A program made the position numbers and the translations under genes. A stretch of DNA of 40,888 nt from a virus: positions 1-40,888 of IMG/VR virus record IMGVR_UViG_3300025168_000197, one strand, 5' to 3'. How positions within the stretch are numbered: the stretch's first letter is position 1; each line of letters opens with the position of its first letter. Shown here in pieces: positions 1-40,888 of the stretch. The notes beneath the pieces are model-generated. The model was not told the DNA's origin. It did no database searches and saw only the letters and a list, made by a program, of their open reading frames with translations.

Positions 1-21
1 GGCAAGGACTACACGCTGGGG

Positions 22-462
22 TTACTTAGTTTTAGGTTTGGTAGTATCTTCCGTAGCTTTTGCATCAGAAGCCTCAGCAGCACCTTCAGACACGATGGAC
101 CGTAAGTTTTGCATAAGGGATCCAGCTACCAGGGTCAGCAGGGCAGATGCCACACTGACATGTTCATCTTGGATAGCTCCAGTGCCCAGCATAATTATAA
201 AGCCACCGATCAACAGCACTAGCAGTAGTGGTGTAGTCAGTGCGATATTTGTACGAGCTTTTTCACTTGCGCTTTGCCGCAATCTAATCTTAGCAAGCTC
301 TAATTTAGCAGCAGCGTTTTCACGCGCAACTATAGCCTTATACTTAGCTTCTGCTTCGCGAGTTTCCTCTCGCTTTAGCTTTAGTGCTGATCGTTCATCT
401 TTCACGATAAACGTGGCTCCATTAGCTGAAGCCTCATCCAAATCATTGTGTTTAGTTGGCAT
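22..462 (-). CDS. Small two-helix membrane protein, holin-like (tentative)
   Basis: The 146-residue protein has a charged, Ala/Lys/Glu-rich N-terminal half (about residues 20-70) that looks like a long helix or coiled coil. Two hydrophobic segments follow, at about residues 73-95 and 102-118, separated by a short acidic turn. The tail is soluble and rich in Ala, Asp and Lys. No enzymatic motif is visible. Size and two-helix topology fit a phage holin or another small inner-membrane protein, and a position just after the tail tube gene would suit late expression. No lysis enzyme is visible beside it, so the holin idea rests on topology alone. It starts with ATG at 462, 59 bp downstream of the tube gene; the last 21 bases of the window beyond its stop contain nothing I can identify. 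Confidence 0.6.
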   Translation of the reverse strand: MPTKHNDLDEASANGATFIVKDERSALKLKREETREAEAKYKAIVARENAAAKLELAKIRLRQSASEKARTNIALTTPLLLVLLIGGFIIMLGTGAIQDEHVSVASALLTLVAGSLMQNLRSIVSEGAAEASDAKATEDTTKPKTK

Positions 463-521
463 AAAGACATGTCCTTGTACCTAGGGGTAAGTAGTTAAGG
501 GGTAAATTGAAGGCTTAAAGA

Positions 522-1085
522 CTAGTCTCTTTTGTAGCCTAGGAAGTCGTATCGGAAAGTAACTTCTACCGTGGAGAACTCGTTAGTGGAGTAATTCTTT
601 TCTGAGAAGCTAATACCTTGAGGGTACACACCGTAAAGTTCGATGGAAGCAAAAGGCTCATTTGCATTATCAAGCTCTAAGATTCTTAGCCTGTTCGCCT
701 TTAAATTTCCAGTGCCTGCACCTCCAGGAGGAGATAAAGCAGCTACTTCTCCTGTAACAGGATTGTAGGTTTGAGAGAACCATGCCCAAAGAGCAGGAGT
801 GGTATCGGTAAGTAGTTGGTTATCGAAAGTGATAGTAACCGCTTCAGGCGAAAACTTGCCAGGGTAGTACATCTTATCGTTAACTCTGTCCACTACGATC
901 TCATCGGTTGCTCCTGCAACAGGAGAGACTTGCTTTGCAGCAGTAGTAAGACTTGTTTCATTTCCAGGAACACCTTCAAATCTACACTCAAACTGATACG
1001 TTCTTACAGAGTCTAATTGAGTAGAGACTACAGGCAATTCTCTGCCTGCTACGAAGGTTCTAGATGCTTTATATAGTGAGGTCAT
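522..1085 (-). CDS. 19: Tail tube protein (T4 gp19-like)
   Basis: This 187-residue protein would form the stacked hexameric rings of the inner tail tube through which DNA passes. T4 gp19 is 163 residues. The sequence is beta-rich, starts with a polar stretch (SLYKASRTFVAGRELPV) and ends in a strand-rich segment with an FSTVEVTFRYDFLGY motif; tail tube proteins commonly end with a similar strand. The assignment depends strongly on position: it begins 5 bp after the sheath gene stop, matching the conserved 18-19 order of T4-type phages. A GGATAG ribosome-binding site lies just before the ATG. Family membership is inferred from size, order and fold pattern rather than a diagnostic residue. Confidence 0.8.
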   Translation of the reverse strand: MTSLYKASRTFVAGRELPVVSTQLDSVRTYQFECRFEGVPGNETSLTTAAKQVSPVAGATDEIVVDRVNDKMYYPGKFSPEAVTITFDNQLLTDTTPALWAWFSQTYNPVTGEVAALSPPGGAGTGNLKANRLRILELDNANEPFASIELYGVYPQGISFSEKNYSTNEFSTVEVTFRYDFLGYKRD

Positions 1086-1090
1086 GATTA

Positions 1091-3103
1091 CTATCCATTA
1101 ATTGTTGCCGACTGGCTTGTAAGGTTTACTTCAAAGACAATCGTTTCAGCAGCCTTGGTAGGCTTAATTGTTACGGAACACCATAACTCGTTTCTATCCA
1201 CTCTTAGGGGAGTATTCGTTCCCGAGTCACATTGAACTGCTCCTGCAACAATGGCTCTTCTAGCCTTGAGGTCACTTAAGAATGGATTAATAGCTTCCTC
1301 TACTAGCTCCCAAGTGAACACGTCATTGGGTTCAAACTGGAATGGCTTGCCAAGTTGAAGCAAAGTTTTTCTGATAAAGATCATCAGCCTTCTAACATTA
1401 ACTCTATCAAGAGCAGTTGGAAGTCTTTGAGTGGTCTTTTGTCCAAAGATGGTAATACCCGCTTGAGGCTCCTTAGTGATCGGATTCACAGCATTTGAGT
1501 ATAGTGTATCCTTATCCCCTTGGTTAAGAGGTTGCTCAACATCCGAAGGCTTAGTTAACCTGCCTCTTCTAAATCCAGCAGGAGCGAACCAAGGCTCTGC
1601 GATACTGTCTGTGAAGACACATTGCCTTGCAGCAAAGATGGAAGGATCATACCATTCTTCTGCCCCTGCGAAGGAATTGAATACTTGGACCCAAGGCCAG
1701 TATGCCGCAGCATAAGATGAGTTAACAGCAGCGGTTCGAGTCCCCTTACCATTCAACCAATCAACAGCGGCTTGAGTATTGCCGACCGCATATGGGGGAG
1801 CAATAAGTGCCAAGAAGTTCTTCGAAGATTCTCCAAGAGTGATTAAAGCATTTTGAACGTCTTGATCACTGATGCCAGGGATAGCGGCAATTGATATGTT
1901 TAGAGAATCATCATCAAGAGCATATATTCCAGTCTTGGTTGCAGCGGCTCCTATTAAAGCCGTTCTGTCTCCTGACCCATCCTCTGTAGCCCCGTAGCCA
2001 CTGTTTCCTCCTGCTAGGCTGTAGGTTCCAGCAACAGGCTTTACAAATCTAGGGGTGGCTGTGCCTGCTACAAGTTCTCCATTGAAGCTAGCAGCCACAG
2101 ATAGTTTTTCTCCGAACTGATCAGGAATGCCAGCGTAGGCTGCTCCCGCAGTAGTTATGACATCAGCGTAAACATAATCTGATTTGTTGTTTAACTCATT
2201 ATTAACTAGCAAGAACTCCACCGAGTTTGCAGCAGAGGGAGAAAGAACAACTTGGAACTGTTCGACTTGAGCACCCTCACTGTTTACTGATAGTTTATCT
2301 TCTACTGATAAGTTATTGATTTCAACAGAAACACCTTGAGTGCTTCCATCTCTAAGTCCACTAAGATTATACCCAGTGCCAGGATAAACAGCTTCTGCTA
2401 GTAAATTAATACCATCCGATTGGAAACCTGCTGCTTGTACTCCAGCCCCGCTAGTGGTCGATCCGTTACCCGAAGCGTCCACAGTTTGAGCAAAAGTAAG
2501 CGTACTATTAGTATACCCAACAGCACTCACAAGAAGAGCAGCACCCGAACCAGCAAACTTAGAAGCTAAGAATTGATTTCCGGCACTATCCACATAAGCA
2601 AATACTGGTTGATCCCCTATAATGGCAGGATCGAAAGCATTGTAAAGAAGCGACTGCTTGGTAGGGTAAGTTGTAGATGAGGCTGGGATAGCGACTGTTC
2701 CGCTTATCTTAAAGTTTCCACCATTGTCAGACACACTGTAATAGATTGAGGAGGGCTGTGAAATGTCCCATCCAGCACCCGAAAGTTGAACTGAAGGGCA
2801 GGCTCCAAGAGTCACCACACCTGATGCGTTTGCTTTACCTGTTCCAGCAGCACGAACGAAGTAAAGTTGATTGGTAGCTTCGAGAATTTCTAAAGCACCC
2901 TCAAGCCCTTGTCCTGGCATTGGAGTCGAAGGCTTACCAAACAAAGATAATAGATTTTGCTGACTAGTAACCAGAGTAGGCTTATCTACCGGACCTTTAT
3001 CCGCGAAACCAACAATACCCACAACGCTGGAATTAACATTGGGGGTGTAAACTGAAACGTCATTTTCAATGACTACAACGGAAGGACTAGTAGGTAATGC
3101 CAT
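1091..3103 (-). CDS. 18: Contractile tail sheath protein (T4 gp18-like)
   Basis: The 670-residue product matches the length of T4 gp18 (659). It would polymerise around the tail tube and contract to drive it through the host envelope. The N-terminus has the typical sheath opening, PSVVVIENDVSVYTPNVNS followed by VVGIVGFADKGPVDKPTLVTS. The C-terminal part carries the conserved sheath domain: GITIFGQKTTQ, then LDRVNVRRLMIFIRKTLL, a WELVEEAINPFL helix and a last beta-strand segment. The middle (roughly residues 120-360) is variable and Gly/Ser/Ala-rich, as expected of the surface-exposed domains. It sits between a small unknown gene and the tube gene. The start is ATG at 3103. Confidence 0.93.
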   Translation of the reverse strand: MALPTSPSVVVIENDVSVYTPNVNSSVVGIVGFADKGPVDKPTLVTSQQNLLSLFGKPSTPMPGQGLEGALEILEATNQLYFVRAAGTGKANASGVVTLGACPSVQLSGAGWDISQPSSIYYSVSDNGGNFKISGTVAIPASSTTYPTKQSLLYNAFDPAIIGDQPVFAYVDSAGNQFLASKFAGSGAALLVSAVGYTNSTLTFAQTVDASGNGSTTSGAGVQAAGFQSDGINLLAEAVYPGTGYNLSGLRDGSTQGVSVEINNLSVEDKLSVNSEGAQVEQFQVVLSPSAANSVEFLLVNNELNNKSDYVYADVITTAGAAYAGIPDQFGEKLSVAASFNGELVAGTATPRFVKPVAGTYSLAGGNSGYGATEDGSGDRTALIGAAATKTGIYALDDDSLNISIAAIPGISDQDVQNALITLGESSKNFLALIAPPYAVGNTQAAVDWLNGKGTRTAAVNSSYAAAYWPWVQVFNSFAGAEEWYDPSIFAARQCVFTDSIAEPWFAPAGFRRGRLTKPSDVEQPLNQGDKDTLYSNAVNPITKEPQAGITIFGQKTTQRLPTALDRVNVRRLMIFIRKTLLQLGKPFQFEPNDVFTWELVEEAINPFLSDLKARRAIVAGAVQCDSGTNTPLRVDRNELWCSVTIKPTKAAETIVFEVNLTSQSATING

Positions 3104-3119
3104 GGTTATGTACTCTTAT

Positions 3120-3365
3120 TTATTTGCCTTTTTTTAACTTCAAAGACTTGACTGGCTTTGGGGGAGCAAGAGCAGGGAACACAGGATCCTCTACATGCTT
3201 TATCGTAGCCATTCTCCTCTTAACTAAGTTCTCAGCGATTGAGCTACTCCAACTATCAGGGGTCTCGATTGAAGACTTGGGGGCTACAAATATATCTTTA
3301 AGTCCTTCTGGAGTAGTAAAGGAAATATAAAATCCCTGTAAAGATGTGTTTTTTACGATTTTCAT
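3120..3365 (-). CDS. Small protein of unknown function between gp15 and sheath
   Basis: An 81-residue protein lying between the gp15-like and sheath genes, in the place where T4 has the two terminase genes 16 and 17. It has no terminase features (no Walker motifs and far too short). The middle reads as a small beta-containing domain (LQGFYISFTTPEGLKDIFVAP), then a helix with RRMATIKHVEDP, and it ends in a basic, Pro/Lys-rich tail (PPKPVKSLKLKKGK). It may be an accessory structural protein, since it shares the late structural operon. It begins at ATG 3365 with a well-placed AGGTAGGAGC ribosome-binding region upstream. Function unrecognised. Confidence 0.65.
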   Translation of the reverse strand: MKIVKNTSLQGFYISFTTPEGLKDIFVAPKSSIETPDSWSSSIAENLVKRRMATIKHVEDPVFPALAPPKPVKSLKLKKGK

Positions 3366-3391
3366 ATAAATAGCTCCTACCTTATTTACCT

Positions 3392-4123
3392 CTAATCCTT
3401 GATAATTTTTGTTAAATTGTCTGTGCCTGTTTCTCTGACTTCAAGTCTTGAATTACTATCATTCTTAATTACTGTTTCGTGATGGAAGGACGTGATCTCC
3501 CCAGTGTTTGTAACAGTAAATTTTGGACTAGGAATGTAGGTTTCTAACGTGACGGTAATAGATTTTTGAAGCACCCTATCTTGGGCATCTTGGGCTGTCA
3601 CCGACCCTAGGTCTTGCTCCGACTCAATAAAACATTTATTAAAATCAGAGTATTTTGTTCTTACATTTATCTCAGGATTAAACTTTCCAAAGATGCTAGA
3701 ACGCAACATGTCCATATCGGCTTTATACTTGGCCCAGATATTTATCTCATAAGAAAGATTTATTGGTCTGGGAGGAAAGCTTAATACTCTAGTAGCTCTA
3801 AGCTTTTCAGAATCCCAAAAAGTTTCGTTAATGAGCACGGGTCTGTATCTCAAACGCTCATCTGAGTTATCTGTTCCCGATTCCACTATAGAAATCAATG
3901 GAAGGATTAAAGTGTTATCTGCCTTAGCTCTACTAACAATTCTCTCAGGGCTACCATAAGTAGACTTAACTCTTAATTTATTATTATTTCCATCAAAGTA
4001 ATGAAGATTACCAAAGATAGAAAGCAACTCTCTTAGACTCTCCTTGTATACATTAGCTACAGAAGGTTTAATCTTGTTGGTAGTTAGCTCATGTATTTGC
4101 TGTTTGAGTCTAGTAGTATTCAC
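3392..4123 (-). CDS. 15: Tail sheath stabiliser / tail terminator (T4 gp15-like)
   Basis: A 243-residue protein aligning by eye with T4 gp15 (272 residues), which caps the finished sheath and tube and joins the tail to the head. Matching blocks are ILPLISIVE (T4 ILPRINLHLVD), RPINLSYEINIWAKYKADM (T4 PSPIKMIYELSIFTRYEDDM), FGKFNPEINVRTKY (T4 ILPYFQPHFNTTMY) and SITVTLETYIPSP (T4 IEWSLTFEVNGWMYP). The start is a GTG whose G follows the last bases of the gp14 stop (TAGTG), so the two genes are probably translationally coupled. The gp13-gp14-gp15 order is kept as in T4, which strengthens the call. Confidence 0.82.
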   Translation of the reverse strand: MNTTRLKQQIHELTTNKIKPSVANVYKESLRELLSIFGNLHYFDGNNNKLRVKSTYGSPERIVSRAKADNTLILPLISIVESGTDNSDERLRYRPVLINETFWDSEKLRATRVLSFPPRPINLSYEINIWAKYKADMDMLRSSIFGKFNPEINVRTKYSDFNKCFIESEQDLGSVTAQDAQDRVLQKSITVTLETYIPSPKFTVTNTGEITSFHHETVIKNDSNSRLEVRETGTDNLTKIIKD

Positions 4124-4665
4124 TAGATCTTACCTCCAACATCATCCGTTCTGTTGAAGTAACTTTCATTATGAATTTCCTTAGTATCTCTAAGGACCTT
4201 AGCGTGGACTAAAAGATGATAAACCCCATAAGCCTCAAAGCTATCCTCTTGAACTTCGAATACTTCAAACTTAATGCTTTGGAACTCAGGCTCTAGGACA
4301 TCCCCAATGATCAAAGGTCTCCCGAGAATGTTTTCAGCGTAAGACTTATTAAATATAAATACTTGATCTATTTGAATCTCTACACCAAACTGTGATAAGT
4401 TTTCCTCTATGGGTCTGGGGTCGTAATGTGCCCACAACTTAACAGGTTCTCCCGCAATAGCCTTCTTACGAGATTCCATGTACACATCATCAACATCATT
4501 AGACTCGACATACTTGTATACAGATATTCTAGATCCTGCTAGCTTAATGTTCTCAGCATCAATTAGATTGAATAGATTCTTATCCTTAACCTTTTTGAAT
4601 AAGGAAAGCCTAGAGTCTCTCTCCTCAGGAAAGTTAGTAGGGGGCGTGGTTACTTTGTACCTCAT
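4123..4665 (-). CDS. 14: Neck / head completion protein (T4 gp14-like)
   Basis: A 180-residue protein between the gp13- and gp15-like genes. In T4, gp13 and gp14 form the neck that closes the filled head and receives the tail. Here the central part runs from LWAHYDPRPIEENLSQFGVEI through VFIFNKSYAENILGRPLIIGDVL to FEVFEVQEDSFEAYGVYHLLV. This is the beta-barrel pattern of gp14-type neck proteins, with a conserved SQFG turn and a late EV.EDSFEA.G strand pair. T4 gp14 is longer (256 residues), so this copy has shorter ends. The call combines a remembered motif resemblance with strong synteny. It starts 12 bp after the gp13 stop and overlaps the gp15 start by one base. Confidence 0.75.
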   Translation of the reverse strand: MRYKVTTPPTNFPEERDSRLSLFKKVKDKNLFNLIDAENIKLAGSRISVYKYVESNDVDDVYMESRKKAIAGEPVKLWAHYDPRPIEENLSQFGVEIQIDQVFIFNKSYAENILGRPLIIGDVLEPEFQSIKFEVFEVQEDSFEAYGVYHLLVHAKVLRDTKEIHNESYFNRTDDVGGKI

Positions 4666-4677
4666 ATTAAGTAGGGG

Positions 4678-5547
4678 TTAGAAAATATCGAATAATGGGG
4701 GCTGCTCTATCTCCGTTTTAAGCTCTTCAATTAGCATCTGCTTCTCTTCTCGTGATTCGGATAATAATGTATCACCGTCAAGCCTAGAGCCTCCTGAGGG
4801 GCCTGGGAGAGTTTGATACTTACCCCTAATTCTTCCTAGGATTTCTTTAGATACGGCTAACGAATATCTTTGAATCCAGTTCTTGTATGCTGGGTGTACT
4901 GTCTCAGCATCTAAGGCACGGAACTCCAGAAGAACTCCTTCCTCATTACTTTCAGGCACCGGGAAAATGTGTAAGTACCTGTTGTTTATCAACTGCCAAG
5001 ACGATGCCTTACCCAAGACATTCTTTACTTGCTTTAAGTATTGCTGCATTAGCAAATACTGACTCACGTTGTAGTTGTTGAACATTCCAGAGTTAGTAAA
5101 GAACATGATGGAGAAATCATATTCTAAGGATCCAGGACTTGCGCCAAACTTAAAGAAGTCTCTTTGATACCAAACATCATTTAAGTTGTTTGCCACCTCC
5201 GCAGGAAGCTCGTAAACATTAATATTAGCAGACGTTTGAAAGCTAGCATACTGGGTAAGCCAATCAGGCGAATGATACTCTAACTTTGATATGGCTTCTT
5301 CAATGCAGATCTCTACCTGAAAGTCTTCTAACTCTACATCTACAACAGGATACCCAAGCCTAGCAAAGACAAAGTCTTTAACTGTGCGCTCAAAAGGCTT
5401 CCACTCTCCAGTCTCAGTTGCGTCTCTATTGTTTAGAGACTTCGTCTTAGGCTCAGGATCAATCTGATCACTTAACTTATTGCCTCCATACTTTCCATAC
5501 GAAGATCCATAACTGGTTAGGGTAGGTACTCCTAATTTATCTGCCAT
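4678..5547 (-). CDS. 13: Neck protein (T4 gp13-like)
   Basis: A 289-residue protein, close to T4 gp13 (309), the head-completion neck component. Recognisable features are an early mixed region WKPFERTVKDFVFARLGYP with VELEDFQVEICIEEAISKLEY, an aromatic middle domain (DVWYQRDFFKF, RYLHIFPVP), and a C-terminal helical segment with KYQTLPGPSGGSRLDGDTLL followed by SREEKQMLIEEL. The last block resembles the PGG..NG..I..EA region that I recall near the end of gp13. It is the first gene after the capsid terminator, so it needs its own promoter or read-through. The gp23-gp13-gp14-gp15 adjacency differs from T4, where gene 23 is far downstream of gene 13. Confidence 0.8.
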   Translation of the reverse strand: MADKLGVPTLTSYGSSYGKYGGNKLSDQIDPEPKTKSLNNRDATETGEWKPFERTVKDFVFARLGYPVVDVELEDFQVEICIEEAISKLEYHSPDWLTQYASFQTSANINVYELPAEVANNLNDVWYQRDFFKFGASPGSLEYDFSIMFFTNSGMFNNYNVSQYLLMQQYLKQVKNVLGKASSWQLINNRYLHIFPVPESNEEGVLLEFRALDAETVHPAYKNWIQRYSLAVSKEILGRIRGKYQTLPGPSGGSRLDGDTLLSESREEKQMLIEELKTEIEQPPLFDIF

Positions 5548-5568
5548 GTAATTATTTACCCTTCCTAT

Positions 5569-5601
5569 AAAAAAAGGGTTCAGATATAATCTGAACCCTT
5601 T
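5569..5601 (-). terminator. Intrinsic terminator after the major capsid gene
   Basis: A perfect 13-bp inverted repeat (arms 5573-5585 and 5589-5601, AAAGGGTTCAGAT pairing with ATCTGAACCCTTT) surrounds a 3-nt loop. Read on the minus strand, the stem is followed directly by a run of seven T. This is a textbook Rho-independent terminator placed 27 bp after the gp23 stop and 22 bp before the gp13 start. It would cap the abundant capsid message. It is the only strong intrinsic terminator I found in the window. Confidence 0.92.
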
Positions 5602-5613
5602 CTTATCTTTTAA

Positions 5614-5631
5614 CTAAGAGTTAACTCTTAG
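5614..5631. repeat. Perfect 18-nt palindrome overlapping the gp23 stop codon
   Basis: CTAAGAGTTAACTCTTAG is fully self-complementary (9-bp arms, no spacer) and contains the gp23 TAA stop. With the terminator hairpin 12 bp further downstream it forms a double-hairpin 3' end on the capsid mRNA. It could protect the message or help ribosome release; alternatively it may be a protein-binding site. The role is inferred. Confidence 0.7.
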
Positions 5632-7298
5632 ACGATGTCGCCACCTACTGCGTAGGCACCCTGGAAGAGTTCACCCTCGTTACCAGTGTTACGGTAGAGT
5701 TCCGGTGTCATGAAGTCAGCACCAGTTCCGATCAGTCGGATAACTCGGTAGAACCTAGAAGCAGGTTGCACTGCGGCCTTACCGTAGCGAGTCAGGATAC
5801 CCTTTCTCGGTTGGAAGGTCTCAGGATCCACGACCGTATCCAGCGGTTGCAGCGGGATGTAAGGGCAGTAGAAGAAGCCTGCGTCCATCGGGCTTGAACC
5901 CTTGTAGCCAACAATGATCTCATCGTCAGGGAACATCGGGTCAACAACCAGATCATACTTACCAGCAAACTTACCCTTGTAAGTGATTTGGCTTCCAGTC
6001 GTGTTCGTAGGACCGTCTTCTCTAGCAAGACCACCCTCAAGCTTCGCAGCCGACTCAAGCAGCGTAGCAATCACTGGCGAAGTAATCAAGACGTTACCCG
6101 GACCACGAAGAGTAGTCTTGTAGATGTCTTGGCTTGCGTGATTGATCAGAGCAAGGACGTTCGAGTAGACTTGACCCAAGTGCTGTGGAGCAAAAGTAGT
6201 CGTGCTATCCGTAAACCGCTTCAGGTCCATCACGAAGATGTTGGAGTACTTTCTAGCGATACCGCCAGTACCGTCAGTGTCTCCCTCAGTGGTCAGAGGA
6301 GCATTAAAGTCATACTCGTAAGCACCAGCAACAAAAACACCACCGTTTGCAGTAGTGGCCGTGGAACCGCCGTTGCCAGTGAAGTTATCTGCACCGGGCT
6401 GGTGAAGACTCTCAATATCCCAACCACCGCCATTCGCAGCAGGACCATAAGCGATCATGCGAATGTCTTCGATCAGTTCACGGTCAATCTCAAGGTTCAT
6501 TTCCTTCGAGAGAAGATCCGTCAGTTCAGCTTCCATGTCAAGGTTATGGTATGCCTTAAGGTCTTGAGCAGCTTCGAGCGTCCAAACGGCTCTCATCTTA
6601 CGCTCACGAGCTTGCACGGTCTGCTTCTGAATGTGCATGTTAACCTCAGGAATGAGGCTACCACGAAGTCGCTCACCAGCCGAAACGGCGTAGCCTAGGA
6701 TCGAGGTACTACTTGGGTATGAAGCAAGTTGACCACCCATCGTAGTCGAAGGCGAACCGTTGCGATCATTAAGAACATTGGACAGGTCAAAGCTAGAAGC
6801 CGTAGGAGCAGCAAATTCGCCAGCCCGAAGACCACTCGCAGGACCAGCAGTCCCAGCCATCCAGTTAGCGTTACCCGCCATAGCGGCTTGCGCTGCGGTG
6901 CCAGTAAAGGAACCGATTGGCTTTGCCGTCAAGTTACGTGGCGTGATGTTGAACTTGGAGTACATCGTTTGCTCAACGTTATCATGTGCTCTGGAGTTGC
7001 CCATGTAGAAGATTTGCGAAACCGGGCCGTCCATGGCCTGGGTAGCACCGATCTTGTTGAACATGAGTTCCGGGTACATGCGACGAATCATTGGGAAGGC
7101 GAACTTTTGGAAAGTGCCGATCTTACCCGTGGTCGTAGCGGTTTGGCTTAGTGCCTCTTCGTTAAGAGTGTTACTCTTAAAAGCTTTTGCTTGGTTTTCA
7201 AACAACCGAGCAGTTTGATAAGCGATGTGATCATCCGCGATACCATCAAGGAGTGGTTCCCAACGCTGTAGTAATTCAGTTCTGTCTATAGCAGTCAT
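5628..7298 (-). CDS. 23: Major capsid protein (T4 gp23-like)
   Basis: A 556-residue protein (T4 gp23 is 521) that forms the hexamers of the head shell. The N-terminus (AELLQRW-type start, EPLLDGIADDHIAYQTARLFENQAK) parallels the T4 prepeptide. The shell domain has FPMIRRMYPELMFNKIGATQ with AMDGPVSQIFYM, a hallmark of T4-type capsid proteins, and near the C-terminus is RYGKAAVQPASRFYRVIRL. Residues L45-N46-E47 fit the L/I-x-E consensus of the gp21 protease, so cleavage after E47 is plausible. AGAGGATAA before the ATG is a strong ribosome-binding site. The gene is visibly richer in G+C and C-ending codons than its neighbours, as expected for the most highly expressed phage gene. Confidence 0.96.
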   Translation of the reverse strand: MTAIDRTELLQRWEPLLDGIADDHIAYQTARLFENQAKAFKSNTLNEEALSQTATTTGKIGTFQKFAFPMIRRMYPELMFNKIGATQAMDGPVSQIFYMGNSRAHDNVEQTMYSKFNITPRNLTAKPIGSFTGTAAQAAMAGNANWMAGTAGPASGLRAGEFAAPTASSFDLSNVLNDRNGSPSTTMGGQLASYPSSTSILGYAVSAGERLRGSLIPEVNMHIQKQTVQARERKMRAVWTLEAAQDLKAYHNLDMEAELTDLLSKEMNLEIDRELIEDIRMIAYGPAANGGGWDIESLHQPGADNFTGNGGSTATTANGGVFVAGAYEYDFNAPLTTEGDTDGTGGIARKYSNIFVMDLKRFTDSTTTFAPQHLGQVYSNVLALINHASQDIYKTTLRGPGNVLITSPVIATLLESAAKLEGGLAREDGPTNTTGSQITYKGKFAGKYDLVVDPMFPDDEIIVGYKGSSPMDAGFFYCPYIPLQPLDTVVDPETFQPRKGILTRYGKAAVQPASRFYRVIRLIGTGADFMTPELYRNTGNEGELFQGAYAVGGDIV

Positions 7299-7302
7299 AC
7301 TA

Positions 7303-7959
7303 TTATCCTCTCAAATTATTATTGAGTTTGTCTAACACGCCTTGATTTATCCATTCGTTAGAATTGACAGCGTGGTTCTCTACTAACTTTTCACTAGCTT
7401 CCTTCACTTTGAAGTTATCTTCACTAATGACGAGTGCCTGATCAGAAAGTTTCCTTTCTGCATTAGAGTTTTCCTTAAGTCTACGGGCAATCTTCTTGAC
7501 CTCGCCTAGGGACTCCTCTAACTTAATGTTCTTGTCCGAAGAGACCTTAACCGATCTCTTAAGATTAATGTTTTCCTTTAGGAGCTTATCTAATTGGTGG
7601 AGGAGAGCATCGTTCTTCTCTTCCTGTGCTTCACCAATAGAAGCTAAGGCATCCATTGCGTTTAGTTCGTCTTGAGGGTTAAGCTCAACAGCGAACATCG
7701 AACGGACACTTTCAAACATTTGAGCGTTTCTAAATGTCTCATTTTCCAGTTCAAGCTCTTTAAGGGCTTGCTCCTTTAACTTCTCCACGTTACCGCGAAT
7801 AAATGAGGTTACCTTGGTGGACAGGTCTTGAACCTCTTCTTGGACCTTTTGTTTTATAGTTACGGAGATGAGACCCGCTACCTTCTCAAGGGTAGACTCA
7901 TCTAAACCCTCGGGCAAGTAACTTGCAACATCCTTAATAACTTCTGATGTGTTTGACAT
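7303..7959 (-). CDS. 22: Prohead core scaffolding protein (T4 gp22-like)
   Basis: A 218-residue, highly charged, almost entirely helical protein between the protease and capsid genes, the place of gp22 (269 residues) in T4. Long coiled-coil stretches rich in Lys and Glu run from about residue 30 to 190, with FESVRSMFAVEL in the middle and an Asn-rich tail. In T4 it forms the bulk of the prohead core and is degraded by gp21 before packaging. Several L-x-E type sites are present, consistent with that fate. The ribosome-binding site AGAGGT is strong, and a late-promoter-like GATAAATA lies about 50 bp upstream. The stop is 4 bp before the gp23 start, so the two are likely co-expressed. Confidence 0.88.
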   Translation of the reverse strand: MSNTSEVIKDVASYLPEGLDESTLEKVAGLISVTIKQKVQEEVQDLSTKVTSFIRGNVEKLKEQALKELELENETFRNAQMFESVRSMFAVELNPQDELNAMDALASIGEAQEEKNDALLHQLDKLLKENINLKRSVKVSSDKNIKLEESLGEVKKIARRLKENSNAERKLSDQALVISEDNFKVKEASEKLVENHAVNSNEWINQGVLDKLNNNLRG

Positions 7960-8010
7960 AATAGAACCTCTATGTAGTTATGTAGCTAATTGTAATAACT
8001 TTAAGTTTTT

Positions 8011-8018
8011 TATTTATC
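8011..8018 (-). promoter_or_regulatory. Late-promoter-like -10 element upstream of gp22-gp23
   Basis: On the minus strand the short gap after the protease gene contains CGATAAATAAAAAAC, close to the T4 late box TATAAATA. It lies 51 bp upstream of the gp22 ATG, which leaves a normal leader with a strong ribosome-binding site. T4-type late promoters need only this -10 box. The gap is AT-rich, so a chance match is possible. Confidence 0.4.
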
Positions 8019-8019
8019 G

Positions 8020-9222
8020 TTAGTAGGAAAAGTTTCTGCCGTGGGTTACTTCCCCATCCCGCTTGTATTCATCGCGGCTTGCTGTTCTCTTCTTAGCAGG
8101 TTTCTTCTTAGCAGGTTTCTTCTTAGCAGGCTTTGGACCAACTTTCTTCTTCTTCTCGCCTCTCCTGGGAGAGTGCCTCTCTCCAGGGGTATGCCTTCTA
8201 TCTCTACCTAAAGAGATATCATCCATGTCTTTGCTACCTTGCTCAACATCATGTCTCTCGGATCGGTTAAGCTCACTAAGATAGGTATTGACTGCCTTAG
8301 AAATACTTTCTTGGAAGCTGGCAGGCTCCTTCTTTGCAGCCTTCTTCTTTGCAGCCTTCTTCTTTGCGGCTAGAAATTTCTTCGGGTCATCTTTAATCGA
8401 GCCTTCTTCGACCTTTTTGGATTTCTTAGCCTTCTTTCCCTTTAGCTTACCCACGAGAATGTCAGCAAATGTAGTCTTACCGTCGCCATTCAAATCAGGG
8501 AACTCACTCTTCTCACCCATCGAACCTTCATCTTGATTTGAATTGCCTCTAAGCATTTCAAAGTCTTCCGAGTCGAGCTTGCCGTTTTTATTCCTATCAA
8601 GCTTTTTTTGCTTACCCTTAAGGGCTTTATTGATCTTGCTTTCAAGCATCGTGAGAAGAACTCTATCCTTCTTATGCTTTGAAACAATTGCTTGAGCACG
8701 CTGGCTGTTTTCTCTCATGGATTCACATATTCCAGGGAAGGCTCCTTTAGTAGAAGGATCGGAAACCAAATCAAAAGTAATAAGTTTGAAGTCTTCGTTA
8801 ACAACCTTGCCCGTAGTGCCCTCAGACACACTACCCAAACCACGACTCGAAATGCCAATCTTCACATTATCGTTAAGAAGAGCTTCCACAATCTTGCCGT
8901 TAGGAGTTGACAAGATCTCAGCCTCACCCATAACATCACCATTCTTCTCAACCCAGAGCTTGGTGATTACGTGGGATGCCTGTGAAAGATGGATCGCATC
9001 GTTAGCAGGGTGATCTAAAGCACCTACCAGTGAGCGATCTCCAATCTTTTCCTGAATAGCCTTTACTTGGTTCTCCAGGATCTTACGAGGGTATACTCGA
9101 CCATTATTGTTCTGCTCGTCACATTTCTGAAACTTGCCAAGAACCTTAAGACGTTTGTTAGCTTTAGTTCCTTCGTTAATAACCTGGAGCTTGTCCAGAA
9201 CAGTATACTCTACTAATAGCAT
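8020..9222 (-). CDS. 21: Prohead core protease (T4 gp21-like) with EF-hand-like and Lys-rich C-terminal extension
   Basis: Residues 1-175 are a T4 gp21-type maturation protease. NNNGRVYP (T4 NRNKRLYP), GALDHP with H71 (T4 GELNHP), and IGISSRGLGS with S125/S126 (T4 GVSSRGLGS) supply the conserved His and Ser. The protein is 400 residues against 212 in T4. The extra half holds two EF-hand/dockerin-like loops: residues 209-220 (D, N, N, G, L, D, D at loop positions 1, 3, 5, 6, 8, 9, 12) and 243-254 (D, N, D, G, D at positions 1, 3, 5, 6, 12). Then come histone-H1-like repeats AAKKKAAKKK (286-299) and KPAKKKPAKKKPAKK (364-378), and an Arg/His-rich segment. The extension may be a core or DNA-binding part fused to the protease and later cleaved off; its function is unknown. 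Confidence 0.93.
   Translation of the reverse strand: MLLVEYTVLDKLQVINEGTKANKRLKVLGKFQKCDEQNNNGRVYPRKILENQVKAIQEKIGDRSLVGALDHPANDAIHLSQASHVITKLWVEKNGDVMGEAEILSTPNGKIVEALLNDNVKIGISSRGLGSVSEGTTGKVVNEDFKLITFDLVSDPSTKGAFPGICESMRENSQRAQAIVSKHKKDRVLLTMLESKINKALKGKQKKLDRNKNGKLDSEDFEMLRGNSNQDEGSMGEKSEFPDLNGDGKTTFADILVGKLKGKKAKKSKKVEEGSIKDDPKKFLAAKKKAAKKKAAKKEPASFQESISKAVNTYLSELNRSERHDVEQGSKDMDDISLGRDRRHTPGERHSPRRGEKKKKVGPKPAKKKPAKKKPAKKRTASRDEYKRDGEVTHGRNFSY
8090..8130. repeat. 15-nt tandem repeat encoding (A)KKKP units
   Basis: TTCTTAGCAGGTTTC repeats in tandem, 2.7 copies, within the 3' end of the protease gene. It encodes the KPAKKKPAKKKPAKK stretch. The copies are identical at nucleotide level, which suggests recent expansion by slippage. 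Confidence 0.85.
8329..8370. repeat. 15-nt tandem repeat encoding KKAAK units
   Basis: CTTCTTCTTTGCAGC occurs about 2.8 times in tandem (one copy 3 nt shorter, the last with one substitution). It encodes the AAKKKAAKKKAAKK stretch of the protease extension. It is separate from, but analogous to, the repeat at 8090-8130. Confidence 0.83.
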
Positions 9223-9224
9223 GA

Positions 9225-9632
9225 TTATTTTTTCTGTTTGCGAGACCAGTATTTCTTGCCTCTAAATTTTTCACTCTTCTGCTTGCCATGACGAAGCATA
9301 GTTCGCACTGAGTACTTCTTTACATCAGAGAATTTGGAAGGTATTGAGCCAGGGGAGAAACCCTTAGCTGTTCTGCCTCCGACTTCCTGCTCATCATCCT
9401 TTCCCCACTTCTGCTTAGTGATTACGTATAACCTGTCTGAGCCTTCAGTTGAAAAAATTTGGCCGAGGAATCCCTTCTTCAAAGCATCCGTGATCGACTT
9501 GTAAACTTTCACCCTAGACTTAGAAGCCTTGCTGTGAGTTTTCTTAGAAGAAGATTGCATCTTCTCTCTACCTTTAGCTGACCCCTTAGCCTTAGTGGCT
9601 CGGGTTTCATTTATTAATTTTAGTAGATCCAT
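9225..9632 (-). CDS. Basic prohead-core-region protein (T4 gp68 position, unrecognised)
   Basis: A 135-residue, strongly basic protein directly upstream of the protease gene; the stop is 2 bp before the gp21 start. The N-terminal 50 residues are Lys/Ser/Ala-rich and probably disordered (KAKGSAKGREK, SSSKKTHSKASKSRVK). A small mixed domain follows (KSITDALKKGFLGQIFSTEG, DRLYVITKQKWG), and the C-terminus is again basic (KFRGKKYWSRKQKK). In T4 the genes between the portal and protease encode small core proteins gp67 and gp68, so this is a candidate core protein. No sequence identity to gp68 (141 residues in T4) can be claimed. The start overlaps the preceding gene by 26 bp. Opposite charge to the acidic neighbour at 10077-10379 suggests they could interact. 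Confidence 0.6.
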   Translation of the reverse strand: MDLLKLINETRATKAKGSAKGREKMQSSSKKTHSKASKSRVKVYKSITDALKKGFLGQIFSTEGSDRLYVITKQKWGKDDEQEVGGRTAKGFSPGSIPSKFSDVKKYSVRTMLRHGKQKSEKFRGKKYWSRKQKK

Positions 9633-10071
9633 TCTTCTTTACCTTGAAAGGCTTCGCGCTCTTAGGAGGATAAGCATCACTCTGACGCTTAAGCATTAAC
9701 TTTTTCCCAACGCCTGTTCCAAGGCATCCGGTGCTAGTCATCTCAGACATAACGACTTTGGCCTCTTTAAGTAACTCTGAGAGTCTCTCTACAAGACTTT
9801 GCATTCGCTCTTCTAGCCTTTGAGCTTCGGACAAAGAATCCTCTTGAAGAGGCTCTTCATTCTTCTGCTCATTTAAAGGAGAGGCTCCTGCAAACGAAAG
9901 AATAGAATTAACGTAATCGTCAGATACCTCTACACTCCCCACATCAAGTATGGGCTTTGCCGGAGCAGTAGGGTTATCCATCTGCTTCGTTAGAGCTACC
10001 TCTTTCACCTCAGGAGTTCCAGCCAGTATCCCTTCTGAAAGGGCTAGCAACTTCTTCATATCATAAGACAT
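9607..10071 (-). CDS. Putative prohead core protein, unrecognised
   Basis: A 154-residue protein. Residues 49-58 read VSDDYVNSIL and closely match VSDEYVKSVL at residues 6-15 of the next upstream protein, so the two share a short motif. A predicted helix or coiled coil spans about residues 75-112 (LSEAQRLEERMQSLVERLSEL). The C-terminal 35 residues are basic (KKLMLKRQSDAYPPKSAKP, then KVKKNG). Its position between the core proteins and the protease suggests a prohead core or internal protein. It ends inside the next gene (26-bp overlap). Function is inferred from location only. Confidence 0.6.
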   Translation of the reverse strand: MSYDMKKLLALSEGILAGTPEVKEVALTKQMDNPTAPAKPILDVGSVEVSDDYVNSILSFAGASPLNEQKNEEPLQEDSLSEAQRLEERMQSLVERLSELLKEAKVVMSEMTSTGCLGTGVGKKLMLKRQSDAYPPKSAKPFKVKKNGSTKINK

Positions 10072-10076
10072 AAAGA

Positions 10077-10379
10077 TTACTCCTCTTCGTATTCTTCTTC
10101 TAGATCCTCGTCAGACTCTTCTAAAGTCTCACCTTCAGATTCAACAGCCTCGTTTAGAGCGTCGAGAATAAACTCAACACACTCGGCCATACTTTCCTCC
10201 GACACAGGAGCATCAAGCTCCGACTCGCAAAGAGGGCAGGCATGCTCGGCTTCCGACTCTTCCACAACTTCAGCCTCTACTTGGGCTTCCGCTTGGGAAG
10301 ACTCATCGATCTTGCCAACCAAATGATTAGCGGCTAAAACAGACTTGACGTATTCGTCACTAACATCTAAGTACTTCAT
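10077..10379 (-). CDS. Highly acidic small protein, possible gp67-like core protein
   Basis: A 100-residue protein with an extremely acidic C-terminus (the last 20 residues are nearly all Glu/Asp). T4 gp67 is a prohead core protein of 80 residues with the same kind of acidic tail and the same general location upstream of the protease, so an analogous role is likely. The N-terminus carries VSDEYVKSVL, shared with the neighbouring 154-residue protein. There is also a CPLC pair (C48, C51) and a third cysteine at C67, too few for an obvious zinc finger. It is the first gene after an 80-bp gap that contains a late-promoter-like box, so it probably starts a head operon. Confidence 0.62.
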   Translation of the reverse strand: MKYLDVSDEYVKSVLAANHLVGKIDESSQAEAQVEAEVVEESEAEHACPLCESELDAPVSEESMAECVEFILDALNEAVESEGETLEESDEDLEEEYEEE

Positions 10380-10415
10380 AATAAAAATCCTATTAAAACT
10401 CCGGGTATCTATATG

Positions 10416-10423
10416 TATTTATT
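10416..10423 (-). promoter_or_regulatory. Late-promoter-like -10 element before the head core operon
   Basis: The 80-bp gap between the PAAR gene and the acidic core gene contains, on the minus strand, GGAATAAATACATATAG, one mismatch from the T4 late box TATAAATA. It lies 36 bp upstream of the ATG at 10379. This is one of the few real gaps in the gene block, which supports a promoter here. AT-richness makes chance matches likely, so confidence is limited. Confidence 0.4.
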
Positions 10424-10459
10424 CCGTCGGGATATAAATGATAAAAATATTAGCAAGAA

Positions 10460-11296
10460 CTACCGAGGAATCACCCTAGCATCGAAGGATACCTCTTTTG
10501 TGATTACTGAAGTAGCCAATCCATAGATAATTCTAACCGTAGTAGGTAGAAGCTTTAAGAATCTCTTAGCATTCGCAGGGTCTCTAGGAGGTATGAATCC
10601 TGGGAGCAACGTCAAACTTCCCGCATTATCTACAGTAAATGGACCCTCCACCATTTCAAACCTCACAAAGGGATCTAATGGCTGTAAGAATATAGGAGGT
10701 GCAGTGGAGGGTAAAGTAGGAGCACCTTGGTTCTGATAACTAATAAACGAGTTCCCAGTAAATTCCTCTTCAAGATTTATTCTAAAGCCATTAGAAGGCT
10801 GTGGTGTAAGAGCTTCAGGCTTCCAAGAATTCCAGGACTCTTCTATTCCATCTAGGTTAGAAGTGAAAGTTATGGTCATGTCAGCTAAAAGATTTACATT
10901 ATAGGATACACCAATGTTAGTAACCACATATCCAACTTCTTCACCGACATTTGCTTCAGGGGAGCCTCCAGGGATAACTTCGAGGATATTACCTCCACCG
11001 TTTGCATATACAGTACCCGCAAGAGTTTCAGCAGCATCTCCACACCCCATAGGATCTCCGTCTCGTATGACTGGAATTGAATTTACGAATACAGTAGGAC
11101 TGCCCTTAAGGGCTATCACATCGTGAGTAGTAGGAGGACTCGTACACCCCGGAGGATGAACGGTTAAGTCGCCTTCAACTATAGCTAACTGTCCCTGCAC
11201 ATAAACACCGGAAGGGCTGTTGAGTTGAGACTCCATTGGAGCAGGAGGCCAGCAGTGACCCTGAGTAAGATCTCCTTGTTTAGCAATCAGAGGCAT
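10460..11296 (-). CDS. PAAR-type spike tip protein with C-terminal extension
   Basis: A 278-residue protein. Residues 1-100 have a PAAR-type pattern: an early GD..QGH (H14), VEGDLTVH (H47), further H58, then VFVNSIPVIRDGDPMGCG with C85. PAAR domains form a sharp zinc-binding cone on the end of the central spike (T4 gp5.4, VgrG/PAAR of type VI secretion); His and Cys residues like these hold the metal. Residues 110-278 are a beta-rich extension with no motif I recognise. It would sit on the gp5-like spike encoded at 30003-31097, about 19 kb away. Its ATG overlaps the previous gene's stop (TAATG). Confidence 0.82.
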   Translation of the reverse strand: MPLIAKQGDLTQGHCWPPAPMESQLNSPSGVYVQGQLAIVEGDLTVHPPGCTSPPTTHDVIALKGSPTVFVNSIPVIRDGDPMGCGDAAETLAGTVYANGGGNILEVIPGGSPEANVGEEVGYVVTNIGVSYNVNLLADMTITFTSNLDGIEESWNSWKPEALTPQPSNGFRINLEEEFTGNSFISYQNQGAPTLPSTAPPIFLQPLDPFVRFEMVEGPFTVDNAGSLTLLPGFIPPRDPANAKRFLKLLPTTVRIIYGLATSVITKEVSFDARVIPR

Positions 11297-13797
11297 TACC
11301 TGTCTCCTTTCTTTATTATGACCCTATCGTCATCACTTAAGATTTGATTGGATAAATCCTTATCCGACTTGAGAAGATAGTTTATTTTCATGTTGTGCCT
11401 AAATCCTCTTTCTAATCTGTTTATCAATTCGTTATTATAGTCGTAGAATAGCTCACCTACTCTGTTGAGAGGCATTCTCCTAAGAACATCAAACCATAAA
11501 ATTTCGTCTGGGCTGTAGGTAGTGTGAATAAAGTCTAACACCTCCTTCACCATAAACGAAGTTCCTGTGGATGATACAGGAGAACTGCTAGTTTGATACG
11601 ACCCATCCCTATAGAAAGTTTCCGTGTACAAGGGAGAATTAGCTTCGTATTTGTATAATATATTTTGGGTATCGTTAGGCTCTACTAATCCAACCTTAAG
11701 ATCCCCTCCAGTACTATTATATAAATTCTCTTGCTTTAACTCAGGGTTTCCGGCAAAAGAATCATTTCCTCTAATGCTAGGTCCAAACTTTAAAAGTCTT
11801 GTTACTGAGGACTCGTAAGTGAGTATAGTGGAGAACCCATTAAACGGATTAAACTTAGAGCCTACCACAGGAGTTATTATTAATCCAAAAGGAATATTCT
11901 TTGCTATAAGGACTCCTCCAGGATAATCCTTACCAGTACTTACAGCCTTGAAGTTAATATCATTTTGGCTAAGGCTAACAGTTGAAGTGTCTAGGATATA
12001 CCTGTATAGAGGATCTCGATAATCAATGTTGACCCTCGTGATAGACATACCATTATTCTTAGTGTATTCGTCAATTGAGGCTTGATCTTCTAAGGTATTA
12101 TACTTGGCAGAATAAGTAGAGACTAAGGGGTTTGCATTATTTTCTAATCCTATCGACTCTAAATCGACAGTCATAAATAGAGGCTTCAAAGCAGAAGCTC
12201 CTAAGTCTCCCGCAACTAACTCGTTATGTTCTACTAATGAAGTGGCAGTTAAGACAACATCGGTAGACTGACGGAATAATTTAAGTGCGTTATACCTAGT
12301 ATCTTCTGAAACATAGTAGGTGCTAGCAGATTCGTTTGTGGTTACTAAAGGCTTGCAATCTAAATTATTAAGCTGATTGATGTACATGTAGTAACCATCT
12401 CCATCCCCCGTAGGAACAGAAACACTTTTCTCTAATCCAGAAAGAGTAACACAAATTCCACTATCCGAAAGGAATATGTCTTGATTCTTTTCTACACCAT
12501 AACCTGATCTACAGATAGTACACTTAGCTCTGACATCGGTGTTTAACCTTCTCTGCCTACGCATTTGACGCTGCCTTAGGTTTACTTGCCCTTCTGAATC
12601 TGCCAGAACAGACTCTGATGCAATGACTCCCAGACCGGCCCTCTCAGAAACTTCTTTATTTTGAAGTCCTGTGTATACTATCTTTTTATTATTTTTCTGA
12701 GACCTAGCAAGATTAAGGTAGAACTCCTCATCAAACTCATTTAATGTTCCAGTGATAATGTGCTTTCTAAGCATCTCTAGGAAAGCAGTCTCTCCTACAA
12801 GCTGACCTCCAGGAAAATTAATAGTCTGAAATGCCTGAAGTAACTCATTGCTTATGCTGGCTTTAACATCCTCTAAGCTTAAGTTAAAGAACGATTCGTT
12901 CCACACCCCCGTGGATCCCTGATTGTTAACTAAAATTGCCACTGGCTCGGGAACGGCACTCCTAAAGATATTTTTATGATTGTATACCACACTGTTGTTA
13001 GGTGTGGTATTGATTAGTTCCGGGGAGAAAAAGTTATACTGAGGATCGTAAAGGTTAGAACCAGTATTAGCTAAACCAGGATTAGGAGGGTCTTGGATGT
13101 TTGCTTGGTTTTGTATATTTACTTCGGTAATATTAAACCCGTTAGAAGGGTCAGGTATAACCACGCCTGGAATCTTAGGACTACCTAAGGGCGTAGGCTG
13201 ATTAACTGGGGTAGGTGCTCTAGCAATGCTACTTCCAATATTTCCCGCCTGAGCTACACAAGACCTTTCGCAATTTACTTTGGAAGTGAAAGATCCAGCA
13301 GGTTGCCCTCGCTTTGAAGGAAGTCTAACTTTAGAACATGCCCCTGTATTAGAATTACAGAACCACCAGTTTGCATATCCTCCTTGGGGTATTGGACCTG
13401 AAGGAACACTGCTATCAGGAGTCCGCGTAGTAGGAGGCTCTATTCTTTCTGTAGGGCTTGGACAATTAGGAGTACACTCTTCCAGGGAAATATATACACA
13501 TCCTTGAGCATTCCTATTAGGATTGCTACCTACGCCGTCACAAGGAAGGCACCTCCGATACCCATTAATATACCTAAACCCTGCGGGAGGAGGGATGTAA
13601 GAAGGATCTCCAGGAGATTGTTCTACACACTTAACTCTTATTTGATCAGGAGGATCAGGAGGGAGAAAAGGAGGGATTACGTACTTAGGATCCCTAGGCT
13701 CTAGTATGACTCCAGGAGTTGGCACCGGAAGATTAGGAACAAATACGTTCTCTCCTCCAGGAACAAACTCCCCGCAACCAAAGCGAACTCCAGTCAT
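11296..13797 (-). CDS. Large virion protein with N-terminal Pro-rich and Cys-rich modules
   Basis: An 833-residue protein of unknown function in the fibre/spike region. Residues 1-55 are Pro/Gly-rich. Two cysteine modules follow: C57, C83, C86, C100, C108, C112, and C147, C154, C176, C180. Both end in Cys-x3-Cys and have an aromatic/Gly core (YANWWFCNSNTGAC in the second). A second Pro/Asn-rich linker runs to about residue 260; then comes a mixed domain with a basic RQRQMRRQRR stretch and a C-T-I-C pair. The C-terminus is helical (WFDVLRRMPLNRVGELFYDYN). The cysteine modules look like disulphide- or metal-stabilised exposed knobs. It is coupled by TAATG overlaps to genes on both sides, so it is likely part of the baseplate or receptor-binding apparatus. 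Confidence 0.6.
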   Translation of the reverse strand: MTGVRFGCGEFVPGGENVFVPNLPVPTPGVILEPRDPKYVIPPFLPPDPPDQIRVKCVEQSPGDPSYIPPPAGFRYINGYRRCLPCDGVGSNPNRNAQGCVYISLEECTPNCPSPTERIEPPTTRTPDSSVPSGPIPQGGYANWWFCNSNTGACSKVRLPSKRGQPAGSFTSKVNCERSCVAQAGNIGSSIARAPTPVNQPTPLGSPKIPGVVIPDPSNGFNITEVNIQNQANIQDPPNPGLANTGSNLYDPQYNFFSPELINTTPNNSVVYNHKNIFRSAVPEPVAILVNNQGSTGVWNESFFNLSLEDVKASISNELLQAFQTINFPGGQLVGETAFLEMLRKHIITGTLNEFDEEFYLNLARSQKNNKKIVYTGLQNKEVSERAGLGVIASESVLADSEGQVNLRQRQMRRQRRLNTDVRAKCTICRSGYGVEKNQDIFLSDSGICVTLSGLEKSVSVPTGDGDGYYMYINQLNNLDCKPLVTTNESASTYYVSEDTRYNALKLFRQSTDVVLTATSLVEHNELVAGDLGASALKPLFMTVDLESIGLENNANPLVSTYSAKYNTLEDQASIDEYTKNNGMSITRVNIDYRDPLYRYILDTSTVSLSQNDINFKAVSTGKDYPGGVLIAKNIPFGLIITPVVGSKFNPFNGFSTILTYESSVTRLLKFGPSIRGNDSFAGNPELKQENLYNSTGGDLKVGLVEPNDTQNILYKYEANSPLYTETFYRDGSYQTSSSPVSSTGTSFMVKEVLDFIHTTYSPDEILWFDVLRRMPLNRVGELFYDYNNELINRLERGFRHNMKINYLLKSDKDLSNQILSDDDRVIIKKGDR

Positions 13798-16244
13798 TAC
13801 AGAAGACTAATAACTGGGTTAGAGGAGTTTAGGCCAGTAGACGCGCTTTCCACACTGGAGGGAATGCCAACTACTTGGAAACTAACTGTTGGGTAGATGG
13901 CAGTTCCTAGCGTTACTGACTCAGTTCCCACGCCCGTTAAAGCTCCATTAGGGTTAGATGCAGCCATGATATCACCATTTAATACGGTAAACCCACAATA
14001 TTTAGACCCGTCTCCTCTATTCTGAGCAGGCATTCTGCCGAACATATTATTTATGTCTCCCCCCTCTAAAAAGCTAGACCAATCATCACTGGACCAAGAC
14101 ACAAAGATAGTAAATTCATCATCCCTCCGATCAACCCATACAGAGGCTGTTCCATTATTACTAACATGAGTGTTAGCAGTTAAGGATGTACCAGCCCTAC
14201 AGCTTAAGGGAGCGCAGTTTTGAAGTTGCACATTTACAAAGTAATCATTCATCCATGGAGTCTGAGATCTGTCAAGTCTAATAGTCTTCTCTACGAAGAA
14301 GAAGGTGGTAAGACCTTGTTGCTTTGCTTCCCCGTTGAGAGTATTGCGGCCCTCTGAGTGGAAGGTTCCTTGCCCCGCCAATCTGGGAATCCTAGTGTCA
14401 TTAACAAAAGCTGCGTCAAGAGCGGCAGAGTTTGGCTTACTCTTAAAAGGACTATACTTAATATCTTGCGTAGTTGCATTAGGTCCTCCCATCCCCCATT
14501 GACAGTAATTTACTCTATCATTAGGGAAGGTCCCCTTATCTAAAAAGCTGCCTTGAGAGCACCATCTGGAAACATCCCAATCAGGAAGATCAGGGATCGA
14601 ATTAGTAGCGTATCCGTAACTGGATTCCACTAATGCCTTGGCCGCATTATAAGAAGTAACATTGGCAGTATCCTTAAGGTAAGCAGCTAACGCTCCCTCA
14701 ACACCATAAAACATGCCGCCCTTAACTGTTCCAGCCGCTACGACTCTGGCCTGTTCAGCACCTATTTGAGTAGTAACATTGTTGAGAATCTCATTCCTAA
14801 GATTATACTTTAACTCTTCAGCATAAGCTTCAGTAACAACCGGATTAGCCAAGGATACTTGAGGCGTTGCCGCAGCAAGCCCGGATCTCTCATTATAAGC
14901 TAACTCAGTAGTTCTAAAGAAAGGTCTAATATCAATTAGGTCATCTACAGTAACAATAGAAGCCCCGTTAGCATTTATAGCTGCGGTGTTCTTAACTACC
15001 ACATATGCAACAGGAAGAATTGATTGCCCAATAAGAGCTAAGGATTCCTGTGTTCCGGTGGTGTCTCCTCCCGTTAGGTTTTCAGACAGTAAAGGAGCAA
15101 GGTTCATCAAGTCATCAGGAGAAGGGAAAGAACCTCTAATCACTCCCGCAGAAGTTGTAAATCCGGTACCTTCAGAAAGTTCATCAGAAGGGTTAGGAAG
15201 CATTAAAGTAGTCCCCTCCAAAGACTGAAGGCTTACTACGTTTTGAGTGTTTCCAATATTAGTGGAGGTCCTTAGGTCTAATCCTACACCAGCACCCTTC
15301 ACTATACCTAGAGCAGGCTCAGTTAAAGTTCTAGAGCCTCCTCCGGCATACGAAGGAACTCTAGTTGATGGCTGATCTACTGGCTTAGAGTAGATAAACA
15401 CCAAGTCAATTCTTTGAGTAGCGTCAAGGTTTTGATTGTTCCCATTCGCATCAACAAAGAAAAACTCAGTCGCATCAAAAGGAGGAATCTCTATCTCTAA
15501 CTCCGAAGGAACATCTACAATTGCAGTTCTAGCGATACCTCTCCATCTCTTTATAAACTCAGACTCTAGTCTTCCATTTTTTCTGAATCCTTCAGTAGTA
15601 TTTAAAGCTTGAGGAGTTCCTTGAATACTGGTAGTCGTTCCAAAGGTTGAGTAATACCAATACTCTTGATCAGTTCTGTTGGCCCATATTTGACCTTGGA
15701 ATCCAGGCTGTATAGATTCAGGACCGAACCCAGGAGCAGTTACTCCATCCTGGTCTGGAACATCGCTAGTTATCATAGGATACACAAACGATCTTTCGAA
15801 CAATCCATTCATGTTAGTCGCATTGGCTGCTAACTTGGATTGCCACTTTGCTAACACGGGAGCTACATTATCCCCAATATTAGTTTCTACTCTGTAAGTG
15901 TTAGGATACTCAGATCCTTCATTTATACCAACAACTTGAGAGATAAATTGAAGCTTGTCTAATGTCAGTGCGTCATTTATCCTTGCAGAGAATCTACCCG
16001 GCTTAACTTTAACCTTGGAGTCTGTTGCGTCAACGTAAGGCTGAAGCTCTGTTATACTCTCTCTACCTTTAGAAGCTTTAGCTTCCAGAAGGCCATCTAC
16101 TTGATCCTTAAGGAAGTTAGAGTTTTCCTCTAATTGCTTAATAGGAATATTATCAACTTCGTAGTAATAAGGATCATTAGCCTTAAAGTATCTAACTGGG
16201 TCTGTATATCTGTTACCAGACTCAAAGTAATTAGTAATTGCCAT
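13797..16244 (-). CDS. Tail fibre-like virion protein sharing an N-terminal motif with the 1157-aa fibre
   Basis: An 815-residue protein. Residues 19-50 (YFKANDPYYYEVDNIPIKQL, then EENSNFLKDQVD) closely parallel residues 28-57 of the next upstream gene product. This suggests a common attachment domain for docking on the baseplate. The rest is beta-rich, Gly/Ser/Thr/Asn-rich and low in Lys, as is typical of fibres. It includes a region on about residues 190-290 with many aromatics, a VDDLIDIRPFFRTTELAYNE segment, and a C-terminal domain rich in Trp and Cys (DWDVSRWCSQGSF, NYCQWGMGG) that could bind receptors. No enzymatic motif is visible. It shares TAATG overlaps with both neighbours. Confidence 0.65.
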   Translation of the reverse strand: MAITNYFESGNRYTDPVRYFKANDPYYYEVDNIPIKQLEENSNFLKDQVDGLLEAKASKGRESITELQPYVDATDSKVKVKPGRFSARINDALTLDKLQFISQVVGINEGSEYPNTYRVETNIGDNVAPVLAKWQSKLAANATNMNGLFERSFVYPMITSDVPDQDGVTAPGFGPESIQPGFQGQIWANRTDQEYWYYSTFGTTTSIQGTPQALNTTEGFRKNGRLESEFIKRWRGIARTAIVDVPSELEIEIPPFDATEFFFVDANGNNQNLDATQRIDLVFIYSKPVDQPSTRVPSYAGGGSRTLTEPALGIVKGAGVGLDLRTSTNIGNTQNVVSLQSLEGTTLMLPNPSDELSEGTGFTTSAGVIRGSFPSPDDLMNLAPLLSENLTGGDTTGTQESLALIGQSILPVAYVVVKNTAAINANGASIVTVDDLIDIRPFFRTTELAYNERSGLAAATPQVSLANPVVTEAYAEELKYNLRNEILNNVTTQIGAEQARVVAAGTVKGGMFYGVEGALAAYLKDTANVTSYNAAKALVESSYGYATNSIPDLPDWDVSRWCSQGSFLDKGTFPNDRVNYCQWGMGGPNATTQDIKYSPFKSKPNSAALDAAFVNDTRIPRLAGQGTFHSEGRNTLNGEAKQQGLTTFFFVEKTIRLDRSQTPWMNDYFVNVQLQNCAPLSCRAGTSLTANTHVSNNGTASVWVDRRDDEFTIFVSWSSDDWSSFLEGGDINNMFGRMPAQNRGDGSKYCGFTVLNGDIMAASNPNGALTGVGTESVTLGTAIYPTVSFQVVGIPSSVESASTGLNSSNPVISLL

Positions 16245-19200
16245 TAGTTAAGTTTCCTGAGATCAAATTTATTCACAGAAGCCACACCCCTTCCTGATGT
16301 CTTGTCGGATAAGGAATCTCCCCCGAATCCTGTGTCAAAAGGATCATACATTCTAACCGGATTAGCCAAGCCTGATTTTCCTACCGTATTATGTTTAGCA
16401 TTAGCAAACGTATTTGCAGCGGAGTCATCCAAGAAAGCTTTCACCGTATTAGGATTATAGACCATTGAAGATGCGTAATAGAATCCAGCGTCACTTATTG
16501 TGTAGTAAGAGGGTGAGAATATAGCTTTAGTTTGGAACGCACTGACGGCGGTAGAACCTGTTCCTGGTGCGGATAACGATCCTGAGAAGTTGTATCCTTG
16601 AGCGAAAACCTGAGTGGCATACCCGCTAAGAACATGATCAGTAACTACTAGAGAGTTGACTAAAGGATCTACAGAGAAGTATAATCTAAAGGCTCCATAA
16701 TTCTTATGAGTTGATTGTCCAAAAAGGTTCCCACCGGCTTCAGGCCCATAGTAGTCTAAAACTGACAAGCTACTTGTGTCGGGAGTGCTGTTTGGAGCGG
16801 CAGATGCCTGAGACCAAGTGCCCGAGGGACCAACATACCCAGCATCCTGAGGATGGCTTCCACTAACTGAAATGTAGTTTGCGTCTAACACTGAATCATC
16901 AGCAATGTTCCAAATGTGAGGTCTAGTACAGGCAGCTTCCAAGCCATCGATACCGCTGAAGTCGTAAATTACTGAAGAAACTTGAGGCCAACCTGTGGGG
17001 AAGTGAACATTAGTAATATTTACCTTACTCTTATTCACCGCTCTAACTGACATTCCCCCGGTTGTAACAGCGGAAATAGTTAAGTCTCCCCCATTAGTAA
17101 TGTTATCAAGGTAATAATAATTCTGAGGGTTATAGCCTCCGTTATTAGCAAAGGATGGGAGTTCGCCACCGACAAGAGTTGGATTAAAGTATACGTTCGC
17201 TGGGAGACCTGGGTCATCAACAAAGCCATTAGGATAAAGTTGCAAAGATCCAGCACTTACGTTAGTTACATACTGAGCAGTGCCAGTGTCAGCACTCGTC
17301 AAATAATCAAGTCGTGTAAGATCTATACCTGCACCGTAAGTGCCTACACCCCAAAGGTCATGGTAGGATCCTAAGTCTTCAGCATTCACTACTGAGCCAT
17401 TGTCTGCTACTATGCAGGCTCTGGTTGAATGCATCTCCACCATAGTGTGATTCTTTGACTCGTCTAAGTTGAAGGAAGACGCAAGCAAAGTACCCTCTGA
17501 GTCTCTAGGAGGACAGATCTCAAGTTCTGAATTATTGTTTACAAGAGCGTCAACCCCAAAACGAGCAACTACCGTAGGACCTTGAATAGAGATCTTAGAG
17601 TTATCAGTAGCGTAGAGACCCGACTTTCTGTGCTGGGCTACACTAGTCTCACCACCAATTATCTTATTGGCGTAGGAGCCTGATCCCCGCAAGTATACCA
17701 CAGAACCATTCTTAGCATGGATGGCTTCCCCAAAGCACGCCTCGGTTCTTCCTCCTCCAGTAGGCTCCGTGTATACGCTAGCGTGAATTGCATCAAGATG
17801 AGAACCATCTAGGATCACGTTAGGTTTCACATTCTTTGTAGCGTCCGCACTTTTGTAAACTCCGTGAGTTCCTGAGATAAAGAAACTCTCATAAATATCA
17901 GGCATCGCGCTAGTATACACAGGGCCTATAGTTGAGTTCTTAGCGTTTATTGCTCCTCCGTTCTTAAGTAAAGTTACTTGATGTTGTAGGTAACCATCCT
18001 TGCCAAGGTTGTAGTTTCCTATCTTGTCTAAGTATCCCTGATAAAGATTATTATTGTATTTAAGGGAGCACCCATCTAGCTTAAGCGCATCCTTTTGGTT
18101 TGCATAAGCTTTAAGGAAATCAAAAGACATGTCACTATTTAAAGCATCAATACCATAGTAATTTCCGTAAGTTGTAAGCCTTCCCTTTAGATTTAAAGAA
18201 CAATTAGAAAGCCTAGCTCCTGCCTCAGTATTAAGTTCTGAGAATATTTGAACTGCGTCTTGCCACCCAGTCGTTGCTGATGTTGGAGCTAACTCTGTCT
18301 TGCCTCCAGTAATAGTGGAGTTAAGAGCGTGGATGCCAATATCGTTTCTTGATAGGCAGTACAACGCTTCTTGCGAAGGGGCTGGCAAATTTCCCGTGTA
18401 ATTAGTAGGCTTGTATACAAGAGAAGAGGCTTGCGATGATTTCTCAATATCCCTAGCATAAGTAGATTGGAAATCTATTGTTGAATTGTCAGCATAGATA
18501 CCCGCACCGTAAGAATCTAAAGTCTTGTAGGATTCTACCTTCTCATTCCAATTCAATCCAACACGGACACCGTTTTCAAATCCATAGTTTCTAAAGGAGA
18601 CAAATCCTCGAAGAAGATTAACTTTAGAGTTAGTAACATGCAACCCAGCTTGAGTGCATCTAGAAGCTGAACATCTCTCTAGATTAACATTAGAGTTTAT
18701 GATTTCAATACCCTTTGCTCGGGTGTTCTCTCCGTCAACAGTGAAGTTTCTAATGTAGATAGGACCGTCACAGTTGGTTATCTTAATTGAATCTAAGTGA
18801 TTCATGTAGGAGAATGCTGCAACTGCGTCTTCAGGAGCACCCGCGACTCCGTTAGCTCCCGCAGTAGGAAATATAGGAGAACCCCCAGCAATCTCAGAAA
18901 CCGTGCTGGCATCATAGGAGTTCATCAACTCTTCGGATCTAAAAGTTTTGTCGTGAGGAATAAAGTTTAAACCGCTAGATGCTTTTGCTAAACTATCACT
19001 GGATTCAGTACCCCACGGAGCACCAGTACTACTTAGAGATGCAGTCATCACTCCTAACTGATCGCTACCTACTCTTCGAGTAAAAGCGTAATGCCCAGGT
19101 GTATCGAATCTTTCATCTTTCCATCTATCGGTACCGCTAGCCAAGAACTGCCCGTTAGAATACATGTAGGAGTTAAAGTTATCAAAGCTAACGGACGGAG

Positions 19201-19717
19201 CAGAAGTACTAAACAACGAGCTTACACTCTTAGCTAAAGCGTAATCAGTATATACGGTATCCAATACATTCAGGGACATTGGATAGTTAGCTAAGTCTAC
19301 TGCCCCTGCAAACCCACAGTTTCTATTAATTATCTCGATAGCACCACGAGGACCAAATACCTTATTAGAAATATCAAGGCTACCCAAGGCACCAAAGCTA
19401 GCAACCTCAACCAGTATAGGGTGATTAATAACTTCTGGGAGAGCTTGAAGACACGCACTCAGAGTAGTGAAGTATAAAGGATTACAGGACTCGGTCGCAT
19501 CACCAGATACAATGAAAGACATTCCAGTAATTGCCGAGGTAGGATTACCTAAACGCTCCCACAGCAAGTGAGTCCTTTCTTCTAAATCATGAAGGGGAAG
19601 ATTGTCCATCTCCCAATTGTAGAATGAGCTAGCATCATACTTTGTAACCTTGTCAGTCCAACAGGCATAAAGGTCATTTGAGCCACCTTCAACATATACG
19701 TCACTTGGGTTTAACAT
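16244..19717 (-). CDS. Giant tail fibre / tailspike with parallel beta-helix domain
   Basis: A 1157-residue protein. Residues 28-57 carry the Y-x3-DN-[IL]-P-[IL]-x2-LEE motif shared with the 815-residue neighbour. From about 300 to 910 there are many degenerate repeats of the form G-[IL]-x-A-x-[ND]-[SG]-x-[VI]-x-[LI], for example AGIYADNSTIDF, IGIHALNSTIT, YGIDALNSDMSF, GAINAKNSTI, EAIHAKNGSVVYL, SGLYATDNSKISI. Such rungs build right-handed parallel beta-helices (pectate-lyase-like), used by tailspikes that bind or digest surface polysaccharide. The C-terminal 200 residues are a separate beta-rich domain (RLYFSVDPLVNSLVVTDHVL). I cannot identify catalytic acids, so it may be a binder or a depolymerase. 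Confidence 0.75.
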   Translation of the reverse strand: MLNPSDVYVEGGSNDLYACWTDKVTKYDASSFYNWEMDNLPLHDLEERTHLLWERLGNPTSAITGMSFIVSGDATESCNPLYFTTLSACLQALPEVINHPILVEVASFGALGSLDISNKVFGPRGAIEIINRNCGFAGAVDLANYPMSLNVLDTVYTDYALAKSVSSLFSTSAPSVSFDNFNSYMYSNGQFLASGTDRWKDERFDTPGHYAFTRRVGSDQLGVMTASLSSTGAPWGTESSDSLAKASSGLNFIPHDKTFRSEELMNSYDASTVSEIAGGSPIFPTAGANGVAGAPEDAVAAFSYMNHLDSIKITNCDGPIYIRNFTVDGENTRAKGIEIINSNVNLERCSASRCTQAGLHVTNSKVNLLRGFVSFRNYGFENGVRVGLNWNEKVESYKTLDSYGAGIYADNSTIDFQSTYARDIEKSSQASSLVYKPTNYTGNLPAPSQEALYCLSRNDIGIHALNSTITGGKTELAPTSATTGWQDAVQIFSELNTEAGARLSNCSLNLKGRLTTYGNYYGIDALNSDMSFDFLKAYANQKDALKLDGCSLKYNNNLYQGYLDKIGNYNLGKDGYLQHQVTLLKNGGAINAKNSTIGPVYTSAMPDIYESFFISGTHGVYKSADATKNVKPNVILDGSHLDAIHASVYTEPTGGGRTEACFGEAIHAKNGSVVYLRGSGSYANKIIGGETSVAQHRKSGLYATDNSKISIQGPTVVARFGVDALVNNNSELEICPPRDSEGTLLASSFNLDESKNHTMVEMHSTRACIVADNGSVVNAEDLGSYHDLWGVGTYGAGIDLTRLDYLTSADTGTAQYVTNVSAGSLQLYPNGFVDDPGLPANVYFNPTLVGGELPSFANNGGYNPQNYYYLDNITNGGDLTISAVTTGGMSVRAVNKSKVNITNVHFPTGWPQVSSVIYDFSGIDGLEAACTRPHIWNIADDSVLDANYISVSGSHPQDAGYVGPSGTWSQASAAPNSTPDTSSLSVLDYYGPEAGGNLFGQSTHKNYGAFRLYFSVDPLVNSLVVTDHVLSGYATQVFAQGYNFSGSLSAPGTGSTAVSAFQTKAIFSPSYYTISDAGFYYASSMVYNPNTVKAFLDDSAANTFANAKHNTVGKSGLANPVRMYDPFDTGFGGDSLSDKTSGRGVASVNKFDLRKLN

Positions 19718-19718
19718 G

Positions 19719-20333
19719 TTATCCGAATGTAATTGTCCATCTGAACACTAGACCAAAGTCTGATGTTTTTCTAATATTACTAAAGTACCTGTATGCAGCC
19801 ATTACTGATGCGTCATTAGGTCTTCCCTTTGGGTTCTTAACCCATAAAGCAATCTCATTTAAATTCATTGGATTGCTGTTTCTAGATAAATTATTACAGG
19901 AGTCTTCATCTACAAATATAGTGTATCTAACACTTCTGTCATCTATTTTAGTTACCTTGCTAAAAGGAATTTTAGCAAAAACTGATTGTGTTCCATTTAT
20001 TTGATCGTTAGCATAAGCATCAGCAGAAACCGCTAAGAGGTTACTGTCTCCGTTAGTAGTATACTCCTCTGTAGAGCTTAAAGGACCTGACAGTTGAAAA
20101 GTAGAGCTTACCTGAACGCCAGCGTGACCGCTAACACCTAACTGAAATCTATCGATCTGAAAGTCAGTAACCGTAGGTGATCCCGCCAACCCATAAAGGT
20201 GACCTAACGCCCATCCAAACCCAGAAACAATAACATTCTTATCATCAAAGAGAAGCTCCTCCTCTCCATTAGCAATCTTATGTATGGTTAAATGGCCTTT
20301 AGTGGCTAACCCTTCGTTGAATGTATTATTCAT
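19719..20333 (-). CDS. Beta-rich virion structural protein, unrecognised
   Basis: A 204-residue protein between a 357-residue structural protein and the giant fibre. It ends with a strand-rich block, LNEIALWVKNPKG, then VMAAYRYFSNIRKTSDFGL and VFRWTITF. The preceding gene's product ends in a loosely similar way (HLGVWCLDLGEM, RKYKLVSKTTLWDN, FTIKFTF), so both may contain related beta-sandwich domains. I have an impression of seeing the ending pattern in other T4-like phage proteins of unknown role but cannot name a family. The position suggests a baseplate-to-fibre adaptor or short fibre. Start ATG at 20333 follows the previous stop by 2 bp. Confidence 0.55.
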   Translation of the reverse strand: MNNTFNEGLATKGHLTIHKIANGEEELLFDDKNVIVSGFGWALGHLYGLAGSPTVTDFQIDRFQLGVSGHAGVQVSSTFQLSGPLSSTEEYTTNGDSNLLAVSADAYANDQINGTQSVFAKIPFSKVTKIDDRSVRYTIFVDEDSCNNLSRNSNPMNLNEIALWVKNPKGRPNDASVMAAYRYFSNIRKTSDFGLVFRWTITFG

Positions 20334-20335
20334 GA

Positions 20336-21409
20336 TTAAGTAAAAGTAAATTTAATAGTAAACAAAGGACCTTTATTTGCTAAAGCTAACCCTAAAGCGA
20401 GACCATCAACTAATCCACTATAAGTGGAGTAATCCTGGTGGCTTAGTAAATTATCCCATAAGGTAGTCTTAGATACTAATTTATATTTCCTGTTGTTATT
20501 TAGGGGATTCCAAGAATAGGGAGGGGTTAATCCCTGTTTAAGCATCTCGCCTAAATCTAAACACCATACCCCCAAATGAGACACTCCCCCAAAAGCAGCT
20601 AAAGCTGCCGCGTCCCCTAATTGAGGCACAACGGCTAAGGTGACTTCCCCTGAGGAAACTGCTACCCCTGCTACTCCACTATAGATGCAAGGACCCCCCG
20701 ATAAAGCTCCACCCTGAATATTAGTTAAAGAGCTTAGACCTGTGTCGATTCCTGAGGTCTCATTAATTTTTACAAATCCACTAGGGTCCACAAGACCAAA
20801 TTCATTATATACTCCGCTCAAGGCAACGGCGGTGACCGCGCCGTTCCTTCCCAAGACAAAGTTTGGTGCAATCGTCGGGTAGCCCGGAAGTATATACTTG
20901 GAAGGAGGAAACCCTCCTACAATATTCCATAACCCACTAATTGACGGGTCACCTGCTGCGACATTAGAGTAGTGACCCATATCAGGTATGCTGCTAAAAT
21001 TATTAATAAGGGAAGCCGAGGCAGTTAGGGCGTTAGGAATAGTGGAATTTTTCTCTACTCTTCGATCATAAGGAGAAGGGTATTGAGGTACAGAATTGTA
21101 AGTAGAGGAAAATTTTTCGTAAGTGGAAGAAAAGAAGTAGGAGCTAGTAGATCCAGCAGAGTCAGGATTATACGCTTCGAGAAGTAGTAAACCTAAATTA
21201 CAAGTCTGAATAAATCCTGCAACGTCTGTTGCGACATTTACTATTGCGTGCCCATGAAAGTTGAATCCTTGAGCATCCTTACCATAAGTGACGGCATTGA
21301 AAGTATAGTTAGACGTATCCAAAATCGAGCTAGCCGAAGGCAATTCCGCTAGCGCAGGGTTAACAGTCAATATGTCCGTTAAGACTTCTCCAAATCCTTG
21401 AGTAAACAT
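20336..21409 (-). CDS. Beta-rich virion structural protein, unrecognised (357 aa)
   Basis: I place the start at ATG 21409, which overlaps the stop of the baseplate gene by one base (TAATG), as at other junctions here. A longer frame exists to 21469, but it would overlap the baseplate gene by 61 bp and the added residues look unnatural (MELCNQERCPSDRRDNFRR). The 357-residue product is Gly/Ser/Ala-rich with many short strands and few charges. It has HGHAIVNVATDVAGFI near the N-terminus and a C-terminal HLGVWCLDLGEMLKQG, then YKLVSKTTLWDN and FTIKFTF. Fibre or baseplate accessory functions are plausible. No enzymatic motif is visible. Confidence 0.58.
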   Translation of the reverse strand: MFTQGFGEVLTDILTVNPALAELPSASSILDTSNYTFNAVTYGKDAQGFNFHGHAIVNVATDVAGFIQTCNLGLLLLEAYNPDSAGSTSSYFFSSTYEKFSSTYNSVPQYPSPYDRRVEKNSTIPNALTASASLINNFSSIPDMGHYSNVAAGDPSISGLWNIVGGFPPSKYILPGYPTIAPNFVLGRNGAVTAVALSGVYNEFGLVDPSGFVKINETSGIDTGLSSLTNIQGGALSGGPCIYSGVAGVAVSSGEVTLAVVPQLGDAAALAAFGGVSHLGVWCLDLGEMLKQGLTPPYSWNPLNNNRKYKLVSKTTLWDNLLSHQDYSTYSGLVDGLALGLALANKGPLFTIKFTFT

Positions 21410-24400
21410 TATGCGTCTAAAATTATCCCTTCTATCACTTGGGCAACGTTCTTGATTACATAATTCCAAGAAGTCTTATTCCTGTAATCCAATCTAGAAC
21501 CTCCGCTTACGTCCATTATAGCCGATGATTCGAAAGCGTCTCTACTAGCTATACCTTGAGCAGAGTTCTTTCCAGCTATATCATTAAAGAATTTAAATAT
21601 CTGTCTTAGTCTATCCTTAGATAATGGATGCCTATATTCTGGGCAGTTACCAACAACCTGAGGCATTATGCATTGAGGGTCTTGGTATTTACCGTTAACA
21701 AAGATCTCAGAAAGCTTCTTTAAAGTAAGGTCTTGAAGCTCTACAGTATCCAGCAACATAAAGGTTGCAACATCTCCATTCGGAACCATGAATACTTCGA
21801 CCACATACTGCTGATCCTTACGGTGAAGCTGCTTGTAGGCTTTTTGGTAATCACTAGGAAGTAGAATATTTCTGTTAGTTGTATTAAACTTTACTATAAG
21901 CTCCTCAAAGTCTGTCTCCCTTAACCTAGATACCGGAGTGACGGCAGGGTTGTAACTATTGGCGTAAGGAACAACATCAAGACACTCATAACTTTCAGGA
22001 CTAAAAGGATCGACCTCTTTGGTTCTCCTAGGGAGTGATACTACGTGGGAGTAGGTGGATACAACATCCTGTCTTCCTATAAGCTGATCATGTTGTTCCC
22101 ATTGGCCCTTGCTAGTGTAAGACCACATCTTGCCTCCTTCAGGCTTAGTATGTATCCACATACCAATAGCCCTTCCTCCAAAATTATTCCCCCCTATTGT
22201 TACTAAAGTTTTAACCTTTAATTCCTGTTCGTGATCAGGGACCAAGAAGTTAGTAGCTATAGGGCGATCCGAAGGTGCCGTATACTTAGACATGTCAAAC
22301 CTAACCCTAGGCAATCCTCTTTCTGTTGCTCTAGATATGATAAAAGTATTATCAAACATGTAAGGATCGTCAGTAGCTTTCTTGAATTTACTATCAATCT
22401 TAAATATTGAAAACAAGTTATTTTTCCCTGAACCTGAGGTCTGGATAAGTTCCACCGCAGGGATTGCTCCAGAGACTACCCTCTCGGAAGTATCAAGATA
22501 CATATCAGTAGGATCCGAAGCAGCATAAGACAAAGGCCCAGTAAATAAGCTGTCTACAGGACTGAAGTAGGTAATTGCATCAATAGAAGATGCAAGGAAA
22601 CTAGAGTCTCTCGCTACGTCTTCTAAATTATGGTTGTATAAAATAGGCCCAAAGGTATGAGAAAATAAATTAGCTCCGTCAACATACTGAAGTCTTTCAT
22701 TCATTTGATGACGCTCGAAGGTAGAAGTGTAAATAGTGTATAAGGTGTGTAGGTCCTTTCCGAAAGAGAAGTTGTAGAAATCTTCAGCACTGTTAGGGAA
22801 CCAACCACTAGCTTGTGTGGCAGAGTTTGCGTATGATTGGTATACATTACTAACAGAATTTACATACAGGCTTGCAGGCCCATATGCTGCTGAGGCATCC
22901 ATAACCTTCGTATGCTCCCTGATATCATGCATAGCAGCATAAACATCTGGCAACTGCCCCCTGTCGTTCCTAGGGGCACCTGATGCCTGCCCACGGAAAG
23001 GTATAGTGTTGCTAACATCATACTCATAGTAGCTACTGTCTGAATCTAAGGTCTCACACCTACTCCAAATGCTGGGTAAATTTACGTGATCAGAAACTGG
23101 GGTATACTCATAGCTACTAGGAATTAATCCAAGAGGGATACCACTTAGAGTTAGTCCCGATGCCATAGCAAACGTAGAAGGCATGTTAAATCCAGTACGG
23201 TCGTAGTAACCGTTAAAGGACATGAGATTGTCGTAGGATCTTCTGCGTAATGATTTTCTAGGAATATTTATTGCATTAGTAGCAGTAAGGATTTCTGGGG
23301 AAGCCAGTGTTTGGGTTGCAGATCTTCCTATGTCCTTTCCTCCAGTATTGTACCCCCTCTTGTAACTATTCAAGTTTAAACCTGACAAGAAGTAGTTTCT
23401 TGAAGCACCTGATTCTATCTCTACCTTATCAGGAAATATCAAAGGTAAGGAAGAAACATTAATGGGTAAGGTATCTACGGAAGATAATTCTAAGCTCACT
23501 AAAGGAATTGAGTGAGCCGGTGCCATCCTTCTAGTTATCTGAGATGCCAGCACAAAAGCATCACCTGTGGTCTCCTGCCCGAAAGATATCCCTTTAGTAT
23601 CAAAATCAAAAGAGTTAGCATTAAAGAACACCTTAAAGTGAGATGACTTTCCAGACCAAAGAGAAACATATTCAAACTTTTCGTTGTTTAAATCTTGTAA
23701 TAACCTAGAAGTATTTGGAGGCTCATTGTATGCTGAAGTAAAGAATAGAAAACTAGCCGCTCGGGGTTCGTCATCTACATTTATTACATTGTCATGAAGA
23801 TACCCACTAACATCTAAAGCAAATTGATCCCTTACCCCAAAGCAGGCAAGCCTATCCGCAAGAAAATCAATTACTTCCCTTCTTACTTCAAAATTAGCAT
23901 AGTAGGGATACTCCTCAAATGGAGGGATAGGGTATGTGCGGCCCCTATAATTATACCCTAACTCCTCCCCTGGGAACGGCTGAAATCCATTTGTACCTTT
24001 AAACTTAAGGTATATTTCGTATAAAATTCTATCGGTAGCAAGCTTTAGATTTTCATCTAGGCTGGAAGTGGAGTAACCTACAACGTCCAGCGAATCAGCT
24101 ACTTCAGGAGTCCATGTAGCTAAAGATTTGAATACTGATGACTCCGTAGCCAGCGCGTAATAAATTAAGAAGGGAACGTAAGACTCATAAAGTTCTACAA
24201 CTTTTGATTCCAGGTCAAAGGCATCTTTCGGAAACACAGAGTTCATTGCGAACTTCAGGGATTTCTTTGTGCCGACTGCCTTGTAAATACTAACCGCATT
24301 CCTAAGCTGTAGTCTCCACCTAGAGGGGTCACTGCCAAACAAATCCCATCCAATTAACTCCGCAAGAAGAGGCAAGAATTCATCAGGGCATTCATCTATA

Positions 24401-25311
24401 TCGTAAAGCGTAGATAATAACTCACTTTGATTATCGATATCAAAAGCAATAAAAGATAAAGCCCTTAGGAACTTTGTGAAAGGGCCATTAGGTATCTCAT
24501 TACTAATTTTCAGGGAGGAATCTATAAAAGTTTCAAACCTATCTCTTACAGTAAAATCAGACTTATCAGAATGTAAAGGGGAGTACACGACATCAACCCA
24601 AGTCTTAAGGTTGTCTAATTGCTGGGTTCCACTTACGTAAGTCCCTGCCCCACTCGCAAATGTAGTGGCTGGATAGAATGCTGTCTTCTTATTCTTCCAG
24701 ACATGTTCCATCAACCCCTTAATACCGTCACTAGTAGCGATAGGCTTTCCAAAATAAATATTATTTACTATTAGATCCGATACGTAAGAAGAAGGGTCAA
24801 AGTAGGTTCCCGTAGTATTAAGGAAATACATCCAGGATAGATTCTCAATCAAGTAGTTGTGAGTGTCCGATGGAGAATGTCCGGCAGTAAATACGGCTGT
24901 TGGATTATTGAGTGCTATCGAGGGAAGCAGAGTATTTGAAACGTAAGACGAGAAGCTTGCACTAGTCTTGTAATCTAATATAGATTTTTTTAAGGGGGAA
25001 AGTATCTTGGTCTCAAATCTTTCTGTTGTTATATTAGTAAGACCGTTCTGCTTAACAAAATAAGGAGCGATCCCCGACAAGGAGGATACGTTACTGTAAA
25101 TGGTATCCTCTACCCCACTTACAACTATCACATCAGATAAGCTATTAGCAATATCCAAATGAGAATTTATAACCTGATCCTTAATATCGACTTCCTGTCC
25201 GAAAGTAGAGATATCATCCTCAGTTAGATACTGGGGTACGATATACTTTACTGCCTCGAAGTAGTTGGGCTTAAAGTATTTTTGATTAGTTAAATAAGTC
25301 TTACCAGACAT
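21409..25311 (-). CDS. Giant baseplate wedge protein with tail-protein-I-like domain (gp7 position)
   Basis: A 1300-residue protein directly after gp6 in the operon, where T4 has gp7 (1032 residues) and Mu/P2-type phages have the tail protein I gene. Residues 295-360 contain a clear tail-protein-I pattern: LYDIDECPDEFLPLLAELIGW, LFGSDPSRWRLQLRNAV, YKAVGTKKSLKFAM. A later segment at about residue 600 includes RRMAPAHSIPLVSLEL, typical after that domain. The remaining 900 residues are extra, with Tyr/Ser/Asn-rich beta regions and a C-terminal helical part. It probably combines wedge trimerisation with fibre attachment. It is coupled by TAATG overlaps on both sides. Confidence 0.78.
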   Translation of the reverse strand: MSGKTYLTNQKYFKPNYFEAVKYIVPQYLTEDDISTFGQEVDIKDQVINSHLDIANSLSDVIVVSGVEDTIYSNVSSLSGIAPYFVKQNGLTNITTERFETKILSPLKKSILDYKTSASFSSYVSNTLLPSIALNNPTAVFTAGHSPSDTHNYLIENLSWMYFLNTTGTYFDPSSYVSDLIVNNIYFGKPIATSDGIKGLMEHVWKNKKTAFYPATTFASGAGTYVSGTQQLDNLKTWVDVVYSPLHSDKSDFTVRDRFETFIDSSLKISNEIPNGPFTKFLRALSFIAFDIDNQSELLSTLYDIDECPDEFLPLLAELIGWDLFGSDPSRWRLQLRNAVSIYKAVGTKKSLKFAMNSVFPKDAFDLESKVVELYESYVPFLIYYALATESSVFKSLATWTPEVADSLDVVGYSTSSLDENLKLATDRILYEIYLKFKGTNGFQPFPGEELGYNYRGRTYPIPPFEEYPYYANFEVRREVIDFLADRLACFGVRDQFALDVSGYLHDNVINVDDEPRAASFLFFTSAYNEPPNTSRLLQDLNNEKFEYVSLWSGKSSHFKVFFNANSFDFDTKGISFGQETTGDAFVLASQITRRMAPAHSIPLVSLELSSVDTLPINVSSLPLIFPDKVEIESGASRNYFLSGLNLNSYKRGYNTGGKDIGRSATQTLASPEILTATNAINIPRKSLRRRSYDNLMSFNGYYDRTGFNMPSTFAMASGLTLSGIPLGLIPSSYEYTPVSDHVNLPSIWSRCETLDSDSSYYEYDVSNTIPFRGQASGAPRNDRGQLPDVYAAMHDIREHTKVMDASAAYGPASLYVNSVSNVYQSYANSATQASGWFPNSAEDFYNFSFGKDLHTLYTIYTSTFERHQMNERLQYVDGANLFSHTFGPILYNHNLEDVARDSSFLASSIDAITYFSPVDSLFTGPLSYAASDPTDMYLDTSERVVSGAIPAVELIQTSGSGKNNLFSIFKIDSKFKKATDDPYMFDNTFIISRATERGLPRVRFDMSKYTAPSDRPIATNFLVPDHEQELKVKTLVTIGGNNFGGRAIGMWIHTKPEGGKMWSYTSKGQWEQHDQLIGRQDVVSTYSHVVSLPRRTKEVDPFSPESYECLDVVPYANSYNPAVTPVSRLRETDFEELIVKFNTTNRNILLPSDYQKAYKQLHRKDQQYVVEVFMVPNGDVATFMLLDTVELQDLTLKKLSEIFVNGKYQDPQCIMPQVVGNCPEYRHPLSKDRLRQIFKFFNDIAGKNSAQGIASRDAFESSAIMDVSGGSRLDYRNKTSWNYVIKNVAQVIEGIILDA

Positions 25312-26924
25312 TAGACGTACTCAGTCCTTATAGTAAAGTTATTCAATTGAATAATCTCATTAAACCCAACGGTTATAGGGCTACTTATGTTGTCCACAGT
25401 TATAAACCTTGTCTGAGGCTCTTCTTGAAGGATAGTTTTAACCAAGTCTTGAGGATGAAAAGCTTGTCCAAAGTCGGTGTTATCAACATTGAAGTAATTT
25501 AAAACTAGAGATCTTACAGTGGATACTATCGCAGGAGCATTAAATTCAAATTTTCTATCTAAGGTTAAAGTTAGCTGAACATCTAAAGTTCTTATCAAAC
25601 CGTCAACAATTACCGGATCATCTGTAAGCATCTTCTGAGGTAAGATAGCCTCCAATAACTGTTTCTTATATTCAGGAGTTGCCGACCTTAACTGAGTGTC
25701 AGAGGCTTTTTCTAGAACAAAAACGTCAATAGTGTTTGCTGACGAGAAGGCTCTTCTTACACTAGCAGTAGCTTTTCCCGTAGATCCATAGTTAGAAATA
25801 AAGGTGTTTGCGAATGCTCTGTAGTCTGGAAGTGTAACGAGCCTGTCCTGAGACCTGAAGGTAAGAGGGGCATATCTTTTTGCTTTAGCCATAGACTCGG
25901 CATCAGCACCCCCTGTAGCAAGGCTAGTATTTTCAAGAGTTCCGGCTATGCCCACAGTTCCGTCTTCAGTTCCATTACTCGCAGTACCCTGGATAGGAAC
26001 ATTTATATAGCTCTCAGATATATTGCCCCTAGTACCTCCCCCTACTCGGTAGGATACTATGTATGAATCACCTACCGCAGGGGACATACCTACTGTATTA
26101 TCTCCAAACAGTATGGAAGCCTTAAAAGACCCATCAGTGGTAACTTGAAATACTTTGTCAGTAGCCCCAGAAGCAAAATAGATATTACTTTCTTCTTTGT
26201 ATATTCCCGCAGTAGACCCTAGCCCGTTTACAATTACTTGAGCACTTTTTTCTACGTAAGGAAATTGAGTTAAAGAAACACTCTTAATGCCGTCTACGCT
26301 TTGAAAAGTACCAGATTCAACAACTAATGACCCCTCCAACAATACTGAGCTAGTAACAGTGACTGGTTGAGAAGAACCTACAGGATCAAAGGTAAATACT
26401 AAATCATTAGAGGTATTGTCTAGATCTACAGTGCCATCGGTATTAACTTTGTATAAAGTGTAAGTTAACGCACCCCCATCCTCAGGCGAATTAACAGTAA
26501 AAGTTCTAGATGCCTCACCTACGGTAAGAGAACTGCATCCCACTACAGGAGAATCAAAGGATATCGTAGATTGCGCTGCGGCTGAGATAGGGCCTTTCAT
26601 TCTAACTCCAACAAGACCTAAAAGTTTCTTAACACTTGCTCTCTCCCTAGCAGTCCTGAGAAAGTTTTCGTTTGCAAGATAATCCGACTTATGAGACTGA
26701 ATGTGACCCACTGCTGCCATCAACTCTATTAGTAACATCCCAAAGTCCGACTCTGAGAAGTTATTATAATCTAAAGGAAAATTAGCTCTTGTATAAGCTA
26801 TTAAGTTATCTCTTAAAGTGGTATAATCAGAAGCAGCAAAGTCTATTAGCTTCTCCTTGTTATCTAAGTTTGAAGGGAGAAATTTTAAAAAATCCGATTT
26901 AACTGTTCCTGAAAATACTACCAT
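25311..26924 (-). CDS. 6: Baseplate wedge protein (T4 gp6 / baseplate J family)
   Basis: A 537-residue protein (T4 gp6 is 660) that forms the wedge ring around the hub. The N-terminal region has the family signature: ESDFGMLLIELMAAVGHIQS, YLANENFLRTARERASVKK, LLGLVGVRMKGPISA (residues 57-115). Toward the C-terminus are RYAPLTFRSQDRLVTLPDYR and FHPQDLVKTILQEEP, both typical of baseplate J proteins. The middle is a beta-rich insert. Its place between gp25 and the tail-protein-I-like gene is the conserved order in contractile injection systems. Confidence 0.88.
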   Translation of the reverse strand: MVVFSGTVKSDFLKFLPSNLDNKEKLIDFAASDYTTLRDNLIAYTRANFPLDYNNFSESDFGMLLIELMAAVGHIQSHKSDYLANENFLRTARERASVKKLLGLVGVRMKGPISAAAQSTISFDSPVVGCSSLTVGEASRTFTVNSPEDGGALTYTLYKVNTDGTVDLDNTSNDLVFTFDPVGSSQPVTVTSSVLLEGSLVVESGTFQSVDGIKSVSLTQFPYVEKSAQVIVNGLGSTAGIYKEESNIYFASGATDKVFQVTTDGSFKASILFGDNTVGMSPAVGDSYIVSYRVGGGTRGNISESYINVPIQGTASNGTEDGTVGIAGTLENTSLATGGADAESMAKAKRYAPLTFRSQDRLVTLPDYRAFANTFISNYGSTGKATASVRRAFSSANTIDVFVLEKASDTQLRSATPEYKKQLLEAILPQKMLTDDPVIVDGLIRTLDVQLTLTLDRKFEFNAPAIVSTVRSLVLNYFNVDNTDFGQAFHPQDLVKTILQEEPQTRFITVDNISSPITVGFNEIIQLNNFTIRTEYV

Positions 26925-27367
26925 TATATTCTTACTCCCACGCCAAAGTTACTATTCTTTACATCCCTAAGGGAGCAAAACAGTTTAACTTCAATATTAA
27001 ACTGTTTCGTTTCAAACACCTGTAACTTTCCTATGTTAATTGCTCGTAAGTATTTACGGAACGAGGTCTCAATCTCTTCTTTAATAAGCCTAAAAGTTAC
27101 TTCATCCATAGGCTCCATTAAGAATTTTCTCAAATTACACCCATAGTCAGGTAGCATAAATCTCTCCCCTCTCTCGGTCCTCACAAGGCTTCTGATGGAG
27201 GATGTAACGATGGTTAAGCCAGAAGACTTGGAGAAATAACCGTTGCCAGGAGAGGCTTGAGGAGGGTAATTAAATCCATATACTTTAGAGTCTTTAAGAG
27301 TAGCATCCCTTAAAGCTTTAGGAGGTATTAACTTACCGTAAGTAGTTGTAGAAGTAGGAATAGCCAT
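26924..27367 (-). CDS. 25: Baseplate wedge protein (T4 gp25 / gpW family)
   Basis: A 147-residue protein (T4 gp25 is 132). It carries the gp25/GPW family core SSIRSLVRTERGERFMLPDYGCNLRKF as a continuous block (about residues 56-82), then LMEPMDEVTFRLIKEEIETS and a terminal beta-strand pair. gp25 links the wedge to the first sheath ring and triggers sheath assembly. The gene order spike, LamG protein, gp25, gp6 fits the conserved baseplate set. Its leader shares an 18-bp stretch with that of the gene starting at 35897. Confidence 0.92.
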   Translation of the reverse strand: MAIPTSTTTYGKLIPPKALRDATLKDSKVYGFNYPPQASPGNGYFSKSSGLTIVTSSIRSLVRTERGERFMLPDYGCNLRKFLMEPMDEVTFRLIKEEIETSFRKYLRAINIGKLQVFETKQFNIEVKLFCSLRDVKNSNFGVGVRI

Positions 27368-27380
27368 AATTAAATACCTG
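27363..27380. repeat. 18-bp sequence at a gene junction (copy 1)
   Basis: GCCATAATTAAATACCTG is found identically at 35893-35910. In both copies it spans the end of one gene (Gly-Ile-stop), a 2-nt spacer and the ATG-GC start of the next (gp25 here). On the coding strand it reads CAGGTATTTAATTATGGC. Confidence 0.8.
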
Positions 27381-30000
27381 ACACAGCAATGTTCTTAAAG
27401 AAGGCTTTAGATGCAGTGTAGTTAATCTCTACCTCAGAACTTGTAAGAGGTCTAGAGTACATCTTCACGCTGCCAACATGCCCCTTAAGGCCGCTGACCT
27501 TTCCTCCATATTCCCCTCCCATAAAGTTTCCATTAGGATTTCCATCAGTATATCCTCCTCCAATAATCCAAGGAGTAAAGAAATCGTCAAGCTCTGGTCC
27601 TAATTTAGAAGCAGCCACAGAAGACTCACTTACATAAGCACTGTTATACCTAAATGAGTTGTCTTGGAATACAGAAGGGATTTTGGGAGTTTTCTTATCT
27701 GGTGAGATACCAAAAACTCCTTCATAGCTTGAAGTAGCAATAGAGACTCCATCTAAGTAGTAATTAATTGAATTGTTTAGAGGGTCTAAGGACAACACGA
27801 TATGACAAAACTCATCCTCACAAGAAGACAAACTAACTCCATTTAAGGTGCTAGAAACGGGAACAGTCATACCCAACCAAGAAGAAGTAGAGTTACACAC
27901 GTCAACCGCCCTAGAGTTTATGAATCCGGCACTAGAACTATCGAAAGATAACGTAGGTGCTAGGACAAGAACGGAGTCATTATACAAGTTGTCGGCAGGC
28001 AAATTGGAAGGAAGAGTTTTTTGAGTAAACCTTCGATCCCTAGTAAATCCAAAAATTAACCCGTTAGTAGTTGTTAAGTTATTATCAAAGGACAGGTTAA
28101 GTATATCTGCCTGAGCGTCTGCACCCTCCTTTAGGCCCGTATTTTCGTTAGCCAACAATAACCTATACAGCCCCGAAGCGTCTGCCCCTAAGTCGTAAGA
28201 AGAGAAGGCCGGTATATGCACCCAGGATTCAAACGTAGCACCTTGTCTAGTATAAAGAAGGTCTTGAAACTCTGCTACAGGAGGAAGTTTAATATAGCTT
28301 CCTACACTACTTATGACAGACACTTCCGAGTTGCTAATCTTTGCCACACCCTCTAGGTAAGGAACTCCCAAACCTAAATTAAAGGTAGAGGAAGTATCCC
28401 CTACTAATTGGGCATTATGTGACTCCCCCGTAGGAGCACCGTTAAATACTCCATAATCAATACCGTTAGTCTCAGACAACTTTACTGATAACAAATTGTA
28501 AAGAGCAAGTAAACGATTTTCAGATATAGGCTCATTAATTGAGACGTTACCTTCCGAGTCAGGTTCTTCGCTATGTATAATAGAAGCTTTTCCGATTCTA
28601 TTTATCAGTAAATGATTTAGAGAGATCCGACTATCGTTGTCGATCTGCTGGGTGAACTTTGTTTCCAAAGGCAACACACACGAATCTACATCATCTTGTT
28701 TTAAAGTTATCTGTCGCTGCTGCTCCACATCAAAAAGAAAGTTAACGCCCTCTAGGTAAGAGAAGTCGTTTACAGGAATATTTCCTGGAGGGTAGACCTG
28801 TCCTCGACCATAAATGTTAGGAAGCTTAACCGCGAGTTCTATTTGCTTTTTTCTTTTGTTTATTGGAATTCTGAACTGAGATGTCTCAGAAATCATAACC
28901 TGCCGACTATTGTCTATTAAAGCTTGCGAGGATCCACTATTTATAAAATCATTTAACTGGCCCGATAAATCATACAGCCTTCTGTTTTTCTGACCAATAA
29001 TGTCCTGCAAGGGGATGTCTTGAGAATAGTAAGGATCTAAGAAAGAAGAGTCATCTATATTATTGGGATCAAAAATGGTGTTAAAATATCCGTCAAGATC
29101 ATCAACAGTGGTAGGCAGACCCTTACCACCCAAGTTAGGATCAAACTCAAGCTTCCAGGCATCACTATTTTCTACGGAAGGCTTTCTAGCTTGTAGCTCT
29201 ATGAGGGCTGGCTGTAATCCCTCGGTCTGGGAGTCGTAGTATAGTCCGTCTACCGAAAGTATAAATTTTCCACTTCTAGACTGGGGTGGTCCTGCCGTTA
29301 GTCGGAACACCTCTTCAACTACCCCTTCAGCTACGGAAGTATCCACCTTCGGCTCCAAAGAAGGATCTAGTATCCGATTAGAAATCTCGTCATCAATAAG
29401 CTTAAGAGAAGCTACAGCACTTGCTTGAAAATTTAAAGCATCCAGACTGGACTGGATGCCTGCGGAATATTTGGCAAGTCTAATCCCATCTGCTGTCTCC
29501 GAATCAACTTTATCGACAGAGTTCCCACCAGAAAACTTTAAAAGTTCTAGGTAGTTATCCATACACTCTTTAAGAGATTCCGCTTGGGCTTGAGTGGCCT
29601 GAACATTATTATAAATCTGAGAACCCGTGGTTATGGCAGAATTCACGTTAGACACTAAATCCCCCAAGGAAAACTCAGAGTCTTCTTCCGCAGCGTCAGC
29701 ACCCAATTTTGATGACGAAGACGTTAACGTATACTTTCCAGAATCCCCGGCAAATTCGGATATCCCCAAATCAGCCCTTATTTTAGCTTCTTCTTTTTTA
29801 GTGACTGCTTCTGATTTATCCTTGGCATCATCTATCTTAGATCTCATAGGAATTAAGACATCCATAGGGATTAAGCTTAAAGCTTCTTTACCTAAGTTCA
29901 TCAAGCAGCTAGGAACACCAAACGTAGTGCCTAGAGCATTAATTACGGATCCACTTCTACCCGTAGCCTCAGCAAATGTTTTAATATCAAATTTAACCAT
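27370..30000 (-). CDS. Baseplate-region protein with C-terminal LamG/concanavalin-like domain
   Basis: An 876-residue protein between the spike and gp25, where I know of no single standard gene. The N-terminal 200 residues are largely helical with a coiled-coil stretch (NVQATQAQAESLKECMDNYL) and a basic/acidic mix. The central part has KFILSVDGLYYDSQ and a polar region with RIPINKRKKQIELAVKLPN. The C-terminal third (about residues 585-868) reads like a LamG/concanavalin domain: ATFESWVHIP, CHIVLSLDPLNNSINYYLDG, then HVGSVKMYSRPLTSSEVEINY. Such folds bind sugars, so it could act in surface recognition or as a trimer-forming baseplate part. Confidence 0.65.
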   Translation of the reverse strand: MVKFDIKTFAEATGRSGSVINALGTTFGVPSCLMNLGKEALSLIPMDVLIPMRSKIDDAKDKSEAVTKKEEAKIRADLGISEFAGDSGKYTLTSSSSKLGADAAEEDSEFSLGDLVSNVNSAITTGSQIYNNVQATQAQAESLKECMDNYLELLKFSGGNSVDKVDSETADGIRLAKYSAGIQSSLDALNFQASAVASLKLIDDEISNRILDPSLEPKVDTSVAEGVVEEVFRLTAGPPQSRSGKFILSVDGLYYDSQTEGLQPALIELQARKPSVENSDAWKLEFDPNLGGKGLPTTVDDLDGYFNTIFDPNNIDDSSFLDPYYSQDIPLQDIIGQKNRRLYDLSGQLNDFINSGSSQALIDNSRQVMISETSQFRIPINKRKKQIELAVKLPNIYGRGQVYPPGNIPVNDFSYLEGVNFLFDVEQQRQITLKQDDVDSCVLPLETKFTQQIDNDSRISLNHLLINRIGKASIIHSEEPDSEGNVSINEPISENRLLALYNLLSVKLSETNGIDYGVFNGAPTGESHNAQLVGDTSSTFNLGLGVPYLEGVAKISNSEVSVISSVGSYIKLPPVAEFQDLLYTRQGATFESWVHIPAFSSYDLGADASGLYRLLLANENTGLKEGADAQADILNLSFDNNLTTTNGLIFGFTRDRRFTQKTLPSNLPADNLYNDSVLVLAPTLSFDSSSAGFINSRAVDVCNSTSSWLGMTVPVSSTLNGVSLSSCEDEFCHIVLSLDPLNNSINYYLDGVSIATSSYEGVFGISPDKKTPKIPSVFQDNSFRYNSAYVSESSVAASKLGPELDDFFTPWIIGGGYTDGNPNGNFMGGEYGGKVSGLKGHVGSVKMYSRPLTSSEVEINYTASKAFFKNIAVSGI

Positions 30001-30002
30001 TG

Positions 30003-31097
30003 TTATTCGGAGTAATCATTTAAGTCGTTATCAGTGTGAGCACCTAAGGTTGGTACAGGAGAGGAGTTACCAGAATTTAAGTGAATTTGACTGCCATCAG
30101 CATTAACATTGCCACCACCACTACTTAATATAGAGGTATCAGAACTAGACTCCATATTTAATGAGCCGTTGGCCTTAATGTTAACATCCTGCCCTTCCAA
30201 ATTTAAGTTACCATCTGATCTAAGGTTGATAGACGTTGTAGAATCTATAGTGATAGATCCGTCTTCTAGTATTTGGATTCTAGCTTTTGGAGTAGTTATG
30301 AATATTCTTCCGTCTTCATTAAGATCCCCGGTGTCTGCATTTGCGGCAATAGACACATCTCCGTTTTCACTTCTTAGATAAATACCTCCCCACTTCCTAC
30401 AAGGCTGCTTTCCATTAGGCCAGTAATCCTCAGAGGGTGTTTGTGCGTTTACGCCTGTAGATCTGTTTTCTATAGTTAAATCAAGTCCGTCTACTACGTG
30501 AAGGTCCATACTTGAACCTCGTGCTTCATATAGTTGCGGTCCTTCCGTGGAGGTTTTAATGCTCCTAGAAGAAAACATTTTATCCGCATCTCCTTTAAGG
30601 GTTATGCCATCACCATGCTGATTCTGCATAACAACAGCCTCTACATCTGGGGAATCGTCAAGTCCTACCTTTTTACCTTTCTCACTGATTAAGTTTACTG
30701 ACCCAATGGGGGCTAAAGGGGCCGGTCTATTGTTTCTTGTGATCTCTAAACCCACACCCGCTTGATTCTGATACTTTACCTTTACGGCTCTTCCGCTGTC
30801 ATCAAAGGTTTTGTCTGAGTTTTTTATCGACGCAAATCCCGGAACCTTTAATATCTGATCTTCTAAATTAGTGCTTACTATTGTAGAGTGATAATAGTAT
30901 TCCCCTGATATTTCGTCATGGCAAGCTAGTATGACATCCCCATACAAAGGCAAAGCCAGTAACCCTCCCCCATTAACCCTATACATGGGAGAAGTGTATA
31001 TAACGGGAACTTCCAGTTTTGATACTTTATCAAACACCGCATAGAATACATTTCCGATTTGCTTCTTACCTACTATTCCTTTTACTGTGTTTAACAT
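30003..31097 (-). CDS. Central baseplate spike (gp5/VgrG-like), no lysozyme domain
   Basis: A 364-residue protein. Residues 1-80 fit the OB-fold base of gp5/gp45-type spikes (GKKQIGNVFYAVFDK, YGDVILACHD). Residues 240-345 are an alternating-strand stretch (IQILEDGSITIDSTTSINL, LNLEGQDVNIKANGSLNME) of the kind that winds into a trimeric beta-helix needle. T4 gp5 contains a lysozyme domain between the two parts; none is visible here, as in Mu gp45 or P2 gpV. The free end would receive the PAAR tip encoded at 10460-11296. It lies just after the large hub gene, matching the hub-spike order of other phages. Confidence 0.85.
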   Translation of the reverse strand: MLNTVKGIVGKKQIGNVFYAVFDKVSKLEVPVIYTSPMYRVNGGGLLALPLYGDVILACHDEISGEYYYHSTIVSTNLEDQILKVPGFASIKNSDKTFDDSGRAVKVKYQNQAGVGLEITRNNRPAPLAPIGSVNLISEKGKKVGLDDSPDVEAVVMQNQHGDGITLKGDADKMFSSRSIKTSTEGPQLYEARGSSMDLHVVDGLDLTIENRSTGVNAQTPSEDYWPNGKQPCRKWGGIYLRSENGDVSIAANADTGDLNEDGRIFITTPKARIQILEDGSITIDSTTSINLRSDGNLNLEGQDVNIKANGSLNMESSSDTSILSSGGGNVNADGSQIHLNSGNSSPVPTLGAHTDNDLNDYSE

Positions 31098-31100
31098 AAT

Positions 31101-34100
31101 TTATTCTTGTATCTGATCTATTAGCTTCCTCAAAGCCGCTATCTCCTTATCGTCTCCATTCAACCTCTTTTGCTTTGCTCTAGGTGACAGTAGGTAGAAG
31201 GGATCTACGTTATTAAAATTAATGTCTGTTCTGCCATCGCCAAACTCATAGACAAGAGCCAACTTATTATATAATTTGTTACTCTCATGACTAACGTAAT
31301 CCACAGTTTCGGAGATGCCTTGATCTATGTAGGAAACATACTTCTCTAATTTAGCACCGACCATGTTGCTGATACCTTCCTTTTTGTTTAGTTCTTCGAT
31401 TCGCTTCTGAGACTTTATTGCTTCGGCTTCTCTCTGTGCTTTTGCCGCATTTTCACGGCTAGGTTTAACATTTGAAAAGCCCGAATACTTACTTTCTATC
31501 TCTACTACCATGGACTCTAGGCCCTCCTTAACATACGCAAGAGTGCTTTTACCCTCAGTGCCGGTGCTTTCAAAACCATCTCGTATGAGAAATAATGAGG
31601 TTGATATCTCAGAAGAAGAAATTACATGCTTCCACCCATGAACATTGTAGTTGCCAGCGTAAGGTGCCAAATGCCTAATATCAGAATCAGAACCTATGAC
31701 CCCTCCAGTCATGCCCAGCAAACCACAAGACTTTCCAATAAAAAGTTTGTGATTAAAGAAAGGAAGGGTTTTGGCCTTAACTTCAACAACCTGCTGAATG
31801 TAACGATCCATGACATCTTTTCTTACGTTAGTAAGTCTTTGTACAGGAGAGATAATTTTATATTCAGCCTTAGCAGACTCCTTAAGAGTATCCATTCTCT
31901 TAGTGGTTAACAAAAGACTTACTATGTCATAAATCTGGACTTTAGCTAGTTCAGGAAACTTGTTGGATACAATAAGATCCGCTAGAGTCTTAGATAATTG
32001 ATTCTTAACTTGTGGATTAGTTTCCAAAGCTACTCTATATTCAGCATCAGTTTCCGCCCCTGTGGAATCTAAAAGTTTTCTAATTTCCTCCCTTCCCATT
32101 AATTTATTAGCAACACGTTCAGTTGAAGCAATTCTAGTAGTACCTATTATTTGCTTGTCTATCTCAGGACGTATCAGCATATTATGCAGGGAAGAAATAT
32201 ATTTTTTAGTGGAGTACTTTAAAGACACAACATTAGGGTTTTCAATGTTATGCTTTAGCAGTAAGTCACTCTTTGTAAAATCAAATTTTTGTGACTTAGC
32301 TAGCTGCATTGCTAAGGATTCTTCAGGTATTGTATCATTACTCTCAAAAGAGGAAACTCTGCTTGACACCTTAAGTTGGAAAAGGTCAGCAAACTCTGAC
32401 CTGTACTCTTGGTAGTTTCCTTCCGATAAAGTCTTCCATATTTTTAAATTAGTCCCATCCCCTTTTCTCTTCATACTATTAGAAGGCATATAATCATTTA
32501 AGTATAGGCAATTCCTTATTCTTCTTATGTCACCAAAAACAAACGCAGAACTATTAGAGTCACTTATTATTTTATACTTTTTCCATAAATTTAGAACTTT
32601 CAAATCAGTCTCTTCATAAAAATCAAACTCAACAGATTTTGGATCAGCGACGAACTTAAATCCAAAGCCCGGTTCGTCCCGTAACCCCGCAGCGAATCTT
32701 GATAAGGGGGATAGTAACGGACTGAACCCACTAACTTTACCATCTGAGTAAGGGTTAGTAACATTCATATTAAGAGTGATACTAGGAGTGCTTTCAGCCT
32801 TTTCCTGCGAGAGGGAGGGTTGCTCCATAGTTGCATCTAAACTAGATTGTTGATTGACAGGTTTATCTTCTCGAAGATATCCCAAATTGTCAGGGGTAGG
32901 GGCTAGTGATTTCGCAGCCTCCTTCTTCTTTTCCTCTGTATATTCTTCGGTATTGCCTGATCCATCCTCGTTCATGCCTTCAGGCTTGCCGTCAGACATT
33001 AGCGAATCAAAAGCCCTACGTGTAGCCTCGGAGTATTCTGGGGCTACGTCCCCGGTCTCAACATTAATAAAAGGTACAATTTTCGGATCTACAGAACCTT
33101 CACCTTTAAAGTAGGCATTAAGTTCCCCTACGACAAGAGCGTAGAATTGTGATTGTGGCAGTGTTAGAGTGCTTGCTAGCGGAACTGGGGGTGGATCGTA
33201 GTTACCTTGTACATCATACCTAACAGCATTCACAAGGTAAGAATACCTTTCGCTAGCATCAACATCATTTAAAAACTCTCTCCACGCCGACCGAATCTCC
33301 TGTGCTTGTTCCCGAAAAGAAGGTTCTAGAGAGTTAGCCTCTGTAGAGGATTCTACTGGTGATAGTGAAGGCGTGAGAGGTTTAACGGGAGCCTTGCTAT
33401 TAATATTATCATCTATCTGATAGTTTATACCAAGTTGTAGTAACTTTTGATTTGAAGGCACATCTAATATTTTTGTTGAGTCTCCTTTTAGTGCGTTAGG
33501 TTGATATGCAATAAGTTCCCCCATCTCATGCTCAAAGGCTACTACCGCATTACCTGGGCGGGAAGTGACCGCACCAATATAGTTCTTTAATAAAGATCTA
33601 ATAGGTTTATCTGCGTTAAGTAAAAATCCTTGCGAGCTACCACCGGGGTGATGAGCAACCACTTTTTCCCCCTCAGCATAAGTGGTTTTCATAGGTAAAG
33701 ACTCTATTGCTTCTGCCCTATGAAAAGACTTTGCACTATAAACTTGACTGAACTTTTTAAGGGTACCTCCGTAACCCATCTCCTTTTCAAAAGTACCGTC
33801 CCAGACTTTCAAACTGTTTATATTGGCAACAAAAGTAGCGGACACTTTTCTTACATTAGCATCATCATTAGATAATGTAGCCGCAGCCAGATTCATAACG
33901 TGAGGACCGTCCCAATTTTTAATATCGTCTCCAACACCAAAAGCAAAGTAATACGTATTGCTCTTTTTAAGATCCGCAAACATATCATCAAGGCTATCAG
34001 ACTCTCCCAAGAAAGAGAAGTTACCTGTCTCGGATAAAGTAGCCTGACTACTAATTAAATTAAGTCTTTCGTATTCCTGTAAGTGCCTTAAAGTATCTAA

Positions 34101-34409
34101 CTCTGTTTTAATTCTGATAGCTCCCGGCTCGTCATCAAGGAGAAGGAACTCAATCAATTTGGAGGTCTCAACAAAACTCAAGACCACTTTAGAAGGATCA
34201 TTTCCTTTATTCATACCAAAGGAATACTCAAATCTCTCCAAACCTTCGTTACTATTAGGACTTGCGATAAAACTATCATTTAACTCCTTAGGACTAAGTT
34301 TCGATACCGCAGACGTAAAACTAGACACCTTGGTATTGGAGAAAAACAACTGTTCTATAGCTATCCTAGACTTAGTTATAAAAACATTAGCAGTAAATAC
34401 CCTAGACAT
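31101..34409 (-). CDS. Large putative baseplate hub protein
   Basis: A 1102-residue protein between the LysM-like gene and the spike gene. In Mu, P2 and type VI-like systems this slot is occupied by the hub (gp27/gp44/gpD). Segments at about residues 875-955 look hub-like (VVEVKAKTLPFFNHKLFIGK, GVIGSDSDIRHLAPYAGNY). The centre carries a long polar linker with many Glu/Ser/Pro residues, and an Ala/Glu/Lys helix (ENAAKAQREAEAIKSQKRIE) lies near the C-terminus. T4 gp27 is only 391 residues, so if it is the hub it has large insertions. The call is mostly from gene order. Its start overlaps the LysM-like gene stop (TAATG). Confidence 0.55.
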   Translation of the reverse strand: MSRVFTANVFITKSRIAIEQLFFSNTKVSSFTSAVSKLSPKELNDSFIASPNSNEGLERFEYSFGMNKGNDPSKVVLSFVETSKLIEFLLLDDEPGAIRIKTELDTLRHLQEYERLNLISSQATLSETGNFSFLGESDSLDDMFADLKKSNTYYFAFGVGDDIKNWDGPHVMNLAAATLSNDDANVRKVSATFVANINSLKVWDGTFEKEMGYGGTLKKFSQVYSAKSFHRAEAIESLPMKTTYAEGEKVVAHHPGGSSQGFLLNADKPIRSLLKNYIGAVTSRPGNAVVAFEHEMGELIAYQPNALKGDSTKILDVPSNQKLLQLGINYQIDDNINSKAPVKPLTPSLSPVESSTEANSLEPSFREQAQEIRSAWREFLNDVDASERYSYLVNAVRYDVQGNYDPPPVPLASTLTLPQSQFYALVVGELNAYFKGEGSVDPKIVPFINVETGDVAPEYSEATRRAFDSLMSDGKPEGMNEDGSGNTEEYTEEKKKEAAKSLAPTPDNLGYLREDKPVNQQSSLDATMEQPSLSQEKAESTPSITLNMNVTNPYSDGKVSGFSPLLSPLSRFAAGLRDEPGFGFKFVADPKSVEFDFYEETDLKVLNLWKKYKIISDSNSSAFVFGDIRRIRNCLYLNDYMPSNSMKRKGDGTNLKIWKTLSEGNYQEYRSEFADLFQLKVSSRVSSFESNDTIPEESLAMQLAKSQKFDFTKSDLLLKHNIENPNVVSLKYSTKKYISSLHNMLIRPEIDKQIIGTTRIASTERVANKLMGREEIRKLLDSTGAETDAEYRVALETNPQVKNQLSKTLADLIVSNKFPELAKVQIYDIVSLLLTTKRMDTLKESAKAEYKIISPVQRLTNVRKDVMDRYIQQVVEVKAKTLPFFNHKLFIGKSCGLLGMTGGVIGSDSDIRHLAPYAGNYNVHGWKHVISSSEISTSLFLIRDGFESTGTEGKSTLAYVKEGLESMVVEIESKYSGFSNVKPSRENAAKAQREAEAIKSQKRIEELNKKEGISNMVGAKLEKYVSYIDQGISETVDYVSHESNKLYNKLALVYEFGDGRTDINFNNVDPFYLLSPRAKQKRLNGDDKEIAALRKLIDQIQE

Positions 34410-34702
34410 TATACGAGGTCCACTATTGTTATTCTATCTCCAGCATTAAGCTGTTGAAATGGATCCGAGATATTATTAGCCCATAGTATAACCCAATCAA
34501 AAGTGGGGGTGCCATAGAATAAATCTGCTATTAAATCTGCTCGATGCTCAAACCCTGGAGGTATAGTTCCGACTCTTCGCGGTGCAGAATTTAATTGTGC
34601 AAGCGTCAACTCAAAAGTAGCGGAGTTAAGAGAGGATGCTACCTTTTTATCTTTAAAGGTTTTGTCTGTAATACCCACACTTAAATGATTATTATACTTC
34701 AT
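34409..34702 (-). CDS. LysM-like baseplate protein (T4 gp53 / P2 gpX-like)
   Basis: A 97-residue protein. After a polar N-terminus, residues 51-97 form one LysM-like unit: FEHRADLIADLFYGTPTFDW, VILWANNISDPFQQL and NAGDRITIVDL. T4 gp53 and the short tail protein X of P2/Mu-type phages have this D-x-I-[AS]-x-x-x-YG-x-P-x-x-[DW]-W then N-x-[IL]-x-DPF pattern and clamp wedge or hub parts. Placement between the tube-like protein and the hub agrees with that role. Confidence 0.78.
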   Translation of the reverse strand: MKYNNHLSVGITDKTFKDKKVASSLNSATFELTLAQLNSAPRRVGTIPPGFEHRADLIADLFYGTPTFDWVILWANNISDPFQQLNAGDRITIVDLV

Positions 34703-34706
34703 TAGT

Positions 34707-35897
34707 CTATCCTACTCCCGTAACATCATCAATGCTTGATACACGCTCACCCGCCTGTCCGATCTGAACTCCTTCTAGGGTGATTTCCCCGTTATAAGGA
34801 TCTGTATTGTTATTACCTATAATAGCTTCCCATCCTGCTAAGTTGTCACCCGACTCAAGGTAGCCCTCTTGGAAGGCTCCGAAGTCGCCGGTTCTCATCT
34901 CACTCAAGGTAAGTGTAAGTTCTAATCTTTTAGGAGTTAAAGTTTGAACATCAAATCCAACTTCATCCATAATTGAAATCGTATAATCACGAACAACACA
35001 AGGAACATTGTTATACATAGCACCATGGGTTAGCCTCACTATAGGCGGCCCTTGCACAGTATTAGTTGCGTTATTGAGACAGGTAGCTCTAACTAAGTTA
35101 ACCCAAACATACACCAAGTTTATAACCTTATCTAAGTCCACCGCTTCTTCAGCAGATGCTCCAAACAAACCTCCTGTGATTCCTCCTATAAAATTGTCTA
35201 CAGCGTTAGGTCCTCCGGTTATGGTGTTGACCATTGTCTTGTAAAATGCTCTGTGAGTTTGAGCATGAGGGAAACCTTCTGGGTTAAATTTAGTGTCTTC
35301 TACTCCAAGCTTTTCACCTTGAGCATTCAATACCCTCTGTTCGTTGCCATACAGGCCATCAAGGGCAGCGGACTTCATGTTCTCTGATTGGACAATTAAG
35401 GCATCACCTCCCATCATGTTTGCACCCATGAAAGCAACCGCATCCGCATTCGCGGTGTGCTTCAAATAGGCATTATTGGATGCGTCTGTGACAGAAGTCC
35501 TAAGATCAAATCTATCCTTTGCGCTTTTCTTATCCGCAAAAAATAAATTAAAGTGCCTAGTAAACTTGTCTGCAATGCCTTCAGTAGAATTAATATGAAG
35601 AAGATGCAGTAAACTAATGTTAAATGTTATATCAAAGGCCCTAGACTCAGAACCTCCGTATGCATACAAGGACCCAGCCCTTCCCACGAGATTGTACTCT
35701 TGAAGGGAATTTGAACCTGCCTCAGATATTTGGGGATTCTCTAAAAAAGGAATATAGGTTCTAAATATTCTATTATTACTTTGCGGAAACTCTAAAGTTA
35801 GATGAGATCTCTCCTCTAGCTTCCTAGCATTTTTATTATTTTCGAAGTTATAATTTCTATTAGACTTAATGTAGCCACCGTCACCTAAAAATGCCAT
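34707..35897 (-). CDS. Tube-like baseplate protein (T4 gp48/gp54 role, tentative)
   Basis: A 396-residue protein right after the tape-measure gene. It has two beta-rich blocks: residues 71-100 (VGRAGSLYAYGGSESRAFDI, then TFNISLLHLL) and residues 283-335 (GPPIVRLTHGAMYNNVPCVV, RDYTISIMDEVGFD, PKRLELTLTLSEM). The second looks like the tube-domain strands seen in baseplate tube-initiator and cap proteins, which carry the first tube ring. T4 gp48 (364) and gp54 (320) are similar in size; only one such gene is seen here. The Mu-type protein in this slot is another alternative. The leader shares the 18-bp junction sequence with gp25. Confidence 0.55.
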   Translation of the reverse strand: MAFLGDGGYIKSNRNYNFENNKNARKLEERSHLTLEFPQSNNRIFRTYIPFLENPQISEAGSNSLQEYNLVGRAGSLYAYGGSESRAFDITFNISLLHLLHINSTEGIADKFTRHFNLFFADKKSAKDRFDLRTSVTDASNNAYLKHTANADAVAFMGANMMGGDALIVQSENMKSAALDGLYGNEQRVLNAQGEKLGVEDTKFNPEGFPHAQTHRAFYKTMVNTITGGPNAVDNFIGGITGGLFGASAEEAVDLDKVINLVYVWVNLVRATCLNNATNTVQGPPIVRLTHGAMYNNVPCVVRDYTISIMDEVGFDVQTLTPKRLELTLTLSEMRTGDFGAFQEGYLESGDNLAGWEAIIGNNNTDPYNGEITLEGVQIGQAGERVSSIDDVTGVG

Positions 35898-35910
35898 AAT
35901 TAAATACCTG
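35893..35910. repeat. 18-bp sequence at a gene junction (copy 2)
   Basis: Identical to the sequence at 27363-27380. Here it joins the tape-measure stop to the start of the tube-like baseplate gene. Both copies have the upstream stop, a 2-nt spacer and the downstream ATG at the same places. Confidence 0.8.
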
Positions 35911-37402
35911 CCTTACTTTCTATAACGTCTGCTAGGTTAGATGTAGCAGCCGCGTTCTTGTTCTGCTGATCTACCAGAGCTTTAATAACTGATATTAGTT
36001 GTTTTGTTTCAGACGGACCAGAGCCTTTTCTCAACATTCCCGATGCAAGAGAGGCTGCCCTTGCTAAAGTTCCAGGCTTTAAAAGAGGTTCTTGATTTTT
36101 TCTAGCCCTCTCTTTCGCATCCTTTTTTAATTGCTCTTTAGCTGCCTTTGTGTTTTTAGCCGTAGACTTGGTATCTGAGGACACCAATTCACTCACCGCC
36201 CAAATACCAGCAGCAGCGGCACCTATGAATCCAAGGGATCCTATTATTCTCTTGGCTACTACTTTAAATCCTGTACTCGCAGCACCCGCTCCAAGAGTTC
36301 CCGCCGCAGCATTTGCAATTAAATTGCCAGTCATTTTAACCGCACCGGGACCCACTGTAGCCGCTGCCAGCATCAAAGGTAGATACTTAGTTATATACTC
36401 ATACATTCCAGGAGCGTAAGTCTCATAAAACTTGTCTACATTTTTTTTCTGAGCAGCTATAGTATTAATTTTATCTTCTTCTTGAGCTTTCATTTCTGCG
36501 GATAACTTATTGCCCTTCATTAAACCTTTAGTAACCTGCAATAACGCTTGTACCTGCGCTCTCCCGTATGCGTTTGTAAGACTATCAGCAACCTGTTGAT
36601 TACTGCTAAATTGCGCCCTGAGACGTTGCCCTGCCTGAATAAGCTCATCATGGTTTATGCTATTCCCATCTCTAAGATCTTGCATTATCTCAGTAAGACC
36701 TAACTGCTGTTGTTGGCCCACATTTAAACTGTTTGCCATATTAAGAAGAATAGATATTGATTTATCTGCGCCTTCGGCTCCTCCCATCGCAGCCTTCAAG
36801 GATGCTGCGGAATCTGCATAGGCATTCACAGCATCGTCACCGTAGACAGCAGCCTCTTCTAGGGAAGACCTAACTGCATTAAGAGCCTGTATCATACTCG
36901 TAGCAGTGATTCCATACTCCGAAGTATTTTTTGTTATTGCTTTCGACAGCTTACCTTGGGATTTGTTGGAATCATCAGTTAACAAAGTAAGGTTACCCAT
37001 GGACCCAATAAGAGCCTGAGTATTTTGCCCCGTAAGCATCATATCATCTGCAAGATCAACAGTACTACGGCTTAAGTCTCTAAGACCTCTTTGAAATCCA
37101 CCTATAAGAAATCCGGTCATTTCTTGGTTTGTGGATATGTTATCTTTTAAAGCTTGAACATTCTGTTGACCAAACTTTAGAGCAGTTGTGCCTGCGGCTA
37201 AGGATTGAAGCTGTAACTGCTCTTGCCTTTGTATGACCGTAGTAAGTCTCCCAGTGAAGTCGAGGTTACTTAGCGTAGCATTTTTCAGCGCGTTGTGACT
37301 AGCGGTATTCCCAGTAACAGCTTTAATATTATCGCGTATTGCCTTGATACTTTCGTTCTGAAGGCTAGTAATGCCAGGGTCTCCAGGTTGCCTAACAGCC
37401 AT
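35900..37402 (-). CDS. Tape measure protein (T4 gp29 role)
   Basis: A 500-residue, mainly helical protein whose length would set tail length, and whose chains occupy the tube before DNA release. The N-terminal 330 residues are Gln/Asn/Ala-rich helices (IQRQEQLQLQSLAAG, QALNAVRSSLEEAAVYG, GQRLRAQFSSNQQVAD). A hydrophobic, Ala/Gly-rich stretch at about 338-408 (YLPLMLAAATVGPG, GSLGFIGAAAAGIWAV) is typical of tape measures and may insert in the host membrane. The C-terminus is basic. T4 gp29 is 590 residues; at about 1.5 angstroms per helical residue the tail would be about 75 nm or somewhat longer. Its place before the tube-like baseplate protein fits. Confidence 0.8.
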   Translation of the reverse strand: MAVRQPGDPGITSLQNESIKAIRDNIKAVTGNTASHNALKNATLSNLDFTGRLTTVIQRQEQLQLQSLAAGTTALKFGQQNVQALKDNISTNQEMTGFLIGGFQRGLRDLSRSTVDLADDMMLTGQNTQALIGSMGNLTLLTDDSNKSQGKLSKAITKNTSEYGITATSMIQALNAVRSSLEEAAVYGDDAVNAYADSAASLKAAMGGAEGADKSISILLNMANSLNVGQQQQLGLTEIMQDLRDGNSINHDELIQAGQRLRAQFSSNQQVADSLTNAYGRAQVQALLQVTKGLMKGNKLSAEMKAQEEDKINTIAAQKKNVDKFYETYAPGMYEYITKYLPLMLAAATVGPGAVKMTGNLIANAAAGTLGAGAASTGFKVVAKRIIGSLGFIGAAAAGIWAVSELVSSDTKSTAKNTKAAKEQLKKDAKERARKNQEPLLKPGTLARAASLASGMLRKGSGPSETKQLISVIKALVDQQNKNAAATSNLADVIESKAGI

Positions 37403-37425
37403 TGTAAACTACCTCGAATGTCATA

Positions 37426-37893
37426 TTATCTTTCCTTAACTAGTTCGACTTTAAGTATATCAAACAATGTAGATACATTTAAAGTTCTAAAGTCCTTTAC
37501 GTAAGGCTTTCCAGTAGAGGGACTAGTCTCTAAAGCAGCCACAGATTTTGCCATGGAATAGGTTGCTTTTGATTCCTTTCCATACATTGTATTTAGCAAA
37601 GAAAGAAACATACCCTCCTCTAACCCTTCACATACTAACACGTTATAGAGAGAATTAAGTAATCTGGAGAGAAAAAGACCACTGGAGGATCTTCCAGATG
37701 ACAATATTATTCCATATCTTGTTGATCTTGGACCATACCCATATTTAAACTGGATCAAGTCTCCTGGACGAAGTCCTAAATAGGAAGTCTCAGATATAGT
37801 ATATCCTGAATACTTTACTCTTTCATTTGAACTATTCTGGATGAACCTGTCTACGCGAGACTTTAGATCTCCACTTATGCCTCTATTTGCCAT
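37426..37893 (-). CDS. Protein of unknown function upstream of the tape measure
   Basis: A 155-residue protein, first gene of the leftward tail block next to the divergent gap. It contains GLRPGDLIQFKYGYGPRSTR followed by YGIILSSG, a small beta-barrel-like motif with basic residues, then LYNVLVCEGLEEGMF and a C-terminal KDFRTLNVSTLFDILKVEL. The DLIQF.Y.YGP..TRYG pattern suggests a compact beta-barrel. A role in tail assembly (for example a tape-measure chaperone) would suit its position, but nothing in the sequence proves it. There is no strong ribosome-binding site before the ATG (AAAGAAAAATT). Confidence 0.6.
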   Translation of the reverse strand: MANRGISGDLKSRVDRFIQNSSNERVKYSGYTISETSYLGLRPGDLIQFKYGYGPRSTRYGIILSSGRSSSGLFLSRLLNSLYNVLVCEGLEEGMFLSLLNTMYGKESKATYSMAKSVAALETSPSTGKPYVKDFRTLNVSTLFDILKVELVKER

Positions 37894-38087
37894 AATTTTT
37901 CTTTTGAAGGTTTTCAGAGTCCAATGACTATAATATGAGAATTACTTAAATGAACTAGATACTTTAGCTTTTCCTCCTTTTCTTCTCTTTAGGTAAAAAG
38001 ACTCTAGTGACTAGAGTATACTTATATAGTGTAACTTTCCAAGGGTATTTACTCTACATTACGATAGAAGGTAGGGTATAATGAGTA
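37894..38087. promoter_or_regulatory. Divergent intergenic region between the tail block and small plus-strand genes
   Basis: This 194-bp AT-rich gap is the largest non-coding stretch in the window and separates genes transcribed away from each other, so it should contain promoters for both directions. Candidate -10 boxes are TATAAT at 38077-38082 on the plus strand, very near the gene start, and TATTAT on the minus strand at about 37930-37935. No good -35 box is apparent for either. A perfect 17-nt palindrome lies at 38001-38017 (listed separately). Confidence 0.5.
38001..38017. promoter_or_regulatory. Perfect 17-nt palindrome, operator-like
   Basis: ACTCTAGTGACTAGAGT has 8-bp perfect arms around a single central G. 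It is near the middle of the divergent gap, and GTATAC (another short palindrome) overlaps its right end. The stem lacks a T-run, so it is not a terminator. It resembles a binding site for a dimeric regulator controlling one or both flanking genes. Confidence 0.5.
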
Positions 38088-38408
38088 ATGTCTAATTTAG
38101 ATGAGGAATTGTTTGAAACCTTCGATCTGCTAAAGTTTACTACCTCCAAAGACTTTATTGATCGATGGAGTTATAAGTATGGAAAGAGAATGACCCGACT
38201 CTTCCAGATCAGGGTGCTCAAGGCTCTAGAGAGTAGAAAGCCTCTAAAGATGCAAACCCTCCATAAGTTCTTAGTTGTGGACTCAGGATTTAATCAAGAA
38301 GTTGTAGAAAACTTCCTAATGGATATTGACTACGAGATCTACTATCCTATAATTACTGGTTCGATATCAGACATCACAACTAGTAACCCTAAAAGGATAA
38401 AAAGATGA
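38088..38408 (+). CDS. Small helical protein of unknown function
   Basis: A 106-residue protein on the plus strand. It is rich in charged and aromatic residues (FDLLKFTTSKDFIDRWSYKYG, RMTRLFQIRVLKALESRKPL, FLVVDSGFNQEVVENFLMDID) and looks all-helical except for the end. It has no motif I know. It could be a small regulatory protein or replication-related factor, as it shares its strand with the primase. Its stop overlaps the ATG of the next small gene in ATGA, suggesting translational coupling. An ATG at 38081 in another frame stops after four codons. Confidence 0.6.
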   Translation: MSNLDEELFETFDLLKFTTSKDFIDRWSYKYGKRMTRLFQIRVLKALESRKPLKMQTLHKFLVVDSGFNQEVVENFLMDIDYEIYYPIITGSISDITTSNPKRIKR

Positions 38409-38563
38409 ATAAAGAAGACATGATCAATGCCCAGTATAGAGGCAGAATACTTGCTGAAAAAGGTCAGGACCCTGGAGATGTTGTCGGGCCTGATTCTGGT
38501 GGCACTGGTTTCGTGATCATTGCCATCGGGCTGCTATACTTGTACCATTATCTCAAAAGCTAA
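38405..38563 (+). CDS. 52-residue predicted membrane peptide
   Basis: A short gene starting with ATG in an ATGA overlap with the previous stop. The product begins MNKEDMINAQYRGRILAEKG, continues with a Gly/Asp/Pro turn and ends with one hydrophobic segment at about residues 35-49 (GFVIIAIGLLYLYHY) followed by LKS. The single membrane span at the C-terminal end suggests a tail-anchored protein facing the cytoplasm. Its TAA overlaps the stop of the convergent nuclease gene. Start overlap, consistent frame and membrane pattern make it likely real, but the function is unknown. Confidence 0.6.
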   Translation: MNKEDMINAQYRGRILAEKGQDPGDVVGPDSGGTGFVIIAIGLLYLYHYLKS

Positions 38564-39360
38564 GACTTCTTCTTACTTTCGTTTAAAGTCTTTTTTAGTT
38601 CCTTCTGCTCCTCAATGCGCTTGCAGACAGTAGACTCAGTATGGTAAGCAGGACAAGCGTCTTTATACTCACACCAGTCGCAGAAGATATTCTTGCTTGC
38701 CCAGAACTCATCTGTCTTCTTCTTTCGGATCCTCCAGACCTTCTCAATCTGCTTCTTCTTCCATTGTTCTATTTGGAATCTTGAGAACTTAACGGTAACA
38801 AAGTTTCCAGTTACTGGGTAATAGTGAGAGCAGAAGATCTTCTCAAAGGGGACATCATAAGTCTTGTGGATAGCATAGGCATATCCCTTTAGCTGATTGT
38901 CATCCAGAAGGGTCTTCTTCTTCTTTTCCCTTTTACTGGTCTTGTAGTCGATAACAAGGTATCCACCATCTGTCCCCTTAACCACTCGGTCAATAATCCC
39001 TACAAAGTTTATGTCCTTGTCGGCATCCAGAGGAATGGTAAATAATTGCTCAGTTGAAAGGGTTTCTCCCAGCTTCTGATTCCACAAGATGAAGTTCTCT
39101 AGACAAGACTGCATTCTAGAGTTTTCTACAAATGGTACTTTATAGGTTGAGCGTTCCGCCTCTGCTATCTTAAGCAGGGTCTTCATGCTTTTCTCCTTGA
39201 AGCCAACTTCAAAGATCTTATGGATGAAGGATCCGAAATTCAACGCATCCTCATTCTTGGCTCCGAACCCTGGGAGTCGTAATATGTACTTTAGCTTGTA
39301 TTTCCACAGGCACTGGTCTATGATGTCTCCACGAGACGCACTTATATTATTTATGAACAT
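38560..39360 (-). CDS. PD-(D/E)XK nuclease, RecB/Cas4-like with four cysteines
   Basis: I choose the ATG at 39360 (266 residues); a TTG two codons earlier is also in frame. Numbered from the ATG, the nuclease core shows H47 (GSFIHKIFE), D124 (GIIDRVV), D138 and K140 (VIDYKTSK) and Q156 (NQLKGYAYA), the H-D-D-K-Q layout of RecB/Cas4-type exonucleases. Cysteines C17, C227, C230 and C236 (CxxCx5C at the C-terminal end) match the iron-sulphur cluster pattern of Cas4 and AddB. It would act on DNA ends in replication or recombination. It lies next to the primase on the opposite strand, with overlapping start codons. No CRISPR array is present, so a Cas role is unlikely. Confidence 0.83.
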   Translation of the reverse strand: MFINNISASRGDIIDQCLWKYKLKYILRLPGFGAKNEDALNFGSFIHKIFEVGFKEKSMKTLLKIAEAERSTYKVPFVENSRMQSCLENFILWNQKLGETLSTEQLFTIPLDADKDINFVGIIDRVVKGTDGGYLVIDYKTSKREKKKKTLLDDNQLKGYAYAIHKTYDVPFEKIFCSHYYPVTGNFVTVKFSRFQIEQWKKKQIEKVWRIRKKKTDEFWASKNIFCDWCEYKDACPAYHTESTVCKRIEEQKELKKTLNESKKKS

Positions 39361-40303
39361 GAGCAATAATTCTTTTATTAGAAAATACTGTATGGGTAAG
39401 TTTCTATCTAATTATAGACTTTCCAGCGATGATATAGAGTTAGTAGTTCCGTCTCTTTTCGTCGATAACGATTATAAACGGCACATGTCTATCAATCTGG
39501 TTACTGGATTGTGGAGATGCTTTAAGTCCGGTGAGTCTGGCAACTTCGCTCAACTATACTCAAAGATCGAGAAATGCTCCTACGCACAGGCATACGAAAC
39601 TCTTATCTATGAAGACTTCCTAGCTCGTGGAATATTTAGACATCCTAAGAAGTTTGAAACTGTTGACCCAGACAAAATCGTAAGCAACTTAGATGATGCT
39701 AAACACTTTGAAGTAGTAAAGGACCATCCCTTCGTATCCAGTAGATTGCTAGATGGGTTCAAGTTCTATATTGCTAAAGATGGAAGCTACAAAGATAGAT
39801 TGATTATTCCGTTTACCAACGCTTCAGGGAAGATGTTCTACTTCCAAGCTAGAGACCTAAAGGGCCGACAGCCAAAGTATCTTAACTGTAAGAATCTAAA
39901 AAGTTCTCAGGTACTATACCCCTTTGATTATGGTTCTAATGAACCCCTGTATGTGGCCGAGGGAGTTTTTGATTGCTTGAGTTTACAGGCTTGTGGTCTC
40001 AATGCTACTACCACTTTGTCCTGCTTTACGTCAAAAGAGCAGATGCTTCAACTCAGTCAATACCAAGGTCCCCTAGTGTGTGCATTTGATAATGACTCAG
40101 CAGGAATTCAAGGAACTGGAAAGTTTATGGAGAAGGCTTATTGGATTAACAGGGATGACCTCTTCACAGTAAGCCCTCCTTCAGGGTGCAAGGACTGGAA
40201 TCAGCTTCTTGTTGAGAGGGGTCCAGATGCCGTTCTAAGCTCCTCTAGCAAGTTAAGAAGGCTAGATCCCCTCAATATAGAATTAGCCCTTCTAGCGGAT
40301 TAA
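39353..40303 (+). CDS. DNA primase (T4 gp61-like, toprim)
   Basis: A 316-residue primase-like protein (T4 gp61 is 342). Residues 42-65 (KRHMSINLVTGLWRCFKSGE) follow the usual primase zinc-ribbon layout, but the CxxC pairs are lost: only C56 remains and position 59 is Ser. The catalytic half is clear: RLIIPFTNASGKMFYFQARD and PKYLN (T4 RLVIPIYNANGK...FQGRA), then toprim motifs YVAEGVFDCLS (E203) and CAFDNDSAG (D246, D248). It would lay RNA primers for lagging-strand synthesis. The start is ATG 39353 or ATG 39359; an in-frame extension to 39185 runs back through the nuclease gene and is unlikely. The end overlaps the convergent neighbour by 12 bp. Confidence 0.85.
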   Translation: MNMSNNSFIRKYCMGKFLSNYRLSSDDIELVVPSLFVDNDYKRHMSINLVTGLWRCFKSGESGNFAQLYSKIEKCSYAQAYETLIYEDFLARGIFRHPKKFETVDPDKIVSNLDDAKHFEVVKDHPFVSSRLLDGFKFYIAKDGSYKDRLIIPFTNASGKMFYFQARDLKGRQPKYLNCKNLKSSQVLYPFDYGSNEPLYVAEGVFDCLSLQACGLNATTTLSCFTSKEQMLQLSQYQGPLVCAFDNDSAGIQGTGKFMEKAYWINRDDLFTVSPPSGCKDWNQLLVERGPDAVLSSSSKLRRLDPLNIELALLAD

Positions 40304-40888
40304 GAAGGCTAACTCATTAGACACGATAGTCTGATTCAAAGCTTGGAATTTAAGTCTTGCAACATAAACGCCTGTTTGAGATCCTAGAGTTCCATCCAGC
40401 ATTCTAGGGTGTGATGCCAAGGCAGTTGTGTCCAAGTTAAATACTACGGTGTTTGCTGAGGTAAGATCTGATGTGCCGGAGGTTTCAGCATACGAAGACA
40501 CTGTAACTCTAGAAGGCAAATTACGATCATCATTTCTCTTGTAGATTTCTATTTGAGGATTGACAACTAGTGACTCCTTAAACAAGTTAACAATACTTCT
40601 GTCTATATTTGTATTCTCAAGAGTAAATTCATTAGTAAACTTAAGATCAACTTTCGAACCTAATACTATTTGAGTGTTTTCTAACTGCGTGTTTACTCGG
40701 AATAATAAAGGCTCCGTGACCCCAAAAAACTTATCTTCGGTAAGAGTGAAGTCGTTTATTATCGTAGTAAGATTAGAACCGTTAACGTGTTTAACTGTCC
40801 ATACATCTAGGTAATCCCCCACCCCAGAAACAGTATTAAGAATGTTGCTCGCACCAGAAAGATTGAACGTAGCACTGAGTACATTCTT
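40292..40888 (-). CDS. Partial beta-rich, virion-like protein (5' end beyond window)
   Basis: The reading frame is open from the stop at 40292 to the window edge, giving at least 198 residues (reading KNVLSATFNLSG... at the edge). A GTG at 40822 could be a start, but the frame continues upstream with similar composition, so it is more likely an internal codon of a larger gene. The visible part is beta-rich with alternating Val/Thr/Asn strands (TIINDFTLTEDKFFGV, NTQIVLGSKVDLKFTNEF) and ends ...SNELAFLIR. This looks like the C-terminus of a virion protein, perhaps a fibre or head decoration protein. It overlaps the primase end by 12 bp. Confidence 0.6.
   Translation of the reverse strand, partial: KNVLSATFNLSGASNILNTVSGVGDYLDVWTVKHVNGSNLTTIINDFTLTEDKFFGVTEPLLFRVNTQLENTQIVLGSKVDLKFTNEFTLENTNIDRSIVNLFKESLVVNPQIEIYKRNDDRNLPSRVTVSSYAETSGTSDLTSANTVVFNLDTTALASHPRMLDGTLGSQTGVYVARLKFQALNQTIVSNELAFLIR

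Follow-up and report, generated by a model that had tools for sequence, protein, structure and literature searches.

Why would the prohead protease of a T4-like phage carry a C-terminal tail longer than its own catalytic domain? The question is raised by an open reading frame of 400 aa (positions 8020-9222, minus strand) in a 40.9-kb IMG/VR fragment of an uncultured T4-like phage, which was analysed at its full length of 40,888 nucleotides and is referred to below as the window. The role of C-terminal autocleavage in gp21-type proteases is described in the literature as an open gap (PMC9026906, PMC5694885). The first-pass annotation of the window had suggested that, through a pair of EF-hand/dockerin loops in the added half of the protein, the protease could be folded or activated under the control of calcium. 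The protease itself is known; what is new here is a gp21 with a hypervariable modular tail.

Residues 23-162 (8737-9156, minus strand), which can be aligned to the T4 gp21 structure 5JBL, match the Peptidase_S77 family (PF03420; E = 2.7e-24, 86 bits against a curated cut-off of 27), and the ORF matches PHROG 207 (phrog_207, head maturation protease, E = 2.4e-45). In the Foldseek search with the AlphaFold2 model of the protease, the chains of 5JBL were the only PDB matches with E < 0.001, and a profile of the clade cores found 5JBL only (E = 1.3e-22). H71 and S125, both kept in the relatives, align with the two active-site residues that are replaced by Ala in the 5JBL chain, H85 and S140 by count of the construct. 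Thus, the ORF is a T4 gp21-type (Pfam S77) prohead protease with approximately 230 extra residues, the unusual added half being as first described. The phage records that were sampled hold annotated gp21 homologues of 193-231 aa, hence 400 aa is long for gp21. In the AlphaFold2 model of the whole protein (mean pLDDT 54.8) the tail is mostly without confidence, as disordered regions are.

The order of the neighbouring genes, small core genes-21-22-23, is that of T4-like phages, with RB49 used for comparison. The protease and the five neighbours listed next are on the minus strand. Upstream of the protease lie a small, conserved basic gene (9225-9632), the N-terminus of which, MDLLKLINE↓T, resembles a capsid-targeting or cleavage peptide (here and below the arrow marks the putative cut); a small gene in the gp68 position (9607-10071) with LALSE↓G in its N-terminus; and a small acidic protein in the gp67 position (10077-10379) with a HACPLCES motif conserved across the clade. 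Downstream, the gp22 position is occupied by a short scaffold of 218 aa (7303-7959), assigned by its position and the conserved N-terminal LPEGLDE, followed by the major capsid protein gp23 (5628-7298), in which LNE, at about residue 46, is a putative propeptide site. Membership of the protease in the prohead core, as initially proposed, is probable. No tRNA or Rfam match was obtained in the window. An unusual neighbour for the T4-like order is a PAAR-motif protein (10460-11296), encoded just upstream of the head core genes.

The survey of the extension covered 75 complete non-redundant relatives from IMG/VR, with a few phage records. Among them the catalytic core of approximately 168 residues is conserved, whereas the tail varies from 9 to 637 residues and the total length from 192 to 834 aa, the median in the uncultured clade of the window being 417 aa. 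Since some relatives have tails of 9-10 residues, the tail is dispensable in these. For pairs with core identity of at least 95%, the median tail identity is 35%. In the pair L156/L034 the cores are 99% identical and the tails 19%; in L132/L142, 98% and 23%, respectively. The window shares 93% of the core and 32% of the tail with L006, and 92% and 24% with L114. All these are protein values, as DNA values from a gap-tolerant aligner overstate the similarity of swapped tails. The DNA identity of gp22 and gp23 in tail-swapped pairs is 81-97% where both could be measured, and 85-97% in most of these pairs. Assembly chimaeras were considered and rejected, as several tails were met again, almost unchanged, in other metagenomes of independent origin (L002/L003, L011/L120, L036/L038). 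Judged by these alignments, the protease tail is a hypervariable string of interchangeable short modules over a constant core.

The tail of the window's protease can be read part by part. The two loop-bearing modules, A and B, are considered below; they are followed by module C (VEEGSIKDDPKKF, residues 271-283; 8374-8412, minus strand), which is common to other tails and contains a VxE↓G motif. Next come a Lys-rich block with KKAAK (KKKAAKKKAAKK, residues 287-298; 8329-8364, minus strand), a distal segment (residues 302-345; 8188-8319, minus strand) and a second Lys-rich block with KKPAK (KPAKKKPAKKKPAKK, residues 364-378; 8089-8133, minus strand). The distal segment is common to L006, which retains it as FxESISKAVNTYLSELNRSERH..ISLGRDRRHT. 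Both Lys-rich blocks had been noticed before, and the tail was called histone-H1-like; the Lys-rich composition is there, but Pfam gave no match to a linker-histone family or a globular winged-helix domain in the 400-aa protein, and the likeness is limited to the Lys/Ala/Pro content.

Two putative autocleavage motifs flank the catalytic domain. The N-terminal one, INE↓G (E17; 9169-9180, minus strand), has Glu in 80/80 aligned homologues and fits [LI]xE in 95% of them; the C-terminal one, ICE↓S (E167; 8719-8730, minus strand), has Glu in 80/80, [LI]xE in 90% and [LIM]xE↓[AGSN] in 97%. Only these two of the eight conserved Glu columns show [LI]xE in at least 90% of the 80 sequences, although E167 may be conserved for structure. 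T4 gp21 cleaves after L/I-x-E (PMC9026906), and in its structure the N-terminal segment, thought to be self-cleaved, blocks the active site (PMC9958956). The C-terminus of T4 gp21 has ITE↓S close by in the alignment with the clade cores, and nearly all of 52 N-termini of the clade's major capsid protein carry [LIM]xE, placed so that the QKFAFP core ends 23-25 residues further on. Within the tails, [LI]xE↓[AGSN] was observed 95 times against 29 expected, the controls [LI]xD and [LI]xxE not being raised; with similar contexts merged, 34 remain against 26.9, so we treat this excess as weak and do not use it as a main argument. The window's own tail has no strict [LI]xE↓[AGSN] past the core, only VEE↓G. 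We found no proteomics for this clade.

The modules also occur outside the protease. At least 558 of 599 candidate IMG/VR stretches contained module B (FPDLSGDGKVTxKDILMGRGVIKK) or the A+B context, and the best 80 of the 558 show it in dozens of otherwise unrelated ORFs of marine phages, often of 50-330 aa; the sampled ones adjoin portal or terminase genes in virion gene clusters. A bacterial origin of this module was rejected, as it was found at only three loci among 84,980 species genomes of bacteria and archaea, against at least 558 IMG/VR relatives. Module A is also present in unrelated proteins (L041, L085, L086). Module E (RCWKGYxPxxGKKxYSxGSC) was found in 58 further ORFs (L213-L270), three of which are gp21 tails; many module-E ORFs are stand-alone, of 38-60 aa, and others follow capsid-targeting-like leaders. 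Module D (CWGDRYDE) was found in gp21 tails or open-ended fragments only, most of the latter reading as such tails, with the exception of a variant in a separate ORF of L034.

In several relatives (L034, L119, L128, L155, L018/L169, L172) segments of the tail type stand as ORFs of their own between genes 21 and 22, and a segment fused to the protease in L017 is encoded separately in L018/L169. The separate ORFs of L034 and L155 (MSAFRNYLSE↓GVVK...) have the same first ~105 residues and differ at the C-terminus, one having module D and the other module E. A separate ORF at this place, L034:2558-2995, has KWVDIGAPKKGGGYKPCGR and LCPKGKAAAKRKYDVYPSAYANMYAS segments, which are also seen near module-B ORFs in other phages (L053, L059, L079, L100). 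Several module-E ORFs start with MKNYKDFVTE↓AG, MKTFKEYIEE↓ or MKKFKNFVTE↓, closely resembling the leader of T4 IPII/IPIII (MKTYQEFIAE↓A; NC_000866), while of the module-B ORFs of other phages 1/35 has a capsid-targeting-like leader. These capsid-targeting-like N-termini belong to ORFs that have modules in common with the tails; the window's tail sits C-terminal to the protease. In L180 (3445-4998) gp21 is almost tail-less, and at least four small ORFs with variable bodies have a common N-terminus of ~35 residues (xxHENFIxRVIQALVEMRLDE↓GIVK, ending in LDE↓(V)G(I/V)VK), resembling an internal-protein gene family.

We consider it fairly probable that the tail is a cleavable, hypervariable part of the protease resembling core or internal proteins. 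The fused protease and tail would enter the prohead core; once active, the protease would cleave its own chain behind E17 and E167, using the same (L/I)xE motif as that near the N-terminus of the capsid protein. The cut at E167 would free the tail inside the head. The tail could then act like T4 core and internal proteins, targeting the protease to the core and filling it, and its basic modules would probably remain on the DNA after packaging or exit as peptides. A bolder version, which we put forward tentatively, is that the protease gene serves as a loading dock for swappable modules, a calcium-folded docking module among them, which come in part from a pool that unrelated marine phages also use; once fused to the protease, carried into the core and released by its self-cleavage, these would serve as host-specific internal proteins, either packaged or injected.

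Known systems offer parallels to parts of this arrangement. The window's protease shares with T4 gp21 the catalytic domain and catalytic positions, the gene order and [LI]xE near both termini, and differs from the sampled gp21 homologues in its ~230-aa modular tail and in the company of a gp22 of 218 aa only. The T4 internal proteins IPI-III are likewise small, variable head cargo, and the leader of IPII/IPIII has its counterpart in ORFs with tail modules; in T4, however, they are separate genes, whereas here most relatives have comparable sequence joined to the protease. In herpesviruses, the assemblin-scaffold fusion places the maturation protease in one chain with the core or scaffold part that it cuts off. 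The arrangement here is analogous, though there it is the scaffold that is fused, while here gp22 is separate and the tail hypervariable.

The closest competing explanation, which we regard as rather unlikely, is that the tail is a core-targeting propeptide and nothing else: basic, of low complexity and discarded at maturation, its sequence drifting under few constraints and its modules having no cargo function. It has a precedent in phiKZ gp175 and SPN3US gp245, where a C-terminal region beyond the catalytic domain is auto-removed after Glu, prohead targeting of the enzyme being its inferred role; these proteases, however, belong to the S80 family, have AxE or S/AxE specificity and a modest tail (gp245 has 263 aa), and the papers on them report no module shuffling (PMC9026906, PMC5694885). 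It would also agree with the composition of the tails, which are typically 20-30% Lys/Arg, and with the disordered appearance of the window's tail in the model. Drift, on the other hand, leaves unexplained the modules common to other ORFs and phages, the tails of up to 637 aa and the purifying selection on tail blocks. We favour the broader, internal-protein-like reading. The relatives constitute a natural module-swap series on the C-terminal region of the protease over near-identical cores; conserved motifs resembling cleavage sites mark both edges, and elsewhere these modules exist as separate genes with internal-protein-like leaders; thus, whether the tail targets, fills or loads the head is directly testable.

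Selection on the tails bears also on another possibility, that the modules are recombination-borne passengers, either selfish short peptides or debris of recombination hot-spots, that do little for the protease. Fast swapping between near-identical cores would be expected of passengers, and in some pairs (the window with L002, the window with L006, and L045/L149) dS of the common tail blocks is lower than dS of the core, which fits later exchange of the modules, though the blocks were chosen by similarity and core dS is near saturation. At the same time, dN/dS in homologous tail blocks is 0.05-0.47 (where dS > 0) against 0.00-0.04 in the cores; by this measure the homologous blocks are under purifying selection. 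Together with the reading frame, which is preserved in complete relatives despite the swapping, and with the location of the sampled module-B ORFs in virion gene clusters, this makes mere passengers improbable.

The remaining question is that of the loop pair. Residues 209-256 match Dockerin_1 (PF00404) with 24.2 bits against a curated cut-off of 22.9. Module A (LKGKQKKLDRNKNGKLDSEDFEMLRG, residues 201-226; 8545-8622, minus strand) contains loop A (DRNKNGKLDSED, residues 209-220; 8563-8598), and module B (FPDLNGDGKTTFADILVGKLKG, residues 241-262; 8437-8502, minus strand) contains loop B (DLNGDGKTTFAD, residues 243-254; 8461-8496). The loops are 34 residues apart, as originally noted, and two such loops arose in 0/20,000 shuffles of the protein; loop B deviates from the strict PROSITE EF-hand pattern at position 8 (T) only. 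Like type I dockerins and EF-hands, the modules have two loops of 12 residues that follow D-x-N/S-x-D/N-G and have D as the twelfth residue, and 12 A+B modules compared show little or no variation at the predicted calcium-ligand positions; unlike in type I dockerins, A and B can each occur alone, and their conservation extends past the ligands (FPDL, GRGV, LRG). In the model of the 75-aa A+B module (pLDDT 67, pTM 0.29) A forms helix 3-19, a loop and helix 29-35, and B a loop and helix 63-72. Thus, at low confidence, the helix-loop-helix is predicted for loop A, and for loop B only a loop and a helix. Almost all Foldseek matches of this module are EF-hand proteins, but they are weak, none having E < 0.001, and the PDB sequence search with the loop pair also gave weak EF-hand matches only.

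Among the 75 complete relatives, 52 have neither loop, ten have both, seven only B and six only A, hence there is no obligate pairing in this set. On the core-only tree loop A needs at least 11 gains or losses, and loop B at least 12. Proteins with identical cores differ in their loops: L156 has none and L034 has A+B, while L045 has A+B and L145 only B, L145 being cut by the contig end. L006, the nearest to the window on the core tree, lacks both loops while its distal tail is similar, a finding that the first-pass annotation had itself named as refuting its proposal. As far as such comparisons go, loops A and B are separable short modules, and the pair is one optional insert, probably a small docking element that would fold upon calcium binding; the protease does not need it. 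A calcium switch governing folding or activation of the protease, the purpose first proposed for the tail, is therefore highly improbable in spite of the dockerin match, the invariant ligand positions and the EF-hand bias of the structural matches, since neither loop is present in most relatives, L006 with its closest core among them, and A and B are found apart and repeatedly gained or lost.

Dockerin or EF-hand modules in prohead proteases, hypervariable protease tails and a module family of ~25 aa were not found described in the open-licence papers searched. The data point to such a family of phage peptide modules, represented by B and E, spread across unrelated phages, near packaging genes in the sampled ones. 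Module B is also present in gp44 of the cultured Pelagibacter phage HTVC027P (L192:4995-5261), annotated as hypothetical and located directly after an 834-aa protein; this pelagiphage is a system suited to testing module B.
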